Of a stretch of 64,000 nt of DNA, positions 1-64,000 are shown in pieces. The notes beneath the pieces are model-generated. The model saw nothing but the letters and a program-made list of their open reading frames with translations, searched no databases and had not been told where the DNA came from. This DNA is from Arctopsyche grandis (Eukaryota > Arthropoda > Insecta > Trichoptera > Hydropsychidae). The first letter of the stretch is position 1, and each line of letters begins with the position of its first letter. A program made the translations under genes and the position numbers. Location: the NCBI RefSeq assembly GCF_051622035.1, contig NC_135355.1:42263486-42327485 (forward strand). Reading direction: 5' to 3'.

Positions 1-229
1 AACTTAACAATCGGAGGCACACAAAACGTTCAATAGGAATGTCACAAGCTACTTTTTAATTCGAATTTAAGGACTGCAGCGTTATTCAATACCGAAATCC
101 GATCGCACGATTCGTTATGCAACAGACGCGACACTGGAATGAATTAGATTCGCACAGGTGTCGTGTAAATTGATCCAATTCGAATGAAATGCATTTGCAA
201 CAACACTTCGTATCAATAGAAGACGGAGG

Positions 230-900
230 TGCGGTGGATTTGGCGACAGAATGAATGGGAATCGTGTGAAAGTTTGCGATTACATTAGACTATATTAGAG
301 AGGCGATTCGGAATCGTGTAGGCAGAGAACGTGACACGCAACATTCGCAGTTGTATTCGCACCGGTATTCGCATTAGCACTGAAGTGTCGGGGTTTGCAT
401 TCAAGGTCGAGCGGCCGGCGAGTATCGAGCGGCCGAAATTCAAGTTCGAGTCGATTTCAAGTTCGACTTCCGGCCCGGAAGTGACCCGCAGCGCCACCGC
501 GCCACTGCGGATTCAAAACCGAAACACCAACGTTACCTCGTACGTACAATGCCAATGCACATATTATAGGTATAGCATAGCATCTACAGATGACAGATGA
601 CAGGTGACAGGTGACAGATGACAAGTGGCGCCGGCCGGCCCGTCACTGTTTGACAGTTGCTGTCAAGCGTGATAGTGACAGTGACAGTTGAGAGTTGGCA
701 GTTTGGCGCGTGCGCGTTGCTATACGACTGCACGTGGCGCAACAACTGCACGTGGCTGCTCCATCACTGGTCACTGGTCACTGATTTCTGGTCACTAATA
801 TACTTTTGAGATCGTCAACGTCGTAACTGTTTTGACGTCAAGGGTCCAGTGCGTTTGTCTGCGTCAAGGTCGGCCTCCCACTTCACTTGCTTCATTTTGT
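230..900. promoter_or_regulatory. GC/CpG-rich block, possible promoter or first non-coding exon
   Basis: This block stands out from the AT-rich surroundings by many CG dinucleotides and short direct repeats (CGAGCGGCCG twice near 408-435; CAAGTTCGA twice near 441-465). Both strands are open for 70-90 codons at 285-600, but neither peptide resembles a family I know and the openness probably reflects base composition. A promoter or first exon of a gene lying left of the window is the simplest guess. Inference only. Confidence 0.25.
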
Positions 901-1244
901 TCTCGCTCTTTCTCTTTTAACCTACGAACGAATCTCCCCGTTTGCCCAATCGGGATGTGCATTATCCATTTGAAGAGTAATACTAATAACACCGTGTCAC
1001 ATCCGTAGGGCTATCGCTCTCACTCTTCGTCGTAGGTAGATCGATTGTGCTTCCTTATTATAAACATTCAATGTGTCATTCAATTTCCATAACGACCGAT
1101 TGTATGAGAAACTCACCTTCACCTCACATTCTAAATTATTTTACTCATTGAACAATATTATTATTAGAAAGACTAGTGCTGTATGTAGGGTTATTAGATT
1201 TCTTGCAAGACGAATTAATTTAATAAATTTAAATTTATTAAATT

Positions 1245-1475
1245 TTCAATAGATGTCGGTCAAAGTCCCGACTTACAACCTATCGAATATTGATGGGCTA
1301 TTATAAAGCAAAGGGAATAAAAACAACACCCTGGGTCAAATTATGAGTTCAAAAAACTGTTGAAAATGTATGGTTTGAAGAAATTTCGGACGACATACTA
1401 TAAAAAGTCGTATCGTCCGTGCCGGCAGGTATCGATGCCGTCATAAAAGCAAGACGATTGTCTAGTAATTATTAT
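1245..1475 (+). pseudogene. Decayed Tc1/IS630-group transposase C-terminus
   Basis: Read on the + strand, 1251-1290 encodes GQSPDLQPIEY, the hallmark catalytic-glutamate block (SPDLxPIE) of Tc1/IS630-type transposases. A stop follows straight after it and another after IIKQRE. A further block in another frame at about 1372-1470 reads WFEEISDDIL, stop, then KVVSSVPAGIDAVIKA, matching the usual end of these proteins (W..I....L..LV.S.P.RI.AVIKA). The copy therefore has at least one frameshift and several stops and is dead. No flanking terminal repeats were recognised. It is clearly different from, and much older than, the intact Tc1-group element at 48.2 kb. Confidence 0.65.
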
Positions 1476-3544
1476 ATTACTATTTATTGTTGTCATATGT
1501 CCATTCAAAAATATATACTGTAATATTATTTTAGCTAGAGACATTTGAAATACATATAATAAAAATGCCCTATTGTGCATGTTTTTTTAAAATTCGTATC
1601 TCGCCTTAATTTAAAAGTATAAATAATCTTTTTAAATCGTAAAACATGTTTAATAGTTGAAATCAAATAATAAAACCAAAAAAACTCGTGTATAGCTTCA
1701 TGTAATTTAAAAAAATCGAAAACATCGAACAATTGAAAGTGATGCGATTTCTCTGCACGGTACTGTATATGTATGGTGATTGTTTTATCATTCATAAACT
1801 AGTAATTTTGGTGAAAAAAAATTCGCATTATAAATCTAGCACAGCAAGAAATTTTAAGATCTTATAACTAGACGGACTCCGACGGACTGACTTTCGACGG
1901 CTAAAAAAATAGTTCTTTATTGTCAAACATTTGTTTTTGCTCTCCTGGTTTCTTGGACAATGGAGAGGTCTATTATTATTTTATGGCGGCAACTCGACTG
2001 CTGATCTCTACTTATAACCTAAGGTGACCTTTTTTTTTTCAAATTGAAAACCAAGACATTTTATCAAAAAACATTTTTTTTTCTAAATATAATATTCCAT
2101 CATTAAAAACACATAAAGAATTCGTTTTCTTTAATGCACTTATAAAATTATACACAGAACTGGTTAAAATTATTGTTATCGATTAGGAAACATTTTAAAG
2201 TTTTAACATTCAATATTGCGTTATATCATTGGACCACATTGTTCATCGAAGAAAAAAGTCCTTCGGCAGATGCATATGTTCCTAGTAAACAAAGACAATA
2301 TTTGACTATCATTTTCGCTGAAGGCTTTGTATATTTAAATTCATCTATTAGATAAAAAAAAGTGTACTGATTTTATCTCACGACTTACCAGGACAAATAC
2401 TCAAAAAACCAGTACTTTACTGGTAAAAACAGTGTGAATGGTTATTATAACTGAACTTTGGCGTTGGCTTGGTGTTCGTCAAATAACAATATACCTCACC
2501 AGCACAAAGCAAGAGAACAAAAAAACATGGTTGACAATAATAGTGAACAATAGTGAACCATTTTTGTGTATAAAGCATCAACTGAAGGCCGTCCTTTACT
2601 TATTAGTTGTAAGTAAAGGGTTCGGACGATGCTTTTCGGTTTTTTTTTCTGTTACTAGTTTATGTTTATCCAAATGATATGAAATGTAGCATTTGAAGTT
2701 TGAAATTCTTTATAGTTGAGATCTTATCTATTATATGTACATATGTATAAAAAATCTATTTTTTTTATTATAAAGATTACATTAGATTAAACATAATATA
2801 CAAACATATATCGACATATTCGTCACAATCCTAGAAAAGTATTGAAGATTTATTATTTATACGATCTTTAACTTTTCATTAAATTTCACTAAAATATTAT
2901 ATAACTTACCTCTTTTAACGTAATTCGCTTTTCCAGATATTTATTATGTTCCCACACATTACTATTACATACTTTTGTTTATAAAATATATCTGTTCCTT
3001 ATTAATTGGTTAAAAAGTTTCTATTCTGAATCCAAAGTGCACCCGGTCAACACCAAAATTGAAATGCTAATATGTACAAGTGTAATATTAAAACGTCAAT
3101 GTCACATTCATATATTGATGACTTCTCGAGCGGATTTTTTTCATACAAAATGATTATCACAACTGCGATAAATAATTCTTATCACACGGCACTAAGTTTT
3201 GTCGTTGAAAACTCTACGAAGGCTATAATGCTTCACATACTGATTTATTTCAATATATTTTTGAGTTTTATATCCACGTTAAATGTGCTAATGATTTAAT
3301 TTGCTCAATGCTAAATGTCGTGGAGCGAGTCGTGACACTGGTAAATACAATTCACAACGGTCCGCTAAAATTATAAATAAACTTGCAATAACTTAAAAAT
3401 AAACTGACGTACATCTACCAATTATATCGCAGGATTTTCGTTCGATGTGGTAATGTCACATGATATGCTTCAATTTAATTATACATATGTATTTAAAAAA
3501 AATCTAATATTATTTATCTAAGAAAATCCATTTTTTGTTACAGA

Positions 3545-4306
3545 ATGGCTCTTGATATCATTTCAACGTTGGAATTGGACAAAGAAACGTTATGTGGACG
3601 GGTTATTCTAATACAAGAAACATCAGGATGTGAAGCAAATTTCTTCTACAGCTGCTTAATTGCAAAAGCTTTGAAAGATGAAAGTGCAATATGTCTCGTC
3701 ACGGTTCAAAACGATTTCAACCACTATCATAATATGGGTTTAAAAATGGGGCACAACTTGATGAATTTGAAAAATACCGGTAGAGTTATTAACGTGGACT
3801 ATTTACAACTTGTATCCGATTCGCACTGTACAGATAATGCCTATCCTAGTTTAGTGTCTTGCAATAAGTCAGAGAACGATCTATATTGTATGATTGACGA
3901 TGCAGTATCGCAACTACAAAAGTCTTACAAATCCGTCTGCGTGATCATCGACGATCTGACCGATTTCCTCTTGTTGAATTATGGTGTAAGTGATATCAAC
4001 CGCCTCGTACAAAAGTGCCGATTGCTCGTGGGGGATAAATGCAGTCTTGTAATGGGTGTGCATGTAATTTCTGCAAACGATACCAGTTACACATTAGCAA
4101 AACTCTTCTCTCACATGTCTGATATTGTATGCGAAGTGTCGGGTCTGAGCACCGGTAGAAGTGTGGACGTTTCAGGATCGTTTAAAGTAGTTAGACCGTG
4201 GCTTGATGATGAGAATGAGGTAGCAAATAAATTCACATCAATCAATCATTATCTGTTTAAACTTTTTGAACGAGGTATTAAAGTATTCGCTCCTGGAACA
4301 CGGTAG
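3545..4306 (+). CDS. Elp6: Elongator complex protein 6 homologue
   Basis: A 253-residue protein resembling metazoan ELP6, the RecA-fold subunit that with Elp4 and Elp5 forms the hexameric ring of Elongator. That complex acts with Elp1-3 in the cytoplasm to make the 5-carbonylmethyl modification of wobble uridine in tRNAs. Recognisable parts are an N-terminal strand region, a central IIDDLTDFLLLNYG segment (residues about 135-148, like VLLVDDLSVLLSLG of human ELP6), GLSTGRSVDVSGS (about 201-213, like GLATGFCRDVHG) and a closing FERGIKVFAPGTR (like VSFFAKGMSP). There is no Walker A motif, as expected for this family. Length is close to the human protein (266). The ATG sits 2 nt after a splice-acceptor-like TTTGTTACAG, so a non-coding 5' exon is likely; one candidate donor is CACTG|GTAAAT near 3351. 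An AATAAA lies 54 nt past the stop. Coding is intronless within this exon. Confidence 0.85.
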   Translation: MALDIISTLELDKETLCGRVILIQETSGCEANFFYSCLIAKALKDESAICLVTVQNDFNHYHNMGLKMGHNLMNLKNTGRVINVDYLQLVSDSHCTDNAYPSLVSCNKSENDLYCMIDDAVSQLQKSYKSVCVIIDDLTDFLLLNYGVSDINRLVQKCRLLVGDKCSLVMGVHVISANDTSYTLAKLFSHMSDIVCEVSGLSTGRSVDVSGSFKVVRPWLDDENEVANKFTSINHYLFKLFERGIKVFAPGTR

Positions 4307-4359
4307 CGATTTTGGAATAAGAAAATTCTGCTTATTATGTATGTAAATGTTCTGAATAG

Positions 4360-4365
4360 AATAAA
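4360..4365 (+). terminator. Poly(A) signal of Elp6
   Basis: AATAAA 54 nt downstream of the Elp6 stop codon, followed within 20-25 nt by T-rich sequence; the expected place for the 3' end of this transcript. Confidence 0.6.
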
Positions 4366-4537
4366 TATACTTTTAGTTTTATTGGTTTATTATTATTTAT
4401 TTATTTATTTTATATAAAACTACTAAAGGTTTCATGCTACTAATTTGCGGAAACATTTATTCGCGTCGCCCTTCACTTTATAAGAGTATTTAAATAAATA
4501 TAAACTTACAAATTTTATTTTATTTTTTACATAGATA

Positions 4538-5295
4538 TGTAGGAATCTCGTCGTCGTCATCGTCATCGAAACCTTCGAGAATATTCCGCAACAACAAAAT
4601 ACATCGAGCGGAACACCATCAAGCATTCCAGAAAATTCGACGCCTCGACGAAAACAAAATTCCTCTCGTACGCGTCAATAACCACTTCCATCAAGCATTC
4701 CAGAAAATTCGACGCCTCGACGAAAACAAAATTCCTTTCGTACGCGTCAATAACCACTTCCACCAAGCATTCCAGAAACCATATAAAAGGAGGTACAACC
4801 CAAACAACGCCAGTCGACCCAGAGCAGCAAGCGTCGACACACAGCAGCAGACCAGTCAACATACAGCTCCTGACCAGCCACCACTACACTACGCGGACTT
4901 GGAAGATCAACCAGCCGGACGAGCCAGCAACACACTGCCGTATCCAGAGACCTTCCGTACATAGCTGAATGCTGAGCCAGCGACACTCTACCATATCCAG
5001 AGACCGCTGAACGACATACTTTTGCCCACAAATACCATACCTTTGTACAACCATAGGCAAACAATAAAACTTTATAAAACTAGCACAACAGTGTTTCGTT
5101 AGGCCGGGATACGGTCAACACACATGTAACCCGCCTACATTGGTACTACTCCGACGTGATCTACGCAACCTTCTGATCATCCAACAGCGCTGTCAACACA
5201 TCGCTACCCCGCCTACATTGGTGACCCCATCTTTGAACCACACAACAGTGTTTCGTTAGGCCGGGATACGGTCAACACATCGTACCCCGCCTACA
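4538..5295 (+). repeat. Left LTR of the 4.5-7.9 kb element
   Basis: 758 bp, apparently identical to the right LTR. Order: terminal TGTAGG; a 72-bp unit repeated about twice (about 4615-4760) ending CCACTTCCA; TATAAAAGG at about 4782; a GA/CA-rich stretch; AATAAA at about 5062; and then three versions of a module ending CCGCCTACATTGGT (near 5128, 5208 and at the LTR end). The last version runs into the interior. Confidence 0.85.
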
Positions 5296-5399
5296 TTGGT
5301 GACCCCATCTTTGAACTACGCAGCCTTCATAGCAGTCAACAGCGCAGTCAACACGGCAGCCCACAGTGCAGCCTCCACAACAACCAACAGCCGCCACGA

Positions 5400-5600
5400 C
5401 AGCAGCCCACAGCGCAGCCTACATAGCAGCCTACATCGCAGCCCACATAGCAGCCCACATTGCAGCCTACATAGCAGCCCACATCGCAGCCTACATAGCA
5501 GCCCACATTGCAGCCTACATAGCAGCCCACATCGCAGCCTACATAGCAGCCCACATCGCAGCCTACATAGCAGCCCACATCGCAGCCTACATAGCAACCG
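5400..5600 (+). repeat. 24-bp tandem repeat inside the LTR element
   Basis: About eight copies of a 24-bp unit, GCAGCCTACATAGCAGCCCA plus CATC, itself made of two similar 12-mers. The array keeps several frames open on both strands, giving artificial Ser/His-rich and Cys/Gly-rich ORFs. I do not regard these as genes. Confidence 0.85.
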
Positions 5601-6179
5601 CAGACTTCACGCAACCGCAGCCTTCAACGCAGTCTACAACGCAACCCTCAACGCAGACTTCAAACGCAGTCCGCTACATGTCCCCACAACTAGTGACCAT
5701 GTCAAACAACTCCGCAGCTTTCGCCACAACAAAACGCAACCCGGAGACAACAACCAAATGGATCCACTACTGTTGATCCGCCAGCACCGCTCATCACACC
5801 TTCGATGATTCATCACCTCGATGAGCCCATGCAGGACGCCGCAGCCTGCACAACAGCACCGTCCAGACCGTCACAAACCTTCACTACCATTGTAACGACC
5901 GCAACAGTAACATGGTGTGAAAGTACATATGGACCAGCTACCAACACAACCCGCTGTTGAGTCAACCCACTCCAGCACAACCGGCGAAACAAATCGCCAC
6001 TGAGCCAACTAGCTCCAACACAACACAGCCGCTGTCGAGACAACTAACTCCAGCACAATCAGCACAACGCCTGCACAACAACATCGTCCAGACCACCAAC
6101 CTTCACTATCAACGTAGCCTAGACAGAATAAGCAACATGGTAGAAAAGAACAACTCGGACTGGTACGCAAAACGAGACC

Positions 6180-6870
6180 CGCTGTCGAGACAACCGACTC
6201 CAGCACAACCAACGAAGACCAGCACTCAACGCACTTCGCTAACCAACAGTCTCCACACAAATTCCGCTGCCGAGACAACTAACTCCAGCACAACCAACGA
6301 AGACCAGCACTCAACGCACTTCGTCAACCAACGTTCTTCACGCAAGATCCGCTGTCGAGACAACTAACTCCAGCACAACCAACGAAGACCAGCACTCAAC
6401 GCACTTCGTCAACCAACGTTCTTCACGCAAGATCCGCTGTCGAGACAACTAACTCCAGCACAACCAACGAAGACCAGCACTCAACGCACTTCGTCAACCA
6501 ACGTTCTTCACGCAAGACCCGCTGTCGAGACAACTAACTCCAGCACAACCAACGAAGACCAGCACTCAACGCACTTCGTCAACCAACGTTCTTCACGCAA
6601 GATCCGCTGTCGAGACAACCAACTCCAGCACAACCAACGAAGACCAGCACTCAACGCACTTCGTCAACCAACGTTCTTCACGCAAGACCCGCTGTCGAGA
6701 CAACTAACTCCAGCACAACCAACGAAGACCAGCACTCGACGCACTTCGTCAACCAACGTTCTTCACGCAAGATCCGCTGTCGAGACAACCAACTCCAGCA
6801 CAACCAACGAAGACCAGCACTCAACGCACTTCGTCAACCAACGTTCTTCACGCAAGACCCGCTGCCGAAC
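6180..6870 (+). repeat. 85-bp tandem repeat inside the LTR element
   Basis: The anchor CTGTCGAGACAAC recurs at 6352, 6437, 6522, 6607, 6692 and 6777, exactly 85 bp apart, with more divergent units to the left (about 6181 and 6269). Units contain AACGAAGACCAGCACTCAAC and CTTCACGCAAGA. Neighbouring units differ at only one or a few bases, so the array was amplified recently. Confidence 0.85.
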
Positions 6871-7166
6871 CAACTAACTTCAGCACCACCAGCAAAACAG
6901 TCACGCGAATGACTCCACGCAGAACACAGCAGCCTGCACAACAGCACCATCCAAGCCATCACAAACCTTCACTACCAACGCAGCTCGCCCAAAATAAGCA
7001 ACCTGGTAGAGAACAAGACTTGGACCGGCATGCAACACAAGACCCGCTGTTGAGACAACTTTCTCCAGCACAACCGGACAAACAACGACGCCATCGAGTC
7101 AATAGACTCCAACACATCGAGATTCCCACAAAATCACACACATCGCTAACACTCACCGGAGAGCCA

Positions 7167-7924
7167 TGTAGGAATCTCGTCGTCGTCATCGTCATCGAAA
7201 CCTTCGAGAATATTCCGCAACAACAAAATACATCGAGCGGAACACCATCAAGCATTCCAGAAAATTCGACGCCTCGACGAAAACAAAATTCCTCTCGTAC
7301 GCGTCAATAACCACTTCCATCAAGCATTCCAGAAAATTCGACGCCTCGACGAAAACAAAATTCCTTTCGTACGCGTCAATAACCACTTCCACCAAGCATT
7401 CCAGAAACCATATAAAAGGAGGTACAACCCAAACAACGCCAGTCGACCCAGAGCAGCAAGCGTCGACACACAGCAGCAGACCAGTCAACATACAGCTCCT
7501 GACCAGCCACCACTACACTACGCGGACTTGGAAGATCAACCAGCCGGACGAGCCAGCAACACACTGCCGTATCCAGAGACCTTCCGTACATAGCTGAATG
7601 CTGAGCCAGCGACACTCTACCATATCCAGAGACCGCTGAACGACATACTTTTGCCCACAAATACCATACCTTTGTACAACCATAGGCAAACAATAAAACT
7701 TTATAAAACTAGCACAACAGTGTTTCGTTAGGCCGGGATACGGTCAACACACATGTAACCCGCCTACATTGGTACTACTCCGACGTGATCTACGCAACCT
7801 TCTGATCATCCAACAGCGCTGTCAACACATCGCTACCCCGCCTACATTGGTGACCCCATCTTTGAACCACACAACAGTGTTTCGTTAGGCCGGGATACGG
7901 TCAACACATCGTACCCCGCCTACA
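7167..7924 (+). repeat. Right LTR of the 4.5-7.9 kb element
   Basis: Direct repeat of 4538-5295 with the same internal order of 72-bp units, TATA box, AATAAA (near 7691) and three CCGCCTACA-ending modules. Followed by GATA, matching the four bases left of the element. Confidence 0.85.
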
Positions 7925-7928
7925 GATA

Positions 7929-8520
7929 TGTATATACCAGGAAGGCCTAACAAGTAAACCCCAATGCGCCTTCCTAGACAATTAATTACAAATATTGCAG
8001 CTTTTTTTTGTAATACATAAATCGCTGTGTTTAGAGGGGCTGAAGAACTCGAAAATTAACAATTAATTAATCAATGAACTAACCCATAGAGACATCTATG
8101 GATTAAGACCTGTACATACATTTTTACATATTGTACAGAAATCAAATTCAGATATTTATTTATGTTTAACAATTTCGCCATAGTGACATTTCAGATTAGC
8201 TCTGGTTCGTCACTATGGCTAATTTATTACAAGACATTGAAAATTCATAATTAACGAGACATCTAAATACATTATTATAATTCCTGAATATAACCTGAGA
8301 TATAACAATAACTAAAGGTTTGCAACAGAAAATTGGGAAGGAAAAGCCATTTTTACAGGAACTGTTTCAATGAAAATCAGAAAAATTGGCAAATTCTGAT
8401 AAGAAACGATCGACCTCGACAAACCAAGGTGTGGCCAACAACGAGACTCTTTGTGGGAATCGAATCCGTGACATCAAGCACGAAATAATTCAATACTCAC
8501 CACTAGACCACGCTGCTGGT
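7929..8520 (-). mobile_element. SINE copy D1, tRNA-headed, minus strand
   Basis: Read on the minus strand it starts with a tRNA-like head: CAGCGTGGTCTAGTGGT (A-box-like TGGTCTAGTGG) and GATTCGATTCCC (B box) at about 8455-8520. A body containing AGAGTTTGCCAATTTTTCTG-like sequence follows. It ends with the shared tail (TTTGTAATTG...GCGCATTGGGGTTTAC, CCTTCCTGG) at 7930-8020 and TGTATATA-type simple repeat. The body is longer than in the other copies. The LTR element at 4538-7924 inserted right at its 3' edge. Confidence 0.65.
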
Positions 8521-8745
8521 TAATTTGTGACATAGCGGGTAGGATGGATTTTGCCAATTTGATGGAGGAACCGTTTCAACGATGAAATCAGATAGATTTT
8601 GCAAACTCTGATTGGATATTTGTGACTTGGAGTCACAAATATTCAATTCTAACCAGCAGTATTAAAGATTAGCACGGGATCGACCCCGATAGCCTCTCGG
8701 TGCTAAACATAAACGCAACCACCGAGACATACTGCTTGGCTGTAT
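8521..8745 (-). mobile_element. SINE copy D2, minus strand, 3' part missing
   Basis: On the minus strand the head begins CAGTATGTCTCGGTGGTTGC, with a B-box-like GGTCGATCCCG near 8676. The body contains TTGTGACTCCAAGTC and GCAAAATCCATCCTACCCGC. It lacks the conserved CCTTCCTGG tail and directly abuts copy D1. Its tRNA head is close to that of the copy at 42.7 kb and unlike that of D1, so heads were swapped within this family. Confidence 0.6.
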
Positions 8746-9413
8746 GTATGTACATATGCTGAATGGATTCTACATCTCTCGAAGGAAATAGGGTAAATAA
8801 TGTATGTCTATAAAATATATTTGATTTTGCATTTAAATGTATATGATCTGGTATGATACAAATGGACGATTGTCCTATTTTCTGTTGGGAAAATCTTATA
8901 CTATTCGTTTAGGAGAGGGTAGTATTCTCAATGTTCAAGATTTTATGGGTCATTATTTATTTTAATTAGTCATTATGCTGCTTTGAATAAATACACATAT
9001 TTAGATAAAATAAGTCACCTCACACTGTATAATGTTACAAATTAGATTAGATGAATCATTTTCTGAACCTCATTCCTTTGTAGTTCAAACCTCGTTAAGA
9101 ATAAATCAATAGAGTGAAATATGGACAAAATAAATTTATTTCTCTTTCTTCAAACAACTAAATGTATAAAATGGGGGAAATATCGACTATGAATTTTAAC
9201 GATAAAAACTAATAAAAATCTTGTAGCAATATTTCCACTGAAAGCTTTGTGTCCACACTACAATTTGCCTATGACAAATAACTGAATCTCTGCTCTAAAT
9301 TAATTAATTGAAATGTTTTATTTTTGATTGGATATGGCCGTGTTTTAAGTTGTGATATATTTAAAGCAGCTGTCATCTGTCAAAGTGATCGGTTGTGTTG
9401 TTTGAAAGCTGCG
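8746..9413. other. Gap between SINEs and the C10 gene
   Basis: AT-rich intergenic DNA with no coding exon I can support. The last ~110 bp before the C10 ATG (GCAGCTGTCATCTGTCAAAG at about 9366) is less AT-rich and probably contains the promoter and 5' UTR. No TATA box was recognised. Confidence 0.4.
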
Positions 9414-9764
9414 ATGTCTAAAATCCACAGTTTCACGACCGATCAGGTGAGAGCGATTCTCCGTGAAATCGTGAAATCCATAGCCGAACCCGAAAACTTC
9501 ATGAAACTGAACGAGGCCAAGGAAGCGGCCGGAAACGAAATGCTCAAAATGATGCAGATTATCTTCCCCATGGTGGTTCAAATCGAAATGGAAGTGATAA
9601 AGAATCATGGATTTGCAGCCGGCAGAGAAGGCATGGTTCAATTCACCCAAATCGTCAGAGAAATGGAACGCTTAGACCCCGAAGTTGCTCGGCTGCACAA
9701 CGATATCCGGAGCCATTTTCTCCCACCCGTGTCTATAACGTCAGCATTCGATACATCGCTTTAA
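9414..9764 (+). CDS. Protein C10 (C12orf57) homologue
   Basis: A 116-residue intronless ORF starting MSKIHSFTTDQVRAIL. It matches the small all-helical C10/C12orf57 family (human protein 126 residues): the N-terminal TTDQVRAILREIV aligns with LSAEQAKVVLAEVI, PENFMKLNEAKEAAGNEM with PENAVRMDEARDNACNDM, IIFPMVVQIEMEVIKNHGF with FVLPVATQIQQEVIKAYGF, and LDPEVARLHNDIRSHFLPP with QDPEIASLSGKLKALFLPP. The biochemical role is unknown; the human gene is linked to corpus-callosum development. The ATG at 9414 was chosen over an in-frame upstream extension because family similarity starts there. AATAAA signals follow at 9928 and 9944. Confidence 0.85.
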   Translation: MSKIHSFTTDQVRAILREIVKSIAEPENFMKLNEAKEAAGNEMLKMMQIIFPMVVQIEMEVIKNHGFAAGREGMVQFTQIVREMERLDPEVARLHNDIRSHFLPPVSITSAFDTSL

Positions 9765-9927
9765 TTATTCTAGCAAATATTATTTACATTATTTTGTACT
9801 GATTCTACACAATGTCTCTAATTTATATAATAATATTATTATATTATATGTATGTACCTCTTGAGGTATATTAAAATTAACCTAGTTAGGAAGGTCGATG
9901 AAATATTTTATATTTAAGTATAGATAT

Positions 9928-9949
9928 AATAAAACTATGTTAAAATAAA
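9928..9949 (+). terminator. Poly(A) signals of the C10 gene
   Basis: Two AATAAA hexamers, at 9928-9933 and 9944-9949, about 165-185 nt past the C10 stop codon. Confidence 0.5.
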
Positions 9950-10069
9950 TATTTTTTACAATGTAATTTTTTTTAATTTTAATTAATATATTTCTTTTAT
10001 CCTGCATTTTAATTTGTGTTTATAGAAATATAGATGAAGGTAGATATAATGTGTTTATGAGATTTGAAA

Positions 10070-10445
10070 GATTACCTTAACAATATAGCAGCTGCGCAGT
10101 TAAACTGTTGAACGTCGCCGGGGGACGGCACAATTTTTTAAAAAATAATTAAAAAAACTATATTTATTCGCATGTACATGCATATAAATGAAATAAAATA
10201 AAAAAAAAGGAAATTATCGATGGTTCTGTATCTATAGGAACACCTAAATTTTGTTTACGAAAATTACGAAATTATTGCGTTGCAATGACACTCATACCCG
10301 TTTTTGGGCGATTTTTTTTCCACAATAATCTTTCCGGAGATACATAAAACAAATCCTGTACGTTTCATCGTAATCGTTTGAGTAGTTTAGGAGCCCATAC
10401 GAGACAAACAGATAGACATTCAATTTTATATATAATATATAGATT
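10070..10445. repeat. Probable LINE-type dispersed repeat 3' end
   Basis: The stretch ends with GTTTGAGTAGTTTAGGAGCC, then ACAAACAGATAGACATTCA and TTTTATATATAATATATAGA. This wording is widespread in arthropod genomes as the end of retroposed elements. No coding sequence is left and the family cannot be named from this piece alone. Confidence 0.35.
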
Positions 10446-10497
10446 AAAATAAAAAGAAAATAAATCTAATATAAAATAAAAAATTAAACATAATTGT

Positions 10498-10648
10498 GTC
10501 ATCGACCAGAAACGATTGACGAAAACGTAATACAAAAATATATCAGCGGACTGAAGCAGTTCGCGCAGTCGTGAATCATAAATGCATCAGCGGCCACTAA
10601 GCGTTGGCACCAACATGATGCAAATATGAGTCAGCGGCCACAATTGTG
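10498..10648 (+). mobile_element. Truncated copy of the palindromic piggyBac-type MITE
   Basis: Shares with the complete copy at 15744-15994 the blocks AACGATTGACGAAAACGTAA, ATATATCAGCGG, CACTAAGCGTTGG and ATGAGTCAGCGGCCAC, and ends at TTGTG followed by TTAA (10649-10652). The left arm is missing. Confidence 0.6.
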
Positions 10649-10652
10649 TTAA

Positions 10653-13600
10653 AATTTAAGTCTCAAAATGGAATTTCAATGATATTTCCTACTTCGCTGA
10701 ATGAAGTCAGCAATCACGAGATGAATTCTTATATCTGGGGAAAGATTCCCCGGTGCATAAATTGTTTTTATGGAAAATATCAAATAAATCATAGTTATAT
10801 ATATATTCTTCTTAATCTAGGCATTTTCTTCACCCGATTAAGTGCTTTTTTTTAGTATACAAATGTAAGTATCGCGACTCGAAACATGCAGGTTTTGGTA
10901 ACCTGTGCTGTAAAACAAATCGAATATTTTGGGAAAAACTAATTAGAGGGATTAAAAAAAAAAAAAAAACGAAGTTATATTTTTACACATAATTTATATG
11001 TACTATAGAAATATATATCAAATCTAGATGATTAATATTACAAATTCATTTCATACTATTTTTATATGTACAATCCAAGTGACACCACATATTTGTTTTC
11101 CAATTGTTATTATACTAAGTATTTAAATAATACGATAGGTAAAACACACTATAATATATATATATAATATATACCTTATATAAGTTACAATTAATGCCAC
11201 ACCAAAATCTGAATTACAATTACCAAAAACAGCACTGAAAATCTGTAAAAAATATAATATATGTATATGATAATATATTTACAAAAGAAGCTCTGCTAAG
11301 AATACATGCTTGTGCACTAATTCACTAATTTAATCTATTACCCACAGCTAAAATTTTTCAAACAAAAAAGTATACATACATAGAATTAATTAAAAATACA
11401 TTCAAAGTTATTATACATATGTATATTGAAAGTTTGTTACTGAAGCAATAGCGGATTTACTAAGTGTGAGGAGATTAACAGTGGGAATCCTCTTATTAAT
11501 TTATATATGATACATCATATATAGTCATCAAAATTGTGCTATCGTTTAATATATATTTTATACAATATAAAGCCCCATATTAACCAATTAACATTAATAA
11601 ATGTGTTGTATCATATCCATACGATACAAACGAATACTGAAAAGAAACAAAATGTGAAAGTGGCCATCGATAAACGATGATACTTTTTTCAATATTAAAA
11701 CACTTTACTATTTAAATGTGGAATGACAGAAGTTTGCCAGGTCACAACCGTTTTCACACAAAGGCACTTTGCTACTGTTGTGGTTGGATTTATTTAAAGA
11801 ACAATCGAATAATACTAGGGCAGGACAATTTTCAAGCGGATTTAACGGAAAGCATCATCAACTCTTTAACATCTAACCTCCTTCGTTGAATAGTCCTTTT
11901 CAATCCTTTTATTCAGGACACTTGTTCATTCCGTCAAGATGCGGATAGATTATAAACAATATTTTCAAAGTATGAAACATACAATTAGTTTCTTAATATT
12001 TACGACCAATTGACCATCTACATCCTTTTGGAATTTATAAAATTTTCTCAGTCTTGATAAGAGAATTTCATCCATATTTTATTGAGGCACTTGTCCCATT
12101 TTAGAGTATGTAATTATCATAAAAAATCTTCCTTCATAATGTTGTGTACATATTTGCATAAGCGAAATTTAACTTCTACAATACACGTTACAGCGGATCT
12201 GTCAATTGAATATCATATAATATAATATGTTACACTAACTTGTAATCCTCATAAATCTATCTACGGTAAAAAAAGTGTCGTTCAAATTCATTTAAATTTA
12301 CTGATTATCACGTTACTAACCTATTAAACTATCAATACGGATTGCATGGATAGTGTAATATGCCCCAGTAAGGTTAAAACAATTTCATTCTCATCTAAAC
12401 AAAGAGTAATATTGGATTAACAAGTTAGTGTCGGAAAAAGATTAAATAATAACATAAAAAATAAATAAATAATGAAATTTGGTTAGAATTTTCAATTAAT
12501 TTCTAAATGCATCTTATGTATGTAAAATTAGCAAAAAGTAAGTAATTCATGAAAAATTTATTAGAGGAAAAAATAAGTTACAAATGTTGGTTAGTTTATT
12601 ACAAATACAGTATATAATATAATATAAAATAAATAAATAACATAATAATTTTGCTTGGGGATACGTATTGGAGCATTTTTCGAGTGCAGTGAGTGTGTTG
12701 AGAAAAGCAAACGACGAAAGTGCATCGCTTCACGCTTGCAACGAAACAGTATGCACAACAAATGCAATACAATAAATACCAAGCAAATTTGTAATAGCTA
12801 TAGAACTAGCTGAAAAGTACATACAAACATACATTTTATACATGTATAAATTAAAAAGCCGTCGTTTAATACATACAGATTACTCTCGCGCAAAAAAGTT
12901 TATCTTTAAAAAGAGTATAAATTTTAAAAAATATTTTACTCGTGTCATTACACAATTCATTAATTACACATTTTTGGAAAAATATCGATCCAGTTAAAAC
13001 TACCGTTGTCTAATTGTTGCACCATCACAATCACGATCACGATCACGATAACGAATATTAATTAGGCAGGCACTATAAGAAATATGTCTTTATTTTTTTT
13101 TTGTTTGTTTGTTTTGACTCCGACAATACAATTTTATTTTAGCTATGTATTAATGATGATAGATAAGGCACTCTACATGTTGTTTTACATTTACATATGT
13201 ATTATAATAATTTAGTCCAGGTATTAAAAGATTTTTAATTTAAAAAGAAAAACCACAAAAATCTACTAATCCTTAAATTAAATATAAAAACTTACTTTTT
13301 AACAGACTTTGCATTGATTCTTCATAATTTTAGAATGATCGCTCAAAAAAGCCATTGCAAATGTCAGATAGCTATTTTTATTTTTATTGCATACAATAAT
13401 CTATTATAATTACTGATAAATGACAAAATTTGACTATTGAACTCACTTTGTATTCTACATACGCATACGTATACGTATGATCTACTTGTAAATAAATTTG
13501 TAATTTAAGAATTAATAAATAAAATTGGATAGGTATATCACATTGTAGTAGATTAACTTCTATTTAATATATATGGAAGATTAAAAAAGATAAAGGAGTC

Positions 13601-14844
13601 GCCGTGTAAATGAATATTATTGCCATGAGCAAGTGACATGTATACAACATGTAGACAACAGTGTTTTCACACATTATAAAAAAATTATTTTACAAATTAC
13701 CGACTACCTACTATTATGTATATATATAGGATACTTACACATATAAATTGTTTTAATTTTTATCTAATTATACACTCAGGAAGGACATTATTATTTAAAA
13801 TACAAATACAAGTTATTCAATTTATAAATAGGTATATTTCTTATGTACACGTTGCTGTGTGTTTGTATGTATGTATGTATGTGCATAGTATAATGAAGAT
13901 AAACACGTATCTGCATAATTTGACAATAATTAAAAATATGTTACGATGTTTTGAGCAAATCTCTCCCATATACATCCAAGACAAAAATATAAATTGATTA
14001 TGAAATCAAATTTAATCCGTCTGCCGGAAGCAGTACAGAAAAGACTACCACACTATTTATTATACACTTCAAAACATGATTTGTATTTGAATCTCCGTAT
14101 ATATATATATATATTATAATTTATTTTAATATACATACATATTATGATTTTGAGATAATAAAGAAATATTTCGTTTTTCTGTCATTTTAAAATATAATCA
14201 CAAATAAAAATTGCTTTCGAAACTTAACACGTTTAAAAAATATATTATATAAAAAAAATATTGCTAACAAATGGAATTGATTATATGTAAAAAAAAAAAA
14301 AATGCAAATTATGTAGTTATGAAAATTTGATTATTTTTTTTATAAAATGGAATTTTTTCAAGTTTTAAAAACTTTCAATCAAGGGCCCCACACATGTTGA
14401 GATCTACATATATCTGTACAAGTTGCAAGTATAAATCTCAACGTACAAGTCTGACTTTCTAGTCTATGAATTTATCATTGCATGATTCAATCTGCTCGCT
14501 CGCCGGTAAATATTCTCGATGTGATGATGTCCAATAGATAATTCAACGTGTGTGGAGCACTTAAGATGGATTCTATCATATGTATGTACATATACAATGT
14601 AAAATACTATTTGTCATATTATTCATTTACGGTCAACATATTTTGCTATGTTTTTGCAATTAAATAATAAAATAGATTGTATAAATAAAATAGTAAGATC
14701 TGAGATTAATATCGTGTCCATACGTACGTTATTAAAAATGTGGTAACCGTATTCAGATTTTACAAATATGAAAATTCTTTGATTTATTACAAGGTATGTA
14801 TTCATCGAATTGTGATAATAGGCAAACTACGTAGAAAAAATACG
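10653..14844. other. AT-rich intergenic DNA, probably including the lqf 3' UTR
   Basis: Over 4 kb with no supported gene. It holds poly(A) and (TA)n tracts, and many short ACATACATATGTATGT-type palindromic microsatellites (for example 13866-13880). The right-hand part is downstream of the lqf stop codon (14845). The nearest AATAAA on the minus strand is at 14783-14788, but a longer 3' UTR cannot be excluded. Confidence 0.45.
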
Positions 14845-17800
14845 TTATGATAAAAAGGGATTGGGTGTGTTAGAATGTGATTGCGACGGTGCAGGCGCCC
14901 AAGGAGACGACGAAGAAACCGGTGCCCAGGGATCCTGTTGCGTCAGTCCCATCGCGAGAGACGGTTGTTGCTTTATTTCGTTCATCGTTAATCTCGGCTG
15001 AAATCGACATCACAATATACACACATGTCAAATAATTCAAGAGCGGTGAGTAAAGTGTGCATTTACAACAATTACCTGCGTCTGAGTCTGAAACAGATTC
15101 GGCTTTGTTGCTTGTTGTGTTTCCAAAGAGAACGGATTCGCCGACGATTGCGACAAGTGAAGTCCGGTGCTGACTCCAAAAATGTTATCGTTTCCGGGAC
15201 CGTTGACGGGCTTGATCAGATTATCTAAATTGACTAAGGCGCTATTTTCACCGAGAAAAGATTGAGGCGTCTTCTTGGCCGGCAGTGCGGGCCCGTTGGC
15301 ATTGGTTCCACTCAAACTGTCACCCAAAAGATTCAAATCGAACGGATCGGGGGACATGGTGGAACCGTTTGAATTACTATTATTATTGTTTACTGTCGTT
15401 CCGTTGGATTTCTGCAAACGTGATCTGTTGGAGATTATGTCGAAGTCTTCCAAATCTGACGACGGACTCGATAACATGTTCAACGGAGGGGACTGATTCT
15501 GTAAAAAGTGAACAATGAGAATCAATCAGACCCATGTACATGGTGACAGCACACAAACGGAACATGGTGCTACTTTAGTATGTGGTCTACCTTAGCATGC
15601 AATCTACCTTTGAATCAGTCGACTATTTTTTTTCAACGACCTGTTTATTATAATTTTTGTGTTTTCCTGCCACCCCATAATGTTGTTGAGGCATGTCTAT
15701 CAAAATAGCGAAGAAAATACCGACACTAACAACCTAATCTTAACACTATGGTGGCCGCTGACTCATATTTGTATCATATTTGCACAATGCTTACTGGCCG
15801 CTGATACATATTCACGACTGCGCGAATATATTTTTCAGTCCGCTGATATATTATCGTTTCTGACGAAAACGTGATACAAAATTGTATCATCGGCCACAAA
15901 CGATTGACGCAAACGTTATACAAAAATATATCAGCGGCCACTAGGCGTTGTGCACCCAACATGATACAAATATGAGTCAGCGGCCGCCATCGTGTTAAAA
16001 GAATAGTCCCAACTCTAACTTAACCTTTCCTCCCCTGTGATATGTATTTACTACAACTCGACTCTAATAATGGGAATATCGATATGAAATGTAATAGATA
16101 CGAGGTTCAGAATTTTTGCATTCCTCCATAATATAATTACGAATTACGTCAATGTATGTGTACAAAATACATATCATCGGAGCGCGCGGATGTTTTTGGC
16201 ACCGTAAGGGAAAGGTTAAACCTAACCTAACCTGACCCTTAAATAAATAGGTGTTGGCTTCTAAGATATGTTTTTTTTTTTAAGTTTTATCTCATCAATA
16301 TTTTCAACACATTTATTTAAGGGTCAAGTTAGGTTAGGTTAAGTTAGGGTCGGCCCTATTAATTTAAGATTAGGTTGTTAGGGTCGGTAGTATTCAGTCT
16401 CACTGTCACATGCGAGAACTGAGACAGAGACAGCATATTAAAGTAAAAACGTGAAGGTAGATCGCATACTAAAGTAGATATGTTGAAGTTAGACCGCATA
16501 CTAAAGTGGCACCGACGAACATTCTCAAAATTTGTTTATATTTACATGCGCTAAGGGTAACCAAGGATCTCGTCGAAGAGTTGAAGTCGGAGCGGCGGCA
16601 GCGGTGATTGGAGCCGGTGGAATAGGTGGTGGCGGCAATGTGCGAGGTGCCCAAGGATCGGCCAACGGAGGGCTCACAGCTCCCGACGACACGGTACTAC
16701 TACTCCACGGATCGACCGACGGTTGCTACAAAAAACACGCACAACAATAATTGCCTACATGTTTCCGCAGAGAACTCCTCAAACTTTGAATGTGAATTTT
16801 TGAAAGCTATCAAAGGAACACCACACATACATACATATGAAACACACTCGTTCAAAGCTCGCGTTTACAACCCGAGCTTAACGGAAGCGTGATTCATATT
16901 ACAAGTACATTATGCATATGTACTTTGAACACTACTACTCTAAATATACTGTAGTAATGGTTAAAAGAGGGCGATAATGTTCACTTAACAAATACATATC
17001 ACTATTTACACACGGCAGTGATGCAACGCAAGTGGGAGAATAATTCAGACAGGATGAGTTTAAAGGAACATTAAACAAAAAAAAACTAAACCAGATTTAT
17101 CGAATGAGACGAAAACAGAATACATACATACGATATAATAATTGAAATCTATTATATTACAGTACAGTGACAGTGGCTCGCTTTCATTAAAGAAACTATT
17201 GATACATTTCAATTTATTCAGTGACAAGAAAAAAATAGGATTCGAGGTAAACAAAGGTGATCGTAAGAGATACTAGAAAATACAAAAAAAAAAAAAAAGA
17301 TGATTTTTTCCTTACCGAAGGGTCATAACAGAAATTAAATCCAATATCCAAGGACTGTCATAAAGCAAAATAAAATATACACACATATATATAAAAGTAA
17401 AAATTGTACAAATTATTTCATACGAATCACATTAAATATTATATTATAGAGATTTATATAAACAAATATAGCGATTGGAATTTTTTTATAGAATAAACCC
17501 CCCCACAAACTAATTTTTTTTCCCATAACAAATTATCATTTCCAAGAGTTATTTTATTACGGCGGTTTTTCGGTTGAAATTCTCTATCAAACTAAACACT
17601 GACGAATGTTGTTTATTTTTGACTGAAATCTTTACAATTTATAAGGATTTTTATTAACTTTTGCTAATATCAGTAGGAAATTGCATAAAAAAAATAAAAA
17701 AGTAGTCGTTGAAACATTTTTCCAATTTTCGCTGGTCTGCAGATGTTAAAAAGGTTTAAAACCGTCACTTCATTATTCTGGTAATATTAATATATATATA

Positions 17801-20800
17801 TTTTCTTCGAACCAGTTTAATTACAGTATATGTATGTACATATATACCAGGAAGGCCTAACGGGTAAACTTCCTGGCCAATTACAAACAATGCAGCATTT
17901 TTATTACATAAATCGAAATTAATGAATTTTAACTTGTATATAAATTTTATTGTACATCAATCATACTCAAATAGCGGTGACATTTCAACAATGAAATCAG
18001 AAAAATTGGCAAACTCTGATAGGAAACGATCGACCTGGAGCACAAATATCCAAGTTTGACCAGCAGAATAAATTCTTTTCAATCGAGGTCTACTCACGGG
18101 ATCAAACCCGGCGCTTGTTGGTGCTAGGCAAAAGCCCAACCACCGAGCCATTCATTGATTGAATTAAATGTGAATCCAACTTCAGTGCCGGATGAATGTG
18201 CAACGTCAACAAATTAAAGAAGAAATTAACCTGTGGTCTTTGAGGTGGAGTCGGAGGCGTACCCCAAGGGTCTGAGGCAGCTGTGGCTGCTGCTCCCGCT
18301 GCCGGCATAACCGGATTTCCAAGATTGACATCCAACAGATCCAGCAGATGGCTCTGCTGAGATCCGTCACCTCCAGGTTTTCCATCGGTGGGCGTGCCTC
18401 TATGGAAATTTACACGACATTTAAAATTCAATTCCATTGCATTCAAAAGAACGAATCGATTGCCGAATGCTCACTTAAAGTCTTGCTCGCTTTGACTGAG
18501 CGCGAGCTGCAAGCGAACGTAGTCAGATCGACGGCGACGCTCGTCTCGTTCCGCTTCTTCGCGGCTCATCGCCAGAGCCAACTGTAATTGCAGATCTTCC
18601 TCGCCCGCCGTTTGCGGACGTGCAGTCTCGAGTTCGCCGATAGTACCGGAACTATCCCTGCTGCCGCCCATCTACGATAGCAATAATTATAAACCGTAGC
18701 ATACACAAAGAAGCAAACGTGAGTTGCCGAAATGAAACAACATTGAAAAGTGAATACCGTCGGAAATGCGGGACTGGACGGAGTGTCTAAAGTGCCGTCG
18801 CTTCCGAAAGCGCTGGTCGATTGGGCGAAACGCTCCTTGGCTTTTAGAGCGCGAGCTCTTTCGTTCTTTAACCGTTCGTCGTCTTGCAGCAGGATGGAAA
18901 GTTGTTTGGCTTTTTCGCGCACGTGAAGGCCTAAATAAACAAATCGGCCCACGGTAAAGTCACAATCTGCATGCATACTGTTTGGATATGAGGTTTACTG
19001 GAAAGTTCCTTCGTCATTTGCAATAGAGTGCGTTCAAACATTCATTTCGGTGTGATCTTTACGCCTAACAAAATATGGGCTCGATAAATTCAGAATGATT
19101 ACAAAACATGGTGTCATGCAGCCAATCTCCTGAACTTGGCAGATTTCTATATTTTAAAAAAACTATACATTGAGAAAAATACTTTGTATCTTAAAAAAAA
19201 TGTTTGTACGTTTTCGGTGCATTAAACGATCGCGTATTGTGCATCGAATAAAATATTTTGGCATTATAAAATATGAAACGATCATTAAAAAATCATTCAA
19301 AAAGTGACAACGTTACAGTCTTCCGCTATTAACAACCGTCAACTGTCTTTGTAAAAAGTGTTTACTTTTGTTTCTCACTAGTGAAATGTAATCTGAACCG
19401 TTTGCCCGCGGCCGTCTTCTATGGAAGCTTTGCGCGACAAGTCTGTAGCGCGGCTGTCTTCCATAGAATTTCTGAACTTTGCACGGGATTTTGAGCCTTA
19501 TATGCGCCTATTTCAACTGTTTTAAGGTTCAAAATTGGTTGAATATATTACTGAGAGTTGAATGCCATCTATTCAATTTGCTTAAAATGAATATATACCC
19601 ATCAAAATTACTTTTTTTGTGGAACCATACTGAAACCTCGTTTATGTGAATTATTATTTGACAATTAAGCCAAAACTACGAGATATATTATGTATTTTAT
19701 TGTTTAAAATAATACTTTATGTGTTAATTGACGTATCTGGTTACTTGAGTAAATATTAAAATCTTTATTTAGGGTCGAAAACTCGATTTCCAAATTCGCA
19801 AAAAAGGTGCCACTTACAGAGCTAGTTTGCTATATTTATTGCCACAGGCAAAGGATTAAATAAATAAAACCAACCCTAACCAAATCATAAATAAATAAAA
19901 CCTAACCAAACGTTGGTTCATATTTTGGCAATCTCGATGTTGACGATACAGTTCATCTGTCATTTTAATGCACATTTCATCCACTTTTTAAGTAGCAAAT
20001 ATTTTTTTCAATGATCAAAGCAAACGTTCTAATGCAATCTGTAGCCCGTCATTTAGGAATGCATACACATTTTTGGTAATGTACAAAAAATTTTTTTAAA
20101 TGCACATTTATTTTATAAAATGGACGTTAAATTGTTCCCTTTTAAAAATGCCAAATATGATTTTTCCCATTTCTATTCAAACTATTTCCTACTATATGTA
20201 AATATAGTAGTAATTTGACAAATCGACGCGATAGTGTATGTAGATTTGCAAAAAAAACCATCAGAGATGAGACGATTTCGCAGACTCCAAAATCCGAAAT
20301 AACTTTCCGGTACACCTGATAATTTGATATATTTTACAATATTGAAAAGACGACGTTTATTACATTTGTTACCTTGATCTTTACCCTCTTCTATGTGCTG
20401 AAAATCTTTGAGTGTCTCGATTGCGAATATATTCTCTTTGCACTGCATTGCGACTTTTTCGGTGCCAGTTTTGATCAGATATTCCATCAACACGAGGGCT
20501 TTGTAAACGTGCCGCCAATTTTTTCCATGATCGTTTAATCTTTTCCAGATCATGTGCATAATTTCAGTGAATGCCATTACGTTGTAAGTGAGATCTGCTA
20601 TTTCGGCCATGAGCGTACTAGACGGACCCCATGGATCATTCGAAGTAGCCTCTCGCACTTTAATCTGAAACCAAAACAAACATTCAAAATTCTATTCTAC
20701 TTAATACGATCACTACATTTTCATATGAATAATACATGCAACTTTTACGAGACGTAATTATCCACACTACCTGAGCATCAGAATAATTGTGTGCTAGATT

Positions 20801-20863
20801 CTTTATATTTCTCCTCAAGCCCGCTACATTCACTTGCATATCGTCTTTCGTACCTTTCGGCAT
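14845..20863 (-). CDS. lqf: Liquid facets / epsin endocytic adaptor
   Basis: Coding exons on the minus strand, 5' to 3': 20863-20771, 20664-20373, 18930-18758, 18671-18475, 18399-18231, (optional 17354-17316), 16725-16546, 15498-15076, 14997-14845. All junctions are GT-AG and keep frame, giving 559 residues, or 572 with the microexon. The ENTH domain is residues about 12-150 (IKNLAHNYSDAQIKVREATS, NDPWGP, YVYKAL-like HVYKALVLMEYLIKTGTEKV). Two ubiquitin-interacting motifs follow at 210-227 and 235-252, then a clathrin-box-like LLDLLD (270-275), AP-2-binding DPW/DPF motifs (295, 326, 344, 374, 432, 544) and EH-binding NPF motifs (502 and the C-terminal NPFLS, numbering with the microexon). It links PIP2 membranes, ubiquitinated cargo and clathrin; in flies it is needed for Notch-ligand endocytosis. 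ATG 20861-20863 follows directly on an acceptor (TTTTCCAG); a second in-frame ATG at 20839 is the start used in flies. A SINE sits in the intron at 17.8-18.2 kb. Confidence 0.93.
15744..15994. mobile_element. Palindromic piggyBac-type MITE with TTAA duplication
   Basis: Flanked by TTAA on both sides (15740-15743, 15995-15998). The left end reads CACTATGGTGGCCGCTGACT and the right end is its near-perfect inverse complement (CACGATGGCGGCCGCTGACT). Inner arms carry repeated inverted blocks (ATGATACAAAT, GTTTCTGACGAAAACGTGAT and AACGATTGACGCAAACG), so much of the 251 bp can fold on itself. TTAA duplication is the signature of piggyBac transposases; no ORF is present. It lies in the lqf intron between 16545 and 15499. 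Confidence 0.75.
16205..16350. repeat. Long inverted repeat with TTAGG-like motifs
   Basis: AACCTAACCTAACCTGACCC, then TTAAATAAATAGGTGTTG, is mirrored about 60 bp further by CAACACATTTATTTAAGGG and TCAAGTTAGGTTAGG. The arms are about 40 bp with a T-rich loop. TTAGG is the insect telomere unit, but only two or three degenerate units occur, so this is better called a hairpin-forming repeat than an interstitial telomere. Confidence 0.6.
17316..17354 (-). CDS. lqf: Candidate in-frame 39-nt microexon of lqf
   Basis: Between the exons at 18399-18231 and 16725-16546, the minus strand reads TTTATGACAG, then 39 nt encoding SLDIGFNFCYDPS, then GTAAGG. Both neighbouring junctions are phase 0, so inclusion adds 13 residues without shifting the frame. 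The donor is nearly ideal and the acceptor has a correct AG with a weak pyrimidine tract. It would lie in the disordered linker just after the first DPW motif. Inferred from splice signals alone; RNA is needed. Confidence 0.5.
17845..18155 (-). mobile_element. SINE copy C in an lqf intron
   Basis: On the minus strand: head ATGGCTCGGTGGTTGGGC with box B GGTTTGATCCCG, body with CTGGTCAAACTTGGATATTT and TTGCCAATTTTTCTGATTTC, then the common tail (TTTGTAATTGGCCAGGAAG, GTTAGGCCTTCCTGG). It lies in the same orientation as lqf between the exons at 18231 and 17354, so it is transcribed as part of the intron. Confidence 0.75.
18931..20372. repeat. lqf intron with an interrupted dispersed repeat
   Basis: Segments 19185-19335 and 19985-20150 correspond, in inverse orientation, to one continuous repeat at 30455-30835 in a Nup85 intron (shared: GTGCATCGAATAAAATATTT, GGCATTATAAA, CAATGATCAAAGCAAAC, TTTATTTTATAAAATGGACG). 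Here the repeat is split by about 650 bp of other DNA. The break falls where the other copy reads GCTAGCAAAT, with TA at both edges of the inserted piece, suggesting a later TA-targeting insertion. A short inverted pair, TTCTATGGAAG/CTTCCATAGAA, lies at 19417-19469. Confidence 0.55.
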
Positions 20864-22800
20864 CTGGAAAATAATCATTGCATCTTGAATACAACTTCAA
20901 ATAGCCAAAAATATGCTCGCTCGTATGGCACGTTGGAGTAAATTCATTTCATTTTGAACAAAAACATGCGGAATACTTACTTTGAATTATTTGATCAATA
21001 ACGGCAGGTTAATAAAAAGTTCCAAAGACTTTTTGCAGCGTCTGTCAAAAAACAAAACGAAAACACAGTTTGTTAGTGCTTATATCAAAATTAAAGAAGC
21101 AAAAATCAAATCGGAAACACTGTTAAATTTCAATATTAAATGATTTTTTTTAATCGTTTCGGTTTTTATTTATCATATATATATTGTGAAAATATTAATC
21201 CGTTAACATTAAAACACACACGAAATTGGCATGCACATAAATTAAATTTATAGCACGAGAAGCTCTAAAAGATCTTGGTGAACGTTATTTAAATTCAAAT
21301 ACAACTGAACGATAATCGTAAAAGAATTACCAAAAAAATACTACATCTGCGGCTTCCATTTGATTGTTTAATCACTGAATGGTTGATTAAATTTACCGCA
21401 GCCGGTGTTAAAAACTAAAATTATGAGCCCGCAAGTCGAATAAAAAAAATATTTACTGATAAGAACGATCAAGATAAAGATAAATTAATTTTATCAAAGC
21501 CAATCTGATAAACGGCGATACCGGGACGAGCGCACTGCATATTTGAGTTTACTTGTCGAAAATATTATTATCATCATACGCTTTAAAATTCAACGGAAGC
21601 GTGAGTGAACTCTACGTGAGCTCTTTGTGAGATTGTGAACAAACGATTTTCTAAAAATAATGTGTATATTTACATAAAAAGTAGCATTAAGTACATAAAT
21701 AAATACACCTCGGTTTGAATGCGAGCGAAATTAGCCTCTCGGAGACAAAAACATTCACTTTGCTTGGATATATATATATATATATCGACATTTAAGTTTT
21801 AAGGTTTCTAATCGTCTCTAGTATTATCGGTGAAGACTTAGTAGTGTAGGTTGCGCGAATGTTTCATACACGTAACGGTGAGAGAGAGAGAGAGAATCGA
21901 TTCCACGGTGCAGGTCAGATTTCCTCGATGCGAACGGCAATCATTAGGAACGCGAACGAGGAGAAATTAGACACCGAAATGACAAAGCAAACGTGGAATG
22001 ATTCGGCAGAATCGATGCGCTTTTGACATTTGAATAAAACGTCAAATGGGTTTGTTTACTAAAGTGGAAAGTGGCTGACATCGCCGAGGTCTCAATTAGA
22101 CGGTGGATGTGGATGTAAATGCAAATGCAATTGTGGTCCTGTTCTGTCAGAACGGGAGTGGCGAGAGGGGGCGTGTGGGGTTGTGGGGGAGGGGAGGGGT
22201 GGGGTGGGGTTGCGATGAATCACGAGTCGCGGGTGTCGTCGACTGACCACTGACCACTGACCACTGACCAGTGACCAGTGACCAGTGAGCAATGAGCTGT
22301 CAATAGTGAAATGGAAAATGGGAATCGGTGTCAAACTGACCCGCCGAATCCGAGTCCAGTCGGAGTGGAGTCGAAGTCGAAGTCCTCGCCTCGTCCTCGT
22401 CCTCGCGACGAAGGTCGAGGAGAATTGCGCGAGTGAGAGAGTGAGAGAGTGACACTGATAGTGATAGTGATAGCGAGAGAGAATGAATGCGAATGCGAAT
22501 GCCAGACGGCCGCGGCCGCCGCCTTCTGCTTCTACAAGTGAGCTCGTCTCTCCAAACCTGTCGCTCGTCGCTCGTCACTCGTTACTCGACTCTCAACACT
22601 CGACACTCGACACTGACTGAAGCTCTGTATGCGAGCGAGTGAGTGTGAGTGTGTGTGTCTTTCGTGCCGAGCTGTTGCCCGCCTGCACTCTGACACACCG
22701 CTTCGATGCCAATACGGCTAACGAATGACGCCACTTTTCGCCACGCCACACCTTTCCTCGATTGCACAAACCGTGTTCAGACTGGTTCGGTGATTATTGG
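20864..22800. promoter_or_regulatory. lqf 5' region with GC-rich putative promoter at 21880-22800
   Basis: The lqf ATG exon begins at a splice acceptor, so at least one upstream non-coding exon must exist. The best candidate area is 21880-22800: CpG-rich, with (GA)n at 21883-21893, G-rich runs at 22160-22205, a seven-base tandem CTGACCA/CAGTGAC around 22240-22290, and CACTCGA repeats at 22590-22615. Positions 20864-21880 are AT-rich intron. No exact start site can be given. Confidence 0.4.
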
Positions 22801-22822
22801 TCACAAAGCGCTCGCCCAAAAC
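22786..22822 (+). repeat. One end of the 10-bp-TSD MITE family
   Basis: GGTTCGGTGATTATTGGTCA, then CAAAGCGCTCGCCCAAAA, is the inverse complement of the right end of the complete small element at 27900-28063. The rest of the unit is not recognisable to the right. Confidence 0.55.
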
Positions 22823-23400
22823 TCACTGAAATCTCTATAACGGGACATCCATCATACTGTAGGGATGTATTGCATCGCGTACTTATTCATTATCGATGTC
22901 ATTTTAAGCCCGCTTTAAAGGTCACGGAATTTGACCCTTAAAGCCCTCAACATGAGGCCACCCCCCCCCCCCAACGAATACAGTCCAAGAGACCCTTTCG
23001 TCGGAGAACGAGACGATTGTTCATGAATATCGCACATCACTGTTCTAATAAAAAAAACCACACTGTACATAACCAAGTACAAAATTAACAACAACGCATG
23101 AACACATAAAGCGCGCATCTGTTAGGAAACAATACCTGAATGCGAATGCACGCACACCTCAAGTAAACATACATGTACGCATGATTATGCGTACATGTAT
23201 GTGCGTGCGTGCTTATGCGCGCCCACACACACACAAACACACACACACAAACACACACACAAACATACACACGACATAAACCAAAAATACATACACTCAC
23301 CTAAACAGCAAACGCACACTCACACACACACATTCACAGAATATAAAATATAAAAATAAAAAATCAACACATAAATGCTTTTGCAATTAAGTGGAGTAGT
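22823..23400. other. Low-complexity stretch
   Basis: A poly-C run at 22962-22972 and an (AC)n tract with interruptions at about 23224-23275 dominate. Short ORFs across the AC tract are low-complexity artefacts. Nothing else recognised. Confidence 0.5.
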
Positions 23401-23710
23401 AGCATTCAGGGGAACACATCTTCCCAAAGCATTCCGCAAACTTTTCGAAAGCTCTAAACGATGCTTTACTCATTATTAGATCCCCATGATGTGGGGGGCC
23501 AATGAGAGAACCCTCCTCTCAGCCTCCATTCCAGGACAGGACCACAGAATATGATCTGCATCCTGCTCCGGAAAAGAACACGGACAAAAGGACTCAGATA
23601 CCAAGCCCATAGATGCGAGCTTGCCGTTAAAGTGGCCATGACCAGTTAAAAATTTACTGGTCCAAAAACTAGGCGACAGCCAATCACGCTCAAGGCGCGA
23701 AGTCATACTC
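23400..23710 (-). mobile_element. 3' fragment of an R1/Jockey-type LINE
   Basis: On the minus strand 23706-23476 encodes SKFLTGHGHFNGKLASMGLV followed by SFCPCSFPEQDADHILWSCP. This is the characteristic region after the reverse transcriptase in R1/Jockey-group non-LTR elements (LTGHG...C..C...D...H.L..CP). A stop lies just upstream (minus strand near 23716), and nothing of the polymerase or endonuclease is left, so it is a 5'-truncated dead copy with its 3' end pointing left. Confidence 0.7.
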
Positions 23711-23713
23711 CCA

Positions 23714-24030
23714 CGTCACGCATATGTCTGCACCCCCTGGAATACACTTCTAATCAAGCAGAACAACCCTAGACAAGGACAACCGCACGCAACCGCGTGT
23801 ACAACTGAAACAAAAACTGTCGCACTGCCAGACCAACAGAACCAACGCCAGAGAGCTTCAGCACCTCGAACATGGCTCACTCCGCGAAGCAACTACATTA
23901 CATACAATATACTTCGTCGTACATACAATAACAAATGTATGTATTTATCGAGCAATAAACGATCCTCTTACAAACACAAACGGTGTTTTCTTAGACCGGG
24001 ACACGGTCAACACATCTGTCCCGCGTATTA
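23714..24030 (+). mobile_element. LTR-like fragment related to the 4.5-7.9 kb element
   Basis: The last part contains an AATAAA (about 23953) and GGTGTTTTCTTAGACCGGGA, CACGGTCAACACATC and CCCGCG. This parallels the end of the LTRs at 4538-7924 (GTGTTTCGTTAGGCCGGGAT, ACGGTCAACACATC, CCCGCC). It looks like an old, diverged LTR of a sister family; its left limit is uncertain. Confidence 0.45.
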
Positions 24031-24032
24031 AA

Positions 24033-24152
24033 ATACTAACGATATCATACTAACGTTAGGCCGAGTCACGGATGATGCACACACACACTTATTTCATCAT
24101 TCCGAACGGGTTGGATTGGTGAGCGCATAATGCGCGCACTTTTTATTACGAT
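24033..24152 (+). repeat. Direct repeat, left copy
   Basis: Contains CATACTAACGTTAGGCCGAG, CACGGATGATGCACACAC and TTCCGAACGGGTTGGATTGG. The same sequence recurs at 25479-25613 with a longer (AC)n tract. The two copies bracket the LTR fragment at 24330-25075. Confidence 0.75.
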
Positions 24153-24329
24153 TTGTAACGCGACGTTTTCCCATCGTCCCATAGGGCAACACTCGCCTTT
24201 TATTTCGAGTGGCAACCCAGAAAAAGCCTTATGGGGATCTAGTCTTGTTGTGAAGGTCTTCTTCACCACCAGTCCGCCATGTATTATAGACAGGTTCGTC
24301 TGTGTTCGATATTAAATACAGCTATGTTC

Positions 24330-25075
24330 AATATGGTATTTATTTGGTAGTAACACGTATACACAAGTATGATTAATTGTTGGCAAAAGTTTGTCGTTCA
24401 GCGGTCTCTGGATATGGTAGAGTGTCGCTGGCTCGGCATTCAGCTATGTTCGGCAAGTCGCTGGATATGGTAGAGTGTCGCTGGCTCGGCGTTCAGCTAT
24501 GTTCGGCAAGTCGCTGGATATGGTAGAGTGTCGCTGGCTCGTTGTTCTTCCAAGTCCGCGTAGTGAAGTGGTGGCTGGTCAGGAGCTGGATGTTGACTGG
24601 TCTGCTGCTGTGTGTCGACTCTTGCTGCTCTGGGTCGACTGGTGTTGTTTGGGTTGTACCTCCTTTTATAGTGTTTTTGGAATGCTTGGTGGAAGTGGTT
24701 ATTGACGCGTACGAGAGGAATTTTGTTTTCGTCGAGGCGTCGAATTTTCTGGAATGCTTGATGGAAGTGGTTATTGACGCGTACGAGAGGAATTTTGTTT
24801 TCGTCGAGGCGTCGAATTTTCTGGAATGCTTGATGGAAGTGGTCGTACGAGCATTTAGTTTATTGATGCGTACGAAAGGAATTTTGTTTTCGTCGAGGCG
24901 TCGAATTTTCTGGAATGCTTGATGGAAGTGGTTATTGACGCGTACGAGAGGAATTTTGTTTTCGTCGAGGCGTCGAATTTTCTGGAATGCTTGATGGTGT
25001 TCCGCTCGATGTATTTTGTTGTTGCGGAATATTCTCGAAGGTTTCGATGACGATGACGACGACGAGATTCCTACA
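24330..25075 (-). mobile_element. Isolated LTR related to the 4.5-7.9 kb element
   Basis: Its right end, GACGACGAGATTCCTACA at 25075, is the inverse complement of the LTR start of the element at 4538-7924. Leftward it has about four to five of the 72-bp units (against about two in the LTRs at 4.5-7.9 kb), the TATA region near 24664, and the GCTGGCTCGGCGTTCAGCTA region repeated about three times. The part corresponding to the far end of the LTR is not recognisable. No internal region is attached, so it is best described as an older, incomplete solo LTR. Confidence 0.65.
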
Positions 25076-26165
25076 GCCTCATAGGCGCGCGCGCATGTAG
25101 AGCGCGCTCTCTTACCCGCGAACTCTCGTCGAAGAAAGATCTCTCCTGTGCACGTCTCCAGGGGGAGACGGGGCCGAGATATTCACCGCCATTTTGCTGA
25201 AGAACCGCCATGAGGTCGGGTGTAGCATCACTCCCTCCCCTGAGTTCCAGCCCAACTTCCCCTGCATTCCTCACGCTGTTTCCGGAGAAACCTCAGCCGT
25301 GAGACCGACGAGGAAGCTGTTATCAACGCACACGACTTGCAGTCAGGAACCTCCCCGACTATATACATTTATATAACTATCCCAAGGTTAGTCCACGTTT
25401 CCACCTAACTTGACTCTTGGAAGAATAACGACGTATCACGCCCTCTGCATAAAGACGCGCGTAAATCCGTTCATTACAATACTAACGATATCATACTAAC
25501 GTTAGGCCGAGTCACGGATGATGCACACACACACACACACACACACACTTCTTTCATCATTCCGAACGGGTTGGATTGGTGAGAGCGTAATGCGCGCACT
25601 TTTTATTACGATTAATATTACGTGCGCCCGCGTGCCTATAAATTACCCTATTCAATATTTATGTATAACATATAATATGAAATTATTTTAATTCGTGTAT
25701 GTAATGTGACGTTCTCACAGCCATCCCATCAGTTCGCAACAGTAGCCTGTGAAAAGCGGTAGACGAGAGCCGTCCCTCGTCCATTCGCACTTCGACCGTC
25801 CAAGGGCACAAGCGTGCCCCTGTCACCCCCGCCCCCCTATCTCTCCCGAGCCGTTCCCATCGTGAACGCGCCCGGAGATCCACCATCTTGTTGAAAAACC
25901 GCGGGACGGTTGAATTTATCATCACTCCCTCTCATGAGTTCCAACGAGTTCGTCACCTGTATTTTCACTCAACTTCCTACCCCCGTGCGGATTAACCTTT
26001 CCATGGTAGCCAAGCGCTCCGGAAAGCCCTAGAAGCATCAACCGCTGGAAGACCGACACGAGGAGTTGTATTCCCAAGTAAAATACGTTTGTCACATGTA
26101 TCAATTTCTTTCTGAAATCACACGTTGGGTTGAATTGAATTGACGTGAATTGAAAATTTATGTAA
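25076..26165. repeat. GC-richer repeat-derived block with two diverged copies
   Basis: The right copy of the direct repeat is at 25479-25613. Segments near 25180-25330 and 25880-26070 share GAACCGCCATGAG/AAACCGCGGGACG, ATCACTCCCTC, TGAGTTCCA and CGAGGAAGCTGTTAT/CGAGGAGTTGTATT, in the same order and orientation. They are therefore diverged tandem copies of one unit. No gene family is recognisable in either. Confidence 0.5.
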
Positions 26166-26170
26166 AAATT

Positions 26171-26256
26171 CAGCAACTTGTGTAATAAAACTGCTGCATT
26201 GTTTGTAATTGGCCAGAAAAGCGCATTGGGGTTTACCTGTCAGGTCTTCCTGGTAT
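26171..26256 (+). mobile_element. SINE tail fragment, plus strand
   Basis: Only the conserved 3' domain is present: TTTGTAATTGGCCAGAAAAG, CGCATTGGGGTTTACCTGTC and TCTTCCTGGTA, followed by ATATGTATGTA-type simple repeat. It matches the ends of the SINEs at 57.4 kb and 17.8 kb. Confidence 0.65.
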
Positions 26257-27035
26257 ATTTGTATATACATATGTATGTAAAATAACATAAAAATATTTGT
26301 ATTATGACCACAGTGACGCTTAGGGGCTACCTCTCAAGTCTCTGTGGTATTGATTTTTTCAAAATAAAATAAAATAAAATCTAGTCGCAGTAGTTAAGAG
26401 GGCTGTACACCGAAAACTTAATTTTGTTGTCGTTCCTTTCTTCGATATATATATTGAGTGAACGTATATATTGAGTGAATGCGACAATATATATCAATAT
26501 ATATATTGAGTGAATGCGACAGTTGCGCTTCGACCAGATAATACGTATTTTAAATCGACAAAATCGAGGTTTCGTATTCCCCAATCTTCTCCTCCGAAAC
26601 TGGACCAATTTTAAAAAAAAAATCATCATCGGTATGAGAAAGATATTTTCTATGCACCTGTGCGCGTATTTTTTTTTAAATCGACCGTTAAATAAGCACG
26701 CTGGACTCTTTTCGTGGGTGTAAAAAAGAGACGATTTTATAGATGTGGCTCCTAGCTCCTATAAAAAATAACTAATCAAAAAAATAAAAGCACAGATGCA
26801 TGCCAATGGTGGATATCCGTAGCATATTAAAAAATAATTTCTCTAGTGCCATAATTGAGGAAGTGTGAAGTGTAATACGTTTGTATGGACAAGGCGCTTG
26901 TACAGACTCCAGGGATGTTCAACTCGAGAGCACCCCCGAAGTCGGTTTTGTGAGAAGCTCGTGGTAAGCGTGGGCGGGACTGGTCTCCTCCAAGGGATCT
27001 ACAGGTCGTCGTCTGCGGTCTGGTCTCTGCTGATG

Positions 27036-27075
<40 letters not shown>

Positions 27076-27570
27076 AGTGTGCGTAAGGGAGTGTGATACA
27101 GGACAAAGGCGGGAAATTATATAATAAAGATAACAGGTTGTAATTCTGTTTGTATGGTGACTGTATTTTATATATATATAAATACAGAGAATAAGCAGGG
27201 GGGGGGGGAATAACAAAGTAACCACGCGTGCCCTTTGAGGTTAGCCACGCGTAGATCAGTTGTCTGCCTTCTGGACGAAGACAGACCAAGCTTTCTCTGG
27301 TGCACACCGGACGGATACTGGAGCTGGTCTCCAAGTATCGTCACAACCCTCACCAGCCTCTAGCTGGTGATTTCGGTGGCGAGGTGGGCCCCGTAAACAC
27401 CGGGGTGATTACGCGCCAAACCGCTATCGACAACTGTCAGTTTGTGTGCCAACCGCTGTCAGGGTGGCCAGCACAAAAATATATCGGCCAAATCGTGGGT
27501 CGTAAGGCCACAAAAGCCGATCATCAGACATAGTCTGAACAGCGCTGGTGTCCAGCCCTCTTAAAAGACA
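26257..27570. other. Unassigned region with simple repeats
   Basis: Holds a TATATATTGAGTGAATGCGA-type short tandem near 26440-26520 and a pure (CT)n tract at about 27040-27071. The segment 27300-27540 is less AT-rich (for example GGCGAGGTGGGCCCCGTAAA) and repeat-like but unrecognised. ORFs across the (CT)n tract are low-complexity only. Confidence 0.4.
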
Positions 27571-27578
27571 GAAATCAC

Positions 27579-27812
27579 CAGTGGTGGCTCGTGAGAATTC
27601 ACAGAGGGGGGGGGGGGGGGCTGCAGCGATTAATTGGGTTGTGGTAGTTCGTTGACCATACCGGTGATCAAATGCAGACAAAAATAGCAAGCATATGTAC
27701 TATACTGGGAGGTCTGAAGTCCTGCAACCCATATGAACGGCAAAAATAGCATGCATTTTTACTATTTTGGGAGGACTGTAGCCCCGCAGCCCATATGGAC
27801 GAGCCGCCACTG
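27579..27812. mobile_element. hAT-type MITE with 8-bp duplication GAAATCAC
   Basis: GAAATCAC occurs at 27571-27578 and 27813-27820. Ends are CAGTGGTGGCTCGT and its near inverse complement (CAGTGGCGGCTCGT). The inside contains two direct subrepeats, GGCAAAAATAGCATGC-like and CAAAAATAGCAAGC-like, and a G run at 27606-27620. An 8-bp duplication with CAGTG ends is typical of hAT elements. No ORF; 234 bp. Confidence 0.8.
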
Positions 27813-27899
27813 GAAATCACATATTGTTTTTCCCTCTGCCGAACTATTTGTATCAAAACGAAGTAAGTATAGAGGGGGGGGGGGGGGGGTATCGTTTAG

Positions 27900-28063
27900 G
27901 GTAATTGGATTATTGTGACTAACATTGCGATCGCCCAAAAACAATTTTTGCCATGAAAATCGCGAATACGGAATATTTGGTACTCGAGTTCTCGTCAGTA
28001 TGATAGTTATCGTGAGTATGTAGGGCTTTTGGGCGAGCGCTTTGTGACCAATAATCACCGAAC
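27900..28063. mobile_element. Small MITE with 10-bp duplication TATCGTTTAG
   Basis: TATCGTTTAG flanks it at 27890-27899 and 28064-28073. The imperfect terminal repeats extend about 40 bp: left GGTAATTGGATTATTGTGAC, right (inverse complement) GTTCGGTGATTATTGGTCAC, both leading to CGCTCGCCCAAAA or CGATCGCCCAAAA. A 9-10-bp duplication and long imperfect ends point to a Mutator-like origin, but this is inference. It lies 0.2 kb upstream of the MTH1 gene. Confidence 0.7.
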
Positions 28064-28279
28064 TATCGTTTAGAGCGGAGAATGAGCGGGCGTTGGAAAG
28101 CTATCCATCTAGCGATAAGCGGTGGCGATAAACAACTCGAAACTGAATAATGAGATCGTTTTCGGTTTCGTTTCGAAATGGTGAAATGATGAAGCGAAAT
28201 TGGCCATAACAGTGGCTTGTTGGTTGGTAATAGTTCGGTTTGCGCGCCAATTCGAATACCGTCTGCGTCTGCGTCTGCG

Positions 28280-28816
28280 ATGGCCGACCGAAAGGGACGT
28301 CTCTACACGCTCGTGTTCGTCTTCTCCGAGGATGTGGATGGGGAAGGGGAGCGGCTGCTGCTGGGGATGAAGAAGCGGGGCTTCGGGGCGGGTCGCTGGA
28401 ACGGCTTCGGCGGGAAAGTGGAGGCGGGGGAGAGCGCGAGGCGGGGCGCGGCCAGGGAACTGCTCGAGGAGAGTTGCGTTCCAGTGGACGAGGCCCGGCT
28501 GCAGCTCGCGGGACGCCTCGAGTTCGAGTTCGTGGGAGAACCCGAGCTGATGCTGGTGGAAGTCTTCGTCGTCCGCAGCCGAGAGACGGACGCGGCTCCG
28601 GCCGAGACCGAGGAGATGGCGCCCGCCTGGTTCCCGCTCACTTCCTTGCCCTTCGACCGCATGTGGCCCGACGACAAGTACTGGTTTCCCTACCTGCTGG
28701 CGCACCGCCCCTTCTTCGGCAGCTTCTGCTTCGAGGGCCACGACTGCATCCTCCACTACGACCTCAGAGACTGCCATCCCGGAGAGCTGGCGGAACCCGA
28801 AACTGACCCCCAATGA
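28280..28816 (+). CDS. MTH1/NUDT1-type 8-oxo-dGTP diphosphatase
   Basis: An intronless 178-residue Nudix hydrolase that would remove oxidised purine nucleotides (8-oxo-dGTP, 2-hydroxy-dATP) from the nucleotide pool. Family signatures are KKRGFGAGRWNGFGGKVEAG (Asn of WNGFGGK is the substrate-binding Asn33 of human MTH1), the Nudix helix GKVEAGE...ARELLEES, and MWPDDKYWFPYLL with the Trp and the Asp-Asp pair that read the base. In the Nudix signature REUxEExGU the Gly is a Cys here (EESCV). The ATG at 28280 fits the family start; open reading continues upstream only without another ATG. It is about 20 residues longer than human MTH1, mainly at the C-terminus. The gene is conspicuously GC-rich (clear G/C bias at third codon positions) in an AT-rich window. 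It converges on Nup85, whose stop is 178 bp away. Confidence 0.9.
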   Translation: MADRKGRLYTLVFVFSEDVDGEGERLLLGMKKRGFGAGRWNGFGGKVEAGESARRGAARELLEESCVPVDEARLQLAGRLEFEFVGEPELMLVEVFVVRSRETDAAPAETEEMAPAWFPLTSLPFDRMWPDDKYWFPYLLAHRPFFGSFCFEGHDCILHYDLRDCHPGELAEPETDPQ

Positions 28817-28864
28817 TCTCGGTCTTCGTGGCCGTAACCTCAAACCAATGTGCCTTACGATTCG

Positions 28865-28870
28865 AATAAA
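28865..28870 (+). terminator. Poly(A) signal of the MTH1 gene
   Basis: AATAAA 49 nt after the MTH1 stop codon. The opposing signal for Nup85 lies only 23 bp to the right. Confidence 0.6.
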
Positions 28871-28892
28871 TGATCTTTTTTGAGAATGCCAT

Positions 28893-28898
28893 TTTATT
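28893..28898 (-). terminator. Poly(A) signal of Nup85
   Basis: TTTATT on the + strand is AATAAA on the minus strand, 97 nt past the Nup85 stop codon. Usual cleavage distances put the end of this transcript inside or beyond the MTH1 poly(A) signal, so the two mature 3' ends should touch or overlap. Confidence 0.6.
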
Positions 28899-28994
28899 TA
28901 TCCACAAATTAATGAAACACGAACGTTCCGTAAAGGTTTGTATTTGCAATGTAAAAATGTTTCAAACGATACAAAAATAAGAATAAATTATAGA

Positions 28995-31900
28995 CTATGT
29001 CATCTTGTGAACGGACTCGGCGTCGTCCATCAGCAGAGTCCTGGCCAAGTTTCGCGACAGAGCCAACCGAAGGAGTTCAATTTTTTCGTCGGATTTGATA
29101 CTGGCCACTCTTTCTTCGACGCAATGCATTATTTCGTAAGTATCGTCGGCGGAGAACACTATTTCGGAGCATTCGAGAAGCGGTAGGGCGTCAATCAATA
29201 GAGTGGACCAAAAGCTAAAAAAAAAAAATCACAATAGTAGTCAGGTCGAAGAACTTTCGAAAGAAAAAATTCAAATCGAATATCACTCACTAGTTTGGTG
29301 TGATTTTTGAAGCCAACAACGACACGATTAAATTTCCGGCCTTTTTGAATTCACTGTTTTTATAAAGGTGATGGAATTCGGAATATTTTGCTAAAATGAA
29401 GGAAAGAAATCGATACAAACGGGTTAAACGTAAAAAATACTTCACAATTTGACCGATATCTAACCGAGGAACACGAGTCTGTCGCTGAGCATCATATCCG
29501 TTCCCAAAGTTCCTACGAGATCGGTATCCGAGAGTCTTCCGGTTTCGGCGTACTGACGGAGGGCATTGTCCGCCAGCCTCGCCGCCAACGGAGCCGCGCG
29601 AGCCCTCAGAGCCCAACTGAGAGCGGCTCCGCCTCTTCCACGTTTAGCCATGACCATTGCTTGTCTTCGACAGATCGATTCGGCTGTAAAATTTTATAAA
29701 AATGTAATCGACGAACGTGTCGTGACCTCGAAAGATCGTTATAACGTTACCTATACTGTGGAGATTGTACTTTCTGGCTTCGTGTAATATTTTCATAATG
29801 CGATATTCAGATCCAAGCGGGAGACTCGAGAGTAAAAGCGCCGCTCTATGTGCGGCTTCGCCTCGATGGTCATCGTTTTGAAAGTTTTCTGGACACTGTG
29901 CGAGATACGAAAATCCCACCGGCCAAAGCGAACGGTGACTTGCCAATAGGGAACCGTAATCCAAAACTAGGGAGTCTCTAAGTTGTTGAGTAATACTGAA
30001 ATTACAATAAAAAAAATCGTTTATATAGATATTGACGACTAAAATTAATCCTATCTAGATGGAAGTTAAGGCAATTTACGATCACATCATTGTGCAAAGT
30101 CAACGTTGACTACACATGTTGACTTGAGTGTCACCAATCAGCTTGTAATTTAAGTATGTTCCTATCTAGGATTAACCAACAATTACAAGACGTTGCAGAA
30201 ATAAATCATCAATAAATTTGATCGGAAGACTTTAGGAATAGATGCTGAATCGATATCTAAGCGGAACATGGAATAGGCTTGTAAAAATCATTACCGTTCA
30301 AAATTCGATTCCATTAATTTTATATACATTCATATATAAGCATAGAGATGGGTTTCAAATATTTCCATAGCATCACATATCGACTAGGAATTATTATAAC
30401 CACAAACACGGCAAAGTGAGAAGAAGTAGGAGTTTGCATCTTACATATATAGTAAAAAAGGGAACAATTTAAACGTCCATTTTATAAAATAAATGTGCAT
30501 TTAAAAAATAAATTTTGTACATTAAAAAAAGTTTCTGTACATTACAAAAAATTTGTGTGTATTTCTAAATGACGGATACATATTGAATTAGAAAGTTTGC
30601 TTTGATCATTGAAAAAAAGATTTGCTAGCGGAAGACTGCAACGTTGCCACTTTTTGTATCTATTCTAATGCTAAAATCTATGTTTTCGAATGATCGTTGC
30701 ATATTTTTTAATGGTCACTTTATAATGCCAAAATATTTTATTCGATGCACAATACTTGATTGTTTAATTCACCGAAAATAATGCAAATTTTTAATGCACA
30801 AACATTTTTTTTAAGATGACAAGTATATTTTTCAATGTACAGTAAAAAAATGATGACATATACTAACTCAGATTGATTTTCATCAGATATTTTAAGTTTA
30901 CCGCAATGGACCAAAATATCGGTGAGGTGAGTAGCGAGCCATCCGTTATCGGATATTTGTTGAATATCGTGTAATACCTAAGAGAAAATAAAAATACTAT
31001 TACATTTGGATGTTTTCGTTTCGTGTTTGTTGGACATTTTCAGAGGTGTACGTACTTGATGGATGTCGTCTTCCATAAGTGCAAGTAAAATGGAATCCAG
31101 TTGTGTGGGCGTCACTGCCGATCCACCCAAGGGTCTTATAGAAGCGCATTCGCGCGCAACTCTGCCCATGTCTCCTCGGCGCGAACCTGGCGACACGTAC
31201 AGCATCCACGCGCCAAACAGTTCCCACCAACTAGTGTAGTTTAATCTCGCCGCTTCCATAGCACTCTTTTGTCCGCAAACAATCTAAAGAAACGCCTTCA
31301 ACGGTTAACAAAGGCGACGGCTTATCACCCTCACGCCGACAATATAACATTGTGTTTACCTTCATTATCAGATCCAAATGAGGTTCGGATTGAAAAGTCT
31401 TGGCATTTATTTTGGCTTCGCATGTGACTTGCCAGTGTTTCCAATTGACTTTAAATTCGTTCATCGATAAAGCACTATACGCCTGTGAAATAAAAAAAGG
31501 TTTGTCGACATGATTATCGTGTGCAAAGGAGTGGTCGAAAATTTATATTAAAATGCGACATGGAGAGACTTGCATCGTACGACGGCATACTTCGTAGAAT
31601 ATTCTCGGCGATCATGAATTGGTTTGTATTGCTATTTGTGTGAAGCCGGAGAAGGGCTCTGGCGATTTCTATTCTGCCTTGCATTATCATACCGGTGACC
31701 GTATTCCAATACTCGGGGTTTTCCTCGGCGCCGATTTCGCACTCTTCGAGGAATTGGGAAGCGGCTTGCTCGTGGTTGGGGAAATGTATTCGCACCCACT
31801 CCAGCAGTTGAGGCATGATTATATCTCCGGGCATGTTATCGATGAACAGTATTTCGCAAGTGTGCCATATGCATTCGGAACAATAGAAAATGTTGACGTA

Positions 31901-32447
31901 AGTAGACAGCAGGTCTTTCTCTCGCTTGTCGTCGGTCTCTTCGATGATTTCGTGCAAATTTTCCAAACAAGCGCGAATGATGGCTCTGTATTGGCGCGAT
32001 ATTTTCAGCAGGTCAGGTCTGCAGTCGCCGTAGGACGGTTTTTCAGCGAGTCTTTGAAGGGAGAGGAAAGTGCCGTTCGACTCGTTGACCAGTTTTCGAA
32101 TGATGGGGTGGAAGAGGGTGATTTGGGGCTGAAGCATGTGCAGGAAGGAAGGAGGGCCGGAGTTGAAGGGCATGGAAGGGCCCGAAAGGATGGGGAGTCG
32201 CGATTTGTTGTCTGCTGAAAAGACGCAAAGACCGGAAGCTCCGGCCCACGACACGCCCAGCCGAGCGCCCTCCGCACAGAGGCTTCCATCTGGAATCGCC
32301 TGAAACGGACATTTAGAGGTTATGTTACCGGTTCTATTCAACAACACTTTCAAAGGCTATTCAAAATCTACTCGATTCATAAATAATGTTCATAAATTGG
32401 AATAAACTGACGAATGTGGGTGTGAGCTGGTCTCCGAGCGAGTCCAT
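28995..32447 (-). CDS. Nup75: Nucleoporin Nup85 (fly Nup75), Y-complex subunit
   Basis: Coding exons on the minus strand: 32447-32412, 32299-31574, 31482-31360, 31283-31056, 30977-30868, 29995-29751, 29683-29465, 29390-29291, 29214-28995. They join in frame to 668 residues, against 656 in human NUP85. Recognisable segments include LFHPIIRKLVNESNGTFLSL, YRAIIRACLENLHEI and ECIWHTCEILFIDNMPGDII, followed by MMLSDRLVFLAKYSEFHHLY and FSADDTYEIMHCVEERV. The protein is the ACE1-type helical arm of the Nup107-160 (Y) complex that builds the nuclear pore scaffold. All introns are GT-AG except the one after 31574, where only a GC donor (GAT|GCAAGT) gives an open frame. The 12-codon first exon rests on a weak donor (GTCAGT) and is the least certain part. 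The intron 30867-29996 contains a dispersed repeat. Confidence 0.92.
30455..30835 (-). repeat. Dispersed repeat in a Nup85 intron
   Basis: Inverse copy of the split repeat in the lqf intron (19185-19335 plus 19985-20150), here continuous. Shared blocks include GTCCATTTTATAAAATAAAT, GTTTGCTTTGATCATTG, GGAAGACTGCAACGTT and ATTTTATTCGATGCACAATA. No ends or duplication identified. Confidence 0.6.
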
Positions 32448-32718
32448 CTTCGTCGACACCGAAAACTACAAACTGCAAACCGCGAACTGTCAACTTTATC
32501 GCCCCTAACAGATGCAAAACCGGCCAGCATTTATGTGTAGTCGCTTAAAAAATAAGTAAAATAAATCACATTACAGGTACTGTTTCCCTTTTAATTAGCG
32601 TCGGTGTATAATTTTGTGAGAGTTACCCACACGAACTATTATACTAACGTGAACCCGAGTGTCAGATTCGCGATTTTCGTGGCAACGATTGTCACGTGCT
32701 CGAGAAATCCTGATTTTA
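32448..32718. other. Nup85 upstream region
   Basis: 270 bp between the Nup85 start codon and the Harbinger-type element. It contains short repeats of CCGCGAACTGTCAAC type and presumably the Nup85 promoter. No TATA box or divergent gene is evident. Confidence 0.35.
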
Positions 32719-32721
32719 TAA

Positions 32722-33535
32722 AGGTCTGTTCATACTTAACAGCACTGCACAGCTTCAGCACTGCACGACTCCGTTTAAAATATGTTATTTTATTACATTT
32801 CTATTCATATCTACCTACACGTTGCGGTCACGTTACGCTTACATCACTTTGGCCGAGTGCAAGGCAAAATCGGCTTACTTATACATTACAGGCCATGACG
32901 ATACGGCGCAATATTGCTTACGCGTCAGAATACAAGTCAGCAAAAATGTTTCGGCGTTTATCGAACGAAAAATTATGTATAATCGCGTTTTTGTTAGAAG
33001 AAGAAGCTCAAGAAGGCAATAAAAAAGCACGGAGGCGTTTTGATGTGCATCCCATGTTAAAAAATAGAAAAACCGAAGGAGAGTTTTGGACACTGCATAA
33101 GGAGCTTGTGGATGATGGACAAATTTTTTTTAAATATTTTCGTATGAACCGATACCAATTTGAAACAATACTGGATAAAATAAAAACACAAATCACCAAA
33201 AAATATACAAAATTTAAGGAAGCATTGTCAAAAAGTCATTGTCAAACAGCTGTCAACTGTCACTATCGATAATTGGTCCAAAACAGCAAAGCGGCAGACT
33301 CATGGCACGAAATTCGCGTGTATATCTCCACGATGGCCAAAAAAACGGATACGATACGTTGACTGATGTTGCTGTAAGGTATGAACAGGAAATGTCGGGT
33401 ACTGCTGTAAGCCTGCCGTGGCGTAAACGTGACGGCTGGTATGAATATACCCATACAAAATGTACCAAAGAATACTTTTCGTACGGCCGGATACCTGCTG
33501 AAGTCGGTACGTGCTGACTAGGTATGAACAGACCT
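32722..33535 (+). mobile_element. Harbinger-type DNA transposon, internally deleted
   Basis: Flanked by TAA at 32719-32721 and 33536-33538. Ends are AGGTCTGTTCATAC and its exact inverse complement GTATGAACAGACCT. TWA duplications are the rule for PIF/Harbinger. Inside, 32946-33272 encodes the start of a Harbinger nuclease: MFRRLSNEKLCIIAFLLEEE, then RRFDVHPMLKNRKTEGEF and ILDKIKTQI. The frame ends after about 108 residues and the DDE catalytic core is missing. 814 bp, so a non-autonomous deletion derivative. Confidence 0.85.
32946..33272 (+). pseudogene. N-terminal remnant of a Harbinger nuclease
   Basis: About 108 residues: a basic, Glu-rich N-terminus followed by the conserved stretch in which GEFWTLHKELVDDGQIFFKY and FRMNRYQFETILDKI match the helix-turn-helix-like region just ahead of the catalytic domain in PIF/Harbinger nucleases. 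After KFKEALSKSHC the similarity stops, at the point of internal deletion, and a stop codon follows. Sequence right of this (33290-33515) belongs to the 3' part of the element and is shared with the copy at 46.6 kb. Confidence 0.75.
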
Positions 33536-33647
33536 TAATACGTATCGGAAACGTAAAATCTATATTTTACATTAAGAATTAGAGAAAAAACAAAAGAAAT
33601 ACCGGTGTGCCCGCCAGCCCTACTGTAGTGAGGTATAGTCAGTGGTG

Positions 33648-33976
33648 CTATCATCATCATCTACAGCCGCTTACCGATACTGCTGGATGAAGGCTTCTCC
33701 AACACGCTTCGACTCGTCTCTGGTTTTCGCAACTCTCATCCATCCCACTCCAAACATTTTCCTTATTTCGTCTACCCATCTTCTCTGTGGGCTTCCTTTT
33801 ACCCTTTTGCATTCTCTCGGGTACCATTCTAGTACTTCTTTTGTCCATTCTTCTAGCCACGTGCTCCGTCCATTGCCATTTCAATCTCTTCACTCTATCC
33901 ACTATATCCATAGTATTCCATTTCCTATCTTTCCTCGTTATGCCAAGCATACAGCGTACAGCGTTCCAAACTTCAG
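33648..33976 (-). mobile_element. 5'-truncated RTE-type LINE, minus strand
   Basis: On the minus strand it encodes [20 protein letters not shown] and KRLKWQWTEHVARRMDK, matching residues 878-930 of the intact LINE at 53.7 kb. Frame is then lost before the equivalent of the C-terminal [14 protein letters not shown]. It ends in ATGATGATGATA (33648-33660 inverted), the short ATG-type tail of this family. About 330 bp; a dead copy. Confidence 0.85.
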
Positions 33977-34094
33977 TCAGTGGTATGCCACTGACTATAT
34001 CTATGATTTACAAGCTGTAAATCAGCTAAGATTTTTTTAGGTAGTGCATTTTTACGAAAAATGCAGTTGAATACTTAAACTCGTATGACGACGA

Positions 34095-34313
34095 TGGTAA
34101 ACGGATTATTGCGCAAATTGCGAGCGTGCGCACGACTGTCGTTGCCACAAATATCGCGAATACGGAATATCTGGTACTTGAGTTCTAATTAGTACAATAT
34201 TTCGCGTGGTTTCGATTAATGGAGTTTTTGGGTGCCAGACGTTCAGTGATCGAGATTTTAGTGACGTGTGCGAGATCGCTTTTTGCGGAATAATCACCGA
34301 ACCATTTCAGCAT
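34095..34313. mobile_element. Diverged copy of the 10-bp-TSD MITE family
   Basis: Shares CGCGAATACGGAATATCTGG, TACTTGAGTTCT and terminal AATAATCACCGAAC with the complete element at 27900-28063. The left end is GGTAAACGGATTATTGCGCA. No matching target duplication is left. Confidence 0.55.
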
Positions 34314-36585
34314 ACATTAAGGTGGTAAGAATTCACACTGCGTATTTATAATGTTTTGGTTATTTGTCCTGGCAGAATCCTTGGGATGGGCTTGTTTATA
34401 AATATTGAAATTGATTTTTTTTTGTTTTCATAAATGTACATCCATGATTTTATAATGTTCTTAATCGTTTTTAATATTCTTTTGAAAATATTTACAAATA
34501 TTCTTTTGATAAATGTGTCCTGATTTTATCACATAAATTGAAAAAATGTAAAATTGTCACCTAAGCACATATGTATTGTAAATAATAAAATGGCAAGAAA
34601 ATAAGCTTACAAGGAAAAAGGATGGGTAGAATGTAATATATGAAAATATGTCTGTATAATGTCAATTGTAAAATAAAACGAGTGGAGGCTATTGTTTACA
34701 TTTTTTTTATAAATAGTTTACAAATTGATAATTTATAATACAAGAAATGTAGCAGAATGAGAGGCTAGTAAAATTGTGAAAGATATGCATAAAATATCTA
34801 AAATTAAATATTTTTATAAAATTGCGTTTGCAATTAGTGTTTGATAATGATGTTTTACCACCTATGAAAAAAAGGCAAAAAAATTAAAAACAAGATTTCA
34901 ATGATATAAATTAAATACATATTTATATGATTTAAAATAAAATAAATACTACAAGGTTTATAAATATAAAATACCATTCATTCAAAAAATTAATGTCCGT
35001 TTTACATTTGTTTTTGAAGAATGGCAAAATGCACACTGTGTATTTGTAATTTTGACTAGAATGTCAAATAGACATTTTAGTTGGAAGGCTGAGACGAGCA
35101 CCGCCAGACTTTATATGTATGCATATGAAAGAGTCTGTATTGCTTGATCATCTGATTATTTTGGTAATCCTTCTCCTTCATGTTTGTTGATTTTATTGCT
35201 CAACATATTTATATTAATGTAGCATATAAAAATATTATTAAATCTCCTACTTTAAATTAACATGATGAAACTAAGCAAGAAGTATGAAAAGATATCACCG
35301 TATATTCGTTTAGATAAATAATAAATAAGCCCAGTAGTCTAATAACTTAACTAAAACGTAGTTACGTATTATAAATGCTTTATTTATAAATAAATCTCAT
35401 TCGTATGGTAAGGAGCTTATGAAATGAAAACAAAAAAAATGATTTTACTCACAATGCCTGTTTTGAATATTGCATTTCCCGTTAAATGTTCTGGTAATTA
35501 ATTATTCATTGTTGATTGCAATTGGACAATATTTTTTTTTTAATTATGCATCAATGAGACGTTGATTATATTATGTAATAAATATAAACCACATTTTATA
35601 ACTACATTTCAATGAAAAATACAAAGGGTATTCTTAGCATTAAAATGCAAAGTTATTATACATACATATATATCTTAATTCAGTAATTATACAGAAACTA
35701 TTTTAATTAATATGAAATTCTAAGTTGTTCTATCATTAATCTTATAATGTATATAAAACTATTATGTTGAATACATTAATGATTGAATGATCATTCTAGC
35801 ATATTAAAAAAGTACAAAACTGTATAATCATATCGTCAAAGACAAACATTATAGCAAATTACCTTTTAATTTTATCGAGGCTTTTGGGCAGTGATATTGT
35901 TCATGACAAAAATATCAAAGTCTATTTCTAAATATACGTATCCCAGTTACATTTTTTGTTCACACTATTTCATATTAGTCATTGATTATGTCTTGTAAAA
36001 AAATAAATATACACTCGATTTTCACACGAGTCTTCAAATATCATATTGTGTTTAAAATAATAATGTTTCCATAAGTGTTTTAATATTTAATATCAATTTT
36101 CTAGACAACAACATGCCACGCATAGTTTAGTTAGCAGTAATTAATTCCCTTTCAATAATACACATCAACTTCTAAAAATTGCAAATCCAACGAATTTTTG
36201 TGACCAAGATTATATAGCCTACACATAGACACAAATATAATATTGAATATATTAAAACACTATATACCATAACAATGATGATTTTACATCATACATACAA
36301 CACCGTCCAATTCATCAAAGATCAAATCAAATTTCGAAAACAAAAGTTCTGTCATAAGTAATAAAATAGTACATACATACATACATATTTGTCAAGTGAT
36401 ATTAAAATGTCGACGTTAACTACAATTTGACAAAATAAGGAACACTATTTTTTTCAATTATTGAATGGAACAAAGTATCTTTTTTTTTTAATAATAATAT
36501 AGTAAGTTTCAAAGCAATACTTTTTTACATCTCTGTGATGTATTAAACATTCATTCACTTTTCTTTTTTTTTTAATAATAATAAG
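34314..36585. other. AT-rich region downstream of fascin
   Basis: No coding exon recognised. The right part is presumably the fascin 3' UTR (stop at 36586-36588), but no single clear AATAAA near the stop on the minus strand stands out. Contains repeated short ACATACATAC tracts (for example 36373-36388). Confidence 0.4.
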
Positions 36586-39500
36586 TTAATATTCCCATTG
36601 GGTAGCTTGTTCGATGGTTCTGTCGCCAAGTTTGAAATTTCCATTTTTAGTCGCAGCTAAGTATTCTCCAGTGACAGCCTTGATGGCAATCCTAGTCGGT
36701 TCTCGTAATTCCAAATGGAAACCTGCTGGGTTTTCGGCATCGCATGTGACACCTTCACCGTCAACACGCCAATACTTTCCATTTTGTCCTGAAAATAAAA
36801 AATAAATATTTACATACAATCACATACAAGATGTTCAGACATACAGTATGCATGTGTTTTACCTTTGAAATAGACGATTCCTTTGGGTCCCCTCTCTACT
36901 TGAATGGTTTCATATGTGGCTTTATTGCACTCGAGCTTAGGACTAGTGGAGGATTTAAAACCAACAAATCCTTGTTCACATTTCAATACCAAAATAGGTC
37001 TGTTTAAAAACAAATACAAAAAAAAACTTTAGTGCATATTTTCGAATCAAACTGTCACAGTAAAAAATTGTGAAAACAAATTACCTGTTAATCAAATAGA
37101 AGTAGTATTTACAATTGTCATCGACGGCGTCAGAATTAGCGTAGAGGTGACCGGAACGTTTAGTAGTAATATATTTACCATTATTGGCACGGAATGATAC
37201 GGAACCGTCGCCTTGCCATTCCAAATCGAACAAAGCATTTGAAGATCTGAAATATAAAATAAAAAAATATTAACATTTGAATACGCAATCAAAAAAGGCA
37301 AAACGGATTTGAAGAAATCATACTTTTTGTCTCCAGAAGCTTGAATACCACCGCCTGTTTCAAGAGTCCAATAGCGATCTTGCATGGTGCGTACATACCA
37401 ACGGCGAGTGGACCAATCGAATTCCAGTTGGAACGTTTCGTGATCGGAAATTTCATCTTGGTTTGCAGTCACATCGACACCTGAAACATTAAATGGATTT
37501 TATTTATACATAAAATATTTCAAGACTGAATACTTGCGCTCATAAAATGATAGAAACAAAGAGTTTTATGGTTCAATAAATTGAAGATTTACAACAGGAA
37601 ATCATAGCTTTTTTTTTTAATAAGTGATAAAAAGAGGTAGTAGACACACTAGTAATAGTACAATAGTAACAACCAGATAGATCAGCGTCTTTCAATCCAA
37701 GTATTGTGGCAATGCAGGAAGATTTGTTCATATCAAACAAAGAAAAATATATTTTTTATGTATTATACATACATATGTATGTATGTATACCTGAATTAAA
37801 GATTGAAGAAATGACAAATATGTATTACAGATTCGTACTTAGTACTTATAATTTCAAGTGTAAATTGAAATTTTGTCGGATTAAAGTTAATGTCGCAACA
37901 TTTCAAATTTGTTTAAGTATTTGGTAAGTAACAGTGTTGAAGAGAGTAAAAATGATAAGGATTGTTTGCTGAAACAATTATTGGATATGCAAAAATCGTT
38001 TTCTGAAATATTTTCTTGCCGGCCATGAAAAATTAGATTATGTTCAAAATTCTGCTGACGAATCTTACGATACGATAGCTCGAAATTTCTAGTAAAACAG
38101 ACCAGTTCATTGATGTTTCGACTGACTTTAAATTAAAGAGGTTTATTATTTTTTATTATAATGATTTTGTCTTCGTATTTATCGAAAGTCAAAATCAGGG
38201 TATCTTGAAAAGCATCAGCTTTGAATGTTCCAGGGTTATAAATGCAGCGGTAAGTTGAAGACCACTGTATCAGATACATAAAAATGGGCGGTTCGAGCTG
38301 GTGTTTGCCGATCCGACGGTCTTGCTCTGTTTCTTTCGTATAATGAGAGATAATCTTCGTCTACCCTCGAGATACCGGTATTGAGAGATCAACGATAGTT
38401 CGACATAGCTCAGATATTAGCCTCAATACCAAACCGACTGCGACCGCCTTTACAATAGCAAGTTGAATAAGTTGATGCGAAAAATTGATCAAATGCGTTT
38501 GGCGGGCTGTCGAATTCCATTGACACATCCTGTTGTGGAAATAGCCTCAAAGACGTTTCAGATATATATTTTTTATATTCCACTAACAGTATTTATTTAA
38601 AAATTTAAAATATACATACATATTCGCTTTAAATTTTACGGTTCGCTTTAAAGTTTTTTGTTGATCTACTACACTGTTGGACACGAAAAATGGTTCAGAG
38701 ACGAGATATGACTTTTCTTATAGATCTATGCCCAGTAAACACGAATCTGGTAATACAAAATGTTGATTGGCTCGAGATTCCGAGATATGTGTTTTTTAAA
38801 TCGCGCGATTTTTCTATATCTTGGTGTTGTTCGGTCGATGTCTCAAAATCTGTCAATTTCCCGTTCAAAATGAATATTGGAATTTATAGTCGGGTATTTT
38901 ATCTTTCATTTGTAGTACTTTTCAGCTTTCAAATCTCTTTAAGTAGTCGTCCAGTTCAAATCAAAAGTCAAAAATACGTATTTTCACTTGGGATTTTTTC
39001 CCACTGTTAATACTATTTTATATTGAGTATTTTCTATTGAAAGATGTTCATTGGGATAGTGTTCTGGCCACACTATTTTTTGTTTTCGTTTAAAATGGTT
39101 AATTGGAAGTGTGCTGAATTTTAAATCGGACTAAAAATTGCGGACTAAAAGCTCGTACTAGTATTTACTCGTATTTACACGAATCTGAATCGAATTAATA
39201 GGGATAATATATTAACTTGTCTTTATATGAGAATTAAATAAAATTCCACTTATAAAAATCACATTTCGACTATTCTTGTGGATTAATAACAAAAATTATA
39301 TTGATAACTGGTTTATCTCGATAAAATAAACGAATATATATGATGACATGGCACTATAGTAATAAAGTAAAAATGAAATATGAAAAAAAAACAGTAAATT
39401 GTAACGTTCAGTCACTGCTGCAGTTCGGTTATAATATTATACACTAGTTGTTTTACCCGGCTTCGCTCAGTATTTGTAATATAAACAGCGTAAACATGGC

Positions 39501-42500
39501 GAATCTAATAGTAAATATTCATTTGTTATTTTTATTAAATTTATTTGAATTAAAAAAAAAAAATCGAATCGACGTCATAGAAATTTTGACTTGTTTACGA
39601 TGTTCCCAACCTAATATAAATACATACAAAGTCTCTTTCGAAATTATATATTAGATACATATAAAGTATAATATGTAGTTGTAGGCTTAAGAGCAATTTT
39701 AAAACGGCAGTGTTGTGCCATAGGTTTGCCACGGATGTGCTAGGCCAAGTCCAAGAACGATACGGTCTGCTGATGATGGCCTATTTCCGCACTATCATGT
39801 CGTTTTGCACAAGGAAAAACAGGTAACTTAAAAATTCACACAAGGCAAGCTGCTAAAATTTATTCATTACCCGATAGTGATATCCAAACTACACTATTAT
39901 TATTATATATATGCAAATGTATTTTTATTAAATGCATTGTAATCCATGAAATAATCTTACGAAATGAGCGAACACGAGTGCGATGACTACTTAATTAGAC
40001 CGCAATTAACCGCGAGTTTGTTGGCCTCGCTTTTACGTGGATTCTGTCGATTTTGCACTCACTCGATCGCAACTGTAAATGTGATCTTCGAATTTAACGG
40101 AATTTTTCCTGCACTCGGGAAACGATTCGATACCAAGTCGAGGCCCAGATCAGATTATTTATCGGATCCTCTGCCGTCTGGTCTGCAGACTACACGACCC
40201 TCGCAAGATAACATCATTTTCGTATACCGTTTTTCATTTGATAACGATTATATAATACGTACATACAAATATATGTGGGTACTTACAACTGATGATAAAA
40301 AAAAACAATTAAAAAATATTTCCATCAAAGTTTATACACCTTTTCGGATAAATGGTATACGACAGGTGCATGAGATGTTCAAATATAAGGAAAAAGCTAG
40401 TCGAGCGCAAGAAATGAAGCAAATCAACATCTGGCTATCGCCTCTGCAAAACTGACTTTCCAATTGTTAAAACGGCCGTAGAGATTTTGCAACGTCTGCT
40501 ATGTATAAATATCACTGTCATCAATCACACTTTGTGTGATTTTAATTGACAATGTGATTAAAAGTGGTGGCTGGTGACTAGTGGCGAAACGATTAACACT
40601 AATCATCAGTGACAAAATCTTTTGTTCATACGAAGCTCACAAAGAACGTTCAAAGATTATTTTGCACGTTAAAAAAAGCACGTGCATTTTAATGCATACG
40701 CGTTGCACATGTCATGACGAGAGTATTCGCAGACATACGTAAATATAAAAGTGACTAATTCGAACAAAATATGTTCTACATATATTTAGTGTTTAAATAT
40801 ACCACAATGTGAATTGAATATCCAGAGGTATGTATGTATGTATGTATTAGTGCTTCCAATCCCGGAAGATTACTTCAGCACCGGAATTGTGGTGCTAGGA
40901 ATTTCCAATCCCGGGATCCCGGTGCTAGCACCGGGAAATCAAATGTATAACAAAAAAAAAAAGGAAAAAAATGTTCAATTGCATTTTTTCATATTTCAAA
41001 ACCGTTCAATTGCATTTTGCAAACTGTCCCGATGTTTCACGCAAAAAATTCTCCTCATATTGGCGTTTTTGTTTTGAGAGTTTGGCTACATTCATTAAAT
41101 TTTCGGTTCGCATCCATTTCTAGATTTCTAATATTAAATAAAAGACATCCTTTAATTTTTAGATTTCTAATATTAAATTGATTCATTGATTCGTTTTTTA
41201 CAAATAGTTTGTACCGTCTAGTAATTATTCATCGAAACAAAAGAGTGTGGATAAGAACCCAAATATTGTCAGACGAAAAAATCGAAAGCAAGCTGAAAAG
41301 AGGCTAGTAAAAAAAGAGAACTCCTACAATGGGAGGTACCATTTCCGGTCGACTTGAAAATTTGAAAAAAAATTACGTCGTAACGATAATAATTTCAGTA
41401 ACCGATACTAAGTTTCAGTTCGATATGACATACGGTGTTCCCCAAAATACACTGACGTACCGGGAAAAGACACACGTGAAAACGTGATCAGTGATCGATT
41501 CCGAGTTCGAATCAGTCAAAATATGTTGCAAATATCATTGCAGTTGAGCACAAAATCTGTAACACAATACAGGCCATTTCGTAGGAATGGCAAGCCGGCG
41601 TCAAAACGGGTCAGAGAATACAAATGGACTATGACTGTCATTGCTCATACCACTACTGTTCATTATATAATTTTGTTTTATGTTCTTTCTTTATTATTTT
41701 TAAAGAAATTTTGACAGCACCGTAATCCCGGTATTCAGATTAGTTTCAGCACCGGGATTCACGGTACCAGAAAACACCGGGATCCCGGGATTGGAAGCCT
41801 TAGTATGTATTAAGTATAGTTCCTATAATGCAGAAAAGTCTCGTGGTCGCATCAAATTTATTTAATAATCTCACATGTATCATACATTTGATATATTATT
41901 TCAATGTAAAGAACAATACGATCTAAATATCTTTAATAAACAAAAAAGTTTATTTTCAAAACATTTTATTTAGAAATACGCAGTACGAATGGATTATGTA
42001 TAAAAATATGTGAATCCATTTTCCCAGCTGCCTTTAAGATTTCATTCAGAAGTATTTACAATTAAGTTTTTCATGGGTAGTAAACATATGTAATTTTAAA
42101 AACGTACATACATATGTAGTACAATGTATAATATGCATTGCATATTGTGATCTGATAAGAGCACGTGCGAAATCGAATTCGTATTCGCGTCATATCGTAG
42201 GATGTCGAAATACGCCAACCGAATCAAAATATTGATCGTATCCGGTGTTATTATCTTGAATATTTTATTATATGTATGTATAATATTTCGCATTTTTTAC
42301 AAATATGTGCGTTTTTATTTTTATTTACAATACACCTTACGTAATATATATTTCATCAAAAACAATAAATAATCTATATGTATGTATATTGCTTCATTGC
42401 ACAAAATTATCATTCGATAATATGTACATACTACGATTGTATTTATGTTTGCAGATCGTTTTATGATAGTATTTATGATGTGCGATTCTATAGTTTATTG

Positions 42501-45500
42501 TAGCTGACGTTACTCTGGATAATATGGTTTAGTCAATAAGTAGTTTACCATATCTATAGACCCATTAACAGCTTGGTTCATTTAAAAGCGATAAATCAAC
42601 ATGTAAATGTACATACATACATATATAGTATGCATACGTCTGTATATATTATTTGAACTATGAGATACTACATATGTATTATATATGCGAGCCAGCAGTA
42701 TGGCTCGGTGGTTGCGTTTATGTTTAGCAACGAAAGATTACTGGGTTCGATCCCGTGCTAATCTTTAATACTGCTGGTTAGACTTGGATATTTGTGACTC
42801 CAAGTCGATCGTTTCTTATCAGAGTCTGCCAAGGTTCCTCAAAATTGGAAAAAATCATCCTACCTGCTGTCACAAATATCTGAATTTGATTTACATATGT
42901 ACCTGCAATATGTAAAAAAAAATATGTACAAGTCTAAATCCATAGATTTGTTCATTTATATAGTCCGAAATAGCCTGTGCTAGTATCATTTCTCGGCCTC
43001 AATAGCCATTGATGAATTTATAAGAAACCCATTGAAAAGTCGTTGTTACGGAAATTGGATGACACCACTGTATGTACATATGAAGCTCGTTTGCGATAGC
43101 CGTGACACAAATCAAAATTTGGCAAAAAGTTTTTACAAAGCAGTCTGCATTTCACAATAAATGACTTGACAGTATTTAACTTTTATGATAATGTTCGAAC
43201 TCAATGTTTATTGAATGGAGGCAGGGGCGTCATTTGGGAGGGCTGGGATGGGCAGCCACCCCCCCTAGATTTGAACGGGACTATCCATGTTATTTAATGT
43301 GTTATTATGGATTTGAATGAAAATTTTAACTTTCTTTACTGGTCAAAAATTTTGCCCCCCCCCCCCCTGGAAAAGCTGAAATGACGCCCCTGAATGGAGG
43401 GATAGTCTCAATTCAAAATTTTTAGAGGTCGTTCTATTTACGAAGGCCCACCCCTACTCTTCAGAAGTGCTCGAAAGCAGTACGAATCTATCGTGTTTGT
43501 CTTTTCAGCGAGGATGGGAGGAGGCCTTCATAAATGGAACAAAGACCTACATATATTATAATATATTAGATATCATAGCTTCAATGATTATGTATTACAC
43601 ACAAACCAGTGAAGATTCGATTTTGAAATTGTCATGCAAATGGGGTAAAATGTAGGAATTGGAAACGTCGATAAGAAGAAGAGCAACTCACCTTGTTTAA
43701 CCGAGACATATCTTGAATTGAGCGCTGCAATAAACGAAGCTTGCGGAAGAGAATCTTCCAAAGAGAACAGTTCATCTTTGGTGACCGTTTGAGAACGAGT
43801 TTTGAGAACGGCCTTCGAGCCGATCGGCGACAAATATGCACCGGCTGCATCACGGAGAGCCAACTGCAATCACAACACGAATCGGAATTAGATAAAAACA
43901 AACACAATAGTTCTATCACTCACAATGCTTTTATTATTCATTCACATAATTTTGGTCTTACTTAAATTCAGTTTATTCTCGCATAACTACTCACTTACAT
44001 TCTGTAAGTCCTTACATAAAATATCATTCACAATTCATTAATATATATAAAATAAACAACATAGGTCCTAATTTAGACCCCTGTGGTACTCCATATGAAA
44101 TAATCAAATTTTTAGAAACTAAATTAATTTTTACATATTCTATTATTCAGATAACATTCAAACCAACTTAATACTTTCCCACCCAATCCCAGCTTACTCA
44201 ATTTCTCTAACAATAAATGCGAAATATAAATATAAACAAATGCGAAAAAAAATCGGTCATAAAAATACAATAGTATGATAGTGTCATACCTGTCCAGAGT
44301 GATATTCTGCGCTGAAGAGACACTCGTTGCCACATTTCTCTGCCAATTTTCCACCACTCGTGAGGTACTTGTTGTTGCAGGTGTGCAGGGCGTATTTACC
44401 ACCTTCGTCCTGACGGAATTCGAGGGTGAACAATGTGTCTTCACCCCATGGAACGTTAGCATCCACATGGATTTCGTCCAGAGATTCGGACAGGTGAGCG
44501 AACCGCTTCCTTCCCACCGATCGCAAGTTCACCTGTACATTTGTGGAAATTCCATTTATAATGGTAAATCAAATCACTAATAAAACAAACACATATGCAT
44601 ATGCTAATTTTGAGTTTGTGTCTGATACATATTTTAGAACACTACTTGGGTGCAGAAAGACAACTCAGAGTGGGTCAATAGCGAACAGAAAAATTTGGAC
44701 TGTCAAATTTTACTGATTGAATTGGACATCCATTAACTTAAATCCTAACCAGGTGGTCTCAGGTTTTATTATATTTTCTAAACTATTTCAAATGAACAGC
44801 TGAAAAACCAATATTTTTCAAAAACTCCGATGCAACCTGTTCTTTTTCTCAACATATGTACAATATAAGGTAACGGTGCCATTCTCCGGCAGTTTTATCG
44901 TTAAAATTCTAATAAAAATCAAAACTTTAGCTCACCTTTAGATTTACTTTCTAAACTCGCTATGTAAATATGTCGCAGTATTGGGATTACCCAATACTGC
45001 GATTATATGTAATTAGTCGGGATTTGAAGTTGTAATGAGATATTGTGTGAAAATTAAAAAGTTATAGGCGTTTAAACAATTAAAATCTGACAAAGTAAGA
45101 GGGTGGCGAAAAGGGAAATAAATACGGCAACTTATCATTAGACGTCAAGAAGATCGAAATTGTAGCATTTTTTAAATGTGTCGTATAGTACGATTATTTT
45201 TCACCATCGTATTAGCGGATTTGATTTACACATATATTGATGACCAAACCGAACAGAATGGCAAAGTTTGAAAACGATCGGAAGTGTGTTAATATCAAAC
45301 CCAAATTTTGTCAGACGAAAAAGCGAAAGCAAGCTGATATAAGGCTTGTAATAAAAATGACAAAACTACAAAGTGATTTTCACACTTTTGGATGGCGATT
45401 AATTCCGATACAAATTACTTAAATATATACGTAAATTATATTTATTGAAATGTATGCCATTTAATTAAGAAATGAATTCCAAGAGCTTTCCAAGTCGTAA

Positions 45501-48500
45501 CGTTTTAAATGCAAGTTGAAAACTATCGAAGATTGGGTCGTGAAGGTGAATGATAACCTTAATTAAGTCAACGATCCATTTACCAGCGTTGAATAATTGC
45601 AATGTGATTTTTTTTAATGACTTCAGAAGATAATAACCACCGGCATGTTCTCGACTTTCTAGTACTTATTAAAAAAAATATATAGTTGTAGAAGTTTTTT
45701 TTTATGAATAGTGGAGATAAATTACAGTAAAAAGAAATTATACTAACTTGAGGACGAGCAGCAAGATGCACGTGCCAAAACTCGGCATCGCCTGGAGCTT
45801 TGGCCGTGCACGTGAGCTTATCAGAACTTGAACCCAAGAAATAGCCTCGGGTTACGTTTCGCAAAGCCCAACGTCCGGTGCCATCTTCAGCAACGCTAAA
45901 AAGAAAACAAACAAAACAGATTAGTTGACTGAAGTAGGTATATATATTTATGTACGTATGCATTATATTAAGAAAGTGCTTCTATGCCTATATACGTATG
46001 TATGTACGACAAAGTATAGTGGGGATTCGATATAGTCCGTTAGAATTCACCAGAAGATGTCGAGTCATACAGAAAAGTAGAATTCGAAGACGATGAAAGG
46101 TGCCAATTTATCATCTGAATGGATCGTCCGACTTACAAATGTGCATTTGATTGGTGTCCGGTCTTCAAAGTGAGAGTGTACATAAATCTGTATTATTCGT
46201 AGATGGATCGGAGATAGGAAAAGCGAAATTACACCAGCTCGTATTTCGATGGGGAGAAAAAACAGATTTGACGATGATCCAAATTTCAAACATTTCATCG
46301 GACGAAAAATAAAATGTCCATTGTGCAATTTTTATATGCAAAATGTTATTGCACTTTTTCTTTCACACGATTCACCAGCAATAAAGCGTTGTTTGCCTTT
46401 TATATAACAGTTGAACTTTCTACTGAACTTCATCGTGGGTTAAGTTCACATGACGTGTTCCAATCTCAGTTCCCATTCATTTGTCGGTCAATTGAAACAT
46501 TTAACTACATAAGTATTTTATGATAAACCAGAAGAATCATTCGCCGTTTGCTCGGACGGATGAAAGTTAAAACAAACTAAAAAATTGTAAATGTATAATC
46601 TACGGATCGATTTAAGGTCTGTTCATACCTAGTCATCACGTACGGACTTCAGCAGGTATCCGGCCGTACGAAAAATATTCTTTGGTACATTTTGTATGGG
46701 TATATTCATACCAACCGTCACGTTTACGCCACAGCAGGCTTACAGCAGTACCCGAAATTTCCTGTTCATACCTTACAGCAACATCCGTCAACGTATCGTA
46801 TCCGTTTTTTTTGGCCATCGTGGAAATATACACGCGAATTACGTGCCATGAGTCAGCCGCTTTGCTGTTTTGGACCAATTATCGATAGTGACAGTTGACA
46901 GCTGTTCAATCTTTCGACATGGTTTTGGTGCAAATATAAAAAAAATATTTAAATTTTTTTTTCCATCATCCACAAGCTCCTTATACAGTGTCCAAAACTC
47001 TTCTTCGGTTTTTTTATATTCTTTAACATGAGATGCACATCTGACTTGTATTCTGACGTGTAGCTACGAATGCACTTCATATTGTAAGTACTCGACAATA
47101 CGACGTAAGCAATATTGCGCCGTATCGTCATGGCTTGTAATGTATAAGTAAGCCGATTTTGCCTTGCACTCGGCCAAAGTGCTGTGAACTCGACGTGACC
47201 GCGACGTGTAGGTAGATATGAATAGAAATGTAATAAAATGACATATTTGAAACGGAGTCGTGCAGTGCTGAAGCCGTGCAGTGCTGTTAAGTATGAACAT
47301 ACCTTTAGTCGGTTGAAAATTGATGGTTACGAAAAGTTTCACAGTGAGCGACAAATTTCTCGATTTAACAATAAAAAATTCTAATCATAAAATTGCGATT
47401 GATTTGTATCCACCACGCACTTCTCTAAATACGTTTTGTGAATGACGGACGATAGTTTCAATTTAGTTTAATGACGAATTATTATCGTCTATTATATTTA
47501 ACATGCGAATTACGCATGTCACAGAAGCCCATGAAATATTCATGCCACAAAAATAGCACCCCAGTAAAAAAAAAGCGAGACGCGTGCATTAAAATGTGAT
47601 AAGGAATGACCCTCGAACGCCGGATGTATCGTACTTATTATGCAAATGATACACAACATAAACGCCATAAGATTAAATATGGTTATTGAAAAATCCCATG
47701 CAATCCGAATGCGTATTTATCATGTCGGAAAGTCCGCCATTCACCGCGTGAGAGACGTGTGTAGTCAAGAATTAGGAGGGTTATGAATCATATGAAATCT
47801 GTGTGCTACGGAAATGTACATATTATATAATACTTATGTATGTACGTACATATATTTAATATAATACCGGGTCGTTTGGTCAAAATTACCTGCAATTTAT
47901 ATTCTAGAATCGACTGCTTTCCAGAGCATGCGCAGAATACTTAAGAGACGGGGGGGACTTTCCCCAATTTGGCAGGTTGCCCCGAGGGGTTCAAAATAAA
48001 TTCAGAAGGGTGGCCCTGTGCGTTTTGTTTCATATATTATATGTAGGTAGAAGGTACATACCTGGTGCAAAATTCGACCCCTCTAAACCAATCATTATTT
48101 TAACCCACTGCTAACAAAACTGACAACAACTTATTGCAGCTCATAATATTTGTTTTCACAATGAAAGTACATACACTACCGTCCATATGTTTAAGACCAA
48201 ACCTATAACTCGATTTCTAATGTCCATTAAAATAATTTAGCGTAAAATAGTTCAAAGAAATGGGTATCATTTGTTTCCCTACACCCTTGGATTTAATTTG
48301 AGCAAAAAAAACAGGGATTATCCCATTGGTTTGTTGTTTTTTTTATATAAGGGTTCAAAATGGGCTCAAAGACACCGCGTGACGAATCGACACATGTTGC
48401 AATTCGACAACTCTACTATACGCAGTTTATGTTACGAACTTTTTTTGTTATTTTATCCTGCTGATATGACATCGAAACAGTTCAAAATAATAAACCCTAA

Positions 48501-51500
48501 ATGAATTTGGTTCAGTTTAATCTGATCAGTCAGACTTTGAAGTCGTACTAGCGGAAAAATTTATAATACATAAAGAGGACAAAAATTTTTGAAGAAATAT
48601 GGGAAAAAATAAAAATCTCACCATGGAAACTCGAGGAGCCATTATTGCTCTTTACAAACAGCAAAAAACCCAACGATATATCGCCGAAAATTTGAATATT
48701 TCGAAGACTGCAGTACAACAGACGATAAAAAAATTCCAAAATTCTAACAACATTATGGATTTATCAAAATCAGGACGTCCCAGAATCACAACACAAGCAT
48801 TGGATCAACAAATGATATTATTGAGCAAGCGAAATAGAAGGATAACGGCACCAGAAATCGCCTCTGACATAGAAAAGACAGCCTTCAAAAAAGTATCGGT
48901 CACCACGGTTAAACGTCGGCTGATGGAAGTGAAGCTGGAAGGGCGCATAGCAGTAAGAAAACCATTATTAAGAAGAAATAATAAAGCGAAAAGACTAGCT
49001 TGGGCTCTTCAGCATCGTAATTGGTCAATTGAAGATTGGTCAAAAGTGATTTGGTCCGATGAATCGAAGTTTGAATTGTTCGGTTCGAAAAGACGAGTTT
49101 ACGTCCGGCGCACTCCCCAAGAAAAAATGATGCCAGACTGTGTGCTGCCAACAATCAAGTATGGTGGTGGATCCATAATGATATGGGGATGTTTCTCAAG
49201 AGCTGGAGTTGGGATTTTAATCAAAATTAATGGAATTTTAAAAAAAGAAGGGTATTTGAAAATTTTAAAAGAACAAGTTTTGCCGTGCGGCCGGAACTTA
49301 TGTGGGCATGATTTTATATTCCAACAAGATAATGACCCAAAACATAAATCAAAGCTATGCATGGACTTCTTACAACAAGAAGAAGAAAAAAATAATTTAA
49401 AAATCATGAACTGGCCTCCTCAATCCCCCGATTTAAACCCAATAGAACTTTTGTGGGACGAATTGGACAGACGAACCAGAATCCATCGCTCAACATCCAT
49501 AAATAAGTTTTGGAATCATCTACAGGAAAGTTGGAAGTCCATACCTCCCATCACACTTCAAAATTTAATAAATAGAATGCCGAGACTATGTGCAGCAGTG
49601 ATTAAAAGTAAGGGTGGGTTTTTTGACGAAAGTTCAGTTTGACGTTTTTATTTTTTTATAATTTTATGTTTATTAATTGTTGTAATATCTTTATTTATTT
49701 TAATAAATGCGTATTTTTTGAACATAACTGAGTTTATATTTTTTAAATTGGTCCAAAATTGTGTAAAATATGCTCCAAAAACACTTTGGTCTTAAACATA
49801 TGGACGGTAGTGTACATATTTTTGAGACTTGCGTTAGTAATAAAGGATATGATAACAAGAAGTGAAAGAATTTGGTGATGGAAAGAAAATTACGCATACG
49901 AAAAATCAACATATTGAAAAAAAAATGGGATTGAAGGTGTCTCAAAAATTAAATTTCATATATAAAGTACATTGTAATAAATGACATTGAACATAGCCTT
50001 GATTATCGCAATTATTTGTAATTTTATTAAAAAAAAAAACCCCTCATCGTATTGAAAAACCTTATACATAAATGAAGGCAAATATAATTCTTACTTGAAA
50101 AATTCCCCTCGTACATAATAATCACAGTATGAAAGGATTCTGAAAATATGTATATTTGCAATTCCGATAAGATTCTAAGGAGTTTCTGATAAAAATTTTA
50201 AATTCTTTTAAATTTAAAAAATTTCAATTTCAAATATGTATCTGTTAACCATTTGAGTTCTGTTGAAAGCCCGCCACACTGAAAATTTCGCCAACGTTTC
50301 CAACTAGAATTATTTAGAAATCCAATAGAAAGCAGGTATAAAATCTGTAGCTAATCCAAACAAACCCTAGGTTACTACCGCCGAGGATTCCGAGTTTTGT
50401 AAAGGTGTGTTTAGACTCTTTAATATATCTTGCAACAATATAAAATAAACAAAAGAAGTCTATTAATGAATTCCGGTGTAAACCATTCTTTATAAACATT
50501 GCCACGGATTACACGACCCATGTTCAATGCATTATTTTCCAATGCTACGTGGAAAGGCTTAGCGGGCAGCATTCTTGTTTATTTTTTACATGCTCAAAAA
50601 ACAACGCCTATCAGCGTATTTCAGGCTCATGGACTTGTTGGGAAAACGCCAATCGGCGTTGGTCAGCAATCAAAGGGTTAACTGGAGGTTAAAGGGTACA
50701 TAGTCGAGTGTTGCATTTAAAATTCGCTGGTAGCGGTTTCAGGATAAAAGACAACGTACATATGTATGTAATTAACCTCATCGATAACGTAAAAGTTTAT
50801 GTATAAAATATTTCATAGCCAGACGAGAAATGTGCATACGTGTGTGTACATAATTCAATAATACACCGCAGTGAAGTGCATTTTGGTTCCGCTCTCCCTT
50901 TCATTCCACACGGATGTTACAAGTGGATTCGGAGGGGTGCGAATGTTGGACAAAAATATACAACACGCATACTTACATACTAGGGGGGTAGCATTTCAGA
51001 ATTAAGGGTGTTGGAAAGACCTTCACTACAACCTTGACTAAATTATTGTCATCAGATAAAAGTTTTAATTTAAAAGCACGACCATCTCACTCACTACATA
51101 CGTAGACCACACGCGACAATAGATTTATCACATACAATAGAATAAATTAAGACAGAAAAACAAGTGTCGCGTTATTTACAGAGCAAATCAGAAACGATTT
51201 TAGTGTCGACGAAACTGTACACATGGTGGGGTTTGAAAATAGGCAGTCGACGTAAAAATTCTCGAGGGGAGAACTCTTGAGGGCGAGGGAGTAAAAATAA
51301 ACGTATGTATGCGAGTGAAATATTACAGGGGATGATTTGTGAAAAGACCAAAGTTCAAGGGCAAGTCATCTTTGCCCCCGGGGAAACATCCATCTGGTCC
51401 AGCTTAACGTTATGCTTCAATACTTTTAATATTTTGATTCACGACTACAATTTTTTTTATAAATAAATCGAAGGAAGGATTGAACACAGTTTCCGAGTTT

Positions 51501-54500
51501 TAAGGAAAATTATATTTTGTTAAAAGTATGATTCATAAATTCATCGTCATTGTGGACCATATTTTTAGAATTTTGCGATATACACATGTATGTACATATG
51601 TTAAAAATCCACAACAGTTGTTTATTTTTATAAATTAATTAATTCATTTTCACGTTTACTATTTCTCAATGGTTTTATTTTATTTCACGCTTCCATTATT
51701 CACTATGTACATATTCTGAACAACACTGAACCATCTAACGCCACATATTTTCCTTAATTCATCCACCCATCTTACTAATGACTTAACATTCTCTTGGATA
51801 TCAATCGAGCACTTCCTTTGTACACCTCTTAACCGTTTCTACATATTACCCACACATGTATTATTCATTCACTTCACTTGCTCAACATTGTCTGTTACCC
51901 ATGGATTTCGCTTTCTGTTTTTCCTTGTGATTCAATGCCCAAGTTTCCCATTTACACGGATTGTGTGTAAAATAGTGTTTTTTTATATTTTTTTATGATA
52001 TTTTTGCACCATCGTAATGGCGGAGGATCCATTTACTTATATTGATGACCAAAATGAGCAATATGGCAAAGTATGAAAACGATCGGATAAGAGGCAAACT
52101 TTTTCCTGAATTGTAATCGTAAGTGAAACGTAAAGGAGGTATGTAAAAATAGGTGATACTTAAAATAATTTAAGGAAAAATTTACCAACCTGATTTGGAA
52201 TTTGCTTCCCGCATCCTTTTCTTCGCTTTCGCAGGTTACATTTCCAAAGGAATCGACAGCCAAATATTTGTCGAGGTGAGAGCGCAAGTATATGATACCT
52301 GTGGAAGATGACGAAAATGAGTGTCCATAAACATAAATGGTATAAATAAACAATTAATAAAGGAGTTGTAAATATTAATATATGATGCATAGTGAAACGC
52401 AATTTGGTGTAGAACACGCCAACAGAACGTGCTTTCGCATACTCCGTTATAGCTTTACTCGGCCATAAAATGGATTTTCGCATATAATTTAAGCTCGTTT
52501 CAGCATCGTTATGTGTTGTGTTGTATTGTGCATAGCTCACAGTGAGAGTTTTCGCATAATAATGAAAATTTCACACGACGAGATTGAAATAAAATATGCG
52601 ATAAAAAAAGTATGCGACACGATGGAGAAAATGTTTACATCCACAGGTGATGGTTCTACTCATACGAAAGCTACACAGAGGTGTGAATTGTTAACGCTTT
52701 TTCTTTGAATTCAAATAAAAATTGCCTTTTTTGCAAGCCATTATAATATATGTATGTATGTATGTATGTAAGTATATGAGAAATCATCGTTGGAAGATAT
52801 GCGTTTTCCATTGTTAATGTATCTACTTATTATATGTGTACAACTTTCATCGTAATTAAATCGATAGTTTCGATTGTATAGAGAAATTATTGTACATATT
52901 CACACATAAACAGTATACAGTTCGAAAGAGCGATCATCTCTTTTCAATATCAATTTCGTATATTCTTTCTTCGACTAAATTTTAAAATGTGATGAAACGA
53001 TATTTTTGTATGATTCTCCATATTATACATACATCTGCGTTCCTCCCGCTATTACTCGCTTAAACCCGGCTATTGCACGAAATTTAACTTAACCATCTAA
53101 TCACTTATTTTACTAATTGCATCCTAGTATAATTTAAGTGTAAAAATAAACAGCAAATCGGTCGTAAAAAGCGGTTTTATATCAGTTATTTCGAAAAATA
53201 TTGTGCTAATTTTTGTGTCAAATCGGTGTCAAACGAGATACATCTCCCTACCTGAATACAAAAAAAGGGTCCTTCGCCAGCCAAGTCGGTCCCACAGAAG
53301 CAATAAATCTTCCACATAATTGCTTCCAGCCAAAAATCTTTAACGAACTTTACTTAATAGCAAACAGAAACGGTGTTTCCCAACTGTCTATCAGTTCTTT
53401 TTCATATTTAAATTATATTAAAGTAATTCGTGTAATTTTATATACTTTACTAAAGTTATTATTAAAATATTAAATTGCAAACCGCACTCACATATATAAA
53501 TCCGTTGTCTCCAAAGAGGCGTCTCACGATAAAGATCTGTAAAAAAGTAGTATAACAATTGCTAATCTATTATTATCATAACTAACTACTTTCACTTACA
53601 AAGTAACCCTGTTAAATGGCATGTAATAACTCATAAGTGATCCAAGTGATACCTAGGATGACTATATGTCAAAGCTGACCACAGAGAAGAGTTTATGGCG
53701 GTAAGAACTCACTCCTTGAATGGAAATCTCTCTCAAGTACCGCCTTTTTCTCAACACATCTTGGATAAATGCGAGAAAAATAATATCCAAACCTCCAACA
53801 AGGTAAGAGTGACGATGGATGATAGCTTAGCTAATAGAAACCTGTATTTAGCCACGTACAATGTAAGAACGTTATCGAGTGAAGGAAGTGTGCTTGCATT
53901 AGAGAATGAACTAGAAAGTATCAAATGGGATTTAGTAGGACTTAGCGAAGTAAGACGAAAACAGGAAAACCAAATAATCCTAAAAAGTGGTAACTGTCTC
54001 TACTGGAGAGGGCTACCAAATGGTAGAATAGGAGGAGTAGGGTTTCTTATCAATAAGAGAATAGAAAGAAATATTATAGAAATAAACGACATATCGGAAC
54101 GTATATGCTATGTAGTATTAAGAATCTCGAGCAGGTACACTTGTCAAATCTTCCAAGTGTACGCCCCCACATCTAGCCACCCAGACGAGGAAATAGAAGA
54201 CTTCTACGAAAAACTACAGGGCGCATACGATAATAGCCGCCACCACTTTAAAATAATCATGGGCGACTTTAACGCAAAAATAGGACAAAAGGCAAACACA
54301 GAAAGAGCAGTAGGCAATTTTGGTACCGGCCAAAGAAACGACAGAGGCGATCGCCTCATAGAATTCGCAGAACACAACAGGCTCTTCATCACTAATTCAT
54401 TTTTCAGGAAAAACACCAACAATAAGTGGACTTGGGAGAGTCCTAAAGGAGACAGAAACGAGATCGATTTCATCCTAACAAATGCCCTGCACTCCGTTAA

Positions 54501-57500
54501 AGACGTTAGTGTTCTAAGTAAAGTAGATATAGGCAGCGATCACAGATTAGTCCGTGCCAAGATGGCCATTAATATAAATTGCGAACGTAGGAAATTAATA
54601 AAAGGATGCAGTAACTCTCCAGATTTCGCTCAACTAAGGTCTAGGAAAAAGGAATTCGAACTCGAACTTGGAAATCGATACGGGAAATTAAACCCAGAAG
54701 CAGACATCGAGGAATTGAACACTGTAATTAGTTCGGTTCTAACCTCAACAGGTAAGAAATTAGGTGGTTTCAGGAAACAGATTAAATTAAGCAAAATTTC
54801 AGCGGAAACAAAAAACCTAATTAAGCATAAAAGGAATTTAGATAGGGATAATAATAAGCAAGAATACAATCTAGTAAATAAGGAAATTAAGAAGAGAATA
54901 GTCAGGGATGTCAGGGATTTTAACAGCAAGCTAATAGAAAATACCATTAAGAATAACCGTAGCCTGAAAAAGTGCAAACAGGATCTTTTCTTAGGCAAAA
55001 ACCAAATGATCGCAATCAGATCAGAGAGCGGAGTAATAATTAGGAATAGAGAAGAAATCATAGACAGAGTTTACACGTTCTATGCAAAACTATACGAGAA
55101 CGACAACGGCCAATTCCCCACTCTGGAATCGACACACGGCCAAAGGGTTCCTGCAGTATTGCCTAGCGAAGTAGAGGCCGCGCTAAAAACTGCAAAGAAT
55201 GGTAAAACCCCAGGGGAAGATAATATTCCCATCGACTTACTAAAATGTGGCGGCCCCCCCCTAATTAATATCTTAGCTAGGCTTTTCAGCAAATGCATCC
55301 AGAACCAAGCTATACCAGAAGGATGGAATAACGCAACTATCATTTTAATACACAAAAAAGGCGACAAAAGCGATATCAAGAACTACCGACCCATTAGTCT
55401 ACTTTCAGCGGTCTACAAGCTCTTCACGAAGGTTATTACAGAAAGGCTGAAGAATATCCTCGACGAGAACCAACCTATAGAGCAGGCAGGGTTTAGGGCA
55501 AATTTCAGCACAATGGACCACCTCCAAGTAGTTGGCGAACTAATCGAGCGCGCCAACGAATATCAACGGCCACTGTGCCTAGGTTTCGTCGATTATGAGA
55601 AAGCCTTCGATACAGTTAGTCATAATGCAGTACTTAACGCTCTAAAAACACAGGGAGTGCCGGAACCCTATGTGGGACTGTTAGCTACAATATATAAGAA
55701 TGCCACAGCTTCAGTTAAAATTTTTTCAGGTACAGATAGATTTAGCATAGGAAAAGGAGTAAGACAAGGAGATACAATCTCGCCCAAGTTATTCAATGCG
55801 GTGCTTGAGGGAGTTTTCAGGAAATTGGATTGGGATACAGCCGGAGTAAGCATCAATGGTCGCTTTTTGAGTCACCTTCGGTTCGCAGACGATATAGTTT
55901 TAGTAGCTCGTGATTCAGCTGACCTACTTATCAGACTAACACAGCTGGACAGGGAAAGTAGAAAAGTAGGATTAAAAATTAACGTAGATAAGACTAAACT
56001 AATGTTCAATAGTTATTGCATGCCTGATAGCATCCCCTTAGATGATAAACCAGTAGAAGTAGTAAATAATTATTTATATTTAGGTCAAATAATTGACATG
56101 TCTGGTAGTAAAAATGAAGAGATAAAGAGACGTATGAAACTGGGGTGGAGTGCATTTGGACGGATGAATGCTGTTTTTAAATCAAAAATGCCACTCTGCC
56201 TGAAGAAAAGGATCTTTGATCAATGCGTTTTGCCAGTGATGACGTATGGATGTGAAACTTGGACACCGAACGCCAAGATGCAAAATAAAATCCAATGCAC
56301 TCAAAGAAGTATGGAACGCTGTATGCTTGGCATAACGAGGAAAGACAGGAAGCGGAACACGTGGGTGAGAAATATGACAAGGGTAGTGGACATAGTGGAT
56401 AGAGTGAAGAGATTGAAATGGCAATGGGCGGGTCACGTAGCTAGGAGGATGGACGAAAGGTGGACAAAAGAAGTGCTTGAATGGTACCCGAGAGAAGGCA
56501 AAAGAGTAAAAGGAAGACCGCAAGGAAGATGGGTGAACGAAATTAGGAAAATGTGCGGAATGAGATGGATGAGTGTTGCGCAAAACAGAGACGAGTGGAA
56601 GCGTGTTGGAGAGGCCTTCATCCAGCAGTGGATGGCGAATGGCTGTAAATGATGATGATGATGATGACATATAAGGGAATGGTATGGAACATATCGTGTT
56701 GAGATCTACAACAACGAGTTGAAAACAAAACAAAAAGACGTACAGCGAGATGTCAGTGTCACAAATGACACAATGACAGTTGAGCCTGATGCATTTGGCC
56801 ATAACAAGCATATCGATTCATCACCATTATAATATCAACATTTTAACATTTATTATTAACACTATGAAAGAAGTAAAAATATATATGAGAGATGATGAGA
56901 ACCTACAATGCAAATTTTATAAAATATAGTGTGAAAAAGAAAAAGTTATAGGCGTTAATACAATTAAAATCTGACAAAACGAGAGGGTGGCGGAAAAGAA
57001 AATGTACAAAATTATTGTATTTTTTAAACGTGTCTATTACGATTATTTTTCACCATCGTACTGGCGGAATTGATTTGAATATCTATTGTTGACCGAGCCG
57101 CGCAAAATGGCAAAGTTTTAAAACTATTGGAAGAATGTAGGATATAATATACATATGTTGTCAGACCAATAAGCGAAGAGCGAAATACAGAAGAGGCTTG
57201 TAAAAACCATTATAAATGAAAATATAAGTTGAGATGATATTATCGCTCGGATACTTTATCCGCACATTATTGATAGGAATTTAATGGAGCACATTTAAAG
57301 TTATTTTGTTATGAAATCACATTGAAAAATAATTTTTGGTTCGATAGATTGCCCGAAAAAAATTATCCAACCAAAGTTAGGCAATTTGTTCTCGATTAGG
57401 GAGATTATTAGATTATTAGCAAGCAGCATAGTTCGGTCGTTAAGCTTCTGCCTAGCACCGAGAGGCGCCGGTTTCGATCCCATGAGCTGACCTCGATTGA

Positions 57501-58656
57501 AAAGAATTTTTCAGAGTATATCTGTAGTGCTGCTGGTCAGACTTGGATATTTGTGACTCCAGGTCGATCGTTTCCTATCTAGAGTTTGCCAATTTTTCTG
57601 ATTTCATTGGTGAAACGGTTCCCGATTAAATTGACTAAAAACCTCCCTATCTACTATGTCACGACTATTTGAGTATGATTAAAGTACAATTCATAGATGC
57701 CTCGTTAATTTCGAGTTTCCAGTGTCTCGTAATACAGCGAATTGTGTAATAAAAATGCCGCATTATTTGTAATTGGCCAGAAAGGCGCATTGTGGTTTAC
57801 CTGTTAGACCTTCCTGGTACATACATATATGTATATGTAAAAAAAATATAGCTGAGTGAGTTCCATAATTATTATAAATATTGTATTCCATTTTACATGG
57901 AACATATTAGATCCATCCATTTCGCATTGTTTTAAGATCGACCGATCTAATTAAAATTTTTACTTTATCTATGTACGTAGTAACAATAGATGAAGTTTTG
58001 TGATCATGCGAAAATTCGAACTCGAGATTGTTACTGGTTCGAACTCAGAATCGATTACTGATCATGTTTTCATGATCTAGAAAAAATGTGTGTGTGTGTC
58101 TGTGTATTTTTTGAACAACGTTAGTCCTATCGAACTGAAACTTCGTATCGGTTACTGAAATTCTTATCGACACGACGTAATTTATGTAGGTAATTGTTTA
58201 ATCCTAAAACGCAAAACTTAAGTATTTGAATGTACACGTGATCAACCGTTAGATTATATGTATATATATATTTTTGTAATTTTTTCGTCCATGTGGAATT
58301 TAATTGAACACATGCACGTGTGCACAATATGAACATGTGCGAAGATGTTGCACGCGTTACTTAGTTAGTCCTAGAAAAAATAAACAATTCCATCTGAGGC
58401 AAATAAATAAATACTCACTGTCTCCCGCGTTGGAGGCTGGCTCCAGTGTCCAAATTTGCTTCTTCTTGAGCGAAGTACCGTTTGCGTTGATCTTGAATCC
58501 GAAGGTTTCAGCCGTGAGATAGCGATAACGGGCATTTATCAGTCCAATAGTCCACCATCCTCTCTGTTGGTTCTGGGTGATGATGTCTCCTGAACAGTTA
58601 TTGCTCGCCGGTGTGCCACCATTTTGGTGCCCATTGTGGCCGTTAATCTTATCCAT
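36586..58656 (-). CDS. sn: Fascin, actin-bundling protein (singed)
   Basis: Coding exons on the minus strand: 58656-58419 (exon continues to 58666), 52298-52190, 45895-45748, 44532-44290, 43863-43692, 37480-37324, 37246-37085, 36999-36863, 36788-36586. All junctions are GT-AG and join in frame to 522 residues; fly Singed is 512. The protein has the four beta-trefoil repeats of fascin and cross-links parallel actin filaments in bristles, filopodia and nurse cells. Landmarks are [14 protein letters not shown] (Ser62 corresponds to the regulatory PKC-site serine), [72 protein letters not shown] and the terminal TQWEY typical of the family. An acceptor (TTTTCAG) 10 nt before the ATG implies an upstream non-coding exon. 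Introns 1, 2 and 5 (about 6 kb each) hold the RTE LINE, the DD38E transposon and a Harbinger derivative, and SINE and hAT-type elements respectively. Confidence 0.95.
39446..39656 (+). repeat. Dispersed repeat ending in a GGCTTCGCTCAGTATT motif
   Basis: Begins ACTAGTTGTTTTACCCGGCT, then TCGCTCAGTATTTGTAATAT, and ends AAAGTCTCTTTCGAAATTAT, then ATATTAGA. A second copy lies inverted at 59940-60143. Similar CCCGGCTTCGC wording is common in insect genomes. No ORF. Confidence 0.6.
40848..41802. mobile_element. hAT-type element with 8-bp duplication GTATGTAT
   Basis: GTATGTAT precedes (40840-40847) and follows (41803-41810) the element, though the left flank is itself a GTAT microsatellite. Ends are TAGTGCTTCCAATCCCGG and, inverted, TAAGGCTTCCAATCCCGG. 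Subterminal DNA on both sides is packed with GCACCGGGATTC/ATCCCGGTGCTA inverted motifs. The 955-bp body carries no transposase. At 41255-41515 it contains pieces of two other dispersed repeats seen at 45.1, 56.9 and 62.9 kb, so it is a composite. Confidence 0.7.
42691..42925 (+). mobile_element. SINE copy B, tRNA-headed, plus strand
   Basis: tRNA-like head with A box TGGCTCGGTGG (42701-42711) and B box GGTTCGATCCC (42744-42754), then CTGCTGGTTAGACTTGGATA, CTCCAAGTCGATCGTTTC and CTACCTGCTGTCACAAATAT. It stops before the CCTTCCTGG tail seen in copies at 17.8 and 57.4 kb. RNA polymerase III promoter elements are thus present, but this is not a tRNA gene: the cloverleaf cannot be completed. Confidence 0.75.
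43222..43392. mobile_element. hAT-type MITE with 8-bp duplication AATGGAGG
   Basis: AATGGAGG at 43214-43221 and 43393-43400. Perfect inverted ends CAGGGGCGTCATTT/AAATGACGCCCCTG; inside, a C-rich left arm and a long C run near 43357-43369. 171 bp, no ORF. Confidence 0.8.
45055..45365 (+). repeat. Dispersed repeat family R, copy 1
   Basis: Shares with 56930-57200 the blocks AAAAAGTTATAGGCGTT, CAATTAAAATCTGACAAA, GAGGGTGGCG, ACGATTATTTTTCACCATCG and AATGGCAAAGTTT, in the same order. Pieces also occur at 52005-52085 (CACCATCGTAATGGCGGA) and 41255-41320 (ATTGTCAGACGAAAAAATCG). All four copies are on the + strand. No ORF and no terminal repeats recognised. Confidence 0.65.
46615..47304 (-). mobile_element. 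Harbinger-type derivative, second copy, opposite orientation
   Basis: Flanked by TTA at 46612-46614 and 47305-47307. Ends AGGTCTGTTCATAC and GTATGAACATACCT match the copy at 32722-33535. It is 690 bp, shorter than the first copy: most of the nuclease N-terminus is gone, leaving traces such as [20 protein letters not shown] near 46980-47040. The shared 3' part (46630-46880) is about as similar between copies as are the ends. Confidence 0.8.
48174..49812 (+). mobile_element. Intact Tc1-group DNA transposon (DD38E)
   Basis: TA dinucleotides at 48172-48173 and 49813-49814 flank perfect 28-bp terminal inverted repeats (CACTACCGTCCATATGTT..., 48174-48201 and 49785-49812). 1639 bp with one uninterrupted transposase gene. 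Perfect ends, TA duplication and an open full-length ORF mean the copy is young and possibly still active. It sits in fascin intron 2, opposite to the direction of the host gene. Confidence 0.93.
48599..49642 (+). CDS. Tc1-group transposase, DD38E
   Basis: 347 residues. N-terminus: two helix-turn-helix regions (about 8-55 and 75-115) separated by a GRPR-type AT-hook (GRPRIT, 59-64), then the catalytic core [11 protein letters not shown] (Asp154), [10 protein letters not shown] (Asp244) and [14 protein letters not shown] (Glu283). Between the second Asp and the Glu there are 38 residues, not the 34 of classical Tc1 elements; four extra residues sit in the [14 protein letters not shown] stretch. 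DD38E Tc1 relatives have been described in animals under the name Intruder; I assign this copy there by spacing, not by alignment. The protein would cut and paste its own DNA at TA sites. The ATG is 425 bp inside the element and the stop is 170 bp before the right end. Confidence 0.92.
   Translation: MGKNKNLTMETRGAIIALYKQQKTQRYIAENLNISKTAVQQTIKKFQNSNNIMDLSKSGRPRITTQALDQQMILLSKRNRRITAPEIASDIEKTAFKKVSVTTVKRRLMEVKLEGRIAVRKPLLRRNNKAKRLAWALQHRNWSIEDWSKVIWSDESKFELFGSKRRVYVRRTPQEKMMPDCVLPTIKYGGGSIMIWGCFSRAGVGILIKINGILKKEGYLKILKEQVLPCGRNLCGHDFIFQQDNDPKHKSKLCMDFLQQEEEKNNLKIMNWPPQSPDLNPIELLWDELDRRTRIHRSTSINKFWNHLQESWKSIPPITLQNLINRMPRLCAAVIKSKGGFFDESSV
50480..50681 (-). mobile_element. Possible piggyBac-type MITE end
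   Basis: The right edge reads CAATCAAAGGG followed by TTAA (50678-50681), preceded by two palindromic AACGCCxATCxGCGTT blocks at 50601-50615 and 50645-50660. TTAACCCTTTG ends with such inner palindromes are frequent in insect TTAA elements. The opposite end was not found, so the left limit is arbitrary. Confidence 0.35.
51718..51945 (-). mobile_element. Eroded 3' fragment of an RTE-type LINE, minus strand
   Basis: CCACATATTTTCCTTAATTC, CACCCATCTTAC, CATTCTCTTGGATATCAATC and GCACTTCCTTTGTACACCTC correspond base by base, with many changes, to the same region of the truncated copy at 33.7-33.9 kb and to the 3' end of the LINE at 53.7 kb. No open frame remains; clearly older than the other two copies. 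Confidence 0.6.
52005..52085 (+). repeat. Dispersed repeat family R, fragment
   Basis: CACCATCGTAATGGCGGAGG, then TATTGATGACCAAAATGAGC and ATGGCAAAGTATGAAAACGA, matching the central part of the copy at 45055-45365. Confidence 0.55.
53640..56670 (+). mobile_element. Intact RTE-type non-LTR retrotransposon
   Basis: One long ORF with endonuclease and reverse transcriptase and no separate gag-like ORF, a very short 3' end, and a terminal ATGATGATGATGATGA tail (56650-56668) are the marks of the RTE clade. The left limit cannot be set exactly; no clear target duplication was found. The copy is antisense to fascin. The open frame across nearly 3 kb indicates recent insertion. Confidence 0.85.
53695..56652 (+). 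CDS. RTE-type endonuclease/reverse transcriptase
   Basis: 985 residues. An AP-endonuclease-like domain lies at about 50-300: [17 protein letters not shown] (catalytic Glu), [15 protein letters not shown] (189-197), NEIDFILTN and GSDHRLV (catalytic His). The reverse transcriptase follows, about 480-790: [67 protein letters not shown] (FADD at 730-733) and [10 protein letters not shown]. The C-terminal region has [33 protein letters not shown] and [12 protein letters not shown]. The product would nick target DNA and copy its RNA there. All catalytic residues I can check are present, so the copy may be functional. The ATG at 53695 is the first in frame; in RTE elements the true start is often uncertain, and [15 protein letters not shown] (about residue 41) is another candidate. 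Confidence 0.9.
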   Translation: MAVRTHSLNGNLSQVPPFSQHILDKCEKNNIQTSNKVRVTMDDSLANRNLYLATYNVRTLSSEGSVLALENELESIKWDLVGLSEVRRKQENQIILKSGNCLYWRGLPNGRIGGVGFLINKRIERNIIEINDISERICYVVLRISSRYTCQIFQVYAPTSSHPDEEIEDFYEKLQGAYDNSRHHFKIIMGDFNAKIGQKANTERAVGNFGTGQRNDRGDRLIEFAEHNRLFITNSFFRKNTNNKWTWESPKGDRNEIDFILTNALHSVKDVSVLSKVDIGSDHRLVRAKMAININCERRKLIKGCSNSPDFAQLRSRKKEFELELGNRYGKLNPEADIEELNTVISSVLTSTGKKLGGFRKQIKLSKISAETKNLIKHKRNLDRDNNKQEYNLVNKEIKKRIVRDVRDFNSKLIENTIKNNRSLKKCKQDLFLGKNQMIAIRSESGVIIRNREEIIDRVYTFYAKLYENDNGQFPTLESTHGQRVPAVLPSEVEAALKTAKNGKTPGEDNIPIDLLKCGGPPLINILARLFSKCIQNQAIPEGWNNATIILIHKKGDKSDIKNYRPISLLSAVYKLFTKVITERLKNILDENQPIEQAGFRANFSTMDHLQVVGELIERANEYQRPLCLGFVDYEKAFDTVSHNAVLNALKTQGVPEPYVGLLATIYKNATASVKIFSGTDRFSIGKGVRQGDTISPKLFNAVLEGVFRKLDWDTAGVSINGRFLSHLRFADDIVLVARDSADLLIRLTQLDRESRKVGLKINVDKTKLMFNSYCMPDSIPLDDKPVEVVNNYLYLGQIIDMSGSKNEEIKRRMKLGWSAFGRMNAVFKSKMPLCLKKRIFDQCVLPVMTYGCETWTPNAKMQNKIQCTQRSMERCMLGITRKDRKRNTWVRNMTRVVDIVDRVKRLKWQWAGHVARRMDERWTKEVLEWYPREGKRVKGRPQGRWVNEIRKMCGMRWMSVAQNRDEWKRVGEAFIQQWMANGCK
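56930..57200 (+). repeat. Dispersed repeat family R, copy 2
   Basis: Counterpart of 45055-45365, more eroded at the right end. Lies just downstream of the intact LINE in fascin intron 1. Confidence 0.65.
57424..57838 (+). mobile_element. SINE copy A, full-length, plus strand
   Basis: The most complete copy: head GCATAGTTCGGTCGTTAAGC with box B GGTTTCGATCCC at 57470-57481, a body with CTGCTGGTCAGACTTGGATA and GTTTGCCAATTTTTCTGATT, a middle with GATGCCTCGTTAATTTCGAG, and the tail GTAATTGGCCAGAAAGGCGC, GTTTACCTGTTAGACCTTCC, then TGGTAC and ATAC-type simple repeat. The minus-strand copies at 7.9 and 17.9 kb share head-body-tail order. Confidence 0.8.
57985..58195 (-). repeat. Inverted piece of the CTTCCGG-type repeat
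   Basis: The minus strand matches 63000-63125: GTAACCGATACGAAGTTTCA, TCGATAGGACTAACG, TTTTTTCTAGATCATGAAAA and TGATCAGTAATCGATTCTGA. Only the right-hand boundary domain of that repeat is present here. Confidence 0.65.
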
Positions 58657-58666
58657 TTTTATTTAC

Positions 58667-59930
58667 CTGAAAATAAAAACAACCATCAATCAATGAAAAG
58701 GGGAGCAAAGACACGAGTCATCGGTATAATGTACACACACGAGTGCCAAAAGTGAAACTATATTATTATTCGAACGATATGTATGTTAATTCATGGTCGG
58801 TTAATTCACTCTCGATTATCAAGTTCAAGAGCAGATTAAAAAAAATGCTAGCCACTTGTACGGACGATACAATTCAACAAATAATATAATAATTTATTAT
58901 CACCGAGTTGATATCGGTCACTACTACTGTTCGTCTCTACATATGTAGAACTAGTTTGACCGGTGGAGTCTCTAGTTCTTGTCCGTGGAGAGTCGAGTCG
59001 AGTCGACCTCGTTGTAAACATTGCACTTTGTTTAGATTCGTGGCCACTACGAAAGTTCTAATGAATACTGATCATATGTATTAGAGAATACACAAAGGAG
59101 ACCAATGGAGCAGGATAAGAGCGTCTTTCATCGCCGATTAAACACCGCAGACAATATCGGAATTGATTGAAGAATAATATTTTAATAGAAACTCGAAGAC
59201 GAAGTGTGTCAAACATAAATATTTATGTAGAGAAGAGGTATAGGTATGTAAATTTCGACTGCATTTTTTTTTTAAATTGATGCAACGGTCTTGTCGAATA
59301 ATTATAATATGTCGATCAAGAGAAATGTGAGCCTCGAGAACAGGTTGGATATTATATTGTAAATAAAAAAAATACTCATACTAATGTTGTACACATGCAT
59401 GTGAACGAGCCTGCTTATTACATGTGCATACAAAACAATCGATTAGATACTTGGGTTTGGAAACTCCAGTAACAAAGTACATATTTGCAAACTAGATGTA
59501 ATTAATATGAAATATAACATTAAAGAGGAAAATATAGCCAAATATAATTTTAGAAGAGGTAAAAGAATTGTACCTTGCTGAAGAATTTAAAAGAGAATCC
59601 TTGTTTTAGAGTAAAGATACATACGGCTGGAATATTAAGCAGAAGCACAATGGCAAGATTGCATACAATAGCGATACTGACGAGTTTTGTGCTTTTCTGA
59701 TCTCTCTAAATCCGATGTGTAAAGAGATACGTATTGTGTATTTCAAGCAACCCTAGATAGACAGGAGATATGTATGTACTATAAATTGGTATTACTAGCG
59801 GATCCAGAAAAATGCCATTAAATTAAAAATCCACCCCTCTTGAACCCGCCTATGATTGGTATACAGGATAATGCAGACCGACAAAATTATAAATTTCACG
59901 CAGTTAGATAGATTGTCGAGCTAAATCAGC
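58667..59930. promoter_or_regulatory. Upstream region of fascin
   Basis: The ATG exon of fascin starts at an acceptor (58667-58668), so a non-coding first exon lies to the right. A short GC-richer patch, TCGAGTCGAGTCGACCTCG near 58992-59010, followed by TTGTAAACATTGCAC, is one candidate area. No TATA box or transcription start can be fixed; the rest is AT-rich. Confidence 0.3.
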
Positions 59931-59939
59931 AATAATCTT

Positions 59940-60143
59940 CTAATATATAATTTCGAAAGAGACTTTGTAAGTATGTAAGAAAATATGTATTGTTGGTTGG
60001 GAACTTCGTAAACATAACAAAGTTTCTATGACGACAATTCAATTGGTTGAATATTATATAATAAATTAAATAAAAAAACATTCGCCATGTTTAAGCTGTT
60101 TATATTACAAATACTGAGCGAAGCCGGGTAAAACAACTAGTAT
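59940..60143 (-). repeat. Dispersed repeat, inverted copy of 39446-39656
   Basis: Minus strand starts ACTAGTTGTTTTACCCGGCT, then TCGCTCAGTATTTGTAATAT and AAACATGGCGAAT, and ends AAGTCTCTTTCGAAATTATA, then TATTAGA. The ends are better conserved between copies than the middle. Confidence 0.6.
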
Positions 60144-60689
60144 GTAATAAAAACGAGTAAAGATCACGTTTCGATCATGAACTACCGAGTCAATGCACCG
60201 GTGCGAGATATGTTTCGATGACAATGCTTCGACTAAAGTGCACATACAGACGAAAAAAAAAACTCGCGTCCTTAGAGTGCAACAGTGATAACTCAACAAT
60301 TTGGTAAAAACAAGTAGAAAATAAATATACGCTAGGGGCGCGACTCGAGGGGGGGAGTAGCTTCTATTTCATCCGTTGGGTATTTAAATGTCACATTGGA
60401 GTTCATATATAAAAAAAGTATTTATTTAAAGCATTACTTCGGTGAACGTAGCACATAGATTACGCTAGTCACTAGCGGGGAAGGTACTCGATAAATACGG
60501 TATTTTTAGTGATACCCCCCCCCCCTCCCCTCAGTAAATAAGTTTTACATTAAAAACCAAGGGACGGCATTTTGTATACAATACACAATAAAAAAAATAC
60601 GGGACATTTGTCAACGACTGAAACATTTGAATGACGCTAGGAGCGGGAAGCAAAACTTTCTTACGGCGAAAAATAATATATGAATAATA

Positions 60690-60960
60690 CATTTATTAAA
60701 GTTTTCATACGGATGTATTGAATGTACTGAGCGAGTTGGATGTACAATTGTATTATTTCTGACAATGCCAGCGACCATAGCCACGGCTGAAAGAAGTTTC
60801 AGCAAATTAAGAATAATCAAAAACTATTTGAGATCTGTAAGTAGTCAAAGATCGCACTTTTTTGATTTACACCTCTTGTCAATAGAACATAAATTAGTGA
60901 GTGATTTAAAATTTCACGATATCATTAGTGAGTTTGTTAATTTGAAAGCGAGAAAATAAA
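60690..60960 (+). pseudogene. hAT transposase C-terminal remnant
   Basis: IVLFLTMPATIATAERSFSK followed by LRIIKNYLRSVSSQRSHFFD and LHLLSIEHKL is the hAT dimerisation domain (P.T.ATAERSFSKLK.IKNYLRS.MSQ.RL..L.LLSIE). The rest of the transposase is absent and the reading frame is broken left of 60740, so this is a dead fragment. Surrounding DNA (60330-60540) has C and G runs but no recognisable ends. Confidence 0.75.
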
Positions 60961-61252
60961 AAAAAATATAGATATAGATACCTCATTTTTATTCAAATTT
61001 TAAGTATGAATAGTTTAATTAGTACCACGAATAAATATAATGTTTTATTAAAAAAAATATATTTCACATTGTTAAATTTTGTATACGCAATTTTAATAAA
61101 ATAAATAATTTTCATAATAAAATTATTTTTTTAAATATATAAGTATGTTTTTATTATTGGGCTCCAAAATAATTAGTAAGTCTCTGTACATACTATATTA
61201 TTGCAATGTTTAAAACGCTGCCCCGAACAAATACCTCTCGCGAAGTTATCAC

Positions 61253-61385
61253 TAGAGCTCGGAATCTGAAGGGGCTGTTTATTGTTCAAAGATTGTAAAT
61301 GCATTGTTAAAGGTTTACCGAACCTTTTTTACAACAATGGTACAATAGGCGGCACGTTTCCGGCCCCTTCAGATTCCGACCTCTA
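61253..61385. mobile_element. hAT-type MITE with 8-bp duplication GTTATCAC
   Basis: GTTATCAC at 61245-61252 and 61386-61393. The ends TAGAGCTCGGAATCTGAAGG and, inverted, TAGAGGTCGGAATCTGAAGG differ at one base. 133 bp, no coding capacity. It lies 0.3 kb right of the hAT transposase remnant, but there is no sign that the two belong to one element. Confidence 0.8.
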
Positions 61386-61479
61386 GTTATCACCTCTGAG
61401 CTCTAAGATGAGTAATTCCAAATGCCACGATATATTATAATATACATAAATTGGCAATTTGTTGTATGAGTTGCAAATG

Positions 61480-61857
61480 GGCAAGAATTGCATTGGCCGC
61501 GAAAATGAAAACGAATACATATGCATATGTAACTATGTACATATGTAGTTGTAGGCAGCGCATCGTCATTACCCTTCAGCTTTAGTTGGCCGAATTTGCA
61601 TACGTGGCCATTTTTACCTCATTGTTTGGGTCTATCCGAGCGTGAAAACGTTCCCACACTGGCTTTCTCATAAGACCTCTTGTGAGAGACTATTCGTTGC
61701 GAGGCTGTGTGTGTGTGTGTGTGTGTGTTCTTCTGACGCGTCACGTTGATTTGACCCGTGTACGAAAAATTCCGTGACCTCACGTTATCCGTTTTCCGTA
61801 ACTTTGTACGAGTAGCAAGTAGGTAAAATCACGTCTATCGTCTCGTCTGAGGTCACG
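61480..61857 (+). promoter_or_regulatory. CpG-richer region before the candidate exon at 61858
   Basis: Compared with the neighbourhood this stretch is rich in CG dinucleotides (GACGCGTCACGTTGATTTGA, CGTGTACG, TATCGTCTCGTCTGAGGTCA) and contains a (GT)n tract at 61709-61728. It fits a promoter and 5' UTR for a rightward gene. Inference from composition. Confidence 0.35.
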
Positions 61858-61927
61858 ATGGCTCCCGACGATCACGAAGAAAGCCTATTATTGTGTGGAT
61901 CGACCACAATTGAATGCTCCAAAGGAG
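61858..61927 (+). CDS. Candidate first coding exon of an unidentified gene
   Basis: ATGG in a good start context (GGTCACGATGGCTCC) opens MAPDDHEESLLLCGSTTIEC, then SKG, and runs into a GT donor (AAAGGAG|GTACTT) at 61928. The 5' side is CpG-rich as expected of a promoter, while the DNA right of the donor is repeat-rich like an intron. The peptide is not one I recognise, and no downstream exon was found in the remaining 2 kb. It could be chance; RNA data or conservation would decide. Confidence 0.35.
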
Positions 61928-61969
61928 GTACTTATACATATACATATATAATACAAAGGTAGATGATGC

Positions 61970-62060
61970 AGTGGTGTAGTGCTAAATAAAAAAGAACCAG
62001 GTCGGTTATTAATTTTTATGACCCCCACCCCGCTTTTTTCTTCACTAAAAAAAAAATTCG
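61970..62060 (+). repeat. Repeat unit shared with 63909-64000
   Basis: CAGTGGTGTAGTGCTAAATA, AAAAAGAACCAGGTCGGT and AATTTTTATGACCCCC recur, with changes, at 63909 (CAGTGTTGTAGTGCTAAATA). Both are on the + strand and look like the same end of one dispersed element; the second runs off the window. Confidence 0.65.
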
Positions 62061-62179
62061 GGTGTGACCAACCCATGAGGTTATCTATGTATTTGCGGAA
62101 TATAAGAAGGTTACAAAACAAAATTCGATATTGAACTAAGAACTATGATAGCGATACAAATTGAGCGCAAATGTATGGA

Positions 62180-63125
62180 GACTTGCACAAGACAAAAGTT
62201 CTACTTCCGGTTGTCGGTTTTTGTTCAAATTTTTTTATTATTTAAAATCAGTATAAGTATTATACACATTAAATATCAAGAAGATTAAAATAATTTAAAA
62301 GGTCAAAATAAAATAATGAAATATTGTTTTAAAAAAAAATACTACTTCCGGTTTACGAATTCTAACCAAAACGTTAGCAGCAGTTAGTACATAAAGAATA
62401 CAAATATAAATTTTCAGCTTAATACGTGCAGGGGTGTGGACAGGATTCAGGCGACAACATTTTAGACCTTTCTAAGAGGAGAAAATCCCACTTCCGGTTT
62501 ATTAAATTGTGATTTTTTTTATTATCATCACATTGATAGAAGAATTATACTTGATTTTTTTCGTGAAGATCACACATGTATAAGGGGTCGAAAAAATAGT
62601 GGAAGAAAAATCGAACAAGAGTAAACTACCACTTCCGGTTGAGGGATGCTTACCAAATTTAATACATAACTTGTTATTACGCTTAAACTTCTAGATGTGA
62701 AATTTCAGTTCAAGAAACCAAAAGGTTTCTGAGAAAAACATAAAAAACTTCGATTCTCTAGAGTAAAAGTACTACTTCCGGTTCAGATAAAAATATTTAA
62801 AAAATATAAGGTTATAAAAATTATTATTTCTATTGCATGTAAAAAAGATTTAATCCGATTGAGTTAGCGGTGTGGGAGATAATTGAATTCAAAAACTTAA
62901 AAAAAGAGGACACCTATGTATAAGGGGAGGTACCATTTCCGGTCAACTTAAAAATTTGAAAAAAATTTACGTCGTGTCGATAAGAATTTCAGTAACCGAT
63001 GCTAAGTTTCATTTCGATAGGACTAACGGTGTTCAAAAAATCCCCAAAATACACAGACACACACACACATTTTTTCTAGATCATGAAAACGTGATCAGTA
63101 ATCGATTCTGAGTTCGAATCAGTCA
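62180..63125 (+). repeat. Degenerate ~142-bp tandem array with CTTCCGG anchor
   Basis: The anchor CTTCCGG (last unit TTTCCGG) recurs at 62204, 62344, 62491, 62632, 62774 and 62936, spacing 140, 147, 141, 142 and 162 bp, usually as ACTACTTCCGGTT or CCACTTCCGGTT. Between anchors the units share only an AT-rich pattern with AATTTTTTT and GATTT runs. The last unit leads into a conserved boundary domain (TTACGTCGTGTCGATAAGAA, TTTCAGTAACCGATGCTAAG) also found at 41334-41515 and, inverted, at 57985-58195. Confidence 0.7.
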
Positions 63126-64000
63126 TGCCAGAATCAGACAGTCAGCCATGCACATATGTATATGTATACATACATACATATGTCAAATATCCAATTTTAG
63201 CATATGAATTTAGAGATGACTATTTATTTAAGCTGAGTTCCCCCATTTTATCTATCCTCAAGTGCATATGGTCAATAGTTCAAAGCATGTTTTCTTTCGA
63301 AGTTTTGGGTGGTTTTAGATAAAAAAATCCAATAAAGTTCATTAAACGTCTCTTAAGTTTTGAATGTGCTCAGATTACTATGCGATTGTGGTCATCGAAT
63401 GTTAGAACGAGACAATATTTGGAATACAAAATTGTAGTAAAAATATTTTTTAATTGTTCTCGAAAAACAATGTTTATATCAATCAAAGTGCCAGGGCGGC
63501 GACCTGGCTCAAAAAGAAGTACCAGGTAGGCGACCTGGCCCGACTACACCACTGGGTAAATGGCAACAAGTTTAATTCAATTGTGGAGGGAGCCATGCGT
63601 GTTCGTGATCTTTTTCTGATGCTCACAAGAAATTCTATTATATGTAGTTAAAAAACGATTACAACTTCTTCGAGTGTGCTTCTTTGGTGCGAATCAAAGG
63701 TGAGCGCACAAATGCAACTTAATTATTTATTATATATTAAGGCAGTGCTTTTCAGCCGCATAGATTATGATATTTTTTATTACAGTGTCGATTCTTTTAC
63801 GCGATAATTCATCATGTCTGCCGTAGCTGGAACAGTTGGAACTATGTAGATGGCCCAAATTACTATTATACATACTTAGTGTGATGGTTTTTCCAGATTG
63901 CTGCACGGTCAGTGTTGTAGTGCTAAATAAAAAAGTACCAAGTCGGTGTTTAATTTTTACAAGCCCCCCTAATTTTTCGTTACTTAAAAAATATGTATCC
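63126..64000. other. Right edge of the window
   Basis: A short open frame at 63454-63651 includes GGCGACCTGGC twice (63497-63507 and 63529-63539, 32 bp apart) and a peptide ending LARLHHWVNGNKFNSIVEGA. It is not a family I recognise and may be transposon-derived. The second copy of the CAGTGKTGTAG repeat starts at about 63909 and is cut by the window end. The rest is AT-rich. Confidence 0.35.

Follow-up and report, generated by a model that had tools for sequence, protein, structure and literature searches.

A young, structurally complete Tc1-group transposon with a DD38E triad in the caddisfly Arctopsyche grandis, probably a member of Intruder

Introduction

The window analyzed here, a 64,000-nucleotide stretch of the genome of the caddisfly Arctopsyche grandis (assembly GCF_051622035.1, contig NC_135355.1, positions 42,263,486 to 42,327,485 of the forward strand), contains a Tc1-type element whose transposase has 38 residues between its second catalytic Asp and its catalytic Glu. 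This locus raises the question of whether the element belongs to the described Intruder (DD38E) group or is a DD34E/Tc1 element that has gained four residues on its own, and whether it is intact and young, as a first-pass annotation of the sequence had proposed. The reading that we favor, with a probability of about 0.85, is that it is a young, structurally complete cut-and-paste DNA transposon of the Tc1 group with a DD38E triad, most likely a member of Intruder.

Structure and insertion site of the element

The element spans positions 48174-49812 of the window (1639 bp), and its inverted ends are perfect over 28 bp. The left terminal inverted repeat (TIR; 48174-48201, forward strand) starts with CACTACCG, the right one (49785-49812, reverse strand) has been read from the window sequence, and the ends open with CACTA. 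A TA dinucleotide, likewise read from the sequence, borders the element on either side as the target-site duplication (48172-48173 and 49813-49814, no strand assigned). Between the ends, an unbroken open reading frame (ORF) with an ATG start, located at 48599-49642 on the forward strand with the stop codon included, encodes a transposase of 347 residues. Re-reading of the sequence has confirmed the coordinates, the perfect 28-bp ends, the TA duplication and the uninterrupted transposase given in the first-pass annotation, and its description of the element as intact is borne out. An exact search of the genome for the 28-bp end gives 132 matches (65 forward and 67 reverse), compared with 0 for the reversed control pattern, and so the repetition of this end is beyond chance. 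A repeat search of the element has reported no direct repeat of the TIR further inside, and folding of the left-end DNA gives no signal above that of shuffled sequences.

For two other copies, L075 and L077, repeats elsewhere in the genome contain the site without an insertion and with just one TA, indicating that insertion is precise and duplicates TA. TACATA is also common to both flanks of the window copy; since the empty-site alignments of the two other copies show TA alone, the duplication is TA only. The genome contains no paralogous empty site for the window copy, whose flanks match themselves alone. TA is present at both borders in 54 of the 55 full-length copies, and the target preference is A/T-rich and palindromic around TA, with A three bases before it in 50 of 54 copies and T three bases after it in 46 of 54. 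The right end of copy L057 is decayed, and its TA position could not be placed.

Domain organization of the transposase

Pfam matches above the cut-offs place HTH_Tnp_Tc3_2 at residues 70-141 and DDE_3 at residues 150-297 of the transposase; the HTH matches PF13384 and PF01498 exceed their cut-offs, and a GRPR motif occupies residues 59-62. The closest solved structure is that of the Sleeping Beauty catalytic domain (PDB code: 5cr4; E = 3.1e-52). The alignment to 5cr4, which contains one single-residue gap ahead of D244, pairs D154, D244 and E283 of the window protein with D153, D244 and E279 of Sleeping Beauty and gives the window protein four additional residues in the interval from D244 to E283. 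The codons of the three residues lie on the forward strand at 49058-49060, 49328-49330 and 49445-49447, respectively, and D, D and E are read in 54 of the 55 full-length copies. The spacing from D244 to E283 is 38 residues in the window protein and 34 in Sleeping Beauty, in agreement with the DD38E assignment of the first-pass annotation, and it departs from that of DD34E/Tc1 proper, in which 34 residues separate the second D from the E. An AlphaFold model built from the single transposase sequence has a mean pLDDT of 45.7, too poor for use.

By analogy with the superfamily, binding of the 28-bp ends would fall to the N-terminal paired helix-turn-helix (HTH) domains and excision to the RNase H-like DDE domain; the element would then be inserted at a TA inside an A/T-rich palindromic target, with duplication of TA. 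We infer catalysis, the cut-and-paste mode and current activity.

Relationship to Intruder and other Tc1-group elements

Intruder elements are 1.5-1.7 kb long and have an ORF of 341-379 residues, TIRs of <100 bp or 100-272 bp, a TA duplication and a GRPR motif (PMC7731502). They are known in 40 arthropod species, with intact copies in 15 and multiple invasion waves in some (PMC7731502). The ends of bee DD38E/IT elements begin with CACTA or CACTG (PMC8472432). The window element matches these printed features in its spacing of 38 residues, its length of 1639 bp, its single 347-residue ORF, its 28-bp TIR, TA, HTH with GRPR, and CACTA, and it further shares recent amplification with Intruder, which is known from arthropods (PMC7731502). 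These matches make membership in the described Intruder (DD38E) group the most likely assignment. The Intruder copy of the "cat" assembly tested in PMC7731502 differs from the window element in having a TIR of 210 bp rather than 28 bp. Bee DD38E/IT elements have one or two intact copies, compared with 31 strictly intact copies out of 55 here, although the definitions of "intact" may differ (PMC8472432).

Sleeping Beauty also belongs to the Tc1 group, with a catalytic-domain identity of 43-44% and a Gly-rich strip KHGGGS that reads KYGGGS in the window copy, but it has 34 residues from D to E and IR/DR ends of about 230 bp, in contrast to the 38 residues and the 28-bp ends seen here. A fragment of a fish DD38E transposase, used as a lead only, matches the window protein at 53% over 107 C-terminal residues without gaps, compared with 43% over 95 residues for Sleeping Beauty. 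This fragment also has the GGFFDES C-terminus of the window protein.

Seven host DD34E families (L039, L043, L046, L048, L079, L082 and L083) are members of the Tc1 group and carry the SPDLNPIE motif, as does the window element. Unlike in the window element, their frame is split as by an intron, their spacing is 34, and WPGN (WLGN in L048) stands before SPDLNPIE; the splice sites of these split-frame copies have been inferred from their sequence. In L083, Asn replaces the second catalytic Asp. A candidate host family with long spacing ("DD6xE"), whose matches are broken at about 254-264, has been dropped, since its split frames point to an intron and give a spacing of 34 once joined. A ten-row catalytic-domain tree has been built from the window protein, Sleeping Beauty, the seven host DD34E rows and a host DD34D mariner, with L080 and other host loci left out. 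In this tree the window protein pairs with Sleeping Beauty with moderate support (90/89, below the starred level) and stands apart from the host DD34E rows and the long-branched mariner. The identity of the window protein is 43.6% with Sleeping Beauty, 31-40% with the host DD34E rows and 24% with the mariner. Because of this placement and the lower identities of 31-40%, the element is unlikely to be an offshoot of the split-frame Tc1 families of its host.

Outside the host, tblastn and pattern scans of viral, genome-contig, phage and plasmid collections have turned up no Intruder reference and no useful relatives, and a text search of the literature with peptide strings has returned no paper. 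One match in the plasmid collection is an IS630 transposase (36%).

Copies in the genome

The genome searched comprises 475.7 Mb in 189 contigs. TTAGG arrays occur at one end each of contigs C1 and C2 and are absent at three other contig ends read, which fits an arthropod. A DNA search has given 123 first-look candidates; the 40 that were scored all extend over essentially the full length, at 98-100%. TA followed by the outer 24 bases of the element, with up to three mismatches allowed, has 172 matches in the genome compared with 0 for the control, and these would equal about 86 elements if each has kept both ends. The set of 55 full-length copies omits L019/L058, which is a single copy interrupted by a nested insertion, as well as L056, further fragments and short internally deleted or fold-back copies, and L001-L008 are loci repeated under other numbers. 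The internally deleted and fold-back derivatives have perfect ends of 27-28 bp. The ORF is strictly intact in 31 of the 55 copies, a count that omits L017 and L018, in which the start codon is changed, and includes L070, L071 and L074, which have an in-frame deletion. D, D and E are kept in 30 of these 31 copies; L074 has no D244.

The main group consists of 52 of the 55 copies and has a mean pairwise divergence of 1.0% and a maximum of 3.3%. Two further copies match the window copy exactly over the whole 1639 bp, and another four are one or two bases away from it. The window copy and six others form a clade (SH-aLRT 97 in a quick tree of the copies built without bootstrap), in which copies are at most three differences apart, with a mean of 1.24 (0.076%). 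This lineage is the least diverged among nine groups compared and, if copies are linked at a distance of one base or less, the biggest cluster; a looser group contains nine copies. At an assumed rate of 3e-9 changes per site and generation, a divergence of 0.076% corresponds to roughly 1e5 generations. The means of 1.0% over 52 copies and about 0.08% in the seven-copy lineage bear out the earlier description of the element as young, and a genome in which all copies are old and diverged is not what is seen.

Selection and probable mobilization in trans

Three of the 55 copies (L053-L055) make up a sister subfamily, whose difference from the window copy amounts to 0.13-0.14 of the compared sites. 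Later frameshifts and small deletions aside, this subfamily keeps the 38-residue spacing, and so the four additional residues are not private to the main group. For the 12 pairs formed by four main-group and three sister copies, dS is 0.40-0.43, dN is 0.07-0.08 and dN/dS is 0.16-0.19. The values of dN/dS within the groups are higher, namely 0.88 and 0.95 for two pairs inside the sister group and 0.52 to 4.0 for four pairs with few changes each inside the main group. Therefore, the transposase with the 38-residue spacing was under functional selection while both lineages diverged, with drift in each since insertion. No copy of intermediate age exists among the 55 full-length copies. The two far-apart clusters suggest, as the simplest reading, two separate arrivals in the genome, perhaps by horizontal transfer.

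Coding alleles of the main group comprise 57 replacement, 10 silent and 4 stop changes among singletons and 40 replacement, 10 silent and 5 stop changes among shared alleles. The neutral expectation is 70% replacement, 22.5% silent and 7.4% stop, and the observed replacements are if anything slightly above it. Inside the genome, the coding alleles of the 52 copies give no indication of purifying selection. Copies of elements in this superfamily usually decay neutrally within a genome.

Eight copies have a premature stop at codon 214 in common. In the copy tree, seven of these group in a single clade (SH-aLRT 96) that contains two identical pairs, and L063 is placed elsewhere. Copies without a full transposase have multiplied, most simply by means of the transposase of other copies, and some copies, the stop-bearing ones included, have most likely moved in trans in this way. 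Since stop-bearing copies have multiplied, the step from "intact" to "active" is weaker for any one copy. An intact ORF and recent copies would point to activity indirectly, and "intact" need not mean "active", also in view of three private replacements in the window lineage.

Amino acid replacements in the window lineage

The G114E, H188Y and N206I replacements are private to the seven-copy lineage of the window copy; G, H and N occupy these positions in the remaining 45 members of the 52-copy main group and in all three sister copies. Codon 188 (49160-49162, forward strand) encodes Tyr in this lineage and His in the other copies, and it aligns with His-187 of Sleeping Beauty; each of the eight other Tc1-group rows in the alignment has His at this position. 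His-187 of Sleeping Beauty has been modeled as a target-DNA contact, and the H187D substitution abolishes activity (PMC4820933). The H187F and H187Y substitutions support activity and are called hyperactive at P = 0.069 and 0.19; the text and the figure legend disagree on which value is that of H187Y, and neither is below 0.05 (PMC4820933). H188Y may be neutral, harmful or helpful in the window lineage. There is a slim chance that H188Y, which together with G114E and N206I sets the youngest cluster apart, drove its burst. If so, H188Y would be a natural counterpart of the activity-raising change made by engineers, arisen during a live invasion.

Alternative explanations

The 38-residue spacing could have arisen by convergence, if a DD34E/Tc1 element acquired the four extra residues between D and E separately from Intruder. 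The nearest reference compared is indeed a DD34E element, Sleeping Beauty, at 43-44% identity and with 90/89 support. However, the fish DD38E fragment, a lead only, is closer to the window protein (53% over 107 residues) than Sleeping Beauty is (43% over 95). The insertion is also found in the sister subfamily at a dS of about 0.41, with a whole-protein dN/dS of 0.16-0.19. In addition, the length, ORF size, CACTA ends, TA and GRPR agree with what is printed for Intruder (PMC7731502, PMC8472432), and a convergent origin is unlikely beside membership in Intruder. An artifact of the assembly is far less probable still. Copies identical over 1639 bp are what a duplication in the assembly would produce, but the three identical copies, the window copy among them, sit on C1, C8 and C11 with TA bounding each and with different immediate flanks, the flanks of the window insertion are found once in the genome, and empty sites are present for two other copies, so that transposition accounts for them almost certainly.

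A more serious possibility, to which we nevertheless give less than even weight, is that the window transposase is defective and that this copy is a passenger moved in trans only by other intact copies. The three private replacements, the multiplication of the seven-copy clade with the premature stop and the neutral pattern within the genome would all suit such a passenger. Against this, the triad of the window copy is intact, and none of the other eight groups compared is as little diverged as its lineage, which is also the biggest cluster at one-base linkage. In Sleeping Beauty, moreover, the engineered H187Y substitution at the homologous position supports activity (PMC4820933).

Conclusions

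The copy set of this host is a further example of the already described DD38E kind. It is well populated, with identical copies on several contigs of chromosome size, and one genome shows recency, multiplied stop-bearing copies and two diverged subfamilies together. The set is relevant to whether such elements still move in arthropods, and the window lineage provides a natural experiment on a single residue of the target-DNA contact.

Genomic surroundings of the DD38E element

Domain searches of the window have identified two fascin-like pieces on the minus strand, at 37092-37499 and 45580-45981, and the DD38E element lies upstream of the second piece when read along that strand. It is perhaps therefore inserted in a 5' intron of a fascin-domain gene, or upstream of that gene. 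A non-LTR retrotransposon frame of 996 residues with endonuclease and reverse transcriptase domains runs without interruption from 53662 to 56652, 3.8 kb to the right of the element. Another locus of the host genome, L049, encodes part of a protein resembling this one. Repeated peptide-like blocks, KHSRKFDASTKTKFLSYASITTS and its relatives, are found at 4494-7597 and 24493-25182 on both strands and in several frames, and they may perhaps represent a dispersed element with internal repeats.

Split frames in host Tc1-type transposases

The frames of the host Tc1-type transposases L039, L043, L046, L048, L079 and L082 are split, as if by an intron, within the catalytic region or shortly before it, and a straight read-through of these matches produces a falsely long D-E spacing.

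Derivatives and stop-bearing copies of the element

The element copy L058 (18965700-18968900 of the large contig C1) is interrupted by a nested insertion, about 0.9 kb long, with a TAAAA-rich tail at its end; this insertion is probably a non-LTR element. Three short derivatives of about 0.44-0.74 kb, L089, L090 and L091, are fold-back or internally deleted forms with perfect ends of 27-28 bp, and are candidate non-autonomous copies of the DD38E element. Four copies, L065, L068, L069 and L075, have in common a stop at codon 260 of the transposase and the N280S substitution, the latter being present in L066 and L067 as well. Three of these four (L065, L068 and L069) form one clade in the tree of copies. 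This possibly marks a second group that multiplied with a stop in place.
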